DNA from: Rhodanobacter denitrificans
Lineage (GTDB): Bacteria; Pseudomonadota; Gammaproteobacteria; Xanthomonadales; Rhodanobacteraceae
Direction of reading: 5' to 3'
DNA length: 64,000 nucleotides
NCBI RefSeq assembly: GCF_000230695.2
Contig: NC_020541.1
Location: 310,001 to 374,000 of the forward strand
Each line of letters starts with the position of its first letter. Position 1 is the stretch's first letter. Under the pieces are notes generated by a model. It was given only the letters and a program-made list of their open reading frames with translations. It searched no databases and was not told where the DNA came from. The position numbers and the translations under genes were made by a program. This document shows, in pieces, positions 1 through 64,000 of the stretch.

Positions 1-3000
1 CGGCTGGCGCAGGGTCTGCCGCACGCTGGGGATCGCGCTGCTGCGTGCGGCCAGTTCGTGGGCGATGTCGACGTAGCCCAGCTGCCGCGCCACGTCGGCG
101 GCGGTGCGCCCGAACGCATCGGCCGCGTTGCGGTCGGCGCCGCGCGACAGCAGCACGCGCGCCGGCGGCAGCAGTGCGTGCATGGCGCAGGCGTGCAGCG
201 CGGTGACGCCGCGCTGGTCGGCGTGTTCCGCCCTGGCGCCGGCCTCCAGCAGCAGCGGCACCAGTGCGCCGATATGGGTGGCGTCGCATTCGCTGCCCGG
301 GCGCAGCTGTGCACCGAGCAACAGCAGTAGCGGCGTCTTGCCTTCGTTGTCCGCATGGTTGATGTCGGCGCCGCGCTTGAGCAGGCCATCGAACAGGCGC
401 CGCGCGCGCAGGCTGTCGTTGTGTTCGAAGCCGAACTGGGCGGCGGCGTGCAGCGCGCTGCGGCCGGCGTCGTCGACTGCGTTGACGTCGGCGCCGGCGT
501 CCAGCAGTTGTTCGGCGATGTCCGGATAACCCATGGCTGCGGCCACCATCAAGGCGGTGGCCTGGTTCGGCAGGCGCTGGTCGACCGCGACTTCATGTTG
601 CAGCAGCAGCGCAACCAGGGCCTCGCGGCGCGCCGCCACCGCGGCGGCCAGCGGGGTGACGCCGCTGCGGGCCGGAAGCGCGGCGTCCGCGCCGGCGTCG
701 AGCAGGCAGGCGGCGATGTCGCGGTGGCCGGCGCCGCAGGCGTGCAGCAGCGCGGTGGCGCCCTGGTCGTCGCGGGTGTCCACGGCGAAGCCCAGTTCCA
801 GCAGGCGCTGCACGCTGGCCAGCGCGCCGGCCCTGGCGACGGCGGGCAGGTCGTCGGCGCGCAGCGCGCGGTTCGGCCGCGGCCAGTCGCGCCAGTCCAG
901 CCAGCGTTCCACCGCCGGGTGCTCCAGTGCCAGGCCCAGCGGGGTTTCGCCGTTGGCGTCGGTCGCCTCGGGATTCGCGCCGTGCGCGATCAGCGCGCGC
1001 ACCAGCGGCAGTGCCTGCGCGCCGTGTTCCAGTGCGGCGAACAGCGGCGTGCGGCCGTCGCGGTCGCGCGTGTTTGGATCGCCGCCGCGCGCCAGCAGGG
1101 CCTGCAGCAGCGGTAACTGCCCGTTGACCACGGCCAGCTGCAGCGGGGTGCGCCCATGGGCGTCCGCGCCGAACGGGTCGGCGCCGCGTTCGAGCAGGCT
1201 GAGCGGCAGTGCGGCGCCCTCGGCGGCCCCGTTCAAATGCGCCAGCGCCTGCGCCAGCAGGCCGGCACCGGCCGGGCTGGCGCCGGCCTGCAGCAGGTCG
1301 TCCAGCGCCTCGGTGGCATCCGGCAACTGCGGCAGCAAGGCGTCGAACAGACGCTGGCCCAGCGGCGGCAGGCTCGGCGCGTCGGCAGTTTCGGCGTCGT
1401 CGATGCGCGGCGCTTCCAGCCGCGCCTCGGCATCCAGGCCGTGGTCGAGCAGCCAGCGGCGCGCCGCGCCCAGGCCCGGCTCGGCCAGTTCCAGATATAG
1501 CCGGGCCAGCTCCGTCTGCGGCCAGTCGCGCACGCGCTCGACGAAGCCGGAGACGATCGCCCAGTGGCCGAAGCGCAGCGCGTCCAGCAGATGCGCGGGG
1601 GTGTCGCTGCCTTCGCCCAGCACGTCCTGGCTGAGGCTGGCCGGCAGCGGCGTGTCGGGGTCGAGTAGGGCAACCAGGTCCCAGCGCCCGGCGCCGGCGG
1701 CATGATCGAGCGCACTGCGGCCGTCGCCGCCGGCGGCCTTCGGTTCGGCGCCCAGCGCCAGCAGTGCGCGCACGGTGTCGGCGTGCGCACGCGGCGACTG
1801 GCAGGCCAGGGTCAGCGCGTCGCGGCCGTGGCCGTCGCGCAGGCCGGCATCGGCCTGCGCCTCGGCCAGCCGTTGCACGATGCCGCCGGCGCCGGCGCGC
1901 GCGGCTTCCATCAGGGCGCTGCTGCCATGACGGTCGACCAGGTTGACGTCGGCGCCGGCGGCGCACAGCGCACGGGCGATCTGTTCGTGGCCTTCGGCCG
2001 CAGCGGCGAGCAGTGCATGCCGGTGCCGCGCATCGACCGCGTTGACCGCGGCGCGATGCTTGAGCAGCAGCTTCACCCCTTCGGCATCGTCATCCGCGAT
2101 GCCGGCGGCGGCCACCAGCGCCGGCTCGCCGTCGGCCGGGGCCGGCTTGGCACCGCGTTCCAGCAGGAATTTCACCAGCGGCCAGTTGGCGGCGCGGCAG
2201 GCGGTGGCCAGCGGGCTGACGCCGGCCTTGTTCAAGGCGTTGATCGGTGCGGCCGCGTCCAGCAGCATCGCGGCGACGCCGGCGTCGGCACTGAGCACGG
2301 CGCCGTGCAGCGGCGTGTTGCCCTCGGCGTCGGTGACCAGCGGGCTGGCGCCGTTGGCAAGCAGGGTCAGCACCGCCTCGGCGCGGCCGTGCCAGCTGTC
2401 GCGGGTGGCGGCCAGCAGCGCGGTGATGCCGCCGCTGGCGCGGTTGACGTCGGCGCCCTTGGCGATCAGCGCGCGCAGCAGGCGGGTGTCGGGCAGCAGG
2501 GCGGCCAGCATCAGCACCGGACGCTGGTCGCGGTCGTCGCCGGGCGGCGCGGTGTCGGGATCGGCGCCGGCCTCGACCAGCGCCAGCGCGCGCTCGATGT
2601 CGCCGTCGCGGGTGGCGGCCAGCAGCGCGGCGGCCTGCTCCGGCGTGCCGGCGGTGCGTTCCTGCTCGCTCAGCACCGGGCGCGGCGCGGTGGCGGCGTG
2701 CGGGTCGTGGTCGCCGCGGCGGCGCGGCTGCTGGCGTTCGCACAGCAGCGCGCGCAGCGTGCGGTTGGCGATCACCAGGCAGCCCAGCGGCAGCAGCAGC
2801 ACGCCGTAGATCGCCAGCGCGGCGACGCGCGGCTCCGGCGGCAGCACGCCGTACAGGCCGGTCAGCGCGATCGCGCCGAACGCCAGCACCAGTAGCGCGA
2901 ACGCGGCCGGCAGGAAGTGGCTGAAGAAGCGCTCTTCGCGCGACAGGTGGCGGCCGAACGCGATGCTGCGCAGGGTGGCGGTGAAGATCCACGAGCCGTC

Positions 3001-3423
3001 GCGCTGGCTCGGGTAGGCGTCGTCCCACACGAACACCAGGCCGAACGCCGGCCACAGCCGCCACAGCGCGACCAGCGCCAGTACCAGCGCCGCGGCCAGC
3101 ACCAGCGCGGCGCTGAGGCTGGGTTGGTGGGTCAGCTGCAGCATCGGCCAGGCGACCAGCACGAACACCAGCACGGTGTAGCCGGTGAACATCACCAGGT
3201 GTGCGGCGCCACGGCGCAGCACGGTGCGACCGAAGCGCGGCTCGGGGTCGAAGCCGATCGCATGGCAGATCGCCGCCATGGTCAGCGCGTTCGCCAGCAG
3301 CAGCGGAACCAGGGTCAGCGGGTGGGTGACCAGCCCGGCGACGGCCACCGCGAACCATCCGGGGATGAACCAGGCCAGGGCGTGCAGGAGGGGCGGACGG
3401 CGGCGCGATTTGGGCTGGGTCAT
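1..3423 (-). CDS. Large membrane-anchored ankyrin-repeat protein (C-terminus cut by window edge)
   Basis: The reading frame stays open from the ATG at 3423 to the window edge, giving at least 1141 residues. The N-terminal ~240 residues contain several hydrophobic segments, for example around AWFIPGWFAVAVAGLV and two near residues 70-110 and 175-215, so the protein is probably anchored in the inner membrane. From about residue 265 on there is a long series of ankyrin repeats, recognisable by recurring G-A-D-x-N, G-x-T-A-L-H-x-A and LL-x-x-G-A cores. Ankyrin repeats bind partner proteins, but the partner is unknown here. The start lies 71 bp after ycgL on the same strand, so the two may be co-transcribed. 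No enzymatic domain is visible in the part present. Similar giant ankyrin-like proteins are known from Xanthomonadaceae. Confident in fold, not in role. Confidence 0.85.
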   Translation of the reverse strand, partial: MTQPKSRRRPPLLHALAWFIPGWFAVAVAGLVTHPLTLVPLLLANALTMAAICHAIGFDPEPRFGRTVLRRGAAHLVMFTGYTVLVFVLVAWPMLQLTHQPSLSAALVLAAALVLALVALWRLWPAFGLVFVWDDAYPSQRDGSWIFTATLRSIAFGRHLSREERFFSHFLPAAFALLVLAFGAIALTGLYGVLPPEPRVAALAIYGVLLLPLGCLVIANRTLRALLCERQQPRRRGDHDPHAATAPRPVLSEQERTAGTPEQAAALLAATRDGDIERALALVEAGADPDTAPPGDDRDQRPVLMLAALLPDTRLLRALIAKGADVNRASGGITALLAATRDSWHGRAEAVLTLLANGASPLVTDAEGNTPLHGAVLSADAGVAAMLLDAAAPINALNKAGVSPLATACRAANWPLVKFLLERGAKPAPADGEPALVAAAGIADDDAEGVKLLLKHRAAVNAVDARHRHALLAAAAEGHEQIARALCAAGADVNLVDRHGSSALMEAARAGAGGIVQRLAEAQADAGLRDGHGRDALTLACQSPRAHADTVRALLALGAEPKAAGGDGRSALDHAAGAGRWDLVALLDPDTPLPASLSQDVLGEGSDTPAHLLDALRFGHWAIVSGFVERVRDWPQTELARLYLELAEPGLGAARRWLLDHGLDAEARLEAPRIDDAETADAPSLPPLGQRLFDALLPQLPDATEALDDLLQAGASPAGAGLLAQALAHLNGAAEGAALPLSLLERGADPFGADAHGRTPLQLAVVNGQLPLLQALLARGGDPNTRDRDGRTPLFAALEHGAQALPLVRALIAHGANPEATDANGETPLGLALEHPAVERWLDWRDWPRPNRALRADDLPAVARAGALASVQRLLELGFAVDTRDDQGATALLHACGAGHRDIAACLLDAGADAALPARSGVTPLAAAVAARREALVALLLQHEVAVDQRLPNQATALMVAAAMGYPDIAEQLLDAGADVNAVDDAGRSALHAAAQFGFEHNDSLRARRLFDGLLKRGADINHADNEGKTPLLLLLGAQLRPGSECDATHIGALVPLLLEAGARAEHADQRGVTALHACAMHALLPPARVLLSRGADRNAADAFGRTAADVARQLGYVDIAHELAARSSAIPSVRQTLRQP

Positions 3424-3494
3424 GGAGACAGTATAGAAATCGTTGGCGGTGCAGGCGGTAACCAAGTGTTAACGCGAGCCCGATGATGCGCGAT

Positions 3495-3788
3495 TCACTC
3501 GTCCCGATCATCCCGCGGCGAATGGGTATAGGCGGGGTGATTGGCGGCAGCCAGGGTTTCCTGCGGCGGCAACTGCAGGTGCCAGCCTTGTGCGCGCAGG
3601 TGTTCGAGCACCTGCGCGGCATCCTCGACCGGCAGCTTGCGCTGCTCGTCCAGCTGCACCTCCATCACGAAACGCAGTTCGCCCAGCAGCAATACCAGCG
3701 GCTCGGGCAGCGTCTCGAACGCATCACGCTGCGCCAGCCACAGGTAGCTGTCGATCTTGCGCAGGCTGGCATAGACGAAACATTGCAT
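3495..3788 (-). CDS. ycgL: YcgL-domain protein
   Basis: The 97-residue product begins MQCFVYASLRKIDSYLWLA and has a conserved QLPPQE segment near residue 75, both typical of the YcgL (DUF709) family. These are small, soluble gammaproteobacterial proteins of about 90-110 residues whose biochemical function is not established. The length agrees with the family. The gene is upstream of, and on the same strand as, the giant ankyrin protein and is divergent from the fadL-type porin. The ATG at 3788 is chosen because the family starts directly with this M-x-C/F-x-Y motif. Confidence 0.85.
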   Translation of the reverse strand: MQCFVYASLRKIDSYLWLAQRDAFETLPEPLVLLLGELRFVMEVQLDEQRKLPVEDAAQVLEHLRAQGWHLQLPPQETLAAANHPAYTHSPRDDRDE

Positions 3789-3911
3789 GGCAGCACCGTG
3801 TGGGCAGATGGGGCGCGGGGGAGGCGAGCGTAACAGCGCCTGCCGGTGAACCGGCTTCCGAGTGTGCCGGTTCGAGTGAAATGCGGTCGTTAGTTATTTG
3901 TTGCGACCGCA

Positions 3912-3931
3912 CTTGCAACACCTTGTGCAAG
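3912..3931. promoter_or_regulatory. Inverted repeat in the fadL/ycgL divergent region (possible operator)
   Basis: CTTGCA and TGCAAG face each other across 8 bp in the 250-bp region between the divergent ycgL and porin genes. The position, about 110 bp before the porin ATG, would suit a regulator site. I cannot match it to a named operator, and a chance palindrome is possible. Confidence 0.3.
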
Positions 3932-4038
3932 AGGGCAAAGTTCAGCGCAGGAAGTTCAAACGCACGTATGAATCTGTTCTTCCGCCCGGCATACCGAAGA
4001 TTACCCCGAGCTGCACCAACAACATGCAGGAGCTAGCG

Positions 4039-5535
4039 ATGCACACGTCTTTCCGTTCCCTCACGGGCACCGCCCGTCCACTGGCGCTCGCCGCGCTGAG
4101 CATTGCGGTTGTGGGCGCCCTGGTCGCGCCTGCGAGCGCGGATGCCAGTGCGTTCCAGCTCAAGGAGAACAGCGCCAAAGGCCTGGGCCGCGCCTATGCG
4201 GGCTCCGCCACCGCCGGCGGCGACGCCTCGGTGGTGGTCAACAACCCGGCCGCGATGTCCGAGTTGAAGGGCACCTACCTGCAGGCCGATGTCACCGCCA
4301 TCAATTTCAGCGCCAAGTTCGATGGCAGCGCGCATGACGTGCTGGGCCGCCCGATCAGTGGCGGCAACGGCGGCGACGCCGGCACCACCTTGCCGGTGCC
4401 GGCACTGTTCTTCGCCACCCAGGTCAGCGACCGCGTGCATGTGGGCGCCGGCTTCTCGGTGCCGTTCGGCTTCCAGACCGAATACGACAGGGACTGGGTC
4501 GGCCGCTACCACGGCATCAAGTCCAAGTTCCAGTCGCTCGATGCCACGCTGTCGGCGTCGTTCGACGTCACCGACAACTTCAGTCTCGGCGCCAGCTTCA
4601 TCGCGCAGAAGACCAGCGCCGAGCTGACCAGTGCGATCAACTTCAATGCCGTGGGCCTGGGCATCCAGCGGGGCATCGGGGCGCAGACCGCCGCCGGCGT
4701 CGCACAGATCCAGGCCGCGGCGGCCGCCGGCCAGATCTCGCCGGCCCAGGCTGCCACCATGATCCAGGCAGCCGTGCAGCAGGGCCAGGCCGCCGCCGCC
4801 GGCGTGGCGGCGGTGACGCCGCCGGGTGTGGACGGCTATGCCCGCATCAAGGGCGACGACTGGGGCTACGGCTGGCAGCTGGGCGGTTACTGGAAGCTGA
4901 CCGCGAACGACAAGCTGGCGCTGAACTACCGCTCCAAGATCAGCCACCGGCTGGAAGGTACCGGCAACTTCACCACCACGCCTGGCTACGACCTGCTGCT
5001 CGCCAACCCGGCGCTGGCCAGCTCGATTCCGCCGTTCTCCCACACCACCGGTACCGCCGACTTCACCACCCCCGCGGTGGTCAGCGCGAGCTACTGGCAC
5101 CAGGCGGAGAAGTTCGGCTTCGGCGCCGACGTGGCCTGGACCAAGTGGGATGTGTTCAAGAACCTGACCGTGAACTACGGCAACGCGCAGCCTTCGACCA
5201 GCGAGAAGTACAACTGGCGCAACACCATCTACGCCTCGATCGGCGGCGACTACTACCTCAACGACAAGCTGACCCTGCGTGGCGGCATCGCGGTCGACAG
5301 CAGCCCGACCTACCTGGCTACGCGCAGCCCGCGCGTGCCGGACTCGACCCGCAAGATGGCCACCGTCGGCATCGGCTACAAGGCCAGCGAGCACTTCGAG
5401 ATCAACGCCTCGTATGCGCACATCTTCGTCAACAACGCGCACGTCAACATCACCAGTGGCACCGGCGACACGCTGACCGGCAACTTCGACGACTACGGCA
5501 ACCTGCTGAGCCTGTCGGCGATGTACAAGTTCTGA
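4039..5535 (+). CDS. fadL: FadL/OmpP1-type outer-membrane porin for hydrophobic compounds
   Basis: This 498-residue protein has a signal peptide of about 37 residues (cleavage near PASADASA). The mature start AFQLKENSAKGLGRAYAG is the classic FadL N-terminus, including the hatch-region NPAAM motif. The C-terminus ends in aromatic residues (SAMYKF), as expected for a BAM-inserted barrel. FadL-type proteins carry long-chain fatty acids or other hydrophobic substrates across the outer membrane. The start at 4039 is chosen because AGGAG lies 6 bp upstream and the signal peptide begins there; upstream in-frame ATGs would add a non-secretory tail. Residues ~205-265 are an unusual Ala/Gln-rich insertion between barrel strands. 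A strong terminator follows. Substrate not deducible. Confidence 0.9.
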   Translation: MHTSFRSLTGTARPLALAALSIAVVGALVAPASADASAFQLKENSAKGLGRAYAGSATAGGDASVVVNNPAAMSELKGTYLQADVTAINFSAKFDGSAHDVLGRPISGGNGGDAGTTLPVPALFFATQVSDRVHVGAGFSVPFGFQTEYDRDWVGRYHGIKSKFQSLDATLSASFDVTDNFSLGASFIAQKTSAELTSAINFNAVGLGIQRGIGAQTAAGVAQIQAAAAAGQISPAQAATMIQAAVQQGQAAAAGVAAVTPPGVDGYARIKGDDWGYGWQLGGYWKLTANDKLALNYRSKISHRLEGTGNFTTTPGYDLLLANPALASSIPPFSHTTGTADFTTPAVVSASYWHQAEKFGFGADVAWTKWDVFKNLTVNYGNAQPSTSEKYNWRNTIYASIGGDYYLNDKLTLRGGIAVDSSPTYLATRSPRVPDSTRKMATVGIGYKASEHFEINASYAHIFVNNAHVNITSGTGDTLTGNFDDYGNLLSLSAMYKF

Positions 5536-5564
5536 CGCCCGACATGCGGTAACCGTGCAGATGA

Positions 5565-5595
5565 AACCTCCCCGCCGCGGCGGGGAGGTTTTTTT
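5565..5595 (+). terminator. Rho-independent terminator after fadL
   Basis: A perfect self-complementary GC-rich stem (CCTCCCCGCCG against CGGCGGGGAGG) is followed by a run of seven T residues on the plus strand. It lies 30 bp after the porin stop and separates it from the convergent aldehyde dehydrogenase gene. Confidence 0.9.
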
Positions 5596-5610
5596 GTGTG
5601 CGGGGGAAGG

Positions 5611-7026
5611 TCAGCCGCGGCGCAGCAGCAGGTCGAGCATGTGCCGGAAGCGCGCGCCGTACGGCGGGTTGAGCAGCCCGGTGCCATTCCAGCGCGCCTG
5701 GCGGAATACCGGCTTCAAATGCGAGAACGTACGGAAGCCGGCCTCGCCATGGTAGCCGCCCATGCCGGAGGCGCCGACACCGCCGAACGGCAGGCCGTGC
5801 TGCGCGATGTGGTACAGCGTGTCGTTGAGCGTGACGCCGCCGGCGTGGGTCTGCGCCAGCACGCGCTCGATCAGGGCGCGATCCGTCTCGAACAGGTACA
5901 GCGCCAGTGGATGCGGGCGGGCGGCGATGCGGGCGATCGCCTCGTCCAGCGTGTCGTAGGGCAGCAGCGGCAGCAGCGGGCCGAAGATCTCCTCGCGCAT
6001 CACCGCCATGCCGTCGTCGACCTCGGTCAGCAGCTGCGGCGGCAGCAGCCGGCGCGCGGGATCTTCCGCCGCCTCGCCCAGCGCGTACGCACTTGCGCCG
6101 GCCGCCAGCGCGCCGTCGCGCAGCGCCGTGAGGCGCTGGTACTGGCGGTCGGAGACGATGCTGGCGTACTGCGTGCTTCGCTCCAGCTGCGGGTACATCC
6201 GCGCCACCGCCTTGCCGGCCAGCGCGATGAACTCCGCCACGCGCGCGCGCGGCAGCAGCACGTAGTCCGGCGCGATGCAGGTCTGCCCGGCATTGACCAG
6301 CTTGCCGAACACGATGCGCTCCACCGCGTGCTCGAAGCGTGCGCCCGGGCCGATGATCGCCGGCGACTTGCCGCCCAGCTCCAGCGTCACCGGGGTGAGG
6401 TTGGCCGCGGCCGCGCGCATCACGTGGTGGCCGACCGCGGTGGAGCCGGTGAACAGCAGGTGGTCGAACGGCAGCGCGGCGAACGCCTGCGCCACGTTGG
6501 CGTCGCCGTTCACCACGACCACTTGGTCGGGCTGGAAGTACTTCGTCGCCTGTTCGGCGAACAGCGCCGAGAAGCGCGGCGTGAACTCGCTCATCTTCAG
6601 CATCGCGCGGTTGCCGGCGGCCAGCGCGTCGACCAGCGGGCCGACCGCCAGGTACAGCGGGTAGTTCCACGGCACGATGATGCCGACCACGCCGCGTGGC
6701 TGCGGTCGCAGTTCGGTGCGTGCGGGCAGGAACAGCCAGTCGGCCAGGCGCCGCCGCGGCTTCATCCAGCGCCGGCCATGCGCGAGCGCGTGGCGGACCG
6801 CCGACAGACTGGGGAAGATCTCCAGCAGATCGGTTTCCTCCCGCGGGCGCTGGCCGAAGTCGGCGTCGATCGCCGTGGCGAACGCCGCGCGCTGCTCCAG
6901 CAGCATCTTCTCCAGTTGGCGCAGGCGTTGCGCGCGGCGGGGCCAGTCAGGCATCGGCTCGCGCGCCTGCGCATCGCGCAGGCGCTGCAGCATGCCGGCA
7001 AGATCGGTGTGCGTGGCGTCGTGCAT
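5611..7026 (-). CDS. Coniferyl-aldehyde-type aldehyde dehydrogenase
   Basis: The 471-residue enzyme oxidises an aldehyde to the acid with NAD(P)+. It shows the NAD-binding segment GVVGIIVPWNYPLYL, the general-base glutamate in LELGGKSP (Glu216) and the catalytic cysteine in AGQTCIAPDY (Cys250). The APDY sequence after the cysteine and the short C-terminus are features of the class-3-like coniferyl aldehyde dehydrogenase (CalB) subgroup rather than betaine or succinate-semialdehyde dehydrogenases. It lies 205 bp from putA on the same strand, and convergent with the FadL-type porin. Co-location with a hydrophobic-compound porin hints at fatty or aromatic aldehyde metabolism, but this is inference. 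The true substrate could be a medium-chain aldehyde. Confidence 0.85.
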   Translation of the reverse strand: MHDATHTDLAGMLQRLRDAQAREPMPDWPRRAQRLRQLEKMLLEQRAAFATAIDADFGQRPREETDLLEIFPSLSAVRHALAHGRRWMKPRRRLADWLFLPARTELRPQPRGVVGIIVPWNYPLYLAVGPLVDALAAGNRAMLKMSEFTPRFSALFAEQATKYFQPDQVVVVNGDANVAQAFAALPFDHLLFTGSTAVGHHVMRAAAANLTPVTLELGGKSPAIIGPGARFEHAVERIVFGKLVNAGQTCIAPDYVLLPRARVAEFIALAGKAVARMYPQLERSTQYASIVSDRQYQRLTALRDGALAAGASAYALGEAAEDPARRLLPPQLLTEVDDGMAVMREEIFGPLLPLLPYDTLDEAIARIAARPHPLALYLFETDRALIERVLAQTHAGGVTLNDTLYHIAQHGLPFGGVGASGMGGYHGEAGFRTFSHLKPVFRQARWNGTGLLNPPYGARFRHMLDLLLRRG

Positions 7027-7231
7027 GGCGTTTCGCTCAGGAGTCGTCCATCCGGCGAGTAAATCCGGTCAGTTCTCTTTAACGTGCGGCATGCCAACGC
7101 TCCGTGCCATGGCATGCAACGTACTCGCTGCATCGGCACCATGGCAATGCCGGAGCGCCCACGCACGCCAGCTTCGCCCAAACCGGGCTTGGGAGCGAGG
7201 GGGAAGGTGCGGGTTTTCCGAGCCCCGGCGC

Positions 7232-10200
7232 CTACTCCCCGATGGTCAGCAGCGACGCGTTGCCGCCGGCGGCGGTGGTGTTGATGGTGAGCGTGCGTTC
7301 GCCGGCGAAGCGCAAGAGGTAGTGCGGGCCGCCGGCCTTGGGGCCGGTGCCGGAGAGGCTTTCGCCGCCGAACGGCTGCACACCGACCACCGCGCCGATC
7401 TGGTTGCGGTTGACGTAGCAGTTGCCGACGCGGGCGTGGCTGCGGATGTATTCCACGGTGTCGTCGATGCGGCTGTGCACGCCGAGGGTGAGGCCGTAGC
7501 CGGTGGCGTTGATCTGCTCGACCACCTGGGCCAGTTCGCTGCCCTTCCAGCGCACGATGTGCAGCACCGGGCCGAACACTTCGCGGGTCAGCGTGGCCAG
7601 CGCGGGGATTTCGTAGGCGCGCGGGGCGAAGAAGGTGCCGTGGGCGGCGACCTCGGCGTCGAGCTTTGCTTCGGCGATCTTCTTCGCCTCCTTGTCCATG
7701 CGCGCGGCGTGCTCGACCAGGATCTGCTTCGCGTCTTCGTCGATCACCGGACCGACGTCGGTGGACAGCTGGCCGGGGTCGCCGACCTTCAGCTCGGCCA
7801 TTGCGCCGGCGAGCATGCCGATCACCTTGTCGGCGATGTCCTCCTGCACGAACAGCACGCGCGCGGCCGAGCAGCGCTGGCCGGCGGACTGGAAGGCGGA
7901 GGCGATCACGTCCTTGACGATCTGCTCGGGCAGCGCGGAGGAGTCGGCGATCATCGCATTCTGCCCGCCGGTCTCGGCCACCAGCGCGGCGATCGGCGCA
8001 TTGCGTGCGGCGAGCGTACGGTTGATCGCCCAGGCGGTTTCGGTGGAACCGGTGAAGGCCACGCCGGCCACGCGCGGATCGCGAGTGAGCGCGGCGCCGA
8101 CCACGGCGCCGTCGCCGGGCAGGTACTGCAGCACGTCGAGCGGCACGCCGGCCTCGTGCAGCAGCTTCACCGCGGCGTAGCCGATCAGGCTGGTCTGCTC
8201 GGCCGGCTTGGCGATCACGCTGTTGCCGGCGGCCAGCGCAGCGCTGACCTGGCCCAGGAAGATCGCCAGCGGGAAGTTCCACGGGCTGATGCAGACGAAC
8301 ACGCCGCGGCCGTTGAGGAACAATTGATTGCTCTCGCCGGTGGGGCCGGGCAACTGCTCGGGCTGGCCGAACAAGCGGCGCGCCATCGTCGCGTAGTAGC
8401 GCAGGAAGTCGGCGGCCTCGCGGACCTCGGCGATCGCGTCGGGCAGGCTCTTGCCGGCCTCGCGCACGCACAGCGCGATGAACTCGGCGCGGCGTGCTTC
8501 GAGCTGCTCCGCCGCGTGTTCGAGAATCGCGGCGCGGCTGGCCGCGGGCAGGCGGTCCCAGCCGGGCTGGGTGGCGACGGCGTTGGCCAGCGCCTGGTCC
8601 ACCAGCGCGGCGTCGGCGCTGACGTAGCTGCCCACGGCCTGGCGGCGGTCGGCCGGGTTGGTCACCGGCACGGTCGGGCCGTTGCCCTTGGCGCCGGGCA
8701 CCAGCGGTTCGGCGGTCCACGGGCCGGCCTTGGTGGCGACCGCCTCGGCGAGGGCCTTCAGTTCGTTGTCGTTGGAGAAGTTGATGCCCATGGAATTCTT
8801 CCGCAGTTCGCCATAGAGGTTGACCGGCAAGGGGATGCGCGGGTGGGGAATGGACGCGAAGCGGCGCACCGTTTCGCACGGGTCGGCGACCAGCTCGCGC
8901 ACCGGCAGGGTCTCGTCCACCACGCGGTTGACGAAGCTGGTGTTGGCGCCGTTTTCCAGCAGGCGGCGCACCAGGTACGGCAGCAGGTCCTCGTGGGTGC
9001 CGACCGGCGCGTACACGCGGCACGGCACGTTCAGGTTCTGCGGGCCGATCACCTCGGCGTACAGGTCGGTGCCCATGCCGTGCAGGCGCTGGAACTCGAA
9101 CGGGCGGCCGCGCGCGATGTGGTGCACGGCGGCGATCGAGTGTGCGTTGTGGGTGGCGAACTGCGGATAGATCAGCTCGACCCCGGCGTCGAACAGCTTG
9201 CGCGCGCAGGCCAGGTAGGACACGTCGGTGTTCGGCTTGCGCGTGTACAGCGGGTAGCCGGCCAGGCCCTGTTCCTGCGCGCGCTTGATCTCGGCATCCC
9301 AGTAGGCACCCTTGACCAGGCGCACGTACCAGCGGCGGCCGGCAGCGCGCGCGGTCTCGACCAGCCAGTCGATCACGAACGGGGTGCGCTTGGAGTACGC
9401 CTGCACCACGATGCCGAGGCCGTTCCAGCCTTCCAGCGAGGGGTGCGCGAAGACGTCGCCGAGGATGTCCAGCGAGAGTTCGAGCCGGTCGGCTTCCTCG
9501 GCATCGACCGACAGCGCGATGCCCTGCTGCATCGCCAGCTGCGACAGCTCCAGCAGTTTCGCGGTCAGCATGCGGCGTGCGTCTTCGCGCTTGGCCACCT
9601 CGTAGCGTGGGTGCAGCGCGGACAGCTTGACCGAGATCGAGGGCGCATCGGTGTGGTTGGCGAACGGGCCGCGCGCGCCGATGCGGGCGATCGCGCGGCG
9701 GTAGTCTTCCTGGTAGCGCTCGGCGGTCTCGGCGGTGAGCGCGGACTCGCCCAGCATGTCGTAGGAGTAGCGGTAGACCGCGTATTCCTTCTTCGCGCAG
9801 CGGTCCAGCGCCTCGTCGATGCTGCGGCCCATCACGAACTGGTGGCCCATGATGCGCATCGCCTGGCGCACCGCCAGGCGGATCGCCGGCTCGCCGGCGC
9901 GGCCGACCAGCCGCTTCAGCGCGCCGGTGAAATCATGGCGGGTGTCCTCGGCGAGGTTCACCAGGCGGCCGGTGAGCATCAACCCCCAGGTCGAGGCGTT
10001 GACGAACAGCGATTCGCTCTGGCCCAGGTGCTTCTTCCAGTCCGCCTCGCCGAGCTTGTCGCGGATCAGCTTGTCGGCGGTGGCCTTGTCCGGGATGCGC
10101 AGCAGCGCCTCGGCCACGCACATCAGCAGTACGCCTTCCTCGGAGGACAGGTCGTACTGGCGCATGAAGGACTCGACCGCGCTCTGGTCCTTCGCACGTG

Positions 10201-10387
10201 CCCGCACGCGGGTGACCAGGCCGGCGGCGACGTCGATCACCTGCTCGCGCTCGGCTGGCGGCAGGGTGGCCTGGGTCAGCAGGTCGTTGACCGCTTCGGT
10301 CTCGTCGCGCAGCCAGGCGGCGGTGATGCGCGCGCGGGCCGGCGTGCCGTCGGCGGGGAGTTCGGGGTGGAGAATGGCTTGGGTCAC
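7232..10387 (-). CDS. putA: Bifunctional proline dehydrogenase / delta-1-pyrroline-5-carboxylate dehydrogenase
   Basis: The 1051-residue protein converts proline to glutamate in two steps. The N-terminal half is the FAD-dependent proline dehydrogenase, with SVKLSALHPRYE, the VRLVKGAYWDAEI strand and the RRLLENGANTSFVNR substrate-arginine motif. The C-terminal half is an aldehyde dehydrogenase, with Glu805 in AETGGQN and catalytic Cys839 in SAGQRCSA. The protein starts at MTQAILHPEL and lacks the ribbon-helix-helix DNA-binding domain of trifunctional enterobacterial PutA (~1320 residues), so it should not repress its own gene. Electrons enter the quinone pool at the membrane. No putP or regulator lies next to it in this window. 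Confidence 0.96.
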   Translation of the reverse strand: MTQAILHPELPADGTPARARITAAWLRDETEAVNDLLTQATLPPAEREQVIDVAAGLVTRVRARAKDQSAVESFMRQYDLSSEEGVLLMCVAEALLRIPDKATADKLIRDKLGEADWKKHLGQSESLFVNASTWGLMLTGRLVNLAEDTRHDFTGALKRLVGRAGEPAIRLAVRQAMRIMGHQFVMGRSIDEALDRCAKKEYAVYRYSYDMLGESALTAETAERYQEDYRRAIARIGARGPFANHTDAPSISVKLSALHPRYEVAKREDARRMLTAKLLELSQLAMQQGIALSVDAEEADRLELSLDILGDVFAHPSLEGWNGLGIVVQAYSKRTPFVIDWLVETARAAGRRWYVRLVKGAYWDAEIKRAQEQGLAGYPLYTRKPNTDVSYLACARKLFDAGVELIYPQFATHNAHSIAAVHHIARGRPFEFQRLHGMGTDLYAEVIGPQNLNVPCRVYAPVGTHEDLLPYLVRRLLENGANTSFVNRVVDETLPVRELVADPCETVRRFASIPHPRIPLPVNLYGELRKNSMGINFSNDNELKALAEAVATKAGPWTAEPLVPGAKGNGPTVPVTNPADRRQAVGSYVSADAALVDQALANAVATQPGWDRLPAASRAAILEHAAEQLEARRAEFIALCVREAGKSLPDAIAEVREAADFLRYYATMARRLFGQPEQLPGPTGESNQLFLNGRGVFVCISPWNFPLAIFLGQVSAALAAGNSVIAKPAEQTSLIGYAAVKLLHEAGVPLDVLQYLPGDGAVVGAALTRDPRVAGVAFTGSTETAWAINRTLAARNAPIAALVAETGGQNAMIADSSALPEQIVKDVIASAFQSAGQRCSAARVLFVQEDIADKVIGMLAGAMAELKVGDPGQLSTDVGPVIDEDAKQILVEHAARMDKEAKKIAEAKLDAEVAAHGTFFAPRAYEIPALATLTREVFGPVLHIVRWKGSELAQVVEQINATGYGLTLGVHSRIDDTVEYIRSHARVGNCYVNRNQIGAVVGVQPFGGESLSGTGPKAGGPHYLLRFAGERTLTINTTAAGGNASLLTIGE

Positions 10388-10504
10388 GGGCTTGTCGCTG
10401 GGATGCGCGGAGGCGGAGGAGAACGCGGAATTGTACGCGTGCCGTGCAATGCGCGGGAGCCGAAGCCGTCGCCGGGGTGCAACCCTTCAACGCAACACGA
10501 TTCC

Positions 10505-10518
10505 TTGATCCAGGTCAA
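10505..10518. promoter_or_regulatory. FNR/ANR-type box upstream of the cox locus
   Basis: TTGATCCAGGTCAA matches the FNR/ANR/DNR consensus TTGAT-N4-ATCAA at 9 of 10 fixed positions. It sits in the divergent region between putA and the DUF2244/coxB genes, 73 bp before the DUF2244 start. Oxygen-responsive control of an aa3 oxidase would make sense, but which of the two divergent genes it serves is not clear. Confidence 0.45.
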
Positions 10519-10590
10519 GCCGGTGCGACATTGTTGCCCGTTGCGCCGCCGCGGCCTATCATTCCGGCGTTCCAGGCACGCCGGATCTCC

Positions 10591-11076
10591 ATGATCGTGC
10601 TTCGACCAGCTACCGCCGGCTTGCCCCGCGTGACGATGTGGCTCAAGCCCAACCGCACGCTCAGCCGGCGCGGTCTGTGTCGGCTGATCGTGGTTCTGGC
10701 GGCGCTGGTGCTGATGACGGCTGGACTGGTGGCGTGGCAGGGGAATGTGTTCGCTCCGCTGTTTGCCCTGATGGAATCCGTTGCCATGGCCATTGCCTTG
10801 CGCGTGGCCTGGCGGGCCGGCGATCGCAGCGAGCGCATCACCCTCGACGCCGAGTCGCTGGAGGTGCAATCCCTGCCGGGCCGGCGCTGCACGCGTTTCC
10901 CGTCGTACTGGGTGCGCGTGTTGCTGGAGCCGGGCAGCGGGCGTCAGCGGTTGTTGCTGTCGTCGCATGGACGCGAGCTGGAGATCGGCGCTTTCCTGGC
11001 GGAACAGGAACGCACCGCGCTGTCGAAGAAACTCATGGTGTTGCTGGCCGACTTCAACGGACAGCCACGCAAGTAG
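10591..11076 (+). CDS. DUF2244 family membrane protein of cytochrome oxidase loci
   Basis: The 161-residue product starts with a short segment ending in LKPNRTLSRRG, followed by two closely spaced hydrophobic helices (residues ~30-75) and a soluble tail. The P-N-R-S/T-L-S motif before the first helix is characteristic of DUF2244. Family members commonly sit upstream of coxB in proteobacteria and are thought to take part in oxidase biogenesis, with no proven mechanism. The ATG at 10591 is preferred; one at 10636 (MWLKPNRT) would still keep the family core. The gene ends 20 bp before coxB, so it is probably the first gene of the operon. Confidence 0.75.
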   Translation: MIVLRPATAGLPRVTMWLKPNRTLSRRGLCRLIVVLAALVLMTAGLVAWQGNVFAPLFALMESVAMAIALRVAWRAGDRSERITLDAESLEVQSLPGRRCTRFPSYWVRVLLEPGSGRQRLLLSSHGRELEIGAFLAEQERTALSKKLMVLLADFNGQPRK

Positions 11077-11096
11077 GTTCAACAAAGGTGCAAGAC

Positions 11097-12008
11097 ATGA
11101 CATCTGGCGGCATCAGGCGATCATTCACGGCAGCGGCGGCTCTGGCCCTTGCCTCGTTCGGCAGCGTGGCGCTGGCCGCCCCCGGTCCGTGGCAGCTGAA
11201 CCTGCAGCGCGGCGCGAGTACCTGGTCGTCGGTGCCGTACCACCTGAACAACGTGGCGCTGGCCGTGTGCACGGTGATCGGCGTGCTGGTGTTCGGCGCG
11301 ATGTTCATCGCCATGTTCCGCTTCCGCAAATCGCGCGGCGCGGTGGCCGAGAAGTGGTCGCACAACACCACCGTGGAGGTGGTCTGGACCACCATCCCGG
11401 TGCTGATCCTGATCACCCTGGCCTATCTGGCCACCAGCGGCCTGACCACCTGGGCCGACACCACCGGTTCGCAGATGACCGTCAAGGTCACCGGCTACCA
11501 GTGGAAGTGGCGCTACGACTATGTCGACTACCTGGGCAAGTCGATCGACAAGGTCGGCTTCATGTCCAAACTGGATACGCGCAGCGACCAGACCCGCCAG
11601 CTCGGTTCGGGCATGGACCCGTACGCGGTCAAGGTCGGCGACGAGAACACCTACCTGCTCGACGTCGACAAGCCGCTGGTGGTGCCAGTGGACACCAAGA
11701 TCCGCTTCGTGATCACCAGCGGCGACGTGATCCACTCCTGGTGGGTGCCGGCGACGGGCTGGAAGATCGACGCGATCCCCGGAATCATCAATGCGGCGTG
11801 GGCCAACTTCACCACGCCGGGCACCTATCGCGGGCAGTGCGCCGAATTGTGCGGCCAGGACCACGGCTTCATGCCGATCGTGGTGGTGGTGAAGTCGAAG
11901 GCCGATTTCGCCAAGTGGCTGGCCGGGCAGGAGGCGCAGTCCGCCGCGCCCGCCGCCGCGCCGCAAACCGCGCAGGTCGCCGCCCCGGTCACCGGCAAGC
12001 AGGGCTGA
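11097..12008 (+). CDS. coxB: Cytochrome c oxidase subunit II
   Basis: The 303-residue protein has a signal peptide (cleavage near ALAAPGPW), two transmembrane helices (about residues 55-75 and 93-113) and a periplasmic cupredoxin domain. CuA ligands are visible: His213 in VIHSWWVP, then Cys248, Cys252, His256 and Met259 in QCAELCGQDHGFM. The intact CuA site identifies a cytochrome c oxidase rather than a quinol oxidase. There is no C-terminal cytochrome c domain; instead there is an Ala/Pro/Gln-rich tail of about 30 residues. It is directly followed by coxA. Confidence 0.97.
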   Translation: MTSGGIRRSFTAAAALALASFGSVALAAPGPWQLNLQRGASTWSSVPYHLNNVALAVCTVIGVLVFGAMFIAMFRFRKSRGAVAEKWSHNTTVEVVWTTIPVLILITLAYLATSGLTTWADTTGSQMTVKVTGYQWKWRYDYVDYLGKSIDKVGFMSKLDTRSDQTRQLGSGMDPYAVKVGDENTYLLDVDKPLVVPVDTKIRFVITSGDVIHSWWVPATGWKIDAIPGIINAAWANFTTPGTYRGQCAELCGQDHGFMPIVVVVKSKADFAKWLAGQEAQSAAPAAAPQTAQVAAPVTGKQG

Positions 12009-12080
12009 GGCCGTTTGCCGCCCGTCCGGCACAGGTTTTTTTGCAGTCGCATTCCATTTTCAGGTTAGAGGTGCAAGGCC

Positions 12081-13697
<1,617 letters not shown>

Positions 13698-13752
13698 CCG
13701 TCCATCCAGCATGCCGGCCGCGCAGCCGGCATGCTCTCGGGAGCAAACTGAC

Positions 13753-13896
13753 ATGGCGCAGCAGACGATTCATGCGGCAACGGCCCAGCCGGACGGGAAA
13801 GCCCGTCGCGGCGTGCGGCGCACGGTCACGATACTTGCCGTGGTCGCACTGGCGGTCTACCTGTCGACGTTCCTGCAGATTCTGCTGATGAAATAG
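13753..13896 (+). CDS. Single-TM peptide of the cox operon
   Basis: A 47-residue product with a hydrophilic N-terminus, a basic stretch (KARRGVRRT) and one C-terminal transmembrane helix (VTILAVVALAVYLSTFLQILL). It sits between coxA and coxC, where many related operons carry such a small protein followed by the copper chaperone Cox11 (ctaG). It is too short to be Cox11 and has no Cys-x-Cys site. It may be a small structural or assembly subunit. Reality is supported by its operon position and the basic-then-hydrophobic design, not by homology that I could check. Confidence 0.6.
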   Translation: MAQQTIHAATAQPDGKARRGVRRTVTILAVVALAVYLSTFLQILLMK

Positions 13897-14008
13897 CATT
13901 CCGCGCGTTCCACGTGTCCTTCCACCGGCCGGGTTCGACGACCGGCGTGCAGTTCCCCGGTCGCTGCGACGGGGCAAAGTCATCAAGAGACATCCACGGG
14001 GTTACACC

Positions 14009-14896
14009 ATGGGTCAGCAACACGACGCTTATTTCGTTCCGACCAAGAGCTACTGGCCGTTCGTGGCCGCAGTGGTCATGTTCACCACCGTGTTCGGTGC
14101 CGCGCACTGGTTGAACGCGGATCCCGGCGAGAGCGGCTTCGGCAAGTCCGTACTGACCATCGGCGTGCTCGGCGTGCTCGGCATGTTCTTCGGCTGGTTC
14201 CGCTCGGTGATCAACGAGTCGCTGGCCGGCAGCTACAACCACCAGGTGGACACCTCGTTCCGCATGGGCATGATGTGGTTCATCTTCTCCGAGGTGATGT
14301 TCTTCGGCGCGTTCTTCGGTGCGTTGTTCTACGTGCGCATGTTCTCGGTGCCGTGGCTCGGCGGCCACGGCCACGGCGTGCTGACCCACGAGTTCCTGTG
14401 GAGCGACTACACCGCGGCCTGGGGCGCCAATGGCGGCAACGGCCCGGAACAGGCCGGCGGTGCGTTCCGCACCGTGCCGGCGTGGGGGCTGCCGTTGCTG
14501 AACACGCTGATCCTGCTCACCTCCAGCGTCACCGTGACCATCGCGCACCATGCGCTGCGCGCCGGCCACCGCGGCAAGATCCTGCTGTTCCTGGGCCTGA
14601 CCGTGCTGCTCGGTGCCACCTTCCTGTACTTCCAGGCACACGAGTACATCGAGGCGTACAAGGAACTGAACCTGACCCTGCACAGCGGCGTCTACGGCTC
14701 GACCTTCTTCCTGCTCACCGGTTTCCACGGCCTGCATGTGACGCTGGGCACGATCATGCTGGCGGTGATCTGGCTGCGCGTGCTGAAGGGTCACTTCAAC
14801 AAGGAGCACCACTTCGGCTTCGAGGCCGTGGCGTGGTACTGGCACTTCGTCGACGTGGTCTGGCTGGGCCTGTTCATGTTCGTGTATATACTTTGA
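14009..14896 (+). CDS. coxC: Cytochrome c oxidase subunit III
   Basis: The 295-residue protein has seven hydrophobic helices and the family signatures FRMGMMWFIFSEVMFFGAF near residues 87-105, FHGLHVTLG and WYWHFVDVVWLGLF at the C-terminus. It stabilises subunit I and supports proton uptake. The 112-bp gap after the one-TM peptide holds no room for ctaG. The gene is followed by a tandem repeat and a bidirectional terminator, which end the first cox transcription unit. Confidence 0.97.
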   Translation: MGQQHDAYFVPTKSYWPFVAAVVMFTTVFGAAHWLNADPGESGFGKSVLTIGVLGVLGMFFGWFRSVINESLAGSYNHQVDTSFRMGMMWFIFSEVMFFGAFFGALFYVRMFSVPWLGGHGHGVLTHEFLWSDYTAAWGANGGNGPEQAGGAFRTVPAWGLPLLNTLILLTSSVTVTIAHHALRAGHRGKILLFLGLTVLLGATFLYFQAHEYIEAYKELNLTLHSGVYGSTFFLLTGFHGLHVTLGTIMLAVIWLRVLKGHFNKEHHFGFEAVAWYWHFVDVVWLGLFMFVYIL

Positions 14897-14901
14897 CTGT
14901 A

Positions 14902-15050
14902 CGCGACGTCCTGTCGCGAAGGGCGAAGGTCAAGAAACCGGCCATCCTTGGCCGGACTATTCAAAAAGGCAGGACTTCACGCGACGTCCTGTCGCGGAGA
15001 GCGAAGGTCAAGAACCGGCCATCCGTGGCCGGACTCTTCAAAAAAGCGTC
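14902..15050. repeat. Two tandem copies of a 78-bp double-hairpin repeat
   Basis: Copy 1 begins at 14902 and copy 2 at 14980. Each starts with CGCGACGTCCTGTCGCG, itself a hairpin (CGCGAC, 5-nt loop, GTCGCG), continues with GCGAAGGTCAAG and ends with a second hairpin (CCGGCCA, 4-nt loop, TGGCCGG) followed by CAAAAA. The copies differ at only a few positions. It lies just after the coxC stop. The structure resembles REP-type intergenic palindromes. Confidence 0.85.
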
Positions 15051-15071
15051 GCTCCGGTGAAGTTCAGATGC

Positions 15072-15105
15072 GAAGAAGCCCGCCGGATGGCGGGCTTCTT
15101 CTTTT
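15072..15105. terminator. Bidirectional terminator between coxC and the DUF2909 gene
   Basis: A perfect 13-bp stem (GAAGAAGCCCGCC / GGCGGGCTTCTTC, loop GGAT) is followed by TTTT on the plus strand. It is placed between convergent genes and should end the coxC transcript. Confidence 0.85.
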
Positions 15106-15140
15106 GGCGGCGAACAGTCAGTGTGTCGTGGCGGTTACAA

Positions 15141-15356
15141 TCACTGGCCGACGTCGTGCGGGTGCAGCCAGCCCATCCAGATGCCGAATGCGACCATGGC
15201 GATGAACAGCAGCGACAGGCCGATGCGACGGGTCAGCGCCCACACGGTGCGCTTGTCGTCGTCCTTGTCGGTCATCATGAAGTACAGCGCCTGGCCGAGG
15301 CTGAAGATCACCACCAGCAGCACCACGACCAGCGCAATTTTATAGATGGTTTCCAC
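15141..15356 (-). CDS. Twin-transmembrane DUF2909-type small protein
   Basis: The 71-residue product has two hydrophobic helices (about residues 5-25 and 43-63) joined by a charged TDKDDDKRTVWALTRRIG segment. This K/R-R-T-V-x-A-L-T-x-R-I motif is typical of the small twin-TM (DUF2909) proteins found beside cytochrome oxidase assembly genes. The start is taken as the GTG at 15356 because no ATG fits and the family begins just before the first helix. It is divergent from SURF1, with 59 bp between the starts, and convergent with coxC. Confidence 0.75.
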   Translation of the reverse strand: METIYKIALVVVLLVVIFSLGQALYFMMTDKDDDKRTVWALTRRIGLSLLFIAMVAFGIWMGWLHPHDVGQ

Positions 15357-15415
15357 GTGATTGATCCGATCCAGTTCGACATGGCGAGTATAGCGGCCGC
15401 CGGCAGGCGCCCGGC

Positions 15416-16147
15416 GTGAGCGGATTCCGTCGTCCGTCATGGTGGGCGCTGCTGCTGACTTTGGCCGGAGCGCTGCTGTTCGTGCGCCTGGGCGTCTGGC
15501 AGCTGCATCGCGCCGACTTCAAGGAAGACCTTCTGCGACGGTATGCCGCGGCCGCTGCGGCGCCGCTGCAGGACTTTGCCGGGGTCGCCGACACGCCGCC
15601 GGCGGACGGCTTTCCGCGGGTGAAGGTCGACGGCCACTACCTGGCCGACCGCGTATACCTGCTGGACAACCCGAAGCACGACCGCCGCGGCGGCGTGCAG
15701 GTGTACGCGCCGCTGGCGCTGGACGGCCACTCGCCGCTGCTGCTGGTCGACCTTGGTTTCCTGCCCGGCAACGGCAGCGACAAGTCGCCTCAGGTACCGC
15801 CGCTGCCGACCGGCAAGGTGAGCCTGCAGGGGCTGTACGTGCCGCCGCCGCCGGTCGGTTTCGAGATGGGCGGCAATGCGCTGGCGCGGCAGACGCAGTG
15901 GCCGAAGAGCTCGATCTTCCTGGACCCCGCGCAGGTCGCTGCCGACCTCGGGCGGGGGCTGTATCCGCGCGTGCTGGCGCTGGATCCCGATCCGGCGGCG
16001 ATCTACGAGCGCGAGCGCAACCTCGATTTTTCCTCGATGCCGCCGGCGCGGCATCGCGCCTATGCGTTCCAGTGGTTCACTTTCGCGCTCGCTGCGGTGG
16101 TGATCCTGCTGGTCGTCCATCGCAAGCGCAAGCCGCGCCAATCCTAG
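15416..16147 (+). CDS. SURF1 family cytochrome oxidase assembly protein
   Basis: The 243-residue protein has an N-terminal transmembrane helix (WWALLLTLAGALLFVRLGVWQL), a periplasmic domain and a C-terminal helix (YAFQWFTFALAAVVILLV). The GVWQLHRADFK motif, the LLLVDLGFLPG strand and the H-A-x-x-x-Q-W-F-x-F signature before the last helix are diagnostic of SURF1. SURF1 helps insert heme a into subunit I. The start is a GTG at 15416. It opens the second assembly cluster, followed 25 bp later by the CX3C protein. Confidence 0.9.
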   Translation: MSGFRRPSWWALLLTLAGALLFVRLGVWQLHRADFKEDLLRRYAAAAAAPLQDFAGVADTPPADGFPRVKVDGHYLADRVYLLDNPKHDRRGGVQVYAPLALDGHSPLLLVDLGFLPGNGSDKSPQVPPLPTGKVSLQGLYVPPPPVGFEMGGNALARQTQWPKSSIFLDPAQVAADLGRGLYPRVLALDPDPAAIYERERNLDFSSMPPARHRAYAFQWFTFALAAVVILLVVHRKRKPRQS

Positions 16148-16172
16148 ATTCCACGAAGGTCGATGAAGTCCG

Positions 16173-16742
16173 ATGAAAGCTGCCGATCCCGCCGCCGTGC
16201 GCAAGAGCCGACTCTTCCTGCTGCTGATCGTGCTGGCGTTCGTCGCGCCGATGATCGCCGCCGGCCTGCTCAGCTGGAGCGGCTGGCAGCCCGGCACCAA
16301 GGGCAACGGCGAACCAATCCTGCCGCAGCGCAATTTCGTCGCCGAGCAGTTGCGCGTGCAGCTGGCGAATGGCCAGCCCTACGCTTGGCGCGACAGCCAG
16401 CCGCGGCTGACCCTGGTGGCGCTGGCCGGCCCCGGCTGCGCCGCGCGCTGCCTGGCTACGTTGACCAACATGGCCGCGGCGCGGGTCACGCTGAACCGCA
16501 ACCAGTCGCGGCTGCGCCTGCTCTACCTGGGTGCGCCGCCCGTGGACGATGCGCGCGACGGCATGCGCAACTACTGGCAGCTTGGCACCGACGTCGACGG
16601 CAAGCTGGCCGGGTTTCGGCCGGACGCGCCGGACAGCGTGAGCGCGCTGCTGGTGGAGTCCAACGGCACCGCGTTGTCGCTGTATCGCGTCGGCTTCGAT
16701 CCGAACGGCTTGCGCAAGGACCTGCAGAAGGTGATCAAGTGA
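16173..16742 (+). CDS. Membrane-anchored thioredoxin-like protein with CX3C motif, in the oxidase assembly cluster
   Basis: The 189-residue protein has one N-terminal transmembrane helix (residues ~12-34) and a periplasmic domain that looks thioredoxin-like. The segment PRLTLVALAGPGCAARCLATL places a Cys-x3-Cys motif after a hydrophobic strand, as in SCO1 copper chaperones. The distal histidine that completes the SCO copper site is not apparent. It lies between SURF1 and ctaA, with its stop overlapping the ctaA start by one base (TGATG), so the two are translationally coupled. A role in copper or thiol handling during CuA assembly is inferred. It could instead be a structural relic. Confidence 0.7.
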   Translation: MKAADPAAVRKSRLFLLLIVLAFVAPMIAAGLLSWSGWQPGTKGNGEPILPQRNFVAEQLRVQLANGQPYAWRDSQPRLTLVALAGPGCAARCLATLTNMAAARVTLNRNQSRLRLLYLGAPPVDDARDGMRNYWQLGTDVDGKLAGFRPDAPDSVSALLVESNGTALSLYRVGFDPNGLRKDLQKVIK

Positions 16743-17917
16743 TGTCGTCGCATGCGCCGCGGGTGTTGCGCTGGCTGGCCCTGTTCGCGGCGGTGTTCGC
16801 GTTCGGGCTGGTGATGTTCGGTGCGTTCGTGCGGCTGTCCAACGCCGGCCTGTCCTGCCCGGACTGGCCGACCTGCTACGGCCAGGTGACCTGGCCGCAG
16901 CATGCGCAGGCGGTGGCGCATGCCGACGCGGCGTTCCCGGATCGCCCGTACGAGGCGCACAAGGCCTGGCGCGAGCAGGTGCACCGCTTCCTCGCCGGCA
17001 CGCTCGGCGTGCTGGTGCTGCTGCTGGCGCTGATCGCCGGCTGGCGCCGGCGCGGCACGTTGCTGGCGGTGGTCGGCGGCGCCGTGTTCGCGGCGCTCGG
17101 GGTGGGCCTGTACATGCGCGGCGAACACTTGTGGTCGTCGCTGCTGGCGGCCTGTGCGATCGTGCTGCCGCTGCTCGCCGCGCTCCGGCTGCCGCGGCCC
17201 GGCGCGTGGAAGATCTGCGTGCTGGCGCTGGCGGTGATCATCTTCCAGGCGATGCTCGGCATGTGGACGGTGACCTTGCTGCTCAAGCCGGTGGTGGTGA
17301 TGGGCCACCTGCTCGGTGGCATGAGCACGTTCGCGCTGCTGGCCTACGCCGCGCTGCGTTTCGCCGGCGTGGCGGCGCCGGACGACGGTCTTGCCGACCT
17401 GCGCCGGCTGGTGGCGATCGGCATCATGTTGCTGCTGTGCCAGATCGCGCTGGGCGGCTGGACCTCGGCGAACTACGCCGCGCTGGCCTGCGGCTACGGC
17501 CCGGGCTCGTTCCCCGAGTGTCTCGGCCAGTGGGCGCCGCCCACCGATTTTCGCGAGGGCTTCGTGCTGTGGCGCGGGATCGGCGTGAACTACGAGGGCG
17601 GCGTGCTCGACATGGCCGCGCGCAGCGCGATCCAGATCGCGCACCGCATCGGCGCGCTGGTGGTGTTCTGCTACCTCGGCTGGCTGGCGGTCCGCACGGC
17701 GCGGCATGGCCTGCGCGCGCTGGGCCTGGCGATCGCGCTGGCGCTGGCGGGCCAGGTGCTGCTGGGTATCAGCAACGTGTACTTCGGTCTGCCGCTGGCG
17801 GTGGCGACCGCGCACAATGGTGTGGCGGCGCTGCTGCTGACCACCCTGCTGGCCACGCTGGCGCGCACGCAGCGGCGGCATGACGAATCGATGTTCCTGT
17901 CGTTGGGGCGGCACTGA
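16742..17917 (+). CDS. ctaA: Heme A synthase (COX15/CtaA)
   Basis: The 391-residue integral membrane protein oxidises heme O to heme A. About eight helices are visible. Conserved features are [22 protein letters not shown] at residues ~22-45, a histidine in EQVHRFLAG, an AHRIGALVV helix near residue 300 and a final HNGVAALLL helix. A cysteine pair also occurs in [16 protein letters not shown]. The start codon overlaps the stop of the CX3C protein, and ctaB follows 1 bp after its stop. Confidence 0.95.
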
Positions 17918-17918
17918 A

Positions 17919-18821
17919 ATGAGCGTTCTTCACGAGTACCTGCTGTTGACCAAACCGCGCATCGTCGCCTTGCTGGTGTTCTGCGCGGTGATCGGCATGT
18001 TCCTCGCTGTGCCCGGCATGCCGCCGTGGCGCGCGCTGGTGTTCGGCACGCTGGGCATCTGGCTGGCCTCGTCCTCGGCGGCCGCGTTCAACCAGCTGAT
18101 CGACCAGCGCATCGACAAGGTGATGGTGCGCACGGCGCACCGGCCGCTGGCCACCGGGCATCTCAACGCGCGCCAGGTGTTCGTGTTCGCGCTGGCGCTA
18201 GGCATCGCCTCGATGCTGGTGCTGGTGCTGTGGGTCAACACGCTGACCGCGGTGCTGACCTTTGCCGGGCTGATCGGTTATGCGGTGATCTATACCGCGT
18301 TCCTCAAGCGCGCCTCGCCGCAGAACATCGTGATCGGCGGCCTCGCGGGCGCGATCCCGCCGGTGCTGGGCTGGACCGCGGTCACCGGCGCGCTGCACCC
18401 GTACGCGCTGCAGCTGTGCCTGATCATCTTCGTGTGGACGCCGCCGCACTTCTGGGCGCTGGCGATCTTCCGCCGCGACGACTACTCGCGCGCGCAGGTG
18501 CCGATGCTGCCGGTGACCCACGGCGTGGTGTTCACCCGCTGGCACATCCTGTTCTACACCGTGCTGCTGGTGCTGGTGACCCTGCTGCCGGTGCTGACCG
18601 GGATGAGCGGCCTGGTCTACCTGGGTGGCGCCGCGGTGCTGGGCGGCGCGTTCCTGTATTACGCGGTGCGCCTGCTTAACCCGCCGGATGAGCTGTACGC
18701 GATGAAGGTGTTCAGCTACTCCATCGTCTACCTGATGGCACTGTTCGCGTTCCTGCTGGTCGACCACTGGCTGCTGCCGCCGCTGGTGCCTTCCGGCCCG
18801 CCGCCGGTGCCGTTCGGCTGA
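17919..18821 (+). CDS. ctaB: Heme O synthase (protoheme farnesyltransferase)
   Basis: This 300-residue UbiA-family prenyltransferase adds farnesyl to heme B, the step before heme A synthase. The Asp-rich substrate site [15 protein letters not shown] and the HRPLATG motif are near residues 57-80, and a second site, [17 protein letters not shown], is near residue 180. Nine hydrophobic helices fit the family. The ATG at 17919 matches the usual start. It ends the oxidase cluster; the next gene along is mgtA behind its own promoter. Confidence 0.95.
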
Positions 18822-18855
18822 GCAGCGATCGTGCGAACTTTCGTCGCCGCAGGCA

Positions 18856-18884
18856 TTGACAGCACGCTGCTGCAGCACAACAAT
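18856..18884 (+). promoter_or_regulatory. Sigma70-type promoter of the mgtA leader
   Basis: TTGACA (18856-18861) and AACAAT (18879-18884) are separated by exactly 17 bp. The -35 element is perfect and the -10 matches four of six positions. The predicted start near 18891 leaves a leader of about 225 nt before the 80-codon ORF, and over 600 nt before mgtA. A GC-rich hairpin (GCGCGC / GCGCGC) follows immediately. Confidence 0.6.
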
Positions 18885-18954
18885 GCGCGCGCCATCCGGC
18901 GCGCTCGCGCCGGCCGGCTCCCTGTCCTGACTAACCAAGGCATATGGACGTTTA

Positions 18955-19062
18955 CCCTAGTCGCAACGTCGACATCCGCTCGCATCGGGTGCCGGCATTG
19001 CATAACAAGCTGATGATCTGCGGCGACCGCCTGCGGTCGGCCGGCGCTTTCCTCGACTAGGG
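18955..19062 (+). promoter_or_regulatory. Riboswitch-like structured RNA in the mgtA leader (unassigned class)
   Basis: A perfect 9-bp helix closes this 108-nt element: CCCTAGTCG (18955-18963) pairs with CGACTAGGG (19054-19062). Inside, GTGCCGGC (18989-18996) pairs with GCCGGCGC (19040-19047), including one G-U pair. A 6-bp hairpin CGACCG / CGGTCG (19024-19039, loop CCTG) ends exactly where the second strand of that helix begins, so the two could stack. About 27 nt between 18997 and 19023 remain unpaired and A-rich, a candidate ligand-binding core. A hairpin that masks a ribosome-binding site starts 9 nt later. I could not match it to the M-box or yybP-ykoY consensus. Function as a metal sensor is inferred from the downstream P-type ATPase. 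Confidence 0.6.
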
Positions 19063-19070
19063 AAGACCGG

Positions 19071-19113
19071 CCCACCTCCTCCGGCGCCGCGGGCGCCGTA
19101 ACGAGGAGATGGG
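19071..19113 (+). promoter_or_regulatory. Shine-Dalgarno-sequestering hairpin of the mgtA leader
   Basis: CCCACCTCCTC (19071-19081) pairs with GAGGAGATGGG (19103-19113) at 10 of 11 positions, around an inner perfect 7-bp stem CGGCGCC / GGCGCCG with loop GCG. The buried GAGGAG (19103-19108) is the only good Shine-Dalgarno for the ATG at 19116, with 7-nt spacing. Opening this hairpin would switch translation on. This is the usual expression platform of a translational riboswitch. Confidence 0.7.
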
Positions 19114-19115
19114 CT

Positions 19116-19358
19116 ATGAAGCTCCTTCGCGATTCCGTTTTGCTGCGCATGCTGCGCCGGCTGCTGGCTGGCCGCCGCGAGGCCGTGCGCGCCACCTACA
19201 CCATCACCGTGCCCGCCCCGCTGGAGCGGTCGGCCGGCAGCAACGTGGTCGAACTGCACCGCCGCGCCGACGCCGGCGGCCGCACGTCGGCGGCAACGAA
19301 GGCCCGCGGCGACGCGCTGCCATCCTCCGGCCATCTCGCACTGGTATCCAGTCGCTGA
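19116..19358 (+). CDS. 80-residue leader ORF upstream of mgtA, unknown function
   Basis: The ORF has a strong but structurally masked ribosome-binding site (GAGGAG, 7 nt upstream). Its product begins with a basic amphipathic stretch (MKLLRDSVLLRMLRRLLAGR), has a TYTITVPAP segment, and ends in a hydrophilic tail with no transmembrane helix. The N-terminus is reminiscent of the basic start of enterobacterial MgtA, which may be coincidence. It stops 156 bp before mgtA. It may be a leader peptide whose translation controls mgtA, or a small accessory protein. I do not recognise it. The coding call rests on the ribosome-binding site, ATG and leader architecture. Confidence 0.5.
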   Translation: MKLLRDSVLLRMLRRLLAGRREAVRATYTITVPAPLERSAGSNVVELHRRADAGGRTSAATKARGDALPSSGHLALVSSR

Positions 19359-19514
19359 TGGTCGCCATGACGTCATGCAAGGGATGGCCTCCGCCAGTGG
19401 CGGAACCGTTCCGGCCGCATGCGCGGCCAGGCACACCGGCGCCGGCGAAGTTGGCGGATTGATTCCGCGGACTCGCATCGGCGGCAGGCATCGGCGAATT
19501 CACGGAAGCGGGTC

Positions 19515-22169
19515 ATGATCAAGCAATCCATCCAGGGTGCCCTGCCGAGGGCGGCCGACAGGGGTGCGTCGGCACCCTTGCACGTGGCGGTGGCGCAGGA
19601 GGCATTCCGCGCGAACAGCGAACTGCTGGCGTCGCTGGAGACCACCCCGGCCGGTCTCGACGAGGAACAGATCGAGGCGCGGCTGCATCGCGACGGCATC
19701 AACGAGGTTTCGTACGAGAAGCCGCCGCACTGGTCGCGGCAATTGCTGCGTGCGTTCAAGAACCCGTTCATCATCGTGCTGCTGGTGCTGGCGGTGGTGC
19801 AGATGTTCGCCACGCCGGATGACCTGTCCGGGCCGATCATCATTGCGGCGATGGTGGGCATCAGCGTGCTGCTGAGCTTCACTCAGGAGTACCGCTCCTC
19901 GAAGGCGGCGGAGAAGCTGAAGGCGATGGTGCGCAACACCGCCACGGTGACGCGGCGCGCCTCCGACGGCCACAGCGAGCGCATCGAGGTGCCGGTGGGC
20001 GAGCTGGTCGCCGGCGACATCGTGCACCTGGCCGCGGGCGACATGGTGCCCGCCGACCTGCGCCTGCTGCATGCGAAGGACCTGTTCATCAGCCAGGCGA
20101 TCCTCACCGGCGAGTCGTTGCCGGTGGAGAAGGCCGCGCCGGGAGCGCACGGCGCGGCCGAGGCGGACCACGCCAATCCGCTGGACCTGCCGACGATCTG
20201 CTACATGGGCACCAACGTGGTCAGCGGCACCGCCACCGCGGTGGCGGTGGCGACCGGCCCGCGCAGCTATCTCGGCTCGCTGGCGCACAGCATCGTGGGC
20301 CAGCGCGTGCAGACCAGCTTCGACCGCGGCGTGAACAGCGTCAGCTGGCTGCTGATCCGCTTCATGGCGGTGATGGTGCCGGTGGTGTTCCTGATCAACG
20401 GCTTCGACAAGCACGACTGGCTGCAGGCGTTCATGTTCGCGCTGTCGGTGGCGGTCGGCCTCACCCCGGAGATGCTGCCGCTGATCGTCACCGCGAACCT
20501 GGCCAAGGGCGCGCTGGCGATGTCCCGGCGCAAGGTGGTGGTGAAGCGGCTCAACGCGATCCAGAACTTCGGCGCGATGGACGTGCTGTGCACCGACAAG
20601 ACCGGCACCTTGACGCTGGACAAGATCGTGCTGGAGCGGCATCTCGACCTGCACGGCGAGGAGTCCGACGAGGCGCTGGAATACGGCTACCTCAACAGCC
20701 GCTTCCAGACCGGCCTGAAGAACCTGATGGACAAGGCGGTGCTGGCGCATCGCGACCTGGAGCCGGCCGCGGCGCACTACCGCATCGTCGACGAGATCCC
20801 GTTCGACTTCCAGCGCCGGCGCATGTCCGTCGTGCTCGGCAACGGCGACGGCCACGACCTGATCGTGTGCAAGGGCGCGGTGGAGGAGATGCTGTCGATC
20901 TGCACCTGGGCGAAGACCGGCGACCAGATCGTGCCGATGACCGACGCGCAGCGCGACGAGATCAAGGAGATGACGCGCGGGCTCAATGAGGACGGCCTGC
21001 GCGTGCTGGTGGTGGCGGTGAAGCAGCAGCCGCCGGCCGGGCGTCCGTACGGCGTCGCCGACGAGAGCGGGCTGACCGCGGTGGGTTGCCTGGCCTTCCT
21101 CGATCCGCCGAAGGATTCGGCGGCCACCGCGATCGCCGCGCTGCATCACCATGGCGTGCAGGTGAAGGTGATCACCGGCGACAACGAGGCGGTGACGCGC
21201 AAGATCTGCCGCGAAGTGGGGCTGGACGTGGAGCATTCGGCGCAGGGCCGGCAGATCGAGCCGCTGGACGATGCGGCGCTGGACGAGCTGGTCAAGCGCA
21301 CCACCGTGTTCGCCAAGATGTCGCCGCTGCAGAAGGCGCGCGTGGTGAAGTCGCTGCAGCGCCAGGGCCACACGGTGGGCTTCCTCGGCGACGGCATCAA
21401 CGACGCGCCGGCGCTGCGCGAGGCGGACGTGGGCATCTCGGTGGATACCGCCACCGACATCGCCAAAGAATCGGCCGACATCATCCTGCTCGAAAAGAAC
21501 CTGATGGTGCTGGAGGAGGGCGTGATCGAGGGCCGCATCACCTTCGGCAACATCATCAAGTACATCAAGATGACCGCCAGCTCGAACTTCGGCAACATGT
21601 TCTCGGTGCTGGTGGCGAGCGCGTTCCTGCCGTTCCTGCCGATGCTGCCGCTGCAGATCCTGGTGCTGAACCTGCTGTACGACATCTCGCAGCTGTCGAT
21701 CCCGTTCGACCGCATGGACGACGAGTACCTGCGCAAGCCGCGCAAGTGGGACGCCAGCGATATCGGCCGCTTCATGGTGTGGATCGGCCCGGTCAGCTCG
21801 ATCTTCGACATCACCACGTTCCTGCTGCTGTGGCACGTGTTCGGCGCGAACTCGATGGCGCACCAGCCGTTCTTCCAGTCCGGCTGGTTCATCGAGAGCC
21901 TGCTGACGCAGACGCTGATCGTGCACATGATCCGCACGCGCCGGATCCCGTTCCTGCAGAGCATCGCCTCGGCCCCGGTGCTGGCGCTGACCACCGCGGT
22001 CATCCTGATCGGCCTGTTTGTGCCGTTCACCGGGCTGGGCGCCAAGATCGGCATGGTAGCGCTGCCGCCGGCGTTCTTCGGCTGGGTGGCGCTGACCGTG
22101 CTCACCTACGGCGTGCTGACCCAGCTGATGAAGCTGGTGTACATCCGCCGCTACGGCCGCTGGCTGTGA
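19515..22169 (+). CDS. mgtA: Magnesium-translocating P-type ATPase
   Basis: The 884-residue P3B-type ATPase imports Mg2+ across the inner membrane. The phosphorylated aspartate is Asp361 in CTDKTGTL; other P-type motifs are the TGESLPVEK actuator loop, KVITGDNEAVTRK, and the hinge GFLGDGINDAPALR. The two N-terminal and six C-terminal helix regions match MgtA/MgtB, including LTASSNFGNMFSVL-like and LPMLPLQILVLNLLYD segments. Length is close to E. coli MgtA (898). ATG 19515 is the first suitable start. It is preceded by the structured leader described above and followed 21 bp later by an outer-membrane protein gene, which may be co-transcribed. Confidence 0.95.
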   Translation: MIKQSIQGALPRAADRGASAPLHVAVAQEAFRANSELLASLETTPAGLDEEQIEARLHRDGINEVSYEKPPHWSRQLLRAFKNPFIIVLLVLAVVQMFATPDDLSGPIIIAAMVGISVLLSFTQEYRSSKAAEKLKAMVRNTATVTRRASDGHSERIEVPVGELVAGDIVHLAAGDMVPADLRLLHAKDLFISQAILTGESLPVEKAAPGAHGAAEADHANPLDLPTICYMGTNVVSGTATAVAVATGPRSYLGSLAHSIVGQRVQTSFDRGVNSVSWLLIRFMAVMVPVVFLINGFDKHDWLQAFMFALSVAVGLTPEMLPLIVTANLAKGALAMSRRKVVVKRLNAIQNFGAMDVLCTDKTGTLTLDKIVLERHLDLHGEESDEALEYGYLNSRFQTGLKNLMDKAVLAHRDLEPAAAHYRIVDEIPFDFQRRRMSVVLGNGDGHDLIVCKGAVEEMLSICTWAKTGDQIVPMTDAQRDEIKEMTRGLNEDGLRVLVVAVKQQPPAGRPYGVADESGLTAVGCLAFLDPPKDSAATAIAALHHHGVQVKVITGDNEAVTRKICREVGLDVEHSAQGRQIEPLDDAALDELVKRTTVFAKMSPLQKARVVKSLQRQGHTVGFLGDGINDAPALREADVGISVDTATDIAKESADIILLEKNLMVLEEGVIEGRITFGNIIKYIKMTASSNFGNMFSVLVASAFLPFLPMLPLQILVLNLLYDISQLSIPFDRMDDEYLRKPRKWDASDIGRFMVWIGPVSSIFDITTFLLLWHVFGANSMAHQPFFQSGWFIESLLTQTLIVHMIRTRRIPFLQSIASAPVLALTTAVILIGLFVPFTGLGAKIGMVALPPAFFGWVALTVLTYGVLTQLMKLVYIRRYGRWL

Positions 22170-22190
22170 CCATGGCCGGGAGCAGCGACC

Positions 22191-22847
22191 ATGCGCCGCC
22201 TTGCCGTGTCATTCGTGGTGGCTGCCATGCTGCTGTCGCCGTGTGCGGCGCGGGCGGGAACCAGTCTGCTGGTAGATGACGCCGGCACCCTGCCGGATGG
22301 CCGCTGCCAGCTCGAATCCTGGCTGCGCTTGCGCGGCGGTGGCGAGGCCACGGCCGTGCCGGCCTGCGGCCTGGGCGGGGTGGAGTACAGCCTGGGCGGC
22401 AGCGCCAACGCCGGGGCGCCGTCGGGGCCGTGGCTGAGCGCTGGCCTCAAGCGCACGCTGCGCGACATGGACGAAGCCACCCCGGGCGTCGCCGTTTCGC
22501 TGGGCGGCAGCTGGCGCCGCTCCGATCACCGCCTGGCGGCGGGCACGGCCAACCTCGTCGTCAGCCTGCCGCTGGATCCGTCCTGGACCGTGCACGTCAA
22601 CATGAGCTGGAACACCGCACGCGGCGGGCCGCCGTGGCCGGGCGGCGGCGTGGGCATGCAGTACGCACTGGGAGCGCACTGGAGCGGCCTCGCCGAGCTC
22701 TATGCCGCGCGCGGCGCCGGTGGCACGGCTCAGGCCGGGCTGCGGCGGTCGTTTGCGCGCGGTCTCAGCTTCGAGCTGCTCGCCGGCCACGACCGCGACG
22801 GGCACTGGCTCACCTTCGGCTTCAACTACGCGCCGGGCGACTCCTGA
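22191..22847 (+). CDS. Predicted outer-membrane beta-barrel protein, unknown function
   Basis: The 218-residue product has a clear signal peptide (MRRLAVSFVVAAMLLSPCAARAG). The mature part alternates short amphipathic strands with Gly-rich turns (GLGGVEYSLGGSANAG, GVGMQYALGAHWSGLAELYAARG), as in small barrels. Near the N-terminus, LLVDDAGTLPDGRCQLESW resembles a segment I associate with uncharacterised xanthomonad envelope proteins. It lies 21 bp after mgtA on the same strand, so it may share the transcript. Role in Mg2+ homeostasis is unproven. Confidence 0.65.
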   Translation: MRRLAVSFVVAAMLLSPCAARAGTSLLVDDAGTLPDGRCQLESWLRLRGGGEATAVPACGLGGVEYSLGGSANAGAPSGPWLSAGLKRTLRDMDEATPGVAVSLGGSWRRSDHRLAAGTANLVVSLPLDPSWTVHVNMSWNTARGGPPWPGGGVGMQYALGAHWSGLAELYAARGAGGTAQAGLRRSFARGLSFELLAGHDRDGHWLTFGFNYAPGDS

Positions 22848-22870
22848 CGGCCGGGCGAGCGGCGCCGGCG

Positions 22871-23866
22871 TCAGTCCGCTTCCAGCGTGTCATCCGTCAC
22901 CGCCGCCCGCGTGGCGTAGCGCTGCGCCACCACCGCGCACACCATCAGCTGCAACTGGTGGAAGATCATCAGCGGCAGCACCAGCGCGCCGAGGCCGCCG
23001 AGCTGGCCGGCGAACAGGATTTTCGCCATCGGGATGCCGCTGGCCATGCTCTTCTTGGAGCCGCAGAACACGATGGTGATCTCGTCCTCGCGCGAAAAGC
23101 CGAGCCGGCGCGCGGCCCAGCTCAGCGTCGGCATCACCAGCGCCAGCAGCAGCGCGCACATCGCCAGGGTGGCGAGCAGCGCCGAGACCGGCGTGTCGCG
23201 CCACAGGCCGCCGACCACAGCGGCGCTGAACGCGGTGTACACCACCAGCAGGATCGTGCCCTGGTCGGTGTAGCCGAGCAGCGGCTTGTGGCGGTCGACC
23301 CAGCCGCCGATCCAGCGTCGCGCGGCATGGCCGAGCGCAAACGGCAGCAGCAGTTGCAGCATGATGTCCAGCACGCCCCGCCACGAGGCGCCGCCGCCGT
23401 GGCTGGCCAGCAGCAGGCCGACCAGCAGCGGGGTCAGCACGATGCCGATGAGGTTCGACATCGACGCGCTGACCACCGCGGCGGAGACGTTGCCGCCGGC
23501 GATCGAGGTGAACGCGATCGACGACTGCACGGTGGACGGCAGCGTGCAGACGAACAGCACGCCGAGGTACAGCTCCGGCGTCAGCAGCACCTGTCCGAGC
23601 GGCCGCAGCGCCAGCCCCAGCAGCGGGAACAGTACGAAGGTGCCGGCGAATACGGTCAGGTGCAGTCGCCAGTGGGTCAGCCCCTGCATGATCGCCGCGC
23701 GCGGCAGCTTGGCGCCGTGCAGGAAGAACAGCAACGCGATCGCCGCATCGGTGATCGCGTCGAAGACCTGCGCGGTGCCGTCGCGGCAGGGCAGCAGCGA
23801 GGCCAGCGCCACGGTGGCGAGCAAGGCGAGGGTGAACTTGTCCGGACGGACGCGGCGCGGCGACAT
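22871..23866 (-). CDS. Bile acid:sodium symporter family transporter (YfeH type)
   Basis: The 331-residue protein has about ten hydrophobic helices. The LLFFLHGAKLPRAAI segment near residue 50, TLPSTVQSSIAFTSIAGGNVSAAVVSASMSN near residues 110-140, and the C-terminal CGSKKSMASGIPMAKILF motif are hallmarks of the SBF-like/YfeH branch. These are Na+-coupled carriers of organic anions; the bacterial substrate is generally unknown. It is convergent with the barrel gene and 10 bp downstream of the DedA gene on the same strand. Confidence 0.85.
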   Translation of the reverse strand: MSPRRVRPDKFTLALLATVALASLLPCRDGTAQVFDAITDAAIALLFFLHGAKLPRAAIMQGLTHWRLHLTVFAGTFVLFPLLGLALRPLGQVLLTPELYLGVLFVCTLPSTVQSSIAFTSIAGGNVSAAVVSASMSNLIGIVLTPLLVGLLLASHGGGASWRGVLDIMLQLLLPFALGHAARRWIGGWVDRHKPLLGYTDQGTILLVVYTAFSAAVVGGLWRDTPVSALLATLAMCALLLALVMPTLSWAARRLGFSREDEITIVFCGSKKSMASGIPMAKILFAGQLGGLGALVLPLMIFHQLQLMVCAVVAQRYATRAAVTDDTLEAD

Positions 23867-23876
23867 GTGGAACCGC

Positions 23877-24497
23877 TCAATCCAGCCCGCAGCGCGTGCG
23901 CCGCCGATGCTTCCACCACAGCACCAGTACGGTCAGCAGCAGCAGCCCGATCAGCACCCACAGGCTGCTCTGGCCACGGTGCATCCATTTCACCAGCCAC
24001 TCGTGGTTGTTGGCGCCGAAGTAGCCCAGGTAGACCCAGAACGGCACGCTGATCAGCGCCGCCATGGTGTCGATCAGCAGAAAGCGTAGGAACGACACCC
24101 GGTGGGTGGTGCCGGCGGTGAGGTAGACGGTGGTGCGCATGCCGGGCAGGAAGCGCGCGAAGAACAACATGCGGTTGCCGTAGTGGTCGAACTTCTCCTG
24201 CACCTTGACGTAGCGCGACGGGGTCAGCACGCGCGCCACGAAGCGCCATTGCAGGATGCGTGCGCCGTAGTGGTGGCCGAGCAGGAAGATGGCGCAGTCG
24301 CCCAGCAGCACGCCGAACATGGTCAGTGCGAACATCACGTGCACGTTCGCGTAGCCGAGCCCGGCGATCACGCCGCCGGCGACCAGGGTGATGTCTTCCG
24401 GCAGCGGCAGGCCGGCACCGCAGATCATCAGCGCGATGAACACGGCCACGTAGCCGTTCTCGGCGAAGATCGTCACCAGTTGCTGCAGCAGATCCAT
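23877..24497 (-). CDS. DedA family membrane protein
   Basis: The 206-residue protein has the DedA/VTT layout: CGAGLPLPEDITLVAGGVIAG re-entrant region at residues ~26-46, GRxx-type GDCAIFLLGHHYG, and the FARFLPGMRTTVYLTAGTT motif near residues 113-131. DedA proteins support lipid flipping and membrane-potential homeostasis. The ATG at 24497 is chosen because upstream sequence is not membrane-like. It follows dnaG on the same strand, where rpoD would stand in many relatives. Confidence 0.85.
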   Translation of the reverse strand: MDLLQQLVTIFAENGYVAVFIALMICGAGLPLPEDITLVAGGVIAGLGYANVHVMFALTMFGVLLGDCAIFLLGHHYGARILQWRFVARVLTPSRYVKVQEKFDHYGNRMLFFARFLPGMRTTVYLTAGTTHRVSFLRFLLIDTMAALISVPFWVYLGYFGANNHEWLVKWMHRGQSSLWVLIGLLLLTVLVLWWKHRRRTRCGLD

Positions 24498-24518
24498 CAG
24501 TGTCCTTGCGCTTGGTGC

Positions 24519-24570
24519 GGATCCTGCCCGGCCGCAGCCCGGCAGGATCCCGCAGCCGGATGGAATCCGG
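24519..24570. repeat. Two adjacent hairpins between dnaG and the DedA gene
   Basis: GGATCCTGCC (24519-24528) and GGCAGGATCC (24541-24550) form a perfect 10-bp stem with a 12-nt loop. Next to it CCGGAT and ATCCGG (24556-24570) form a 6-bp stem with a 3-nt loop. There is no T tract, so these are not typical terminators. They may be processing or attenuation sites, or a repeat relic. Confidence 0.5.
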
Positions 24571-24612
24571 CGGCCGGTGCAGGGCGGGCGGGCAGGCGGC
24601 ACATCATCGCGG

Positions 24613-26400
24613 TCAGGCCGAGGCCACCGGCGGCCGCACGCGGGCAGCCAGCAGCTCGCGCAACTCCGTCTTCTCGGAGGGGTCCAGCGCCGCCTCGCGG
24701 CTCTTCGCGGTGAGTGCATCGCGGCGCTGGGTGATGGCCTGGTCTTCCATCCGCGCCAGCGCATCGAAGAATTCGCTGCGCTGCGCCTCCAGCTCGCCCA
24801 CCGCCAGCGCCGCCATCAGCTTCTGCAGCGAAGGGTATTCCGGCCGCTCGGCGAAGTGCTCCACCAGCATCGCGGAGTTGATGCCGGGACGCGCGCGTGC
24901 GAGGTCGAGCAGTTCGGCCAGCAGTTCCACGCCGGGCTTGTCCAGGCGCAGGAAGCGGTAGGGCTTCTCCACCTGGTCGGCCATGCCCGGCTGCGCCAGC
25001 AGCAGCGAGATCGCGCTGCGCACCAGGCTGCGCTGCACTGCCGTGGGTCGCTGCATGGCGCGGTGGGCGGCGGGGTCGGCCTGCAGCACCGCGCGGGCAC
25101 CGCTGCGCTTCTCCAGCTCCTGCGCCATCAGGTCGCGGAACGCGCCGTCGGGCAGTTTCGCGATCAGCGGGCGCGCGCGCTCGGCCAGCCGGGCGCGGCC
25201 GTCGAGGCTGGCCATGTCGACGTCGTGCGACAGTTCATTGAAGAAATAGTCCGACAGCGGCATCGCGTCCCTGATGCGTTGCTCGAAGCCGGCCTTGCCT
25301 TCCTTGCGCACCAGCGAATCCGGATCCTCGCCGTCGGGCAGGAACAGGAAGTACGCCTGGCGGCCGTCGCGCAGCCGCGGCAGCGCGGATTCCAGTGCCT
25401 TCCACGCCGCCGCGCGGCCGGCGCGGTCGCCATCGAAGCAGAACACCACGTCCGGCGCGGCGCGGAACAGCACCTCGGTGTGCTCGGGCGTGGTCGCCGT
25501 GCCCAGCGTGGCTACCGCAATCGGCAGCCCGGCCTGGTGCAGTGCGATCACGTCCATATAGCCCTCGACCACCACGATGCGAGCCAGCGTCGGGTTGGCC
25601 TGCTTCACCTGCCACAGCGCGAACAGCTCGCGGCCCTTGTGGAACAGCGGGGTTTCCGGCGAGTTGAGGTACTTGGGGCCGTCGCTTTTGCGCGCGTCCT
25701 GCGTGCGAGCATCAGGCGCCGGCGATCCCTCGCCGGACCGTTCGATAATCCGCCCGCCGAACGCGATGACGCGGTCGCGGCGATCGAGGATCGGAAACAT
25801 CAGCCGTTCGCGGAAACGGTCGTACTTGCTGCCGCGCTCGCTCGAGGCGACCATGCCGGCCTCGTTCAGCAGCTCCATCCGCCGCGGCGTGTTGCCCAGC
25901 GCCTTGATCACACCGTCGTAGCCGGCCGGCGCCCAGCCGAGGCGGAAGCGCCGGATCGTCTCCGCGTCCAGCCCGCGCTTCCTGCAGTACGCCTGGGCGT
26001 CGGCATTGCGCGGCAGCTCGCCCTCGTACCAGGCCGCGGCGGCGTCGAGCAGCGCGTAAAGGTCGGTCTTGTCCTCGCGCGGCGCCGCCTCGCGGCCGCC
26101 CTCGCGCGGCACGGTCAGGCCCACCGTCTGCGCCAGTTCCTCCACCGCGTCCGGAAACTCCAGCCGCTCGTAGTCCATCAGGAACTTCACCGCGCTGCCG
26201 TGTGCACCGCAGCCGAAGCAGTGGAAGAACTGCTTGGCCGGGCTGACATAGAACGACGGCGTACGCTCGTTGTGGAACGGGCAGCACGCGGTCCACTCGC
26301 GCCCGGCCTTCTTCAGCGGCACGCGCCGCTCGATCACGTCGACGATGTCGACGCGGGCAAGCAGTTCGTCGATGAAGCTGTCGGGAATCAGGCCGCGCAT
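24613..26400 (-). CDS. dnaG: DNA primase
   Basis: The 595-residue enzyme makes RNA primers at the replication fork. The N-terminal zinc-binding domain has the CCPFHNERTPSFYVSP and FHCFGCGAHG motifs at residues ~38-67. The catalytic TOPRIM core shows VVVEGYMDVIALHQ and CFDGDRAGRAAAWKA. The C-terminal third is the variable DnaB-binding domain. The start MRGLIPDSFIDELLARVDIVD is standard. The gene belongs to the rpsU-yqeY-dnaG group, but two small genes lie between it and yqeY, and rpoD is not downstream. Confidence 0.97.
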   Translation of the reverse strand: MRGLIPDSFIDELLARVDIVDVIERRVPLKKAGREWTACCPFHNERTPSFYVSPAKQFFHCFGCGAHGSAVKFLMDYERLEFPDAVEELAQTVGLTVPREGGREAAPREDKTDLYALLDAAAAWYEGELPRNADAQAYCRKRGLDAETIRRFRLGWAPAGYDGVIKALGNTPRRMELLNEAGMVASSERGSKYDRFRERLMFPILDRRDRVIAFGGRIIERSGEGSPAPDARTQDARKSDGPKYLNSPETPLFHKGRELFALWQVKQANPTLARIVVVEGYMDVIALHQAGLPIAVATLGTATTPEHTEVLFRAAPDVVFCFDGDRAGRAAAWKALESALPRLRDGRQAYFLFLPDGEDPDSLVRKEGKAGFEQRIRDAMPLSDYFFNELSHDVDMASLDGRARLAERARPLIAKLPDGAFRDLMAQELEKRSGARAVLQADPAAHRAMQRPTAVQRSLVRSAISLLLAQPGMADQVEKPYRFLRLDKPGVELLAELLDLARARPGINSAMLVEHFAERPEYPSLQKLMAALAVGELEAQRSEFFDALARMEDQAITQRRDALTAKSREAALDPSEKTELRELLAARVRPPVASA

Positions 26401-26492
26401 AGACCGCCTAGTCTAGTCGGTCGCCGCCGGGGAGGCTCGGGCGGATTGCGCTGGGCTGAGGCGAAATGTCGCAGGCAGGGCGGCGAGCAAGC

Positions 26493-26663
26493 CTAGAACA
26501 GGCTGATCACGCCGATCAGCGCCAGCACGGCCAGCAGGAACAGGATCACGAAGCACGCGAACAGCACCTTGGCGATGGTGGCGGTCACGCCGGCGACACC
26601 GCCGAAACCGAGCCAGCCGGTGACCAGCGAAATGATGGCGAAGATGATGGCCCACTTCAGCAT
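26493..26663 (-). CDS. DUF1328 small membrane protein (YtjA type)
   Basis: The 56-residue product ([25 protein letters not shown]...) has two transmembrane helices and the A-x-x-A-K-V-L-F motif of the DUF1328 family. AGGAGA lies 5 bp before the ATG. Such proteins are common in proteobacteria, often stress-induced, and of unknown function. It is inserted between yqeY and dnaG on the same strand. Confidence 0.85.
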
Positions 26664-26811
26664 GCGTTTCTCCTGCAGCGACGATCGCCCGTGCGGCGGG
26701 AGCCGCGAGTCAGGCTGTTGTAGCGGGACGGGCGTGAACGCGATGCATGGCGCCTTGCCAGTGCGGGCGCGGCGCGGCAAGCTTCCAGGCCGGCGCCGGG
26801 AGTGACGAATC

Positions 26812-27126
26812 ATGGTGATCAGTACGGTGATGATGCTGAGGCAGCGCGCGATTGTGCGCGCGTTCGAGCGGGCCGCCGCCACTACCGCGGCAACCGCCTG
26901 CACGGCGCAGCAGCTGGAACTGAAACCGGGCATGGCCTGGCACCGGCTGGTCGTCCTTGCGGTGCTGCGTTGCCCGGGCGAGGGCCGCTATTTCCTCGAC
27001 GTGGCGAACTGGCAGCGGTTGCGCCGGCGTCGCCATTGCATCGCGCTGGCGGTGGTCGCCGGCGTGCTGGTGCTGCTGGGGTTGCTGCTGGTGGCCGGCA
27101 CGCTCAGCCGGCCAGGCGCGCCTTGA
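26812..27126 (+). CDS. Hypothetical protein with C-terminal membrane helix
   Basis: The 104-residue ORF has an N-terminal soluble part, a central charged [20 protein letters not shown] segment and one strong hydrophobic helix ([21 protein letters not shown]) near the end. Its last 23 bp overlap the 3' end of yqeY on the opposite strand. I do not recognise the family. The positive charges before a single helix argue for a real inner-membrane protein with the N-terminus inside. Confidence 0.45.
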
Positions 27127-27550
27127 TCTTGCCCGAGACCACGCCCATGTCGGCGCGGCCGGCGGCCTTTTCCTTCACCGCGGCCACCACCTTGCCCATG
27201 TCGCGCGGCGAGCTGGCGCCGGTGTCGGCGATCGCGGCGCTGATCAGGGCATCGATCTCGGCGTCGCCGAGCTTGGCCGGCAGATAGCCCTCGATCACCG
27301 TCATCTCGGCGCGTTCCACGTCGGCCAGGTCCTCGCGGCCGGCGGCGGCGTACTGGCTGACCGAGTCCTTGCGCTGCTTCAGCATCTTCTCCAGCACGCC
27401 GAGCAGCTGCGCGTCGTCCAGCTCGATGCGCTCGTCCACTTCGCGCTGCTTGATCGCCGCCAGCATCAGCCGGATCACGCCCAGCCGCTGCTTGTCGCCG
27501 CCGCGCATGGCGGTCTTCATGTCTTCGGTGATCTGCTGCTTGAGCGTCAT
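27104..27550 (-). CDS. yqeY: GatB/YqeY domain protein
   Basis: The 148-residue protein matches YqeY along its length: MTLKQQITEDMKTAMR start, LGVIRLMLAAIKQREVD and the C-terminal GKVVAAVKEKAAGRADMGVVS motif. This domain also forms the tail of GatB, an amidotransferase subunit that binds tRNA, but free YqeY has no proven activity. It follows rpsU in the classical rpsU-yqeY order, with a hairpin in the gap. Confidence 0.93.
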   Translation of the reverse strand: MTLKQQITEDMKTAMRGGDKQRLGVIRLMLAAIKQREVDERIELDDAQLLGVLEKMLKQRKDSVSQYAAAGREDLADVERAEMTVIEGYLPAKLGDAEIDALISAAIADTGASSPRDMGKVVAAVKEKAAGRADMGVVSGKIKARLAG

Positions 27551-27590
27551 GGCGGGAGCCTCGGGATCGGGTGGGTCATTCTACGGAAAC

Positions 27591-27625
27591 GACAAAGCCG
27601 GCGTTGTCCTGGGGACAACACCGGC
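27591..27625 (-). terminator. Hairpin downstream of rpsU (attenuator or terminator)
   Basis: GCCGGCGTTGTCC (27597-27609) and GGACAACACCGGC (27613-27625) pair at 12 of 13 positions. Read on the minus strand the stem is followed by CTTTGTCGTTT, a broken T tract. It sits between rpsU and yqeY, and could let ribosomal protein S21 be made in excess over downstream genes. Confidence 0.6.
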
Positions 27626-27737
27626 CGAGGTCGAATCCGGAGTGCTTGCGGCGGCTGCGAGAACCCGCGCCGACCGTGTTTCCTGCATGCGCCGCGTGAA
27701 GACGCGGGCGGCCCGCCGATGAACGGCGAGCGGAAAC

Positions 27738-27953
27738 TCAGTACAGGCGGACCTTGCGCGAGACGTCGCGCGACAGCCGGCGCAGGTGGCGCTTCACCGC
27801 GGCGGCACGCTTGCGCTTGCGCTCCTGGGTCGGCTTTTCGTAGAACTCGCGCTTGCGCGTTTCAGCCAGCACGCCGGCCTTCTCGCAGGTACGCTTGAAA
27901 CGACGCAGTGCGATCTCGAACGGCTCGTTCTCGCGAACTTTTACGTTGGGCAT
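27738..27953 (-). CDS. rpsU: Ribosomal protein S21 (bS21)
   Basis: The 71-residue protein begins [20 protein letters not shown] and has the basic [18 protein letters not shown] tail of bS21, the same length as in E. coli. It is a small-subunit protein needed for initiation at mRNA Shine-Dalgarno sites. It is divergent from tsaD with 67 bp between starts, the standard gammaproteobacterial arrangement. Confidence 0.97.
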
Positions 27954-28020
27954 GGAAACTCCGAGTGGTAATCTGCCCCGATGACGGGACTGTTGAACAG
28001 GGCGAGCCGCGAAGTATACC

Positions 28021-29070
28021 GTGGAAACTGACGAACTTTCAAAGCCCGTGCTGGGCATCGAGACCTCCTGCGACGAGACCGGGGTGGCGCTGCTGCGCTG
28101 GGAGCCGGACGCGCCGGGCCGCGGCCTGCTGGCGCACACCCTGTACAGCCAGATCAAGCTGCACGCCGACTACGGCGGGGTGGTGCCGGAACTGGCCAGC
28201 CGCGACCACGTGCGCAAGCTGCTGCCGCTGATCCGCGAGGCGCTGGCCCAGGCCGGCTTGGGCGTGCGCGACCTGGGCGGGGTGGCCTACACCGCCGGCC
28301 CCGGCCTGGTCGGCGCCCTGCTGGTGGGGGCCTCGGTCGGGCGCGCGCTGGCCTGGGCGCTGGGCGTGCCGGCGATCGGGGTGCACCACATGGAAGGCCA
28401 CCTGCTGGCGCCGCTGCTGGAGGCCGATCCGCCGGAGCCGCCGTTCGTGGCCCTGCTGGTTTCCGGCGGTCACTCGATGCTGGTCGAGGTCAAGGCGATC
28501 GGCCGCTACACGATCCTGGGCGACACCCTGGACGACGCCGCCGGCGAGGCGTTCGACAAGACCGCCAAGCTGATGGGTCTGCCCTACCCCGGCGGCCCGG
28601 CGCTGGCGAAGCTGGCCGCGCAGGGCATGGCCGGCGCGTTCCGCTTCTCCCGCCCGATGACCGACCGGCCGGGGCTGGATTTCAGCTTCTCCGGCCTGAA
28701 GACCCAGGTGCTGCTGGCCTGGCAGAAGTCGGATCAAGGCGAGCAGACCCGCGCCGACGTCGCCCGCGCATTCGAGGAGGCGATCGTCGACACGCTGGTC
28801 ATCAAGTGCCGTCGCGCGCTGGAGGCCACCGGCACGCAGCGGCTGGTGATTGCCGGCGGCGTGGGTGCGAACCGCCACCTGCGCAGCGAGCTGGCCAAAG
28901 CCGGCGAAAAGGATGGTTTCCGGGTGTATTTCCCGCGGCTGGACTTCTGCACCGACAACGGCGCGATGATCGCGCTGGCCGGCGCGATCCGCCTGGCCAG
29001 CGGCCAGCGTCAGGACGAGACCGTGCAAGTGCGGCCGCGCTGGGATTTGCAGAGCCTGCCCGCCGCCTGA
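28021..29070 (+). CDS. tsaD: tRNA N6-threonylcarbamoyladenosine transferase
   Basis: The 349-residue Kae1/TsaD enzyme transfers threonylcarbamoyl to A37 of ANN-decoding tRNAs, with TsaB, TsaC and TsaE. Visible motifs are [10 protein letters not shown] at the N-terminus, the metal-binding [10 protein letters not shown] (His-x3-His), [33 protein letters not shown] and [10 protein letters not shown] near the C-terminus. The start is the GTG at 28021, since no ATG precedes the conserved N-terminal strand and only ~13 residues come before it. Confidence 0.96.
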
Positions 29071-29085
29071 GGCTTGCCGGTGCCA

Positions 29086-29180
29086 CTCCCTCCCCTGCTT
29101 GCAGGGGAGGGTTGGGGTGGGGTGATTTGCAGCAAGAGCCTCACCCCCTCCCAGCCTCCCCCTGCAAGCAGGGGGAGGCG
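29086..29180. repeat. GC-rich inverted-repeat element between tsaD and rluF
   Basis: Two similar ~36-bp arms in opposite orientation flank a short centre. Each contains its own hairpin (CCCCTGC-TTGCAGGGG on the left, CCCCCTGCAAGCAGGGGG on the right) next to a G-rich stretch. It fills the gap between convergent tsaD and rluF and can act as a bidirectional terminator. A related element occurs at 49297-49425. Confidence 0.7.
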
Positions 29181-29184
29181 AGAA

Positions 29185-29910
29185 TCACCATTGAGTGCGC
29201 CCGGGCAACAGCCCCTTCAACTCGGCCTCGGTGAGGTTGCGCCACTGGCCGACCTTGAGGTGGCCGAGCTTCACGTTGACGATGCGCACGCGGCGCAATT
29301 GCGTGACCCGGTAGCCGAACGCGGCAGCCATCAGGCGGATCTGCCGGTTCAGGCCCTGGGTCAGCACGATCGAGAAGCCGAACCTGGCGATGCGGCGGGT
29401 GCGGCAGGGTCGGGTCATCTGGCCGTGGATGCGCACGCCCTTGGCCATGCCGGCCAGGAATTCGTCGGTGACCGCCTTGTTCACGCCGACCAGGTATTCC
29501 TTCTCGTGGTGGTTTTCCGCGCGCAGGATCTCGTTGACGATGTCGCCGTTGCTGGTCAGCAGGATCAGCCCTTCGGAATCCTTGTCGAGCCGGCCGACCG
29601 GGAAGATCCGCTGCGGGTGGTCGACGAAGTCCACGATGTTGCCGGACACGCCCGGATCGGTGGTGCAGGTGATCCCGACCGGTTTGTTCAGCGCGATGTA
29701 GACGGCCTTCTTCGCCGCCGGCGTGGCGGCCAGCATGCGCGCCTTGACGATCTCGCCGTCCACGCGCACCTCGTCGCCGTCCAGCGCCTTGGCACCGGTG
29801 GTGACTACCGCGCCGTTGATGCTGACGCGCCCGGCCAGCAGCAGCTCGTCCGCCTCGCGGCGCGAGCACAGGCCGGTTTCGCTGATGTATTTGTTGACGC
29901 GCATTTCCAC
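29185..29910 (-). CDS. rluF: 23S rRNA pseudouridine synthase RluF-type
   Basis: The 241-residue protein has an N-terminal S4 RNA-binding domain (RVNKYISETGLCSRREADELL) and an RsuA-family catalytic domain with the catalytic aspartate in FPVGRLDKDSEGLILLT. NKPVGITCTTDPG, NIVDFVDHP and the ending of the catalytic core (QGLNRQIRLMAAAFGY) resemble E. coli RluF, which modifies U2604 of 23S rRNA. It lacks RluF's long basic C-terminal tail. A large palindromic repeat sits directly upstream of its start. Confidence 0.88.
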   Translation of the reverse strand: MEMRVNKYISETGLCSRREADELLLAGRVSINGAVVTTGAKALDGDEVRVDGEIVKARMLAATPAAKKAVYIALNKPVGITCTTDPGVSGNIVDFVDHPQRIFPVGRLDKDSEGLILLTSNGDIVNEILRAENHHEKEYLVGVNKAVTDEFLAGMAKGVRIHGQMTRPCRTRRIARFGFSIVLTQGLNRQIRLMAAAFGYRVTQLRRVRIVNVKLGHLKVGQWRNLTEAELKGLLPGRTQW

Positions 29911-29916
29911 CCTCGA

Positions 29917-29992
29917 TGCAGGGGTGCACCCTGTGCGCGATGGCTCTTCGTCACGTCATGCAAGAGCGTCGCGCACAGGGTGCACCCCTGCA
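29917..29992. repeat. REP-like palindrome with perfect 24-bp arms
   Basis: Arms at 29917-29940 and 29969-29992 are perfectly complementary over 24 bp and contain GGGTGCACCCTGTGCGCGA. The 28-bp centre carries CGTCACGTCATG. A T run follows on the plus strand. It lies between the YadH-type permease stop and the rluF start, so it would fold within the rluF 5' leader. A second, diverged copy is at 43317-43390. Confidence 0.85.
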
Positions 29993-29998
29993 GCTTTT

Positions 29999-30781
29999 TC
30001 AGGAGCGCAGCCCCACGCCGCGCTTGAGCAGCTGCAGCGCGAACACGGTAAGCGCCGCCACGAAGCCGAGCATCACCACGAAGGCCCAGCCCACGTGCAC
30101 GTCGCTGATGCCGAGCACGCCGTAGCGGAACGCGTTGACCATGTACAGGATCGGGTTGGCGCGCGAGATCGCCTGCCACGGCTCGCCCAGCATCGTGACG
30201 GAATAGAACACGCCGCCGAGGTAGGTCAGCGGAGTGAGGATGAAGGTAGGCACCAGCGCGATGTCGTCGAACTTCTTCGCGTACACCGCGTTGACGAAGC
30301 CGGCCAGCGAAAAGATGGTGGCGCCCAGCAGTACCGAGGCGAACGTGATCAGCGGGTGCATCACGTGCAGGTCGGTGAAGAACAGCGCGATGACCAGCAC
30401 CAGCACGCCGACCACCAGGCCGCGCACCACCGCGCCGGCCACGTAGCCGGTGAGGATCACCCAGTTCGGCATCGGCGACACCAGCATTTCTTCCACCGCG
30501 CGGCTGAACTTGGCGCCGAAGAACGAGCTGGAGATGTTGCCGTAGCTGTTGGTGATGATGCTCATCATCACCAGTCCCGGCACGATGTACTGCATGTAGC
30601 TGAAACCGCCCTGGATGCTGCCGATGCGGCTGCCGATCAGCTTGCCGAAGATCACGAAGTACAGCGTCATGGTGATCGCCGGCGGGATCAGCGTCTGCGT
30701 CCAGATGCGCATGATGCGCACGATCTCGCGGCGCACGAGGGTGTTGAGGGCGACCAGGTTGGCGGCGGCGTTGCGGCTCAT
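29999..30781 (-). CDS. yadH: ABC-2 type exporter permease (YadH type)
   Basis: The 260-residue protein has six hydrophobic helices and the ABC-2 family signature NPILYMVNAFRYGVLG near residue 215. The FVIFGKLIGSRIG and PMPNWVILTGYV segments are as in YadH. Its ATG overlaps the stop of the ATPase gene by four bases (ATGA), so the pair is co-translated. The substrate of YadGH is unknown; lipid or glycolipid export is usually supposed. Confidence 0.9.
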   Translation of the reverse strand: MSRNAAANLVALNTLVRREIVRIMRIWTQTLIPPAITMTLYFVIFGKLIGSRIGSIQGGFSYMQYIVPGLVMMSIITNSYGNISSSFFGAKFSRAVEEMLVSPMPNWVILTGYVAGAVVRGLVVGVLVLVIALFFTDLHVMHPLITFASVLLGATIFSLAGFVNAVYAKKFDDIALVPTFILTPLTYLGGVFYSVTMLGEPWQAISRANPILYMVNAFRYGVLGISDVHVGWAFVVMLGFVAALTVFALQLLKRGVGLRS

Positions 30782-31743
30782 GCGGCGCGCTCCCGGCCCG
30801 GTTCGTGCCGGCCGTTCTCCACCAGCCGCACGAACAGCTCCTCCAGCCGGTTGGTCTTGTTGCGCATCGAGGTCACTGCGATGCCGTGCGCGGACAGCGT
30901 CGCGAACAGCGAATTGAGGTCGTGCGAGCGGGCCATCTCGGCCTCCAGCGTGTGGTCGTCGCGGCGGCGCAGGGTGACGTTGGGAATGCTCGGCAGCTCG
31001 GCCGGGATGGTGGTCACGTCCAGCACGAAGGTTTCCACGTCCAGCGTCGCCAGCAGGCGCTTCATGCTGGTGTTCTCGATGATCGTGCCGTGGTCGATGA
31101 TCGCGATGTTGCGGCACAACGACTCGGCCTCCTCCAGGTAATGCGTGGTCAGGATCACCGTGGTGCCGGCCGCGTTGATGGCGCTGACGAACTGCCACAT
31201 CGAGCGGCGGATCTCGATGTCGACGCCAGCGGTGGGCTCGTCGAGGATCAGCAGCCTGGGCTCGTTCATCATCGCGCGGGCGATCATCAGCCGCCGCTTC
31301 ATGCCGCCGGACAGCGTGCGTGCCTGCATCTGCGCCTTGTCCCACAGGCGCAGCTCCTTCAGGTATTTCTCCGCGCGCTCGGCGGCGATCTTGCGCGGGA
31401 TGCCGTAGAAGCCCGCCTCGTTCACGCAGATGTCGAACGGCTTCTCGAACTGGTTGAAGTTGATCTCCTGCGGCACCAGTCCGATCAGCCGCATCGCCTC
31501 GCTGCGCTGCCGGTTCACCGAGATGCCGAATACCCGCGCGTCGCCGGAAGTGGAGTTCACCAGCGAGGACAGGATGCCGATCAGGGTGGACTTGCCGGCG
31601 CCGTTGGGGCCGAGCAGGGCGAAAAAGTCGCCGGGCTGCACGGTCAGGCTGATGCCCTTCAGCGCCTCGACGCCGTTGCCGTAGGTCTTGCGCAGGTTGT
31701 CGACGACAAGCGCCGGGGCCTTATCTTGAGACTGCGGGGACAT
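30778..31743 (-). CDS. yadG: ABC transporter ATPase (YadG type)
   Basis: The 321-residue ATPase has Walker A GPNGAGKST, a Q-loop (GLVPQEINF), the ABC signature LSGGMKRRL, Walker B LLILDEPTAGVD and the H-loop TTHYLEEAE. A C-terminal ~90-residue extension is typical for exporters of this branch. The ATG at 31743 is preferred over a GTG at 31752. It drives the permease encoded immediately downstream. Confidence 0.93.
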   Translation of the reverse strand: MSPQSQDKAPALVVDNLRKTYGNGVEALKGISLTVQPGDFFALLGPNGAGKSTLIGILSSLVNSTSGDARVFGISVNRQRSEAMRLIGLVPQEINFNQFEKPFDICVNEAGFYGIPRKIAAERAEKYLKELRLWDKAQMQARTLSGGMKRRLMIARAMMNEPRLLILDEPTAGVDIEIRRSMWQFVSAINAAGTTVILTTHYLEEAESLCRNIAIIDHGTIIENTSMKRLLATLDVETFVLDVTTIPAELPSIPNVTLRRRDDHTLEAEMARSHDLNSLFATLSAHGIAVTSMRNKTNRLEELFVRLVENGRHEPGRERAA

Positions 31744-31837
31744 GGGCTGCACCGAGGGGGTTAGCCCTTATTATAGCGGGCTACGTCCCGTCGTCCGGCC
31801 CTGCCGGACGGCACACACCGTTTCCGGAACCCGCCCC

Positions 31838-32599
31838 ATGGCCGACCACTTCCAGCTCCGTCTCCTCGACAGCCGCATGCTCGCGCCCGCGGTGCGCCAC
31901 ATGGTGTTCGAGCGCGTCGACGGCCAGCCATTGGTGTTCCAGCCCGGGCAGTTCCTGCAGGTGCATTTCCACTACGACGACGGCACGGCAACCAAGCGCA
32001 GCTATTCGATCGCCACCACCGGTGACGGCAGCTCGCCGGGCGCGTCCGTGACCGTCGGGCGCATCGAGATCGCGGTGAGCTACGTCGACGGCGGCGCCGC
32101 CACCAAGCTGCTCGGCGAGCTGCCGGTCGGCGGGGTGATCGATGCCAGCGGCCCTTACGGCCGCTTCTGCCTGCAGGAGGCCGACACCCACCCGCGCTAC
32201 CTGCTGCTGGCCACCGGCACCGGCGTCACCCCCTACCGCGCCATGCTGCCGCAGATCGAGAAGCTGCTGGCGCAGGGCGGCCGCGACGTGGTGCTGCTGT
32301 ACGGCGCGCGCAACGAGGGCGAGCTGCTCTACGGCGAGGAGTTCGAGGCGTTCGCCAGCACCCACCCCGGCTTCGCCTTCCATGCCTGCCTCAGCCGCGA
32401 GGCCCGCGTGCTGCCCCGCCCCACCGATCGCTACGGCTACGTGCAGAACGTGCTGACCGAACTGGCCCCGCATGCCGAGCGCGACATCGCCTACCTGTGC
32501 GGCAACCCCAACATGGTCGACGCCGCCTTCAACACGTTGAAGGAGTTCGGCCTGCCGGTGCCGCAGATCCGCCGCGAGAAGTACGTTTCCTCGCGCTGA
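31838..32599 (+). CDS. fpr: Ferredoxin-NADP+ reductase-like flavoprotein
   Basis: The 253-residue protein has an N-terminal FAD domain with the RSYSIATTG flavin motif near residue 50 and a C-terminal NAD(P) domain with LATGTGVTPYRAML and YLCGNPNMVDA. It ends with an aromatic-containing YVSSR tail. These fit the Fpr family, which exchanges electrons between NADPH and ferredoxin or flavodoxin. There is no iron-sulfur domain. It is divergent from yadGH and followed by a hairpin with a T run. Confidence 0.85.
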   Translation: MADHFQLRLLDSRMLAPAVRHMVFERVDGQPLVFQPGQFLQVHFHYDDGTATKRSYSIATTGDGSSPGASVTVGRIEIAVSYVDGGAATKLLGELPVGGVIDASGPYGRFCLQEADTHPRYLLLATGTGVTPYRAMLPQIEKLLAQGGRDVVLLYGARNEGELLYGEEFEAFASTHPGFAFHACLSREARVLPRPTDRYGYVQNVLTELAPHAERDIAYLCGNPNMVDAAFNTLKEFGLPVPQIRREKYVSSR

Positions 32600-32771
32600 T
32601 AAAGCTGGCCGCTTTCACGCCGATATGACATCTGGCCACGCCTCACGCCATGAGGGGCGGGCCGATGACGGTGTTTCCCGCGCGCGTCATCTCACGCGCA
32701 GCTCACGCGGGTAGGGGTAAATCGACGGTTCGACAGGTGGCTGCGGCGAAGTTCGGCCCCGACCCGCCATT

Positions 32772-32793
32772 AACGTGACGTCCGTCACGTTTT
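32772..32793 (+). terminator. Perfect inverted repeat after fpr (terminator or operator)
   Basis: AACGTGACG (32772-32780) and CGTCACGTT (32783-32791) form a perfect 9-bp inverted repeat around TC, ending in four T residues. It may end the fpr transcript or be an operator for the pilin-like gene 100 bp downstream. Confidence 0.5.
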
Positions 32794-32893
32794 CCGGCAT
32801 CGGCGGGCTCAAGCCGGTAAAGCTCGGGCGGAGCGCGCCGAAAGCCACTCAAGGAACCCCGTCATGGCCGGGGCACCTGGAGAGGTGAACGGA
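32794..32893 (+). promoter_or_regulatory. Hairpin-rich leader before the spore-coat-U gene
   Basis: The 100 nt before the ATG at 32894 can form CCCCG / CGGGG around TCATGGC, and directly before the gene CACCT / AGGTG with GGAG in the loop, which exposes or blocks the ribosome-binding site. Upstream CGGC / GCCG stems are also possible. The remaining part of the 294-bp gap (32600-32771) shows nothing I recognise. Confidence 0.35.
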
Positions 32894-33442
32894 ATGAAAT
32901 GGTCAGTCGGTTTGTGGGCGGGGCGTCGCCTTTGCCGGGAAGCCATCCATCGCGCATTCGGTCGCGGAGGACAGGCTGGCGGGTTGGCGCTGGTCCCGAT
33001 GCTGCTTTCCGCTTTTATGGCAGTCATCGCCCTGGTCTCGTTTCCTTCCGTCGCTGGTCAAGCTACGGCCAGTTTCCGGATCTCGGTGACCGTGGTGGCC
33101 TCGTGCAGCGTGCAAACCCAGCCGCTGACCCTGGCGCCCTACACCACTGGCGGTGCGGCCACGGGCACGGCATCGCCTGGCTCCATTGATGTGACGTGTG
33201 CGCGGGGTACGCCCGCAGCCGTCTATCTCGAGGGCGACCGCACCATGCGCAGCCAGTCCGGCGTCCGCATGGCTTACGAACTGCGCGCCAACGGCAACCT
33301 CTGGCCGGCTGGCGAGGCGATCCATGTCAAGGGGCTTGGCCCCACGGCAATTCACCTGGCCGTTTCGGGCTCGGTGCCCGCTGGGCAGAAGGTCCCGTTG
33401 GGCGATTACGAGGATACGGCGGTGGTACGCGTGGTCTATTGA
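32894..33442 (+). CDS. Spore coat protein U domain (SCPU) pilin-like protein
   Basis: The 182-residue protein has an unusually long basic N-terminal region before the hydrophobic signal core (LVPMLLSAFMAVIALVSF). A mature domain of ~125 residues follows, with ATASFRISVTVVASCSV and a C-terminal YEDTAVVRVVY donor-strand-like end. These are features of SCPU subunits of archaic chaperone-usher pili. It is on the opposite strand to the complete pilus operon and converges on it. It could be a minor pilin, or a subunit made under different conditions. Confidence 0.75.
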   Translation: MKWSVGLWAGRRLCREAIHRAFGRGGQAGGLALVPMLLSAFMAVIALVSFPSVAGQATASFRISVTVVASCSVQTQPLTLAPYTTGGAATGTASPGSIDVTCARGTPAAVYLEGDRTMRSQSGVRMAYELRANGNLWPAGEAIHVKGLGPTAIHLAVSGSVPAGQKVPLGDYEDTAVVRVVY

Positions 33443-33472
33443 TAAGCGCGAATGAGATTTGCCGAGTATCCG

Positions 33473-34513
33473 TCAGTAGTAAACGTACACTGTGACGGCG
33501 TCGAAATAGTCGCCAGGCGTCGCCGAGCCTTGACCTGGCGGAATCTTGCCGCACACGGTAAACATCTGCGACGGCTGGGTGCCGGTTTGCGTATCGGTGC
33601 CGTCGGTATTACCCCACTTCGTACTGCAGTTTCCGTGGTACAGCTGGTACGGAACGTAGTCGCTGTGCGTGGGGCCACCGCGCATGCGTCGGGTGGTGCC
33701 ATCCCAATTCTTGCCATTGTCCAGGCCGACACGATAGCCGGTCTCGTTCACGCAACTGACCGTAAGCGTGGTGGTGGCGGCTGCATTGCTGGGGTCACCG
33801 TCGAGTCCGCCGAAGTCCAGGGGATTGGTGGCGACTTGGCAAGTCGGAACCAAGTTGGCCAATACCTGAAAACCGCTGATAGTGCCTCCACCCGAAGCGT
33901 TGTTGCAGCCAGTGTTCGCCGGTCCCGTGTCGAAGGCTACGTCGCCGTTGCCGTAAGTAGCGCTGTATGGGCCGGTCTTGTTCGTTGTCCAGCTGATACC
34001 TTGGCTACTGTCGATGGCGGCGTAGATCGGTAGCGTGATGGGAGCTGATGTGCCATTGGCAGGCACTGCCACGGTGCCGATGTAAGGCGTGCCCCATTTG
34101 CCTGGCGTGTTGTACTTGCTGCCCCAGGCTTGGGTATTGCCGGCATCTTTGTAGAGTTGATAATCGAGCGAGCCGTTTTTCGGTCCGCCCATGGATCGCT
34201 GACTGGAACCCCCGGGATTGCCGATACTTATGCACACGTCGATGTTTTGCGGAGCCGATGAGGTGTTCGTGCAGTAGTAGGTCAGGAAACCCGTGGTATT
34301 CAGGTTGACGTCGCTGTTGAAGTTACGAAAGTAGGTAAGTCCGGCGGTCGGGTCGGCGTTGCCGAAATTGATGCTGGTCGTGATCGCAGTGCAAGTGATG
34401 CCGGGCACGCTGGCCTGTGCGGTGCGCAATGGCGCCATGCTGGCGGGAGCCAGCCACTGGCAGGCGACGAACAGCGCGCCCAACCACAGGTAGATATGGA
34501 TACGACGGTTCAT
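33473..34513 (-). CDS. Two-domain SCPU tip adhesin of an archaic chaperone-usher pilus
   Basis: The 346-residue secreted protein has a signal sequence (cleavage near AQASVPG) and two consecutive SCPU domains. The first runs to about residue 205 and begins GITCTAITTSINFGN; the second begins at LVPTCQVATNPLDFGG and ends GDYFDAVTVYVYY. Two-domain subunits usually cap the pilus tip and bind the target. Several paired cysteines are present. Its base composition looks less GC-rich than neighbouring housekeeping genes. The ATG overlaps the usher stop (ATGA), so it is co-translated. Confidence 0.85.
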   Translation of the reverse strand: MNRRIHIYLWLGALFVACQWLAPASMAPLRTAQASVPGITCTAITTSINFGNADPTAGLTYFRNFNSDVNLNTTGFLTYYCTNTSSAPQNIDVCISIGNPGGSSQRSMGGPKNGSLDYQLYKDAGNTQAWGSKYNTPGKWGTPYIGTVAVPANGTSAPITLPIYAAIDSSQGISWTTNKTGPYSATYGNGDVAFDTGPANTGCNNASGGGTISGFQVLANLVPTCQVATNPLDFGGLDGDPSNAAATTTLTVSCVNETGYRVGLDNGKNWDGTTRRMRGGPTHSDYVPYQLYHGNCSTKWGNTDGTDTQTGTQPSQMFTVCGKIPPGQGSATPGDYFDAVTVYVYY

Positions 34514-36918
34514 GGCGCCCCCTTTTTGGCGCAGGTAAGCGGCCCGATCTGCGGGATGCCATCACCCTGCCTACGATAGTCGAATCCGGTGTTGCAGGTG
34601 CCGCCTTCGGGCAAGCTGACCTCCAGCACGTTGTGCTTGTCCAGCGTGTCCAGGTATACCGCGCCATCGAAGCCGACCAGCGCCGGGTCGCCGGGCTGGC
34701 CGCGCTGGCGCACCTGGCTGCCCAGCGGCAGCGGCTTGCCCGCGTCGTCGCGCAGCAGCACCGAGGCAGCGCGCACCGGGGTGATGCCGAAGTTCACCAG
34801 GGTGCCGGCGCGGTCGACGGGGGTGGCGTTGGTGTCCACGTGGCCGATGCGCACGTCGGCCGGCAACTGCATCGGGTCGATGCTGAGTTTGTTGTTCTGG
34901 TATGCATTGAGCGGTGTCACCAGCAGCAGGCCATGCCGGTCGGTATGGCCGACCAGATTGTTCTCCAGCTTCACTGGCACGTCGGGGATGCCATCGGTGG
35001 AGACCAGCGCGAAGCCGTTGTAGATGCTGCGCGCAGCGAACGCGTGGCCGTCCATCAGCACCAGCGCGCCGCTGGCGCCGGCGTAGGCGCTGCTGTTCCC
35101 GCCGAAGTTCACGAGACCGACCTGCGTCTGACCGTAGCGGCCCAGGTAATCCAGTTCGGCCAGGCCGCCATGGCTGCCGTCGCCCTGTTGCGTTTGTGTG
35201 CGCCAGCCGAACCCGTCGTCGGTGGGCAGCGAGCGGGAAATGCTGGCATCGAACAGGTTGCGGTTGCCTTGACGCTGCACGCCGGCGCTCATGTAGGTCC
35301 GCGCATCGAAGGTCAGGCTGAAGCTCAGGAAGACGCTGCGGTCGCGCGACACGTCCAGGTTCTGGTTGAGGTTCAGGCTGATCGAAGCGCTGCGACCGAG
35401 CGACTTGTACCAGTAGCCGCTGGCGTAGCGGCTGGTCTGTTCCAGGTAGCGCAGGTGCACATAGCTGACGCCGAAGTTGCCGAAACCATCGGTGCTCATG
35501 CCGGCCTGCGCGCTGGCGCTCAACCGCGGCGACGGACTGCCGTACAGCGCGGCCACGTCGCGGTAGCCGCTGCTGCTGCGGGTACCCTGCACGCCGAAGT
35601 TGAAGCGGCTGTTGATCCACTGATAGCCGAGACTCAGCTGCGAGCCGTCGAGCCCGTCATGCTGGCTGCGTGCCATCGAGCCGGACACGATGCCTGCATG
35701 GCCGAGCAGCCAATCGCCGCCGACACCGGCGTTGGCCAAGCCTTGCGTGACCTCGGCGTGGGCGCTGGCGGTGAACTGGTCGGTGAGGCCGAGGCGCCAG
35801 CTGCCGCTGGCCATCGGGTCGCGGCTGTACGAGAACGACCGCAGGCCGTAATCCTCGCGCACGAAGCCAAACCCGGCCGACCAGTCGGTCAGCCCTTTCT
35901 GCAGCAGCTGCTGGGTGTTGTACAGCGAGAAGTCCACCGTGGAGACGCGGCCCAGCGCGTCAGTCAACACCAGCTGGGCATTGCCGGCGCCGCTGATGCC
36001 CGGTACCGCGTTGAGCTGGAACGGGCCGACCGGCACCTGGCCGCTGTACTGCTTCATGCCGTTGATGTAGAGCTCCACCTGCGAGGGCAGCGTGGCCTGG
36101 CCGAGGAATTGCGGCAGCGGCGCGGTGACGCGATAGGGCTGCAGCGCGAAGTTGGTGCCGAACTGCACGCCGCCGATGCGAGTCGGACGCGACCACGCGG
36201 TGGCGCCGGTCAGCGTGTCGCCCACATCCATGGTGAGCATCCGTTCGGGGAACGACATGCTCCAGGTCGTATCCAGGCGAACCGAGCGGCCATGCCAGTC
36301 GCCACTCGTACGGCTGGTCTGCGAAAGCCCGGTGCTGCTCAGCGTGCCGGGGCCGCCGAACACACGCAGTTCCGTGTACGCGCTCGCGCTGGCGCCTCCC
36401 TGGGTGTCGCGCGTGGCGTAGATGTCGTAGTTGAGCAGCGCGCCGGGCGAGGCGTTGGCGTGGGGAACCGAGGCGCTCTGTGCGTTGAGCACGCTGGTGG
36501 ACAGATGCAACAGCTTCAGCGGCACGGTCAAGGTCGCAGACTGCTGTTCAGCGTCGTAGCGCACCTGTACGCCCGGCAAGCTGTCCAGGCGGACGGGATC
36601 GGGGCTGTCCGTCGGCAGCATGAAACCCAGCTGCTGCAGCGTCGCCCGCGTGGCCCACAGCGTGCCGTCGCGGTAGCCGAGATGCACCAGCCCCCGCTCG
36701 GTGCCGTTGATGATCAGGTCGAGGTACAGATCGGTGGCGTCGATGGTGGCCATCGCACCTACCGGATCGGCCGCCAGGGCCGAGCCGTCCCCGCTGTCGG
36801 GGCTGCGGACCGCGTCTGCCGCCGTCGCGCGCGTGGCGATGGTCAGCAGGCAGGGCAGCAGTAGCGACTCAGCGAGCGCGATCGGCCAGCGAGAGCGTTT
36901 GCGTGGCCTGCGCGCCAT
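34510..36918 (-). CDS. Outer-membrane usher of an archaic chaperone-usher pilus
   Basis: The 802-residue protein has a signal peptide after a basic start (MARRPRKRSRWPIALAESLL). The N-terminal chaperone-binding domain is followed by a ~24-strand pore region with LDTTWSMSFPERMLTMDVGD, VELYINGMKQYSGQVPVGPF and QLVLTDALGRVSTVDFSLY. These fit FimD/PapC-type ushers. The C-terminal plug-like domain contains a single Cys pair near the end (GTCNTGFD, GPLTCAKK). ATG 36918 is chosen for the signal peptide and overlaps the chaperone gene by 50 bp. Confidence 0.9.
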   Translation of the reverse strand: MARRPRKRSRWPIALAESLLLPCLLTIATRATAADAVRSPDSGDGSALAADPVGAMATIDATDLYLDLIINGTERGLVHLGYRDGTLWATRATLQQLGFMLPTDSPDPVRLDSLPGVQVRYDAEQQSATLTVPLKLLHLSTSVLNAQSASVPHANASPGALLNYDIYATRDTQGGASASAYTELRVFGGPGTLSSTGLSQTSRTSGDWHGRSVRLDTTWSMSFPERMLTMDVGDTLTGATAWSRPTRIGGVQFGTNFALQPYRVTAPLPQFLGQATLPSQVELYINGMKQYSGQVPVGPFQLNAVPGISGAGNAQLVLTDALGRVSTVDFSLYNTQQLLQKGLTDWSAGFGFVREDYGLRSFSYSRDPMASGSWRLGLTDQFTASAHAEVTQGLANAGVGGDWLLGHAGIVSGSMARSQHDGLDGSQLSLGYQWINSRFNFGVQGTRSSSGYRDVAALYGSPSPRLSASAQAGMSTDGFGNFGVSYVHLRYLEQTSRYASGYWYKSLGRSASISLNLNQNLDVSRDRSVFLSFSLTFDARTYMSAGVQRQGNRNLFDASISRSLPTDDGFGWRTQTQQGDGSHGGLAELDYLGRYGQTQVGLVNFGGNSSAYAGASGALVLMDGHAFAARSIYNGFALVSTDGIPDVPVKLENNLVGHTDRHGLLLVTPLNAYQNNKLSIDPMQLPADVRIGHVDTNATPVDRAGTLVNFGITPVRAASVLLRDDAGKPLPLGSQVRQRGQPGDPALVGFDGAVYLDTLDKHNVLEVSLPEGGTCNTGFDYRRQGDGIPQIGPLTCAKKGAP

Positions 36919-37612
36919 TGATCGCTGCCTCCAACGTGCCGTTTTCAGCGAAGACCGAAGCCGGCTGCTTGAGCGGCCAGTGCATGGTGGCGCCGGGAAG
37001 GACATAGCCCAGCAGGCCGCCGGCGATGGTCGTGCGCTTGCCCTTGTCACTTACGTAGATGAGTTCGGCCAGCTGCGCGTGGCCGGTGCCGGCGTTGGAC
37101 ACCACCAGTGTCATGCGGTCGCCATCACGCTGCAGCTGCCAGTGCAAGTTGACCGTTGCGGCCGCCTCGCCCTGGGGCTCGACGAACACCGGCACCGAAT
37201 AATGCAACACGAACTGCAAGCCGCGCTTGCCCGGTGTGTGCACCGGCAGTTCATCGATGGCCAGACGATAGGCAGCTTCCACGGCGCCGTTGCCGGAGGG
37301 CGGCGCACCGATCCGGATTACCCGGATCAGCTGCCGGCCGCCCGGCTGAATACCAAGCATCGGTGGGCTGATCACCAGCTCCTGCGAGGGAGTCAGCTGG
37401 TCCGCACCATTGACCTGTGTCCAGCGATACACGCGCACCTGCGCGTGTATCTGGTCGGTGCCGGTATTGCTGAGCCACAGTCCGTCGGCATGCTGCGCGG
37501 GCTGCAAGGTCAGCGAAACCGGCGCAACCTGCAGGCCACTGGCCCACGCGCCAGCACCGACCAAGGCCAGGCCGGCGCACAGCAGCAGCCTGCACAGCGG
37601 GCGATTGATCAT
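36869..37612 (-). CDS. Periplasmic PapD-type pilus chaperone
   Basis: The 247-residue protein has a signal peptide (cleavage near AWASGLQ) and two Ig-like domains. The G1-strand-like alternating segment and the PAQHADGLWLSNTGTDQIHAQVRVYRW N-terminal strands match PapD-like chaperones of the archaic branch. LGIQPGGRQLIRVIR contains the conserved arginine-bearing strand that anchors subunit C-termini. It would donate a strand to SCPU subunits. It lies 4 bp downstream of the major pilin gene. Confidence 0.9.
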   Translation of the reverse strand: MINRPLCRLLLCAGLALVGAGAWASGLQVAPVSLTLQPAQHADGLWLSNTGTDQIHAQVRVYRWTQVNGADQLTPSQELVISPPMLGIQPGGRQLIRVIRIGAPPSGNGAVEAAYRLAIDELPVHTPGKRGLQFVLHYSVPVFVEPQGEAAATVNLHWQLQRDGDRMTLVVSNAGTGHAQLAELIYVSDKGKRTTIAGGLLGYVLPGATMHWPLKQPASVFAENGTLEAAINGAQATQTLSLADRAR

Positions 37613-37616
37613 CGAC

Positions 37617-38141
37617 TCAGTAAGCCACGCTGACAGTGACGGTGTCGGTGTAGGTATCGGGCTGGACGTTCAGGTTGGTGCCCAGCACCTTGCCGTAAAC
37701 GGTGTAGTTCTGCGCCGTGCCGTTGCCGACGACGAGGCCGTTGGTGGCGCTCAGCGTGTTGGCGCCGTTGCCCCAGGCGGTGGTGTCGCCGCTGTCCTGA
37801 TACAGCGCGTAGGCGATGGTGTCGGCGTTGCCAACGATGCCGCCCTTCATGGAACCTGTGCCGTCAGCGCTGTTGGAAGTCGGCGTCAGGTCGACGCTGT
37901 AGGCGGTCTTCTTCGAGCAGGTGACGTTGATATTGCTGGCGGACGTGGTGAGGTTGCCGGTCGAGTTGGCGTCGGTGCTGCCGAAGTCCAGCGCGGCACC
38001 CGTGGAAACGGTGCAGGCCTTGTTGATCTTCAGCTTGACCTGGAAGGTGCTGGTGGCCGGATTGGTGGCGGCACCGGCGGGGAAGACAAAACCGCCCAGA
38101 GCGAATACGGCGGCGGCAAGCAGGGTTTTCTTGAACATCAT
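37617..38141 (-). CDS. Major SCPU pilin of the archaic chaperone-usher pilus
   Basis: The 174-residue protein has a classical signal peptide (MFKKTLLAAAVFALGGFVFPAGA). Its single SCPU domain begins TSTFQVKLKINKACTVSTG and ends DTYTDTVTVSVAY. The domain carries one visible Cys pair. First gene of the operon pilin-chaperone-usher-tip, it is the likely shaft subunit. Two ATG codons are adjacent (38141 and 38138); GGAGAG lies upstream of both. Confidence 0.92.
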   Translation of the reverse strand: MMFKKTLLAAAVFALGGFVFPAGAATNPATSTFQVKLKINKACTVSTGAALDFGSTDANSTGNLTTSASNINVTCSKKTAYSVDLTPTSNSADGTGSMKGGIVGNADTIAYALYQDSGDTTAWGNGANTLSATNGLVVGNGTAQNYTVYGKVLGTNLNVQPDTYTDTVTVSVAY

Positions 38142-38284
38142 GACGATTCTCTCCGGGTGGATTTGAGGAACTGGCGCAGGGCCATAAGCAAACGGCATGC
38201 CAACATCAACATGTAAACGGTTACGTCAGACACCAGGCCGCTCGCGAGAAGGCGGGATTTGAGGCTGGGCAAGGATTTCCTGTG

Positions 38285-38308
38285 TTTTGTCAGTCTTCCA
38301 TGACAAAA
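38285..38308. promoter_or_regulatory. Inverted repeat in the pilus / XRE-operon divergent region
   Basis: TTTTGTCA and TGACAAAA face each other across 8 bp in an AT-richer part of the 400-bp gap, about 145 bp upstream of the pilin gene. A smaller repeat GTAA-ACGG-TTAC lies at 38213-38224. Either could bind a pilus regulator. Apart from these and the operators at 38407-38472, I see nothing else in the gap. Confidence 0.4.
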
Positions 38309-38406
38309 ATCGGCACTTCAAACTGCGAACTATGTCACTTATTCAATACGCAGTCATCATCCCGTTTTCACATTTCGCGACCGTTTGCGCACCGGCTGGG
38401 GCCGTC

Positions 38407-38472
38407 TTGTAAAGCGTCCTTGACATTTGCCGGGAAGGTTGTCTAACCTGCAATTGTCAAGCTCGCTTGACA
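38407..38472 (+). promoter_or_regulatory. Promoter with two matching 19-bp operators, XRE/NatAB operon
   Basis: Two 19-bp sites, TTGTAAAGCGTCCTTGACA (38407-38425) and TTGTCAAGCTCGCTTGACA (38454-38472), agree at 16 positions and are palindromic (TGTCAAGC / GCTTGACA). The first contains the -35 hexamer TTGACA (38420-38425). The -10 TAACCT (38444-38449) follows after 18 bp, and the second site covers the predicted start point. This is a typical repressor layout and fits autoregulation by the XRE protein encoded downstream. Confidence 0.65.
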
Positions 38473-38541
38473 TGACAGGGGGGATCGCCAGGCGCGCAGG
38501 GGCGCCGGCGGTCATCTGGAATCACTGGTGAGGACGGCGGC

Positions 38542-39162
38542 ATGACGCGTTTTACCGAAGGGCGCTACCGGAGCCGGGTAGCACTGGCGATGGTGCTGTA
38601 TGTCGTGGTGCTGCTGCTGGCGTGGCCGCTCGTTCGCGGCGCCGCCAGCCTGCCGCTGCGGGTCGTGCTGGCACTGCTGCCGACGCTGCCGGTGTTCTAC
38701 GTGATCTGGCAGATGGCGCAGCGGGTGCGGCACGGCGACGAGCTGGAGCAGCGCACGCACCTGATCGCGCTGGGGGCATCCACGGCCGTCGTGGGCGTGG
38801 CCAGCCTGGTCGGCGGCTTCCTGGCGGCGGCGGGCGTCGTGCCGCTGGATGGCTCGATCCTGCTCTGGGTATTTCCGCTCATGGTGGTCGGCTATCAAGT
38901 GGCGCGATGGTGGGTGGTGCGCCACTACGGCAACGAACCGGCCTGCGCCGGCGACGAGGCTGGCATCGCGCTGCGCTGGCGCATCCTGCTGGTGGCCGGG
39001 CTGATCGCCGTGGTGGGCTGGCTTGCCTGGCGCCGCCACGATGCCTTCGACACCGGATTGTTCGTGGGCATGGCGGCAGCGGCGGTGCTGGTCGTGCTGG
39101 TGCAGGGCATCCTCCATTGGCGGCGCCGCCGCGCCGCCGGCGGGCAGCCCCGTGACGCCTGA
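38542..39162 (+). CDS. Multi-pass membrane protein of the XRE/NatAB operon
   Basis: The 206-residue protein has six predicted helices in pairs. A charged MAQRVRHGDELEQRTHLIALG loop between helices 2 and 3 is the only notable hydrophilic motif. This R-x-x-D-E-x-x-x-R pattern recurs in small membrane proteins that accompany XRE regulators of the YozG type. Function unknown. It is the first gene after the double operator and is followed 32 bp later by another membrane protein gene. Confidence 0.7.
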   Translation: MTRFTEGRYRSRVALAMVLYVVVLLLAWPLVRGAASLPLRVVLALLPTLPVFYVIWQMAQRVRHGDELEQRTHLIALGASTAVVGVASLVGGFLAAAGVVPLDGSILLWVFPLMVVGYQVARWWVVRHYGNEPACAGDEAGIALRWRILLVAGLIAVVGWLAWRRHDAFDTGLFVGMAAAAVLVVLVQGILHWRRRRAAGGQPRDA

Positions 39163-39194
39163 GCCCTTGTCCGCCGCCACCACGGGAGCCTGCC

Positions 39195-39407
39195 ATGCGC
39201 GCCGTCCATAAACGCTACCTGCGCGAATTCCTCCCGGCGATGCTGGCCTACGTGGTGCTGATCGTGCTGTCGGGCTTGCTGCTGTTGGCGGATGTCGGTT
39301 CGCAGGTGCGCGGTGGGGCAGTGGCGATCTGGGTGATGCCGTGCCTGTTCGCCACGTTTGGCCTCGCCAGGCTGCTGGTCGTCCGGCGCTACCGCCGCCA
39401 TGGATAA
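39195..39407 (+). CDS. Small two-TM membrane protein
   Basis: The 70-residue product has a basic start (MRAVHKRYLREF) and two helices (LPAMLAYVVLIVLSGLLLL and AVAIWVMPCLFATFGLARLL). It overlaps the XRE regulator gene by 8 bp, which supports a shared transcript. No family recognised. Confidence 0.65.
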   Translation: MRAVHKRYLREFLPAMLAYVVLIVLSGLLLLADVGSQVRGGAVAIWVMPCLFATFGLARLLVVRRYRRHG

Positions 39408-39600
39408 CCACGTACGCGAGCTGCGCAGCGAGCACGGCTGGTCGCAGGCCGATCTGGCCGAGCAACTGGATGTGTCGCGGCAGACCGTCAACGCGATCGA
39501 GACCGGCAAGTACGACCCCAGCCTGCCGCTGGCGTTCAGGATCGCGAAATTGTTTGGACGTCCGATTGAATCGATTTTTGACCCAGGGAGCAGCAGGTGA
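39400..39600 (+). CDS. Small XRE-family transcriptional regulator
   Basis: The 66-residue protein is almost entirely one helix-turn-helix domain: NHVRELRSEHGWSQADLAEQ, then LDVSRQTVNAIETGKYDPSL as recognition helix region. This compact YozG/YgzD-like type is often encoded beside membrane proteins and represses its own operon. The two palindromes at 38407-38472 are its natural candidate targets. The ATG at 39400 is chosen because upstream in-frame sequence is not conserved in this fold. Confidence 0.88.
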   Translation: MDNHVRELRSEHGWSQADLAEQLDVSRQTVNAIETGKYDPSLPLAFRIAKLFGRPIESIFDPGSSR

Positions 39601-41183
39601 GCATGAAACCCGGAGCACGCATCGGTGCGGCGGTCGCCATCGCGGTGGCGATCTTCGTGGCCAGCCAGAGCGCTCGGCATCGCGAACAGAACAAGGATCA
39701 GGGGCCGCCGGCAGCCGCGAGCGCGGCTTCGCCGGCTGTCGCCGTGAAGGTGACGCCGGCCACGCCGGCCACCTGGCAACTGGGTGCCGTCACCCTGGCG
39801 GCATGCGAACTGGTGCAGCCGAACAGCGGGCTCAGCACGGCGGCGTGGTGCGCCGAGTTTCCGGTGCCGGAGAACCGCGCCGATCCGCACAGCCGCACGA
39901 TCAGGCTGAAGCTGGCGGTGCTGCGCTCGCGCGCGCAGGTGGCCAGCCCGGACATGCTGGCCTTCCTCGCCGGCGGCCCCGGCCAGGCGGCGACCGACTC
40001 GGCCGGCCTGGTGGCGTCGGTGCTCAAGCCGCTGCTGGCGCATCGCCACGTGCTGCTGCTGGACCAGCGCGGCACCGGCGGCTCGAATGCGCTGGACTGC
40101 AAGGCGTCCGCCGAGGCGGCGACGCCCGCCGACGACAGCACGTTCGACGCCGGCAAGCTGCGCGCCGCCGCCGCCGAGTGCCTGAAGCAGCTGGCCGGTC
40201 ACGCCGATCCGCGCTACTACACCACCACGGTCGCCGCGCAGGACCTGGAGGACGTGCGCCAGGCGCTCGGCGCGCCGCCGCTCGACCTGCTCGGCGTGTC
40301 GTACGGCACGCGGATGGCGCAGCAGTACCTCAGGCGCTTCCCGGACGCGGTGCGCAGCGCGGTGCTGGACAGCGCGGTGCCGAACGCGCTGGCGCTGGGC
40401 GAGGATTTCGCGCGCAACCTGGACGACGCGCTGAAGGCGCAGTTCGCCCGCTGCACCGCCGAGCCGGCCTGCAAGAAGCAGTTCGGCGACCCGGACCAGA
40501 CCTTGTACCAGTTGCGTGATGCGCTGCGCGCGAACCCGCACCAGGTCAGCTTTCGCGACCCGCAGAGCTACCAGACGGTGAAGCGGATGCTGGACGAGGA
40601 CTCGCTGGCCAGCGTCGTGCGCATGTTCGCCTATACGCCGGCCACCGCCGCCTTGCTGCCGCTGTCGATCGACGCGGCCGCCCGCGGCGACGTCGGCCCG
40701 CTGCTGGGCCAGGCCAAGCTGCTGTCCGGCGAGCTGTCCGAACTGATGGGCAGCGGCATGCAGTACTCGGTCATCTGCAGCGAGGATGCCGACCTGCTGA
40801 CGACGCGCCCGCAGGATGCGCAGACCATCCTGGGCACGCGCATGGTCGATGCGCTGAAGGCGGTCTGCTCGGTGTGGCCCAAGGGCACGCGGCCGGCCGA
40901 TTTCCATGCGCCGCTGAAGACCGCCAAGCCGGTGCTGCTGCTGGCCGGCCAGTACGACCCGGTGACCCCGCCGCGCTACGCCGAGGCGGTGGCGAAAGGC
41001 CTGCCGAACGCGCGCGTGCTGACGCTCAAGGGCCAGGCGCACAGCGTGATGGCGGCCGGCTGCACGCCGCAGCTGATCCAGCGTTTCGTCGAGAAACTCG
41101 AGCCGAAGACGCTGGACGCGAGCTGCCTGGACCGGCTGCAGCCCACGCCGATCTTCATCGACTTCAATGGAGCCACCCCATGA
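39597..41183 (+). CDS. Secreted alpha/beta-hydrolase, tripeptidyl-aminopeptidase / proline-iminopeptidase type
   Basis: The 528-residue protein has an N-terminal hydrophobic anchor (AAVAIAVAIFVASQ) and an Ala-rich linker, so it acts in the periplasm or outside. The oxyanion strand MLAFLAGGPGQAA, the LLDQRGTGGSNALDC segment and the nucleophile elbow GVSYGTRMAQQY are typical of peptidase family S33. The Asp (LLAGQYDPVTPP) and His (LKGQAHSVMAAGC) complete the triad. It starts with GTG overlapping the XRE stop; ATG 39603 is also possible. It likely removes N-terminal residues or short peptides. Substrate unknown. Confidence 0.85.
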   Translation: MSMKPGARIGAAVAIAVAIFVASQSARHREQNKDQGPPAAASAASPAVAVKVTPATPATWQLGAVTLAACELVQPNSGLSTAAWCAEFPVPENRADPHSRTIRLKLAVLRSRAQVASPDMLAFLAGGPGQAATDSAGLVASVLKPLLAHRHVLLLDQRGTGGSNALDCKASAEAATPADDSTFDAGKLRAAAAECLKQLAGHADPRYYTTTVAAQDLEDVRQALGAPPLDLLGVSYGTRMAQQYLRRFPDAVRSAVLDSAVPNALALGEDFARNLDDALKAQFARCTAEPACKKQFGDPDQTLYQLRDALRANPHQVSFRDPQSYQTVKRMLDEDSLASVVRMFAYTPATAALLPLSIDAAARGDVGPLLGQAKLLSGELSELMGSGMQYSVICSEDADLLTTRPQDAQTILGTRMVDALKAVCSVWPKGTRPADFHAPLKTAKPVLLLAGQYDPVTPPRYAEAVAKGLPNARVLTLKGQAHSVMAAGCTPQLIQRFVEKLEPKTLDASCLDRLQPTPIFIDFNGATP

Positions 41184-41349
41184 AAAGACGCTACGTGCTG
41201 GCGAACTCCGTGCTGTGGGCTGCGGCCATTCTCGCTGCCGCCCTGCTCAAGGCGCCGAATTTCTATTCCCTTGTCCTGCTTCCGACGCTGGCCACACTGT
41301 CGCTGTTCACCGTCGGCCGGGATGCATGTCTCAACCGGAGTGACGTCTC

Positions 41350-41353
<4 letters not shown>
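41180..41353 (+). CDS. Small two-TM membrane protein between peptidase and NatA
   Basis: The 57-residue product (MKRRYVLANSVLWAAAILAA...) has two short helices and a polar tail. Its ATG overlaps the peptidase stop and its stop overlaps the NatA start (both four-base overlaps), so it is translationally coupled on both sides. No family recognised. It may belong to the exporter complex. Confidence 0.65.
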
Positions 41354-42080
<727 letters not shown>

Positions 42081-42084
<4 letters not shown>

Positions 42085-43286
42085 GCACGAACCCATCGAA
42101 AACCCGGCGTGGCGGCGCCTTCCTCAGCGTGTTCCTCAAGGAAGTGAAGGAGAACCTGCGCGACCGCCGCACCCTGATGAGCGCGTTCCTCACCGGCCCG
42201 CTGCTGGGGCCGCTGCTGTTCGTGATGCTGATCAACCTCACCCTGAACCGCGAACTGGACAAGGCCGAGAAGCCGTTGTCGGTGCCGGTGATCGGCGCCG
42301 AGTACGCACCGAACCTGCTCGGTGCCCTGAAGGCCGGCGGCGTGCTGCCGGGCGCGCCGGTGGCCGACCCCGCGCGGGCGGTGCGCCAGCAGGACGCCGA
42401 CGTGGTGCTGCGCATCGCCGCCGATTACGGCAAGGCCTGGCGCAAGGGCGAGCCGGTGCAGGTGGAGCTGTTCTACGACTCCTCGCAGCGCGACGCGAGC
42501 GGCTCGGTGGAGCGGGTGAGCCAGCTGGTGGAAAGCTACGCGCGGCAGCAGGGTGCGATGCGGCTGGTCGCACGCGGGATGTCGCCGGGCACGGCGTGGC
42601 CGCTGCAGGTGGCCCGGCGCGACCAGGCCACGCCGCAGTCGCGCGCGGTGCTGATGTTCGCGATGCTGCCGTACTTTTTCGTCATCACCATCTTCATGGG
42701 CGGCATGTACCTGGCGATCGACCTGACCGCCGGCGAGCGCGAGCGGCAATCGCTGGAGCCGCTGTTCGCCAACCCGGTGGCACGCTGGAAGATCCTGTGC
42801 GGCAAGCTGGCGGCGATCTGCGCGTTCTCCGTCGCCAGCCTGCTGATCACCCTGCTCGCGTTCGCCGTGGTGGGGGAGTTCATTCCGGCCGGCAAGATCG
42901 GCATGGAGCTGGATCTCGGCCTGCATTTCGCGACTTACGTGCTGCTGCTGATGCTGCCGCTGGTGCTGCTGCTGGCGGCGCTGCAGTCGATGGTGGCGGC
43001 GTTTGCCAAGAGCTACCGCGAGGCGCAGACCTATATCTCGCTGCTGATGCTGGTGCCGATCATTCCCAGCCTGCTGCTGTCGTTCATGCCGATCAAGGCA
43101 CAGGCGTGGATGTACGCGGTGCCGCTCTTGGGCCAGAACCTCGGCATCATGCAACTGCTTCGCGGCGACGGCGTCAGCGCCGCGCAACTCGGCCTGTGCT
43201 TCGCCGGCACGCTGGCGGCGGCACTGCTCGCGGTGCTGGCGACGGCGCAGCTGTACCGCTCGGAGAAGCTGGCGATTTCGGCCTGA
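42081..43286 (+). CDS. natB: NatB-type ABC transporter permease
   Basis: The 401-residue protein has the architecture of the NatB/ABC-2 group: helix 1 (LTGPLLGPLLFVMLINL), a periplasmic domain of ~150 residues and five C-terminal helices. LTAGERERQSLEPLFANPVARWKILCGKL is the cytoplasmic coupling segment typical of the group. The ATG overlaps the NatA stop. The operon then ends before a REP-like palindrome. Confidence 0.9.
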
Positions 43287-43316
43287 CGCGCAGCTTGTCC
43301 CCCGGCCCGAGGCCTG

Positions 43317-43390
43317 TGCAGGAGCGCACCCTGTGCGCGGTGCTTTCCGTCACGTGATGAAGCACATCGCGTACAGGGTACGCTCCTGCG
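43317..43390. repeat. REP-like palindrome between natB and the EF-hand gene
   Basis: The two arms (TGCAGGAGCGCACCCTGTGC on the left, with a diverged complement ending CGCTCCTGC on the right) enclose GTCACGTGATG. It is the same family as the element at 29917-29992, sharing arm design and the CGTCACGT-N-ATG centre. The right side ends in TCTTTT. It lies between convergent genes and may serve as their terminator. Confidence 0.8.
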
Positions 43391-43405
43391 TCTTTTCCAG
43401 GGGTG

Positions 43406-43732
43406 TCAACGTGGCGGCGCGGTCAGTTCGCGGGCGTCGAGGAAGCCGTCGCGTTTGCGGTCGAGCTGGTGGAACTGCCGGCGCAGGTTGTCCTGGTATT
43501 CCATGAGCGTGATCGGCGGGCCGCGGCCACCCGGCAATTCGTCGGTTTCGAGAATGCCGTCGCCGTTGCGGTCCATCGCCTGGAAGCCGCGGCCCATGTA
43601 CGCCAGGTACTCGGCTTCGCTGACCCGGCCATCGCCGTCGCGGTCGAACATCTGCAGATAGGCCGCCCGGGTGTCTTGGGCCAGCGCCGCCATCGATGCC
43701 AGCAGCAGGGCCGCGGCAGCAGCCAGCCGCAC
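43406..43732 (-). CDS. Secreted EF-hand protein
   Basis: The 108-residue protein starts with a signal peptide (RLAAAAALLLASMAALAQ) from a GTG at 43732, two bases after the folE stop. Three EF-hand loops follow: DRDGDGRVSEAE, DRNGDGILETDE and a degenerate DRKRDGFLDARE, in which the third ligand is replaced by Arg. The first two should bind Ca2+. Function unknown; periplasmic Ca2+ sensing or buffering is likely. Coupled to folE by position. Confidence 0.75.
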   Translation of the reverse strand: MRLAAAAALLLASMAALAQDTRAAYLQMFDRDGDGRVSEAEYLAYMGRGFQAMDRNGDGILETDELPGGRGPPITLMEYQDNLRRQFHQLDRKRDGFLDARELTAPPR

Positions 43733-43734
43733 GT

Positions 43735-44337
43735 TCAGCGGTGGCCGCCGTGGATGCCGATGAACTGCAGGAACTCGGCGCGGGTGCGCGCGTCGTCGCG
43801 GAAGGTGCCGAGCATCTGGCTGGTCACCATCGACACGCCGCGCTTGTGCACGCCGCGGGTGGTCATGCATTCGTGGCTGGCGTCCACCACCACCGCCACG
43901 CCGGCCGGCTGCAGGGTTTCCTGGATGCACTGCGCGATCTGCGCAGTGAGCTTTTCCTGCACCTGGAAGCGGCGTGCGAAGCCGTCCACCACGCGGGCCA
44001 GCTTGCTGATGCCGACCACCCGATTGGTCGGCAGGTAGCCGACGTGGGCGCGGCCGATGATCGGCGCCATGTGGTGCTCGCAGTGGCTCTCGAACTCGAT
44101 GTCGCGCAGCACCACCATCTCGTCATAGCCGTTCACCTCCTTGAAGGTGCGGCGCAGGTAGTCGCCCGGATCGGAGTCGTAGCCGGCGAACCAGTCGCGG
44201 TACGCCTTCACCACCCGCTTGGGCGTGTCCAGCAGGCCTTCGCGCGAAGGGTCCTCGCCGGCCCAGCGCAGCAGCGTGCGCACGGCTTCCTCGGCCTGTT
44301 CCTGGCTGACGTCGTTCGGGTGGCGCTGCTCGCTCAT
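43735..44337 (-). CDS. folE: GTP cyclohydrolase I
   Basis: The 200-residue enzyme converts GTP to 7,8-dihydroneopterin triphosphate, the first step of tetrahydrofolate synthesis. Zinc and catalytic residues are visible in [22 protein letters not shown] and [14 protein letters not shown]. Length and layout are those of type IA enzymes. It is followed directly by the EF-hand gene and lies 76 bp from rmuC upstream. Confidence 0.96.
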
Positions 44338-44413
44338 AAGGGGATCTCGGGTGGCGGGTGGGCCAGTTTAGCGCCCGCGTCGAGGCGACGCAGGTGCAGG
44401 CGGGACGGGGGAA

Positions 44414-45856
44414 TCACGCTTCCGCGTCGTCGTTTTCGTCCGGCGCGGGCACGTCGTCGTCCAGCAACTGCCGAGAGACTTCGCCCGGCGCGGTCTCCAC
44501 GCCGCGCAACCTGCGTTCGATCGCGCGGGTGCGCGCGCCGGTCGCATCGATCTGGTTGCTGGCCTGGTCGAGATTCTTCTTGACCTTGTCCAGTACCGCG
44601 CCGAACTTGCCGAACTCGGTCTTGACCGCCCCCAGCAGCTGCCATACCTCGCTGCTGCGTTTCTCGATCGCCAGCGTGCGGAAGCCGGCCTTGAGGCTGG
44701 TCAGGATTGCCGCCAGCGTGGTCGGCCCGGCGATCGTGATGTGGTGGTCGCGCTGCAGCGACTCGAACAGGCCCGGCCGCCGCAGCACTTCGGCGAACAG
44801 GCCTTCGGTCGGCAGGAACAGGATGGCGAAGTCCACCGTGTGCGGCGGCACCACGTATTTGCTGCGGATGCGCTTGGCCTCCTCGCGCACGCGCCGCTCC
44901 AGCGCGTTGGCGGCGTCCGTGGCGGCGGTGGCGTTGGCGTTCTCGTGGGCTTCCTGCAGGCGCTGGTAGTCCTCCAGCGGAAACTTCGCGTCGATCGGCA
45001 GCCACAGTGCGGCGCCGTCGATGCCGTTGGGCATGTGGATGGCGTATTCCACCCGCGCGTCGGAGTTGGGCACCACGGCCACGTTGGCGGCGTACTGGTC
45101 GGGCGTCAGCAACTGTTCGAGCAGCGCGCCGAGCTGGGTTTCGCCCAGTACGCCGCGCGTCTTCACGTTGCCGAGCACGCGCTTGAGGTCGCCCACGCCG
45201 GTGGCCAGGCTCTGCATCTCGCCCAGGCCGCGCTGCACCGCTTCCAGCCGTTCGGAGACCAGCTGGAACGACTGGCCCAACCGCACCTCCAGTGTGCTCT
45301 GCAGCTTTTCGTCGACGGTGGCGCGCATCTGTTCCAACTTGGCTGCGTTGTCCTGCTGGATTGCGCCGAGCTTGGCCTCCAGCGTGGCGCGCACCTCGCC
45401 CATGCGCTTCTCGTGCTCGGCGCTGAGCGCGCTGAAGCGCTGCTGCTGCTGCTCGCCGAAACGGTTGAGCGCAAGCGTGGTTTCCTCGCGGCTCTTGCGC
45501 GCGTCCTCGGCCAGTTGCTGCGCCAGCGTCTGCAGGCCCTGGCTGGTGCCGTCGGTGAGTGCGGCGAGGCGCTGGCCGAAGCCGTCGATGCGCTCAGCCT
45601 GCTGCCGCGACATGCCGCCGAGCTGTTCGCCCACGTGGCCGCGGAAGCGGTCGAAGCCCTGCTGCAGTTCCTCGCGGCCGGCGCGCTGTTCCTCGCGCAG
45701 GGTGCGCTCGACGCGGGCGCTGTCGTCCTTCAGGGCGTCCAGCTTCGCGCCCAGGCCAGGGTCGCCGCGGCCGCGCAGCAGCGATGCGACCTGCGACAGC
45801 AGCATCAGCGCGGCCAGGATGACCAGGGTGATCAGCAGGATTTCGGCAAGCGACAT
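44414..45856 (-). CDS. rmuC: DNA recombination protein RmuC
   Basis: The 480-residue protein has an N-terminal membrane helix (EILLITLVILAALMLLSQVAS), a long coiled coil (about residues 35-230, with many Glu/Gln/Ala heptads) and a C-terminal RmuC nuclease-like domain. The latter has LWLPIDAKFPLEDYQRL and VDFAILFLPTEGLFAEVLRRPGL-type motifs. RmuC limits recombination at short inverted repeats. It ends with an acidic tail (DDDVPAPDENDDAEA). Confidence 0.92.
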   Translation of the reverse strand: MSLAEILLITLVILAALMLLSQVASLLRGRGDPGLGAKLDALKDDSARVERTLREEQRAGREELQQGFDRFRGHVGEQLGGMSRQQAERIDGFGQRLAALTDGTSQGLQTLAQQLAEDARKSREETTLALNRFGEQQQQRFSALSAEHEKRMGEVRATLEAKLGAIQQDNAAKLEQMRATVDEKLQSTLEVRLGQSFQLVSERLEAVQRGLGEMQSLATGVGDLKRVLGNVKTRGVLGETQLGALLEQLLTPDQYAANVAVVPNSDARVEYAIHMPNGIDGAALWLPIDAKFPLEDYQRLQEAHENANATAATDAANALERRVREEAKRIRSKYVVPPHTVDFAILFLPTEGLFAEVLRRPGLFESLQRDHHITIAGPTTLAAILTSLKAGFRTLAIEKRSSEVWQLLGAVKTEFGKFGAVLDKVKKNLDQASNQIDATGARTRAIERRLRGVETAPGEVSRQLLDDDVPAPDENDDAEA

Positions 45857-45980
45857 GGAACGTTTCCCCGGGATGATGCGTCCAGTGTACGTCCAGCCGT
45901 CTCACCGGCTGCGCCCCTTTCACGCTATCGCTGCCGCAGCGGTGCATCATGGGCCGATCCGTCGGCCCGGGAGAGAAGAC

Positions 45981-47174
45981 ATGGAACACATCCACGATTA
46001 CCTGATCATCGGTGGCGGCATGGCCGCCGATGCGGCCGCCAAGGCGATCCGCGAGGTCGATGCGGCGGCGAACGTCGGCCTCGTCGGCGCCGAGGCGCCG
46101 CCGCCGTACCAGCGGCCGCCGCTGTCGAAGGCGCTGTGGAAGGGCGACAAGCAAGTGGCCGACATCGACCTGGCCACCGCGCAAAGCGGCGCGACGCTGC
46201 ATTCGGGCCGGCGCATCGAATCGCTGGACCGGGTGGCGCGCACGGCGCGCGACGACCGCGGCGACAGCTACCGCTACCGCCGCCTGCTGCTGGCCACGGG
46301 AGCCACGCCGCGGCGGCTGCCGTTCGAGGGCGGTGAACGGATCATCCATTTCCGCACGCTGGACGATTACCAGGCCTTGCGCCGCTACGCCCAGCCCGGC
46401 GCCTTCATCGCGGTGATCGGCGGCGGCTTCATCGGCGCCGAACTGGCAGCGTCGCTGTGCAGCCTCGGCTGCAAGGTGACCTTGCTGTTTCCCGGCGAGC
46501 ACCTTGGCGCGGGGCGTTACCCCGATGGCCTGGCGCACTACCTCGACGACTATTACCGCAGCCGCGGCGTGGACGTGCGCAGCGGCGTGCGCGTGCTGGG
46601 CAGCAACCCCACCGACGGCGGCGTGGAGCTGATGCTGTCCGACGGCAGCCTGCTACGCGTGGAAGCGGTGGTGGCCGGCCTCGGCGTGACGCCCGACACC
46701 GCGCTGGCCGAGCAGGCCGGGCTCACGGTCGACGACGGCATCGTGGTCGACGCCCACCTGCGCAGCAGCGATGCGGACATCTGGGCCGCCGGCGACGTCG
46801 CCAACTTCCACAGCCCGGCACTGGGCCGGCGCCTGCGGGTGGAGCACGAGGACGCGGCGGTCAGCATGGGCCGCCATGCCGGCCGCGCGATGGCCGGCGT
46901 GGCCGGCGACTACACCACGCTGCCGTTCTTCTATTCCGACCTGTTCGACCTCGGCTACGAGGCGGTCGGCCTGCTCGACACGCGGCTCTCCGTGGTCGAG
47001 GACTGGCGCGAGCCGAACCGCGAGGGCGTGGTGTATTACCTCGACGGCGGCCGCGTGCGCGGCGTGCTGCTGTGGAACACCTGGGACCAGGTCGACGCCG
47101 CGCGCGCGCTGATCGCCGAGCCCGGCCCGTTCGATGCCGCCTCGCTGCGAGGGCGTTTGCCGCGCACCACCTGA
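45981..47174 (+). CDS. FAD/NAD(P)-dependent reductase (ferredoxin-reductase / AIF-like)
   Basis: The 397-residue flavoprotein begins with a dinucleotide fold DYLIIGGGMAADAAAKAIRE. It has PPYQRPPLSKALWKGD, a second nucleotide fold AVIGGGFIGAELAASLCSLG near residue 145, and the FAD-binding ADIWAAGDVANF motif near residue 268. The C-terminal domain resembles the dimer domain of rubredoxin and ferredoxin reductases and AIF. The electron partner is unknown. GAGAG lies 8 bp before the ATG. Confidence 0.85.
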   Translation: MEHIHDYLIIGGGMAADAAAKAIREVDAAANVGLVGAEAPPPYQRPPLSKALWKGDKQVADIDLATAQSGATLHSGRRIESLDRVARTARDDRGDSYRYRRLLLATGATPRRLPFEGGERIIHFRTLDDYQALRRYAQPGAFIAVIGGGFIGAELAASLCSLGCKVTLLFPGEHLGAGRYPDGLAHYLDDYYRSRGVDVRSGVRVLGSNPTDGGVELMLSDGSLLRVEAVVAGLGVTPDTALAEQAGLTVDDGIVVDAHLRSSDADIWAAGDVANFHSPALGRRLRVEHEDAAVSMGRHAGRAMAGVAGDYTTLPFFYSDLFDLGYEAVGLLDTRLSVVEDWREPNREGVVYYLDGGRVRGVLLWNTWDQVDAARALIAEPGPFDAASLRGRLPRTT

Positions 47175-47212
47175 AACATGCGGTGTGCCGCAGGCGCATC
47201 CACTTGATTGCG

Positions 47213-48043
47213 TCAGGTGTGTTCTGTCTGAAACATGGCTAAGGTCGTTTGTACGATCCGATCCCGTGCCAGAAGGTCTGTGGTTGAGTGCACCCCGCCT
47301 GGAACCACGACAAGTCGCAGGTTGCCGAGCACACCCGCAGCTCGCAAAGTCGAGAGCGGAGTCTCGCTATCCGCTGTCCCCTGGAATATGACGGCCGGCA
47401 TATCGTGCGTGCTCGACAGTGCCTCAGCGAGCGAGTAGTCATGCGCAACGAGCTTTGATACCGGCAACCGAGCCAAGGGCGCCAGATACCACCGTGCGTT
47501 TAACCTGAGGCGTATCGCCGACGAGAACGAGGGTGCAGTGCTCTCGAGGATGAGCCCGGTGGGATGAGATTTTCCGGCGGCATAAGCGGCGACCATGGAA
47601 CCCAGGGAGCGGCCATAGACCACGACTCGGTGATGCGGGCAAGTGGCTTTGGCATAAGCAATTACCCGAGTGGCGAGTTCCATAATCTCGGGCAGATGAG
47701 GTTTGCCGGGAGCGCCATTCTGCCCCGGGTAGGCGACGGCCAGAACGCCGATACCTTGGGCAGAAAACGCAGGGAAAAGATTCTGCTCGTATACGGGAAT
47801 GATGCCGTGCTGGCCGGGAAAGAAAACGACGCAACCCACCCTTGCGGCTCCGTAGCGTCGGACCAACATGGCATTGCCGTCGTCACCGCTGATGCGCAGG
47901 AACTGTGGTGCATTCGGCTGCGCTGAGGAATCAAAGTGTTGCAGCACCAATGGCTCAAGTCCGAACCGCAACAAACTTGCCCCCGCACCGAAGTAGACAG
48001 GTATGCATGCTGCAACCGTGATGAGAAGCGTGCGGATCCACAT
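47213..48043 (-). CDS. Alpha/beta hydrolase, probably acquired
   Basis: The 276-residue protein has an N-terminal membrane anchor (LLITVAACIPVYFGAG) and a hydrolase core like the human ABHD13/Bem46 type. The nucleophile elbow is VVYGRSLGSMVAAYA, the acid is in IFQGTADSETPLS, and the His is in VPGGVHSTTDL. The stretch 47213-48080 is visibly less GC-rich than its neighbours and uses codons such as ATA, TTT and AAA more freely. That suggests recent transfer. Substrate unknown. Confidence 0.8.
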   Translation of the reverse strand: MWIRTLLITVAACIPVYFGAGASLLRFGLEPLVLQHFDSSAQPNAPQFLRISGDDGNAMLVRRYGAARVGCVVFFPGQHGIIPVYEQNLFPAFSAQGIGVLAVAYPGQNGAPGKPHLPEIMELATRVIAYAKATCPHHRVVVYGRSLGSMVAAYAAGKSHPTGLILESTAPSFSSAIRLRLNARWYLAPLARLPVSKLVAHDYSLAEALSSTHDMPAVIFQGTADSETPLSTLRAAGVLGNLRLVVVPGGVHSTTDLLARDRIVQTTLAMFQTEHT

Positions 48044-48102
48044 GGCCTGGCGTGTATCTGATCCCTCGATGAAACTGTTGGGATATCTGCCGCGGTGCGG
48101 AT

Positions 48103-49275
48103 TCACTCCACCCGGCAGAACACCGCCTTCAGGTAGCGCCCTTCCGGCACGTCGGTGCGGAACGGGTGGTCGGCGCCGGCGCCGCGCACTTCCAGCACCT
48201 GGATTTCGCGGCCGGCGTTGAGCGCCACCCGGCGCAGCATCTCCAGGAACTCGCCTTCGCCGACCAGGCCGGTGCACGAGCAGGTCAGCAGCAGGCCGCC
48301 GGGCGGGATGATGTCCAGCGCCATGCGGTTCATCGCGAAGTATTTCTTCAGCGCGTCCATCACCTTGCTGCGGTCGCGGGTGAGCTTGGCCGGGTCGAGG
48401 ATCACCGCGTCGTAGCGCTCGCCGCGGGCCACCGCCGCGCGCACCCAGTCGAAGATGTCGGACTGCTCGAAGCTGACCTCGACGCCGTTGGCGGCGGCGT
48501 TGGCACGGGCGACTTCCAGGATGCCCGCATCCAGATCCACGCCGACCGCCTCGCGCGCACCGGCCGCCATCGCGTGCACGGCAAAGCCGCCGGCGTTGCA
48601 GCACAGGTCGAGCACGCGGCGGCCCTTGGCGAGTTCCGCGAAGCGCCTGCGGTTGTCGCGCTGGTCGGCGAAGAAGCCGGTCTTGTGGCCCAGTCCGGGC
48701 GCGGCGTGGAAGCGCAGCCCGTGCTCATGCACCTCGAACGGTGCGGGCACCTCGGGGCTGCGGCAGTCGAACGACTCCTGCTTCTGCACGTGCGATTCGG
48801 CGAACCAGTACAGCTGCGCGCCGGGGAAGTGGGTGAGCAGGGCGGCGTGGATCGCCTCGCGGAAACGCCACATGCCGGCGGCGAAGTATTCGATGACGAG
48901 GACGTCGGCGTAGCGGTCCACGATCAGGCCGGAGAGATCGTCGCCCTCGCTGTGCACCACGCGCCAGGCGTCGCTGACGGCGTCGAGCTGCAGCCAGTCG
49001 CGACGCAGCTGCACCGCGCGGGCGATCCGCGCGGCGATCCAGCCGGCGTCGATGTCGGCATCCGGATGCGTATCCAGCAGCCGCAACGCGATGCGCGCGT
49101 GGCCGTTCCAGAATGCGCGACCGACGAAGCGGCCCCTCGCGTCGTGCACCTCGACCAGGCTGCCCGGCGGCAACTTCGCCTCCGGCTTGTGCACTTGTGC
49201 CGACCACACCCACGGATGACCGGGGCTGCGATCGGATTTCAGGCGGACGATGGGCAGCGCGGCAGGTGTATTCAT
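48103..49275 (-). CDS. Class I rRNA methyltransferase, RlmI-like
   Basis: The 390-residue protein has an N-terminal PUA domain (LPPGSLVEVHDARGRFVGRAF) and a C-terminal Rossmann methyltransferase. SAM-binding features are RVLDLCCNAGGFAVHAMAAGA and AVGVDLDAGILEVARANAA. RlmI (m5C1962 of 23S rRNA) is the nearest family, but the usual DPP motif reads ILDPAKLTRDRS. A cysteine pair in LLTCSCTG matches the catalytic region. It may be a relative with a different target. Confidence 0.85.
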   Translation of the reverse strand: MNTPAALPIVRLKSDRSPGHPWVWSAQVHKPEAKLPPGSLVEVHDARGRFVGRAFWNGHARIALRLLDTHPDADIDAGWIAARIARAVQLRRDWLQLDAVSDAWRVVHSEGDDLSGLIVDRYADVLVIEYFAAGMWRFREAIHAALLTHFPGAQLYWFAESHVQKQESFDCRSPEVPAPFEVHEHGLRFHAAPGLGHKTGFFADQRDNRRRFAELAKGRRVLDLCCNAGGFAVHAMAAGAREAVGVDLDAGILEVARANAAANGVEVSFEQSDIFDWVRAAVARGERYDAVILDPAKLTRDRSKVMDALKKYFAMNRMALDIIPPGGLLLTCSCTGLVGEGEFLEMLRRVALNAGREIQVLEVRGAGADHPFRTDVPEGRYLKAVFCRVE

Positions 49276-49296
49276 CCGTGCATGATAGCTGCTGCC

Positions 49297-49425
49297 CTGC
49301 GCCTCCCCCGCGAGGCAGGGGGCGGGAAGGGCGGCTCGGGCTGGCGGAGAAGATCAGGAGCCCTCCGCCCCGACCCTCTCCTGCGTTGCCCCAAAGGGAC
49401 TTCCTTCAGTCGCAGGGGAGGGAGC
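49297..49425. repeat. Degenerate GC-rich inverted element
   Basis: The left part (CTCCCCCGCGAGGCAGGGGG) and the right part (CGACCCTCTCCTGC... then GCAGGGGAGGGAG) are inverted relative to each other and resemble the 29086-29180 element. The right arm is interrupted by GTTGCCCCAAAGGGACTTCC. It separates the RlmI-like gene from the membrane protein gene. Confidence 0.55.
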
Positions 49426-49433
49426 AGATAGCG

Positions 49434-49868
49434 TCAGCGCAGGCGCAGGACCAGCCAGGAGAGCAGCGCGAGCAGGTTGATGCCCAGGCGCGACACGGAC
49501 GGGCCGGCGACCGCGAGCACGAAACCCTGGCTGCCGAAGTGCCAGTCCAGGCCCAGCCGCGGCGCGGCCTGCAGCGTGGCGAACACGTTGACGAAGGCGC
49601 CACAGTGCAGGCCGTAGCTGAACACCGGCAGCGCGATCAACGGCAGCTGCAGCAGCTGTGCCCAGCGCGACATGCGCACGCCGTGTTCGCTGCCGGCGAC
49701 CAGCTGGATCCCCGCGGCCAGCACGAAGCCGTACAGCGCCAGGCCGAGCAGCGCGAGCAGGCTGTCGTGCGCGCCGAACGGCAGCAGCCGGTGCAGCATC
49801 GTCGCCACGCCGTAGAAGCCGCCGGCGATTTCGAGGACGCCGATCAGGCGGAACAGGATGGTGCGCAT
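49434..49868 (-). CDS. Four-helix membrane protein, unknown function
   Basis: The 144-residue protein has four hydrophobic segments (residues ~4-25, 35-58, 72-95 and 115-140). GLHCGAFVNVFATLQAAPRLGLDWHFGSQ lies between the last two. I do not recognise the family. It is a single gene between a repeat and the ygiC-like gene. Confidence 0.65.
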   Translation of the reverse strand: MRTILFRLIGVLEIAGGFYGVATMLHRLLPFGAHDSLLALLGLALYGFVLAAGIQLVAGSEHGVRMSRWAQLLQLPLIALPVFSYGLHCGAFVNVFATLQAAPRLGLDWHFGSQGFVLAVAGPSVSRLGINLLALLSWLVLRLR

Positions 49869-49959
49869 GCGAGGCCTTGTGCGGGAAAAGACGCAAGCTT
49901 AGCCGAGCCGTGCCGGAGCGGTTTGCGCGGAGTCGCGGTTTTCCGCGCAGGCGTGCGGC

Positions 49960-51138
49960 TCAGGCGATCAGCACGCCGCGCGCTTCCTCAATGATCGCAT
50001 GCGGCACGAAGCGGGCGCTGTCCTGGGTGATCAGCGAGCGGTCCTCGCGGATGCCGATGCCGCATGCGCGGTCGCCGACCACCCAGCTGCCGATCAGCGG
50101 ATGGTGGCCGTCGAAATCGGGCAGCGGATGGCAGGCCTGGCGGATGCACGGGCCGTGGTAGGGGCCGTCGGTGGCGAGCTCGCGGTCGTCGTCCAGGTGC
50201 ATCGCGATGTTGGCGCCCTCGCGCGAGTGCAACGGCTTGCGCACCCAGCCGCGCGGCAACTCACCGCCGGTGTTGAACTCGGCCGGCAGCAGGTTCGGGT
50301 GGCCTGGGTGCGCTTCCCACAACAGCGGCAGGATGCCCTTGTTGCTCAGCAGCGCCTTCCACGGCGGCTCGATCAGCTGCAACCCGGCACGCGGCAGGTA
50401 ACTGCCGAACGATTCGCGGAACAGGTCTTCCAGCGGGTACAGCTTGAACAGGCAGCCGATCACCTGGTCGTCGAGGTCGGTGAAGCGACCGTCCTCGGAG
50501 AGGCCGATGTCCTCGATCGCCAGCAGGGCACCGTCGATGCCGGCCTGCAGCGCGCAGTCGCGCAGGTAGGCCACGGTGCCCTGATCCTCGGCCGAGTCGC
50601 GCACGGCGGCGAAGTGGAACGGCCGCGCGATGCGCCGCGCGATCGTGCCGAACGCCTCCACCAGCGACTCCTGGATCGAGTTGAACTGGTCGCTGCCGGC
50701 CGGCAGCTGGCCGCGTGCGAGCTGGTCCTCCAGCCACTGCCACTGGAAGAACGCGGCCTCGAACAGCGAGGTCGGCGTGTCGTAGTTCAATTCGTAGAGC
50801 TTGGCCGGGCCGCTGCCGTCGTAGGCGAAGTCCATGCGACCGTACAGGTGCGGCTGGCGCTCGCGCCAGCTCTGCGCGATCCAGTCGCGGTACGGCTCCG
50901 GGATCGCCAACTGCTGCATGTGCCGTTCGCTGCCGACGATGCGATCGACCATCTCCAGCGCCATCGCGTGCAGCTCTTCGCTGGGCGCCTCGAGGTCCTG
51001 CTCGATCTCGCGCAGGGTGAACGCGTAGTACGCCGACTCGTCCCAGTACGGCGCATCGTCGATGGTGTGGAAGCCGAAGCCGCACTCGGCGGCCTTGGCG
51101 CGCCAGTCGGGGCGCGCGGCCGTGGCGACGCGGCGCAT
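49960..51138 (-). CDS. ygiC: Glutathionylspermidine-synthase-like ATP-grasp enzyme (YgiC type)
   Basis: The 392-residue protein has the C-terminal GspS ATP-grasp domain without the N-terminal amidase domain of bifunctional Gss. Recognisable are GRMDFAYDGSGPAKLYELNYDTPTSLFEA near residues 100-130, LFKLYPLEDLF, and KALLSNKGILPLLWEAHPGHPNLLPAEF. It ligates a carboxylate to an amine using ATP; the natural substrate of YgiC is unknown. Its ATG overlaps the stop of the DUF1190 gene by one base. Confidence 0.88.
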   Translation of the reverse strand: MRRVATAARPDWRAKAAECGFGFHTIDDAPYWDESAYYAFTLREIEQDLEAPSEELHAMALEMVDRIVGSERHMQQLAIPEPYRDWIAQSWRERQPHLYGRMDFAYDGSGPAKLYELNYDTPTSLFEAAFFQWQWLEDQLARGQLPAGSDQFNSIQESLVEAFGTIARRIARPFHFAAVRDSAEDQGTVAYLRDCALQAGIDGALLAIEDIGLSEDGRFTDLDDQVIGCLFKLYPLEDLFRESFGSYLPRAGLQLIEPPWKALLSNKGILPLLWEAHPGHPNLLPAEFNTGGELPRGWVRKPLHSREGANIAMHLDDDRELATDGPYHGPCIRQACHPLPDFDGHHPLIGSWVVGDRACGIGIREDRSLITQDSARFVPHAIIEEARGVLIA

Positions 51139-51674
51139 CAGCCGCCGAAACTGCGGCTGCTGCCGGACGTGCCGAAGCCGGAACGGCTGACCGTGACCGC
51201 GCGGTTCGGTGTGGCGTTGACCGGCACCATCGCGGTACCGGCGCCGCCGCGGTAGACGCCGCCGGTGCCGGTGGCCGGGCGCTGCCAGCCGCCGTTGCTG
51301 TCGCGGAACGCCGGTGCGCTGTTGAAGCCGTTCGCGGCCACGCCGTTGCGCATCATCTGCGACAGGAAGAAGCCGGTCATCAGCGGGCCGAAGAACGAAT
51401 GGCTGGCGCCGTCATTGCGTTCGGCGCACTTTTCCTTGCCGTAGCTGGCTTCGCATTCCTCGCGGTTGGCGAAGCGCGGCGCGGTGGCCACCGCGTCCTG
51501 TTGCGCCTTGGCGAATGCCTGCTGGCAGGTGTTGCTGTCGTTGGTCTGCGCCACGCAGGCCTCGACCGAGGTGTACAGGCCTTCGCGCGACGCGCTTTCG
51601 CTGCGGTCGCAGGCGGTCAGCAACAACGGGGCCGTGCTCATCAGCAGCAGGGCGGCGGTCTTGGATCGCTTCAT
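51138..51674 (-). CDS. ygiB: DUF1190 lipoprotein (YgiB type)
   Basis: The 178-residue protein has a lipobox (LLMSTAPLLLTACDRS) and conserved paired cysteines (VEACVAQTNDSNTCQQAF, REECEASYGKEKC). A Gly/Ser/Arg-rich C-terminal tail follows. These fit the DUF1190/YgiB family. The pairing with ygiC repeats the E. coli ygiB-ygiC order, so the two likely act together in the envelope. ATG 51674 is chosen because it starts the lipoprotein signal. Confidence 0.88.
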   Translation of the reverse strand: MKRSKTAALLLMSTAPLLLTACDRSESASREGLYTSVEACVAQTNDSNTCQQAFAKAQQDAVATAPRFANREECEASYGKEKCAERNDGASHSFFGPLMTGFFLSQMMRNGVAANGFNSAPAFRDSNGGWQRPATGTGGVYRGGAGTAMVPVNATPNRAVTVSRSGFGTSGSSRSFGG

Positions 51675-51761
51675 GGAATGCTCGGTCGAGGGTATCCGGC
51701 CAAGCATGCCTGCTTGCGTGCGCGGAAGAAAGTTCTTGCGGCCGCCTGCCGCGGCGGGTCT

Positions 51762-52721
51762 TCATTCCAGCGCGTCGGCCAGCTCATGCAGGTCGGCGAC
51801 GTGCTGTTCCCACCAGCGCGGTTCGGCGGCGAACGGGAACGCGGCGGGGAAGGCCGGGTCGTGCCAGCGCGCGGCGATCCAGCCGGCGTAGTGCAGCTGG
51901 CGCATCGCGCGCAGTGCGGGAATCAGCGCCAGCTCGGCGTGGTCGAAGTCGCGGAACTGCCGGTAGCCCTCGAGCACGGCGTCCAGCGCGCGCTCGTCGT
52001 TGGCGAGCATCCACAGATCCTGCACGGCGGGGCCGCTGCGCGCATCATCGAAATCGACGAAGTGCGGGCCGGCGTCGGTCCACAGCACGTTGCCCGGATG
52101 GCAGTCGCCGTGCAGGCGCAGCTGGCGCAGCGGGCCGAGCGCTTCCAGCCGGGCAGCAATCGCTTCGTCCAGCCGCGTCGCGGCGGCGCGGTAGTTCGTC
52201 TGCAGCGCGGTCGGCAACAGCGACGAGGCGAGCACCGCAAGCATCGGCTGCTGCACCATCGTGTCGCGGTCGAGCCTGCCGCGATGGACGAACGGCGCAC
52301 GCGCGCCGATCAGGTGCAGGCGCGCGATCAGCCGGCCCAGCCACTGCAGTTGATCAATCGCTTCCAGCTCCGGCGCGCGGCCGCCGCGACGCGGCGTCAA
52401 CGCGTAGCGGAAGCCGCCGTGGTGCAGCAGGGTGCGGCCATCGAAGGCGAGCGGCGCCACCACCGGCAGCTCGGCGTCGGCCAGTTCCTGGGTGAACGCG
52501 TGCTCCTCGACGATCGCCGCGTCGCTCCAGCGGCCGGGCCGGTAGAACTTCGCGATCACCGGGGTGGCCGGCTCCAATCCATCACGTTCCAGACCCACCT
52601 GCCACACCCGGTTCTCGTAGCTGTTCAGCGCCAGCAGCCGGCCGTCCGGCCACAGGCCGCAGGCGCTCACCGCGTCGAGCACCAGGTCGGGGCTGAGGCT
52701 GGCGTACGGCGCGGCGTTCAA
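51762..52721 (-). CDS. srkA: Stress response kinase SrkA (YihE)
   Basis: The 319-residue serine/threonine kinase of aminoglycoside-phosphotransferase fold shows LLALNSYENRVWQVGLE near the N-terminus, KFYRPGRWS (Lys in ATP binding), the catalytic LRLHGDCHPGNVLW and the metal-binding FVDFDDARSGPAVQDLWML. It is thought to counter programmed cell death under stress. No ATG fits; a TTG at 52721 gives the same N-terminal length as E. coli SrkA and overlaps the thioesterase stop (TTGA), implying coupled translation. Confidence 0.88.
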   Translation of the reverse strand: MNAAPYASLSPDLVLDAVSACGLWPDGRLLALNSYENRVWQVGLERDGLEPATPVIAKFYRPGRWSDAAIVEEHAFTQELADAELPVVAPLAFDGRTLLHHGGFRYALTPRRGGRAPELEAIDQLQWLGRLIARLHLIGARAPFVHRGRLDRDTMVQQPMLAVLASSLLPTALQTNYRAAATRLDEAIAARLEALGPLRQLRLHGDCHPGNVLWTDAGPHFVDFDDARSGPAVQDLWMLANDERALDAVLEGYRQFRDFDHAELALIPALRAMRQLHYAGWIAARWHDPAFPAAFPFAAEPRWWEQHVADLHELADALE

Positions 52722-53158
52722 CGCACGCCCATGCCGCGCGCCGGGATCACCGCCATGGTCAGGCGTGCGATGCACACCAGCGCGCCCTGCTCGCTCTCGA
52801 TGCGGATCTCCCACACCTGGGTGGTGCGGCCGAGATGCAGCGCCTTCGCGGTGCCGGTGACGCTGCCCTCGCGCACGCCGCGCACATGGTTGGCGTTGAT
52901 GTCCAGGCCCACCGCCAGTTCCTTCGCCGGGTCCAGCGTGAGCATCGCTGCGGTGCTGCCCAGGGTCTCGGCCAGTGCCACCGAGGCGCCGCCGTGCAGC
53001 AGGCCGTAGGGCTGGTGGGTGCGCGCGTCCACCGGCATGCTGCCTTGCAGCCAGTCGTCGCCGACCGCGGTGATGCGGATGCCCAGCGCCTCCATCAGGG
53101 TGTTGGTGCTCCAGCCGTTGAGGCGGGCCAGGTCGGTGGGTTGTTTCCAGAGGCTCAT
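52718..53158 (-). CDS. Hotdog-fold thioesterase (MenI/EntH type)
   Basis: The 146-residue protein has the PaaI-type motif QPYGLLHGGASVALAETLGSTAA with the catalytic Glu near residue 60. HVRGVREGSVTGTAKALHLGRTTQVWEIRI completes the fold. It resembles DHNA-CoA thioesterase MenI and EntH. The CoA-ester substrate is uncertain. It is followed by overlapping srkA and is divergent from the reductase gene. Confidence 0.88.
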   Translation of the reverse strand: MSLWKQPTDLARLNGWSTNTLMEALGIRITAVGDDWLQGSMPVDARTHQPYGLLHGGASVALAETLGSTAAMLTLDPAKELAVGLDINANHVRGVREGSVTGTAKALHLGRTTQVWEIRIESEQGALVCIARLTMAVIPARGMGVR

Positions 53159-53212
53159 CGTTGATTCCCGTAAAGCGGGTCCGCATTGTTGTCTGCCGCG
53201 TTCGCCGCGACA

Positions 53213-54274
53213 ATGCACCCGGTGCCCATCGTTACCCTGAAATCCTCCGGCCGCCAGTTCCCCGTGGCCATCGGCGAGACCGTGCTGGAAGCGGCGCAGC
53301 GCGCGGGCGTGGCATTGCCGTATTCCTGTCGCGCCGGCGTCTGCGGCAGCTGCAAGGCGACCCTGCTGGAAGGGCGCTGCGAGTATCCGCGCAATCCGCC
53401 GCTGGCGCTGGATGCCGGCGCGCTGGCGCATCACGCGGTGCTGCCGTGCCAGGCGGTGCCGTGCGGCGACCTGCTGCTGGAGGCGCGCGAGGTGGCCTCG
53501 GTGGAGGACATCGCGCGGCGCCAGCTCGGCGTGGTGGTGGCCGCCAAGTGGCGGCTGGCGGCGGACGTGATCGGCCTGCGCCTGCTGCCGGATCGCGGCG
53601 AACGCCGGCTGCGGCGGCTGCCGGGGCAGTACCTGGACGTGCTGCTGGAGGACGGCCGGCGCCGGCCGTTCTCGATCGCCAACGGTCCGCAGCGGGACGG
53701 TTCGATCGAACTGCACGTGCGCCACGTCGCCGGTGGCGGCTTCACCTCGTGGGTCAGCGACGTGCTCGAGGTCGGCGACCGCCTGCGCGTGGAGGGGCCG
53801 CTGGGCACCTTCGTGCCGCGCGAGGATTCCGAGCGGCCGATGATCTTCATGGCCGGCGGCACCGGCTTCGCCCCGGTCAAGGCGATCGTCGAGCACTTCA
53901 TCGCGCTGGGCACACGCCGGCCGATGCGGCTGTACTGGGGCGCGCGCAGCGCGGCCGACCTGTACCTGCGCGCACTGGCCGAGCAATGGGCGCGCGAGGT
54001 GCCGAACCTGGCGTTCCACGCGGTGGTCTCCCACCCCGCACTGGCCGAAGGCCTGCGCACGGGGCTGGTGCACGAGGCGGTGCTGGCGGACCAGCCCGAC
54101 CTCGCCGGCCACGACCTCTACATGAGCGGCCCGCCGGCGATGATCGACGCCGCGCATCCTGGGTTCCTCGCCGCCGGGCTGCCGGAGGAGCGGCTGTACT
54201 ACGACTCGTTCGAGTACGCGCCGGACGTGCTGGCGGCGATCATCGCCGGGCGCGCCGGCATCCACGATGACTGA
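53213..54274 (+). CDS. CDP-6-deoxy-delta-3,4-glucoseen-reductase-like [2Fe-2S] flavoprotein
   Basis: The 353-residue protein has an N-terminal plant-type ferredoxin domain with the cluster ligands in YSCRAGVCGSCKATLLEG and a fourth Cys in VLPCQAVPCGDL. An FNR-like module follows, with RRPFSIANGP (FAD) and FMAGGTGFAPVKAI plus YMSGPPAMIDA (NAD(P)H). This layout matches AscD/DdhD-type reductases and aromatic-oxygenase reductases. No sugar-biosynthesis gene is nearby, so electron donation to another oxygenase is possible. ATG 53213 or GTG 53222 may be the start. Confidence 0.83.
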   Translation: MHPVPIVTLKSSGRQFPVAIGETVLEAAQRAGVALPYSCRAGVCGSCKATLLEGRCEYPRNPPLALDAGALAHHAVLPCQAVPCGDLLLEAREVASVEDIARRQLGVVVAAKWRLAADVIGLRLLPDRGERRLRRLPGQYLDVLLEDGRRRPFSIANGPQRDGSIELHVRHVAGGGFTSWVSDVLEVGDRLRVEGPLGTFVPREDSERPMIFMAGGTGFAPVKAIVEHFIALGTRRPMRLYWGARSAADLYLRALAEQWAREVPNLAFHAVVSHPALAEGLRTGLVHEAVLADQPDLAGHDLYMSGPPAMIDAAHPGFLAAGLPEERLYYDSFEYAPDVLAAIIAGRAGIHDD

Positions 54275-54305
54275 TGCATCGATACGGCGAAGAGCGGGTG
54301 CGTTC

Positions 54306-54752
54306 CTACTTGTTGCCCTTGGCCACCGGCAATTGCGCCGCGTGCCAGGCCAGCACGCCGCCACCCAGCGTGTAGACTTTGCCGAAGCCGGCCTTGACCA
54401 GGCGCTGCGACGCCTTCAGCGAATGGCCGCGGCCGTCCTTGTCCATCACCACCACCGGCAGTTCCTTCGCCTTGGCCAGGTCCTTGTGTTCGGGGTCGAA
54501 CTGGCTCATCGCCACGTGGCGGGCGCCGGGCACGTGCATCTTCTCGAACTCGGCGATCGCCGACAGGTCGATCAGCAGCGGGTTCTCGCGGTTGATCAGC
54601 AGGGTCAGCCCGGCCGGGCTGAGCTCCTTGATCTTGCTGAACAGCGTGCTCACCTGGATCACGATCAGCGCCAGCAGCAGGATCACGAACAGGGCCGACA
54701 AGGCGGCATGGTTGCCGACAAATTCGGGCAGCTTGTGCAGGAAATCGTTCAT
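54306..54752 (-). CDS. yibN: Membrane-anchored rhodanese-like protein (YibN type)
   Basis: The 148-residue protein has one N-terminal helix (LSALFVILLLALIVIQVST) and a rhodanese domain (NPLLIDLSAIAEFEKMHVPGARHV). The active-site loop reads VVVMDKDGRGHS, with no cysteine where rhodaneses carry the sulfur-accepting Cys, so sulfurtransferase activity is unlikely. E. coli YibN has the same lack at that position as I recall. A binding role is probable. Confidence 0.85.
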   Translation of the reverse strand: MNDFLHKLPEFVGNHAALSALFVILLLALIVIQVSTLFSKIKELSPAGLTLLINRENPLLIDLSAIAEFEKMHVPGARHVAMSQFDPEHKDLAKAKELPVVVMDKDGRGHSLKASQRLVKAGFGKVYTLGGGVLAWHAAQLPVAKGNK

Positions 54753-54829
54753 CGTCAGTCCACAGGTGCCTTGGCCGCACCAGTTCGGGTAAACCGGCGA
54801 TTATACGGATATGTCGCGGTGTGCGCGGC

Positions 54830-55243
54830 TCAGTCCTGGGTGATGTCCGGCAGGCCGCTGGTCAGCCACCAGCGCTTGGTCTTCTCGTCGTAGTGCCAGC
54901 TCTGGTGATCGACCACGCTGCGCTCGGACTGGGTGTGGACATTGACCAGGTTGATCAGCACGGTCTGCTGCACGTCGAAGTCGCCGCTCGGCACCGGGCC
55001 GGCGCCGTCGTCGTACTCGCTCACCCGCACCTGCCGGTAGCGCGCCAGCTGCAGCGGGGTCAACGGGTGGGCGGCGCGCACCGCCGGATCGATGAACTGC
55101 GCCGCGCTCTGGAAATCGCCCCAGCGCAGCGTGCTGCCGTAGGCCTTCAGCGTGGTGGTCAACGCGTCGCTGCGGGCCTTGGTGGCGCAGCCGGTCAGCA
55201 GCAGCACGGACAGCACGACGAGAATGCTCAGGATGCGGCGCAT
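54830..55243 (-). CDS. Predicted lipoprotein, unknown function
   Basis: The 137-residue protein begins MRRILSILVVLSVLLLTGC, a clear lipoprotein signal. The mature domain starts with a helix (ALTTTLKAYGSTLRWGDFQSAAQFID) followed by strands (VRVSEYDD, DFDVQQTVLINLVN) and ends HYDEKTKRWWLTSGLP. This helix-strand pattern resembles NTF2-like domains. ATG 55243 is chosen for the signal peptide. Specific role unknown. Confidence 0.75.
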   Translation of the reverse strand: MRRILSILVVLSVLLLTGCATKARSDALTTTLKAYGSTLRWGDFQSAAQFIDPAVRAAHPLTPLQLARYRQVRVSEYDDGAGPVPSGDFDVQQTVLINLVNVHTQSERSVVDHQSWHYDEKTKRWWLTSGLPDITQD

Positions 55244-55301
55244 GGATGACTCCTCCCCGATGGATACCTGCCCATTCTGCCTCAAGCGGGTGCGCGCCAC
55301 T

Positions 55302-55775
55302 TCAGCCGCGGCGCTTGGCGACGAAGCGCGCGCTCAGGGTGCAGGCCGGCGCGCCGTGCTGGTCGGGGACCACGCAATCGACGCCGATGCGCGCCTTGCC
55401 GCGAGCCTCGAGTGTGCTGAAGAACGTGGCCCAGTCGGCCTCGGCGGCCAGTCGTGCCTCGCTGCGGAAGTCCTGCCACAGCGGAACCAGGTAGCGCACG
55501 CTCGACTCGGCGACGAATACGTCGCAGTCGAGGCTGCGCCGGCGCAGCGCCAGCTCCACCAGCGCCCAGCCGCTCAGCGTCATCAGGCTGACCAGGCTGC
55601 CGCCGAACGCGCAGCCCTTGTCGTTGACGTTCGGCGCCAAGGGCGCGCGCAGACTCAGGCGGTCGTCGCTGCAATCGGCCAGCTGCAGGTCCATCGCCCG
55701 GGCCAGCGGGATTTCGTCGCGGATGAAGCGGATCAGCTGCTGCGCGTGCAGCGTGGCGTCGTTGGTGGTACTCAC
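55302..55775 (-). CDS. YiiD C-terminal-domain-like thioesterase
   Basis: The 157-residue protein matches the putative thioesterase domain found at the C-terminus of YiiD/FabY: MDLQLADCSDDRLSLRAPLAPNVNDKGCAFGGSLVSLMTLSGW. The hotdog fold and the N-D-K-G-x-A-F-G-G-S motif are typical. It lacks the N-terminal acetyltransferase domain. Acyl-CoA or acyl-ACP hydrolysis is likely. It is divergent from hemD. Confidence 0.82.
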   Translation of the reverse strand: MSTTNDATLHAQQLIRFIRDEIPLARAMDLQLADCSDDRLSLRAPLAPNVNDKGCAFGGSLVSLMTLSGWALVELALRRRSLDCDVFVAESSVRYLVPLWQDFRSEARLAAEADWATFFSTLEARGKARIGVDCVVPDQHGAPACTLSARFVAKRRG

Positions 55776-55837
55776 GCGGTCGGCGGTTGCTGGGGAAGGA
55801 AAGCCAGACAGTGTAGGGCCGCCGCTACACTGGGGCC

Positions 55838-56635
55838 ATGACAGTGGCCGGACGCGGTGCGCAGATGCAGCGACAACCCTCCCGAGACCAGCCGAACCTG
55901 CGCGGCCGCATCGTGGTGATCACCCGCCCGGCCGGCACCGCGTCGGCGCTGGCGCGCCGGGTGCGCGCGCTCGGCGGCGCGCCGCTGCTGCTGCCAGGCC
56001 TGAGCCTGCGCAGCGTGGCGGATACCGTGGCCGCGCGCCGTGACCTGCGCGTGGCGCTGGCGGCGGAGCTGATCGTCTTCACCAGCCCGGCCGCGGTGCG
56101 CCACGCCGCCGCCCTGTTGCCGCTGCGGACCAAGGCCGCGGTGCTGGCGGTGGGCCAGGGCACCGCGCGGGCCTTGCGCCGGCACGGCATCGCCACGCCG
56201 CTGGCGCCGCAGCGGCAGGACAGCGAGGGCCTGCTCGACCATCCCGGATTGCGCGAACTGCACGGTCGCCGGGTGGCGCTGATCGGCGCGCCCGGCGGCC
56301 GCGGCGTGCTGCGCGAACAGCTCGCCGCACGCGGTGCGCAATTGCAGGAAGTGCATGTCTACCGGCGGCTGCCGCCGCGGCTGGACCGGCGTCATGTCGA
56401 GGCGTTGCTGCGGTTGCCGAGTTCGGCGCGGGTGCTGCTGTCCAGCGCCGAGGCGCTGCACCACCTGCAGCAGTCGCTGCCGGCGGCGGCGTGGACGCGG
56501 CTGTGCGCGGCGATCGCGGTGGCCAGCAGCGAGCGGCTGGCGACGGCGGCGCGCGCGGCCGGCTTCGCCCGCATCGTGCCGGCTGCGTCGGCGCTTTCCG
56601 CCGACCTGCTCGATGCGGCGGCCCGCGCGGGCTGA
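55838..56635 (+). CDS. hemD: Uroporphyrinogen-III synthase
   Basis: The 265-residue protein folds and closes hydroxymethylbilane to uroporphyrinogen III. Family landmarks are RIVVITRPAGTASALARRVRALGG at the N-terminus, IVFTSPAAVRHA near residue 86, ALIGAPGGRGVLREQLAARGA and VYRRLPPR. HemD sequences are poorly conserved, but the downstream hemX and hemY support the call. hemC is not in this window directly upstream. Confidence 0.88.
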   Translation: MTVAGRGAQMQRQPSRDQPNLRGRIVVITRPAGTASALARRVRALGGAPLLLPGLSLRSVADTVAARRDLRVALAAELIVFTSPAAVRHAAALLPLRTKAAVLAVGQGTARALRRHGIATPLAPQRQDSEGLLDHPGLRELHGRRVALIGAPGGRGVLREQLAARGAQLQEVHVYRRLPPRLDRRHVEALLRLPSSARVLLSSAEALHHLQQSLPAAAWTRLCAAIAVASSERLATAARAAGFARIVPAASALSADLLDAAARAG

Positions 56636-56690
56636 GCCGTTCACGCCGGCGTGCTACGAACGCGCCGGTACGGGCTGCTAGCATGCGCGC

Positions 56691-57839
56691 ATGAGCAACG
56701 TCGACCAGCCGAACGCGTCCGCCGCGCCCGAGGGCGCCCGTCCCGATCCCGCCGCCACCGGCGCGCTGCCGGTCGATCCACCCATGCGCGCCTCCCGTGC
56801 GGCTCCGGCGCGACCCGCGCCGCGTCGCGGCGGCGGCAGCGTGGCGCTGGCGGTGCTGCTGGCGCTGCTCGCGGTGGCAGCCGCCGGCTACGTCGGCTGG
56901 CGCCAGTGGCAGCAGGCGCAGGGCGGCGCCGCCGAGCAGCGGAACGTCGCCAGCCTGCAGCAGCGCGTGGCCACGCTGGAAACCACGCTGACCGCGCTGG
57001 ATGACCAGCGCGGCAGCCTGAACCAGCGGCTGGACGACGCGGCCCAGGTCAACCGTTCGCTGCGCGAGGAGCTGCTCGGCCAGGCCGAGCGCACGCGTCA
57101 TCTCGAGGACGCGTTGGCCAAGCTCGCCGAGAAGAGCCTGAGCGGCCGCGACGGCATGCTGCTGGACGAGGCCGAATCGCTGCTGCGCATGGCCGGCGAA
57201 CGCTACACGCTGTTCCATGACGCGCAGGGTGCCGCCGCGGCGTATACGCTGGCCGACCAGACCCTGGCCGCGGTCAACGACGGCGCGTTCAGCGGCCTGC
57301 GCCAGAGCGTCAACGCCGAGCGCGAGGCGCTGGTGAAGAGCCAGCCGGCCAGCCAGGCCGGTGCGCTGCAGCAGCTGGTGGCGCTGCGCGGGGCACTCGC
57401 CACGCTGCCGCTGAAGCCGCTCGACAGCGGCGCGACCGAGGCCACCGACGCCTGGTCGCGCATCCGCCGCGCGCTCGCCGGCGTGGTCAGCGTGCAGCGC
57501 GACGACGGCGCGCCGCTGGCGGTCGCCGATGCGCGCTTCGCGCGCGAACTGGCCGCGCTCGATCTGGCGCAGGCGCAGGCCGCGTTGCTGGCTTATGACG
57601 CCAAGGGCTATGCGGCCGCGTTGCAGCGCGTCGATGCCGCGCTGGCCAGCCAGTTCGACGGCCACGCGCCAGCGGTGCAGCAGGCACGTGAGGCCTTGCG
57701 GCAGCTCGCCAGCCAGTTGCCGGCGAACGCGCCGGTGCAACTGGGCGCCGCGCTGGGCGAACTGCGCAACCTGCGCGCGGTGCACGCGCTCAGTCCCGCC
57801 CCGGGCGGCTCCGCGCCGAGCGGCGGAGCCCGGCCATGA
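56691..57839 (+). CDS. hemX: HemX-type membrane protein (uroporphyrinogen-III C-methyltransferase domain)
   Basis: The 382-residue protein has a Pro/Ala-rich cytoplasmic N-terminus, one membrane helix (VALAVLLALLAVAAAGYVGW) and a coiled-coil region (ASLQQRVATLETTLTALDDQRGS...). A helical periplasmic domain with EAESLLRMAGERYTLFHD follows. Although annotated as a methyltransferase, HemX of this type lacks the SAM-binding motifs of CysG/CobA and its role in heme synthesis is unclear. Its stop overlaps the hemY start by four bases. Confidence 0.88.
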   Translation: MSNVDQPNASAAPEGARPDPAATGALPVDPPMRASRAAPARPAPRRGGGSVALAVLLALLAVAAAGYVGWRQWQQAQGGAAEQRNVASLQQRVATLETTLTALDDQRGSLNQRLDDAAQVNRSLREELLGQAERTRHLEDALAKLAEKSLSGRDGMLLDEAESLLRMAGERYTLFHDAQGAAAAYTLADQTLAAVNDGAFSGLRQSVNAEREALVKSQPASQAGALQQLVALRGALATLPLKPLDSGATEATDAWSRIRRALAGVVSVQRDDGAPLAVADARFARELAALDLAQAQAALLAYDAKGYAAALQRVDAALASQFDGHAPAVQQAREALRQLASQLPANAPVQLGAALGELRNLRAVHALSPAPGGSAPSGGARP

Positions 57840-59089
57840 GGCTGTGGTACGCCATCGGCCTGCTGGTCGTCGCCGCCGCGCTGGCCGCGTTCGGCTGGCA
57901 CTGGGTGGCCGAGGATCCGGGCTACGTGCTGCTGCGCCTGCGCGGCTGGCGGGTGGAAACCACGGTGGTGGCGGCGCTCGTTATCCTGCTGCTGGCATGG
58001 GCGCTGCTCACCGTGTTGTGGCGGCTGGCACGTTGGCCGTTTGGCGCGTTCTCGCGGCGGCACCGGCGGCTGAGCCAGCGGCGTCTGGGCGCCGGCCTGA
58101 TCGCCCTGATGGAAGGCCGCCATGGCGACGCCGAGCGCGACCTCAACCGCGCCGCGCGGCTGGACAGCCTGCGCGGCCCGGCCCTGCTGGCCGCGGCCGA
58201 GGCCGCCGCGCGCCGCGGCGAGCATGGCCGCGCGCTGGAAGCCTTGAACCAGGCCGCGCAATCCGCACCGCAGGCGGCCCGCGTGCTGCGCGCCCGCGTG
58301 CTGCGCCGCGAGGGTCGGCCGGCCGAGGCGCTGGCGCTGCTCGCGCCTGAATCGGACAAGGGCACGCTGACCCCGGGCGGCTGGCGCGAGTTGGTGCAGG
58401 CGGCGCTGGCGAGCGGCGATGTCCGGCGCGCGCGCGAGGGCCTGGCGCCCCTGCAGAAGAGCGGCGCGCTGGGCAACCGCGCCTATGCCGCGCTGGAAGT
58501 GCAGGTGCTGGTTGCCACCCTCAACGCCGCTGCGGATGGCGCCGGCCTCAACACCTTGTGGTCGCAACTGCCGAAGACGCAGCGCCGCGTGCCCGCGGTG
58601 ATCGACGCCTACGCCCGTCGCGCCGCCGCGTTCGGCCTGACCCTGCCGGCGATGGACGAAGTGGAATCCGCGCTGCGCCGCGAATGGTCGCCGCTCTTGA
58701 TCGAAACCTACGGCACCCTGGCCGGCGACGACGTCGAGGCGCGCCTGCGCCGTGCCGAAGGCTGGCTCGACGCGCACCCGAACGACGCGAACCTGCTGCT
58801 CACGCTCGGCCGCATGTGCGTGCGGTTGAAGCTGTGGGGCAAGGCGCGGCAGTACCTGCAGCGCTCGCTCGCCCTGGCGCCGAGTGCCGGTGCGTGGGAA
58901 ACACTCGGCGACGCCTCGGCCGGGCAAGGCGATGCCGAACAGTCGCAGCGCTGCTATCGCAACGCGTTTGCCATGATGCGCGGTGAAACCGTGCGCCCAC
59001 CGTCAGGCCAGGCCAGTGGCGTGATCGACACCACTGCCATCGCGTTGGAGGAGCGCGACGAGCATGGGGTGCCGCGGATGCGTGAGTAA
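57836..59089 (+). CDS. hemY: HemY-type TPR membrane protein
   Basis: The 417-residue protein has two N-terminal membrane helices (IGLLVVAAALAAFGWHWVA and TTVVAALVILLLAWALLTVLWRL) with LLRLRGWRVETT between. A series of TPR-like helical repeats follows (DLNRAARLDSLRGPALLAAAEAAARRG, LQRSLALAPSAGAWETLGD). It pairs with HemX in gammaproteobacteria and is distinct from the protoporphyrinogen oxidase also called HemY. Confidence 0.9.
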   Translation: MRLWYAIGLLVVAAALAAFGWHWVAEDPGYVLLRLRGWRVETTVVAALVILLLAWALLTVLWRLARWPFGAFSRRHRRLSQRRLGAGLIALMEGRHGDAERDLNRAARLDSLRGPALLAAAEAAARRGEHGRALEALNQAAQSAPQAARVLRARVLRREGRPAEALALLAPESDKGTLTPGGWRELVQAALASGDVRRAREGLAPLQKSGALGNRAYAALEVQVLVATLNAAADGAGLNTLWSQLPKTQRRVPAVIDAYARRAAAFGLTLPAMDEVESALRREWSPLLIETYGTLAGDDVEARLRRAEGWLDAHPNDANLLLTLGRMCVRLKLWGKARQYLQRSLALAPSAGAWETLGDASAGQGDAEQSQRCYRNAFAMMRGETVRPPSGQASGVIDTTAIALEERDEHGVPRMRE

Positions 59090-59251
59090 GCGAGATGCTT
59101 GGTTTCGCGTGATTCCCATGAGGGATGCCGACCCTTGCTCGGCTGTCGGGAGCTCGAACCGTCGCGGGTCGCAGGAAGCACTGCCGCCGTAAGGACCGCG
59201 AACTTCCATCCGCCATGCCGGTCCCATGCCCGACCTCCACCGGAGCAGCGC

Positions 59252-60271
59252 ATGGAACACGTACGGATCGGACGCCTGGGCACGGTCTTCCTGGCCGGCC
59301 TGTTGATCGCTACTTCCGCCATGGCCGAGTCGTCCGCGCCGCCGACCACGCCAGACAACTACGCCAGGCCGGGCCAGCGTGTCGCCATCGGCCAGAAACG
59401 CCATCTCGACCTGCGCTGCAGCGGCAGCGGGCCGGTGACGGTATTGCTGGAGTCCGGCTCGCATGCCGACTCGCAGAGCTGGTTCCGCGTACAGCCGCTG
59501 CTGGCGGCGCACGCGCGCGTGTGTTCCTACGACCGCGCGGGCTACGGTTTCAGCGACGCTGGCCCGCTGCCGCGCGGTCTCGACGCCGACGTGGCCGACC
59601 TGCACGCGCTGATCCGCGCGGTAGGCCTGCAGGCGCCGCTGGTGCTGGTGGGGCATTCGCTGGGCAGCAACATCGTGCGCCGCTACGCCAGCGAGTATGC
59701 CGGCGAGGTCGCCGGCATGGTGCTGGTCGATCCGCCCGCGCAGGACCTGGGCCGTTTCATGCCGGCGCAGTGGCTGAAGGATGATGCGACGCTGAACCGG
59801 CAGCGCGATGCGTTCATCGCCAGCTGCGAGCAGGGCGCCGAGCGGGGCGCCCTGGCCAAACCGGTACCGGCGCTGGCGCCGTGCATCGGCGCGCCGGCGC
59901 CATGGGAAAGCCCCGCCGTGGCGGCGGCCAATCACGCGCACAAGCTGCAGCCGGCGTTCTGGCACACCCTGCGTTCGGAGCTGGCGCAGAACGTGTCGGT
60001 GTTCGCGCCGCCGGTGCCGGCGAGCGAATCGCACGGCGACATCCCGCTGGTGGTGCTGCAGGCCGCGGGCACCTATGCCGACGCGCCGGCGGGCATGCGC
60101 AAGTCGCTGGAGGCAGCGCGCGATGCGACCCAGCAGCGCATCGTGGCGAGTTCGACCCGCGGCGAACTGCGCAAGGTGGCCGATACCTCGCACGACATCG
60201 AGCTGGACCGGCCGCAAGCCGTGGCGGATGCGGTCACGCGGGTGCAGCAGCTCGCGGCGAAGCGCGGCTGA
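59252..60271 (+). CDS. Secreted alpha/beta hydrolase
   Basis: The 339-residue protein has a signal peptide (GTVFLAGLLIATSAMAESS). The hydrolase core shows VTVLLESGSHADSQSW, CSYDRAGYGFSDAG, the nucleophile elbow LVLVGHSLGSNIVRRYA and the acid region MVLVDPPAQD; the likely His is in DTSHDIELDRP. It resembles haloperoxidase/esterase-like family members acting in the periplasm. Its stop is 3 bp from the uvrD stop on the other strand. Substrate unknown. Confidence 0.85.
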   Translation: MEHVRIGRLGTVFLAGLLIATSAMAESSAPPTTPDNYARPGQRVAIGQKRHLDLRCSGSGPVTVLLESGSHADSQSWFRVQPLLAAHARVCSYDRAGYGFSDAGPLPRGLDADVADLHALIRAVGLQAPLVLVGHSLGSNIVRRYASEYAGEVAGMVLVDPPAQDLGRFMPAQWLKDDATLNRQRDAFIASCEQGAERGALAKPVPALAPCIGAPAPWESPAVAAANHAHKLQPAFWHTLRSELAQNVSVFAPPVPASESHGDIPLVVLQAAGTYADAPAGMRKSLEAARDATQQRIVASSTRGELRKVADTSHDIELDRPQAVADAVTRVQQLAAKRG

Positions 60272-60274
60272 CGG

Positions 60275-62479
60275 CTACAGCGGCGTGAGGTTCGCGTAGG
60301 CGGCCACCAGCCACTTGCTGCCGGCGCCTTCGAAGTTCACCTGCAGCCGCGTGTGCGCGCCGCTGCCTTCGGCGCTGATCACCACGCCTTCGCCGAAGCT
60401 GGGGTGGCTGACGCGCTGGCCGAGTTTCACCGGCAGCGCTTCCTCCAGCGACGGCGCGACCTCGTGCGGCCGGCCGGTGTACAGCGGGCGGGTGACGTGG
60501 ACGCGCGGGCGCACCTCGTCGATCAGCTCGGCGGGCATTTCGCCGAGGAAGCGCGATGGCCGCGCCAGCATCTCGGTGCCGTGCATGCGGCGCGATTCGG
60601 CGTGGGTGACGATGAGTTTCTCGCGGGCGCGGGTGATGCCGACGTAGGCGAGCCGGCGTTCCTCTTCCAGCCGGCCTTCGTCGTCGACCGAGCGCTGGCT
60701 GGGGAACAGGCCTTCCTCCATGCCGACCAGGAACACCACCGGAAATTCCAGCCCCTTGGCCGAGTGCAGCGTCATCAGCTGCACGCAATCGTCCCACGCC
60801 TCGCCCTGGTTCTCGCCCGCTTCCAGGGTGGCATGCGACAGGAACGCGGAGAGTTCGCCGAGCCCCGCGTCGATGTCCTCGGCGGTGCGCTCGAAGCGGC
60901 TGGCCACGTTGATCAGCTCGTCCAGGTTCTCCACCCGCGACTCGGCGTTGCCGCGCGAATCTTTCTCATAGAAATCGCGCAGGCCGGTGTGGGTGATCGC
61001 GTGGTCGATCTGTTCGGCCAGGGTGAGCGCGTCCTTTTCGCCATTGGGCGTGGACGGCTGGAAAGCATGGGCCATGGCGTCGATCATGCCGAGGAACGCC
61101 TTCACCGCGTTCTTCGCGCGGCCGGCCAGCTCGCTGCCGCCGGCCAGTTCGCCGAGTGCCGCTTCCCACAGCGAGGTGTTCTCGCCGCGGGCGCGGCGGC
61201 GCAGCACGTCCAGCGTGCGCTCGCCGATGCCGCGCGGCGGCGTGTTCACCGCGCGCTCGAACGCGGTGTCGTCGTGGCGATTGGCGGTGAGCCGCAGGTA
61301 GGCCAGCGCGTCCTTGACTTCGGCGCGCTCGAAGAAGCGCTGGCCGCCGTAGACGCGATACTTGATGTTGCGCTGGGCCAGCTGTTCCTCGAAATTGCGC
61401 GACTGCGCATTCGAGCGGTATAGGATCGCGCAGTCCTTCGCCGAGCCCTGCTCGTCGATGTACTCGCGGATGCGCTCCACCACGAAGCGCGCCTCGTCCT
61501 GCTCGTTGTAGGCGGCGTACAGCGCGATGCGCTCGCCGTCGTCGCCGGCCGTCCACAACTGCTTGCCGAGGCGGCTGCCGTTGCGCTGGATCACGCTGTT
61601 GGCGGCCTTCAGGATGGTCGAGGTGGAGCGGTAGTTCTGTTCCAGCTTGATCGTGTGCGCGCCGGGGAAGTCGCGCAGGAACTGCGCCATGTTCTCGACC
61701 TTGGCGCCGCGCCAGCCGTAGATCGACTGGTCGTCGTCGCCGACCGCGAAGACTTTCCCGGTGGCGCCGGCGAGCACGCGGATCCACGCGTACTGCAGCG
61801 TGTTGGTGTCCTGGAATTCGTCGATCAGCAGGTGCCGCCAGCGCTGCTGGTAGTGCTCCAGCACGGCCGGATGCTTCAGCCACAGCTCGTGCGCGCGCAG
61901 CAGCAGCTCGCCGAAGTCGACCAGGCCGGCGCGGCGGCAGGCGTCCTCGTAGGCCTGGTAGATGCGCACGAAAGTGTGCGTGACCGGATGGTCGCGGTGC
62001 TCGATGCCGTCCGGCCGCTTGCCCTCGTCCTTCCACTGGTTGATCTGCCAGCAGGCCTGGCGCGGCGGATACTTCGCGTCGTCCAGGCCCAGTCCGGCGA
62101 TCACGCGCTTGACCAGTCGCAGCTGGTCGTCGGCGTCGAGGATCTGGAACGCCTCCGGCAAGCCGGCCTCGCGCCAGTGTCGCCGCAGCAGCCGGTGCGC
62201 GATGCCGTGGAAGGTGCCGACGGTGAGGCCTTGGGTACCGCCGGGAATCAGCGCCTCCAGCCGCGCACGCATCTCGCCGGCGGCCTTGTTGGTGAAGGTG
62301 ACGGCGAGGATCGCCCACGGCGGTACCCGCTCGGCCTGGGTCAGCCAGCCGATGCGGTGGGTGAGCACGCGGGTCTTGCCGGAGCCGGCGCCGGCCAGTA
62401 CCAGGTAATGGCCGGGCGGGGCGCAGACGGCTTCGCGTTGGGCGGCGTTGAGCGGGTCGATCAGGTACGAGACATCCAT
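60275..62479 (-). CDS. uvrD: DNA helicase II (UvrD)
   Basis: The 734-residue superfamily 1 helicase acts in nucleotide-excision and mismatch repair. Visible motifs are the Q motif and Walker A (LNAAQREAVCAPP, LAGAGSGKTRVL), VTFTNKAAGEMR, LLIDEFQDTN, GDDDQSIYGWRGAK, LEQNYRST, TLHSAKGLEFPVVFLVGMEEG and YVGITRAREKL. The C-terminus has LKLGQRVSHPSFGEGVV, the UvrD Tudor-like tail. ATG 62479 gives MDVSYLID, equal to the E. coli start. polA is in the same orientation upstream. Confidence 0.96.
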   Translation of the reverse strand: MDVSYLIDPLNAAQREAVCAPPGHYLVLAGAGSGKTRVLTHRIGWLTQAERVPPWAILAVTFTNKAAGEMRARLEALIPGGTQGLTVGTFHGIAHRLLRRHWREAGLPEAFQILDADDQLRLVKRVIAGLGLDDAKYPPRQACWQINQWKDEGKRPDGIEHRDHPVTHTFVRIYQAYEDACRRAGLVDFGELLLRAHELWLKHPAVLEHYQQRWRHLLIDEFQDTNTLQYAWIRVLAGATGKVFAVGDDDQSIYGWRGAKVENMAQFLRDFPGAHTIKLEQNYRSTSTILKAANSVIQRNGSRLGKQLWTAGDDGERIALYAAYNEQDEARFVVERIREYIDEQGSAKDCAILYRSNAQSRNFEEQLAQRNIKYRVYGGQRFFERAEVKDALAYLRLTANRHDDTAFERAVNTPPRGIGERTLDVLRRRARGENTSLWEAALGELAGGSELAGRAKNAVKAFLGMIDAMAHAFQPSTPNGEKDALTLAEQIDHAITHTGLRDFYEKDSRGNAESRVENLDELINVASRFERTAEDIDAGLGELSAFLSHATLEAGENQGEAWDDCVQLMTLHSAKGLEFPVVFLVGMEEGLFPSQRSVDDEGRLEEERRLAYVGITRAREKLIVTHAESRRMHGTEMLARPSRFLGEMPAELIDEVRPRVHVTRPLYTGRPHEVAPSLEEALPVKLGQRVSHPSFGEGVVISAEGSGAHTRLQVNFEGAGSKWLVAAYANLTPL

Positions 62480-62505
62480 CGCGCCCATTGTAGTGGGCGC
62501 CAACA

Positions 62506-62531
62506 AAAACCGCCGCGGCGGCGGCGGTTTT
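62506..62531 (-). terminator. Terminator between the small membrane gene and uvrD
   Basis: A perfect 11-bp stem (AAAACCGCCGC / GCGGCGGTTTT, loop GGCG) lies 20 bp beyond the 62552 gene stop. Read on the minus strand, the stem itself supplies the T run (TTTTTGTT follows). It should isolate uvrD from upstream transcription. Confidence 0.8.
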
Positions 62532-62551
62532 CGGGGTGGCAGCGGTGCGGC

Positions 62552-62770
62552 TCAGCGCTTCTGCAGGAAGCCGCCGACCGCCAGCAGCGCGCCGACCACG
62601 ATGCCGGCGATGCCGATCCATTGCGGTACGCCCTTCTCGTGGGTGGCGGTGATCCTGGCCGAGCCGACCTGCAGCAGGGTGTCGGTATCCTGGTAGGAGG
62701 CATGGCCCGCCACCACCCAGATGCCGGCGGCGACGAGGATGATGCCAACAATGATCAGGCCTGCGCGCAT
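62552..62770 (-). CDS. Small two-TM membrane protein (DUF3185-like)
   Basis: The 72-residue protein has helices at residues ~3-23 (GLIIVGIILVAAGIWVVAG) and ~50-69 (IGIAGIVVGALLAVGGFL). They are separated by DTDTLLQVGSARITATHEKGVPQW. This resembles DUF3185-type small membrane proteins, of unknown function. ATG 62770 follows a recognisable AAGGGGA-type ribosome-binding site. Confidence 0.65.
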   Translation of the reverse strand: MRAGLIIVGIILVAAGIWVVAGHASYQDTDTLLQVGSARITATHEKGVPQWIGIAGIVVGALLAVGGFLQKR

Positions 62771-62850
62771 GGTGTTCCCCTTGGTGGATGTGGGGCGAGT
62801 ATGCCCGGTGCCGCCGTGCATGGGATGTACAAGCCGCACGGATCGCGGGC

Positions 62851-62990
62851 AAAAAAAGCCCCGGAGGCTAGGGGGAGCCTCCGGGGCGGGGCAGGCGCGA
62901 AGACCCAGGGGAGAGGTTCGCGCCTGTGGCGGCCCAGGGAGGTGGACTCGCCGCGGATGCCGTTGCGTGCATCCGTGGAGTTAGTGCGTG
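62851..62990 (-). ncRNA. Candidate small RNA downstream of polA (sX13-like architecture)
   Basis: Read on the minus strand, this region forms four consecutive hairpins: GGATGC / GCATCC (62955-62974), a 5-bp GCGGC / GCCGC stem (62929-62954), a perfect 10-bp stem (62892-62901 with 62917-62926), and a 12-bp terminator stem (62858-62887) with seven U. The loops of the last three are C-rich: CACCTCCCTGG, CCTCTCCCC and CCCCCT. Multiple C-rich loops are the hallmark of Xanthomonas sX13. Spot 42 in Enterobacteria and ErsA in Pseudomonas likewise lie downstream of polA. The 5' end is not defined; I place it near 62990. Confidence 0.6.
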
Positions 62991-63024
62991 ATTTGCCGAG
63001 AAAGTTGCAGGGTTTCCGAAGAAA

Positions 63025-63049
63025 TTCATGAGCGGTTCATGCTCATGAA
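63025..63049. promoter_or_regulatory. Inverted repeat upstream of the small-RNA candidate
   Basis: TTCATGAGC (63025-63033) and GCTCATGAA (63041-63049) form a perfect 9-bp inverted repeat with a 7-bp spacer. It lies between polA and the predicted RNA, about 45 bp upstream of its likely start. It could be an operator, or a hairpin in the polA 3' region. Confidence 0.5.
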
Positions 63050-63102
63050 ACCTTAACGGCCAAGTCGTTGTTGCGTATGAAGGCGACCGTCGGCCGACGA
63101 TC

Positions 63103-64000
63103 TCAATGCGCCTCGTCCCAGTTCGCACCCACGCCCACGTCGACCAGCAGCGGCACCGCCAGTTCCGCCGCGCCGGACATTCGCGCGACCACCGCCGTGC
63201 GCACCGTGTCGACCGCGTCGGCGCGCACCTCGAACACCAGTTCGTCGTGCACCTGCATCAGCATGTGGGCATCGTCGCGGTCTTTCAGCCACGCCGCCAC
63301 GGCGATCATCGCGCGCTTGATGATGTCGGCGGCGCTGCCCTGCATCGGCGCGTTCACCGCGGCGCGTTCGGCGCCCTGGCGCAGTGCCTGGTTGCGCGCG
63401 TTGAGGTTCTCCAGGTACAGCCGGCGGCCGAAGATGGTCTCCACGTAGCCGTCGTGGTGGGCGCGTTCACGGGTCGCTTCCATGAACGCGTGCACGCCGG
63501 GGTAACGGGCGAAGTAGCGCGCCATGTAGTCGCCGGCCTCGGCGCGGTCCACGCCGAGCTGGCGCGCCAGGCCGAATGCGCTCATGCCGTACATCAGGCC
63601 GAAGTTGATCGCCTTGGCGGCGCGGCGCTGGTTGGCGCTGACCTCTTCCGGTTTCAGGCCGAACACCTCGGCGGCGGTGGCGCGGTGCACGTCGCCGCCC
63701 TCGCGGAAGGCCTTGAGCAGGCCCTCGTCGCCGGACAGGTGGGCCATGATGCGCAGCTCGATCTGTGAGTAATCCGCCGCCATCACCCACCATCCCGGCG
63801 GCGCGATGAAGGCCTGGCGGATGCGCCGACCTTCCTCGGTGCGCACCGGGATGTTCTGCAGGTTCGGATCGGACGAAGAAATCCGCCCGGTGGCCACCGA
63901 ACCCTGGTGGTAGCTGGTGTGCACGCGGCCGGTGCGCGGGTTGACGATGGCGGAGAGCTTGTCGGTGTACGTGCTGCGCAGCTTGGCCAGGCCGCGGTAG
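63103..64000 (-). CDS. polA: DNA polymerase I, C-terminal part (5' end beyond window)
   Basis: About 298 C-terminal residues are present, covering the palm and fingers of the polymerase domain. Motif A is [20 protein letters not shown]; the O-helix is [21 protein letters not shown]; motif C is [12 protein letters not shown] with the catalytic His-Asp-Glu. [18 protein letters not shown] is also typical. The frame continues past 64000, where the exonuclease domains should lie. The gene ends before the small-RNA candidate. Confidence 0.97.

Follow-up and report, generated by a model that had tools for sequence, protein, structure and literature searches.

The mgtA locus and its leader region

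The window, a stretch of 64,000 nucleotides of Rhodanobacter denitrificans, carries an mgtA gene preceded by a long leader region. Two small open reading frames lie between a promoter-like site and the transporter gene, and the features of this part of the locus are as follows.

18856..18884, + strand: promoter-like site TTGACA-17-AACAAT (TTGACA 18856-18861, 17 nt, AACAAT 18879-18884)
18937..18940, + strand: AAGG, which may serve the leader ORF as ribosome-binding site, just 3 nt before its ATG
18944..19060, + strand: leader ORF, 38 codons and TAG (ATG at 18944, TAG at 19058-19060), recognized by the conservation of its frame
19116..19358, + strand: ORF2, a second conserved small ORF (MKLLRD...TITVPAPL...), 80 codons here and about 75 generally
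19515..22169, + strand: mgtA, Mg2+-translocating P-type ATPase (TIGR01524, 1272.5 bits, cut-off 610.75)

The mgtA frame is listed from 19419 and its relatives align from 19515, the ATG at 19515 being the most likely start. In 124 copies the retrieved DNA includes the stop of ORF2, and in 113 of these the frame runs to 55 codons or more, a length expected by chance in about 34% of cases at such composition. The ORF2 product matches nothing in Pfam or NCBIfam and may act either as a small protein or as an additional leader.

The preliminary description of this DNA had proposed a -35/-10 promoter with 17-bp spacing ahead of a structured mgtA leader with a buried Shine-Dalgarno (SD) sequence. Both are borne out. 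The site at 18856-18884 is the sole sigma-70-like one in 18820-19560, where shuffled sequences lead one to expect 0.1, and its TTGAC is unvaried across an alignment of 52 related copies. The leader between 18930 and 19130 folds with -87.2 kcal/mol (z -2.79; none of 200 shuffles is as stable), and its structure is conserved among relatives. A scan of the + strand of 18820-19560 for intrinsic terminators found none. Directly after the -10 box, at the likely 5′ end of the transcript, lies the inverted repeat GCGCGCC-GGCGCGC (18885-18904), which scored as terminator-like on the opposite strand.

A conserved reading frame inside the element

The region had been described as a 108-nt RNA element. 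Its structures are real, but the element is itself a reading frame running from 18944 to 19060. The encoded peptide starts MDVYPSRN and continues CGDRLRSAGAFLD; the conserved block from the ATG to the TAG reads MDVYPSRNVDIRSHRVPALHNKLMICGDRLRSAGAFLD. When 100 related genomes were searched at the nucleotide level, 54 matched; two of these matches were short and due to chance (L055 and L056) and were dropped, leaving 52 copies, each of them located upstream of the mgtA position. The leader frame has no internal stop in any of the 52, and the other two forward frames are closed by stops (+1 in 47, +2 in all). The span from ATG to stop is 114, 117 or 120 nt, always a multiple of three. A larger collection of 125 distinct copies was assembled with a filter requiring an intact MD..P ORF of 32-48 codons; since that filter itself demands an open frame, the frame counts are drawn from the 52 copies. 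In the larger set the spacer between the leader stop and the next ORF takes 15 different lengths (47-61 nt), so the triplet rule is peculiar to the leader ORF. All 125 of these copies, chosen as they were for an intact ORF, have GAC as their second codon; 119 end in TAG and 6 in TGA. A broken leader frame was encountered in one copy alone, L101 (G170:C7:64457-64561), which lies upstream of an mgtA gene and is absent from the 125. In the same genome Na/Pi and RND genes are preceded by a copy that is intact (L108, L199).

The peptide itself appears less constrained than the frame. Over 98 mgtA-linked copies pN/pS is 0.76 in the leader ORF, against 0.80-1.10 in the other five frames, so the frame and its ends are held more strictly than the peptide, on which amino-acid constraint is estimated to be weak. 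The bases that never vary in 78 diverse copies are mostly those of the ATGGAC start, CC.AGT, the start codon that follows the leader, CTAG at the stop and some G's in paired positions. Towards the end of the peptide R31 and F36 never change and S32, A33 and G34 hardly do (24-row alignment); several RND-linked copies end in RSAFVFLD or RPAFVLLD. The leader ORF has no match in Pfam or NCBIfam.

Distribution and the genes behind the element

A DNA pattern scan of named genomes found 66 stretches, in the genera Rhodanobacter, Dyella, Luteibacter, Frateuria, Fulvimonas and Pinirhizobacter and in one bin named only Proteobacteria, the six genera being members of Rhodanobacteraceae. Of the 398 genomes of the order, 101 matched a leader-peptide profile at an E value of 0.01; 99 belong to the family itself (a few matching weakly) and two weak matches lie outside it. 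At the class level the profile matched 4 of 369 genomes, namely R. denitrificans itself and three weak cases. One class-level match, L088, was considered as a relative outside the family and rejected, as it looks like a piece of ordinary coding DNA without such a leader.

Among 147 genomes of the family, 88 of 89 MgtA genes of at least 77% identity are preceded by the element on their own strand, at a distance below 1.2 kb. The 89th starts at base 5 of its contig, and the element of that genome lies near the end of another contig. Twenty elements are unpaired with a close MgtA gene, and by comparison of the lists none of them stands beside any of about 50 more distant MgtA-like genes (41-59% identity). 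R. denitrificans has one copy of the element. Its genome also encodes a second P-type ATPase, 45% identical to MgtA (G000:C1:623289-625733), without it. L129 was dropped as a copy. L117 (G050:C1), with a TGA stop, no RSAGAF, a degenerate end and a Na/H exchanger behind it, is a doubtful one; it is counted among the 125 and left out of the structural alignment.

The first matched gene behind the 125 copies encodes MgtA in 98, and in these, where the sequence reached, a Na/Pi gene follows 3 kb further downstream in 14 and an RND adaptor in two. The other copies precede an RND adaptor and pump (9), SpeD and an NRAMP transporter (8), an NRAMP transporter (1), SpeD and a TonB receptor (3), a Na/Pi gene (2), or no matched gene (4, two of which have less than 460 nt of DNA). 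Further copies, L196 and L198, precede RND pairs, and L199 precedes three genes in succession, for Na/Pi, an RND adaptor and an RND pump. For each kind a single representative was searched against Pfam, giving AdoMet_dc, Nramp, HlyD_D23, ACR_tran, Na_Pi_cotrans with PhoU, and the TonB receptor, which was also found behind L111. The RND pumps behind the diverged copies are of the CusA/CzcA type.

The NRAMP protein behind L090 has as its nearest solved structure 7QIA (E 1.3e-54; the next is 2.8e-22), presumably the magnesium NRAMP protein of the study that describes the NRMT signature. This signature of Mg2+-transporting NRAMP proteins is outlined as a helix-1 DxxG combined with TxxA/T in helix 6 (PMC8806188). 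The L090 protein, the one examined, has TxxA in helix 6 and NDAGA, that is DxxA, in helix 1, so that one of the two sites fits exactly. The importer behind this paralogous leader is termed NRMT-like on the basis of its sequence. AdoMet decarboxylase, Na/Pi-PhoU and RND efflux could tentatively be fitted into a response to Mg2+ starvation.

Alternative RNA structures

The following folds, all on the + strand, overlap the leader ORF or follow it.

18955..19062, + strand: P1, 18955-18963 with 19054-19062, pairing codons 4-7 with the stop codon region
18964..19000, + strand: P2, a hairpin within the leader ORF with the core 18968-18971:18993-18996 and 18973-18978:18986-18991
19025..19038, + strand: P3, hairpin of the codons D-R-L-R-S
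19035..19076, + strand: anti-sequestor, 19035-19037:19074-19076 and 19039-19044:19067-19072, with a stop-codon hairpin 19047-19053:19059-19065
19069..19115, + strand: SD-sequestering hairpin, 19069-19074:19110-19115, 19076-19081:19103-19108 and 19082-19088:19092-19098
19103..19108, + strand: SD sequence GAGGAG of ORF2, predicted by folding to be buried

Conservation was assessed in a structural alignment of the 125 copies minus L117, thinned at 95.5% similarity to 78 rows. P1, the 9-bp helix CCCTAGTCG (18955-18963) : CGACTAGGG (19054-19062), is present and perfect as first described, and ties codons 4-7 to the stop. It is paired in 91.3% of cells, with two-sided changes in 3 of its 9 pairs (18 cells). 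Six of the 125 copies have C-G for U-A in P1, with CCC as the Pro codon and TGA as the stop; five are of one genus and the sixth is the doubtful L117. L099, L104, L112, L113 and L114, RND-linked copies of one genus, are those with TGA in place of TAG and CCC in place of CCT.

Inside P1 the preliminary description had placed an 8-bp helix (18989-18996:19040-19047) on top of a hairpin near 19024-19039. The hairpin exists as P3 (19025-19038), paired in 96.4% of cells with little variation. The 8-bp helix is a possible pairing (88.9% of cells), but it shows hardly any two-sided changes (2 of 8 pairs, 3 cells) and its 5′ arm is used by P2, a fold that had been overlooked. The four core pairs of P2 are 100% paired in the 78 copies with several pair types (e.g., GC:63, AU:12), and the sequence comparison supports P2 better than the 8-bp helix.

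The anti-sequestor, also overlooked at first, joins leader codons 31-34 to the 5′ arm of the SD hairpin and is mutually exclusive with the lower stem of that hairpin. The window of codons 31-34 pairs with this arm at -16.2 kcal/mol against -12.3 for shuffled arms, and it is the sole window of the leader ORF that pairs much better than the shuffled arms; the next best non-overlapping window differs from them by -1.3. The upper helix is 93.3% paired, with matching changes in L099, L103 and L116, for example. That the SD at 19103-19108 is hidden in a hairpin, as first proposed, holds in the window, where a strong fold buries GAGGAG, the SD of ORF2 between the switch and mgtA. Across the 78-row alignment, pairing of the inner stem that bears the SD reaches only 73%.

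Taken together, P1, P2 and the SD hairpin are paired in 82.6% of their cells, where slid controls give 30-45%; two-sided changes occur in 25 of 41 pairs, a number reached by none of 500 shuffles. In a ranking by pairing and two-sided changes against 184 decoy helices, which has to be read with the caution that the helices were chosen partly on the same data, no decoy equals P1, P2, the upper anti-sequestor or P3, and likewise none equals the lower and apical stems of the SD hairpin. The stop hairpin is equalled by one decoy and the 8-bp helix by two. A tree-based covariation test found no pair below an E value of 0.05 among 19503. In a tree-based pairing test several helices looked strong, but not P1, the stop hairpin or the inner SD stem, for which simulations scored as high in 45, 50 and 91 of 400 cases, respectively. 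This test was discarded because its control failed, 41 of 53 candidate helices passing at 0.05. With the tree-based tests giving no support, the conservation of the folds rests on the decoy ranking. Examined for compensatory changes, as the preliminary description had asked, the 9-bp helix thus shows them in some of its pairs and the 8-bp one scarcely at all, in neither case with phylogeny-aware support. Comparison and folding together point to mutually exclusive RNA folds that overlap the leader ORF, one of which would hide a ribosome-binding site.

A proposed ribosome-read attenuator and its alternatives

The element has the conserved short ORF upstream of a Mg2+ transporter that leader-peptide attenuators have, judging by its sequence. 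The preferred reading, held with about even confidence, is a leader-peptide (uORF) translational attenuator of magnesium-starvation genes. We infer Mg2+ as the signal mainly because two unrelated Mg2+ importers share one leader; the direction of switching is presumptive too. The layout would be one of 1:2 (P1, P2) with 3:4 (the SD hairpin) versus 2:3 (the anti-sequestor), and the position of the ribosome on the leader ORF would decide the state. A ribosome on the last third of the leader would hide codons 31-34, the SD hairpin would close, and ORF2 and mgtA would be expressed at a low level. When Mg2+ is short, ribosomes would pause or fall off near the MD..P start. The freed codons 31-34 could then seize the 5′ arm of the hairpin during its transcription, weakening it so that ORF2 is translated, and mgtA would follow through coupling or protection from Rho. 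With no ribosome, P1 and P2 would favour the off state.

With a ribosome footprint of +14 and averaged over the 125 copies, opening the region from SD to AUG is calculated to cost 11.9 kcal/mol when the ribosome sits at codon 5, 12.9 when it is at codon 18 and 15.5 when it has reached codon 30, against 13.3 for the free RNA. Codon 5 is thus cheaper than the free RNA and codon 30 dearer, which is the order that the attenuator model needs. The SD hairpin stays closed at equilibrium in every calculated state, and the model therefore has to suppose a kinetic choice made during transcription. The anti-sequestor removes just the lower stem, and the SD-bearing inner stem could stay.

The opposite sign is conceivable: a ribosome ending at the TAG (19058-19060) would open the SD hairpin for ORF2 and mgtA, reading through the leader being the on state. 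The geometry is suitable, the hairpin beginning 9 nt past the stop and lying within the 47-61 nt that separate the stop from the ORF2 start. With a footprint of +18 the mean opening cost for a ribosome at the stop is 10.8 kcal/mol, under the 11.9 of codon 5; with +14 it rises to 14.9. Opening is harder at the stop than at codon 5 in 114 of the 125 copies with +14 and in only 42 with +18. Because the sign at the stop hinges on the footprint, such positive coupling is a serious rival, although it leaves the conserved anti-sequestor, P1 and P2 unexplained and is considered unlikely.

The preliminary description favoured a cis-acting, ligand-binding switch, a riboswitch whose aptamer would sense Mg2+ or another ligand. 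On this reading the ORF would be a passenger or a second layer of control. Strong conservation at the RNA level within the ORF, silent sites included (e.g., CGG TCG), and the weak amino-acid constraint speak for it. An aptamer alone was demoted since the leader frame is open in every one of the 52 copies; moreover the invariant letters are mostly the start, the stop and paired sites, and no Rfam class matches, which makes the aptamer improbable. Less probable still is an arrest peptide whose nascent end GDRxRSAGAF would determine the fold by stalling translation close to the stop, for all that R31 and F36 are invariant and residues 32-34 almost, as the same codons build the anti-sequestor arm with a fixed codon choice, several RND-linked copies end differently and the peptide is weakly constrained.

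Relation to known magnesium leaders

A search of 4227 Rfam families against the 64-kb window gave no match at the gathering score, the M-box, yybP-ykoY and the Salmonella mgtA sensor included. At a loose E value there were just four matches in 18820-19420, all below that score. The earlier judgement that the leader is neither an M-box nor yybP-ykoY is thereby upheld. The suggestion of an undescribed class stands insofar as no known Rfam class matches; what is not supported is a ligand-binding riboswitch, the element being a structured reading frame instead.

The attenuator of a Mg2+ transporter that the element appears by analogy to resemble is that of Salmonella mgtQ or mgtL. For mgtQ, which precedes mgtB, PMC8092293 outlines a logic of 1:2/3:4 versus 2:3 stem-loops shown with mutants. 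As outlined there, the two share translational control, a Mg2+ importer preceded by a small ORF with Asp2, and competing stem-loops of which 3:4 hides the ribosome-binding site. The mgtQ ORF has 8 codons and lies within an operon, whereas the leader described here has 37-41 codons (38 in the window), lies at the 5′ end and would act on a second small ORF. Unlike mgtQ as outlined, it stands before several kinds of operon, and the likeness drawn here is one of logic. The mgtQ pattern of Asp2 and Glu5 in an 8-codon ORF was not found: Asp2 is present and Pro occupies codon 5 (codon 6 in copies with a double Pro).

At mgtL, before enterobacterial mgtA, low Mg2+ favours ribosome drop-off at acidic residues, according to the summary in PMC11282234. 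Both are leader ORFs before mgtA with an early acidic residue and a proline. As summarized, mgtL has an EPDP motif and acts through Rho-dependent termination, whereas the present leader has a buried SD as its apparent output and one acidic residue before the proline. No start of the EPDP type was found; the copies read MD..P, with a consensus lacking a second acidic residue beside the proline. Because their motifs fail here, the element is set outside the mgtL and mgtQ families.

The mgtM/mgtP leader of Salmonella mgtCBR likewise combines two short ORFs and alternative stem-loops in a Mg2+-related leader, in the outlines of PMC3641672 and PMC8092293. Its control is transcriptional as outlined in PMC3641672, whereas in the present leader the second ORF is about 75 codons long and follows the hairpin. 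M-box riboswitches also precede NrmT genes (PMC4072509, as summarized), and one RNA class thus stands before both classical and NRAMP-type Mg2+ importers, as here. The M. tuberculosis pe20 M-box has a uORF (PMC12810186) and, in the outline given there, resembles the present leader as a translational platform acting on a small ORF. The present leader differs in that no M-box match was found in it and that its structured part is itself a reading frame. In the literature on Mg2+ leader peptides and uORFs and on RNA motifs of Rhodanobacteraceae and Xanthomonadales, as covered by titles and abstract openings with subscription journals mostly outside that coverage, the element is not described. It looks like an undescribed way for the ribosome to sense magnesium shortage.

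A possible magnesium-starvation regulon

A wider reading, given a little less than even chances, is that this family of ribosome-read leaders forms a cis-regulon of at least five kinds of operon which would coordinate the magnesium-starvation response of Rhodanobacteraceae in the manner of a class of riboswitches, with the ribosome as sensor. The five kinds are MgtA, an NRMT-like importer with AdoMet decarboxylase, Na/Pi-PhoU, CusA/CzcA-type RND efflux and the TonB receptor. The leader-peptide controls of Mg2+ transporters found described are enterobacterial. Here, in another bacterial family, one leader family fronts two unrelated Mg2+ importers together with polyamine, phosphate, efflux and outer-membrane genes. 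The case also illustrates that a seeming new riboswitch can be a structured reading frame. Should the control be confirmed, a comparison of the copies would reveal on which features the Mg2+ response depends; the element would also predict a regulon for Mg2+ starvation in which the linked RND and Na/Pi genes have a part.
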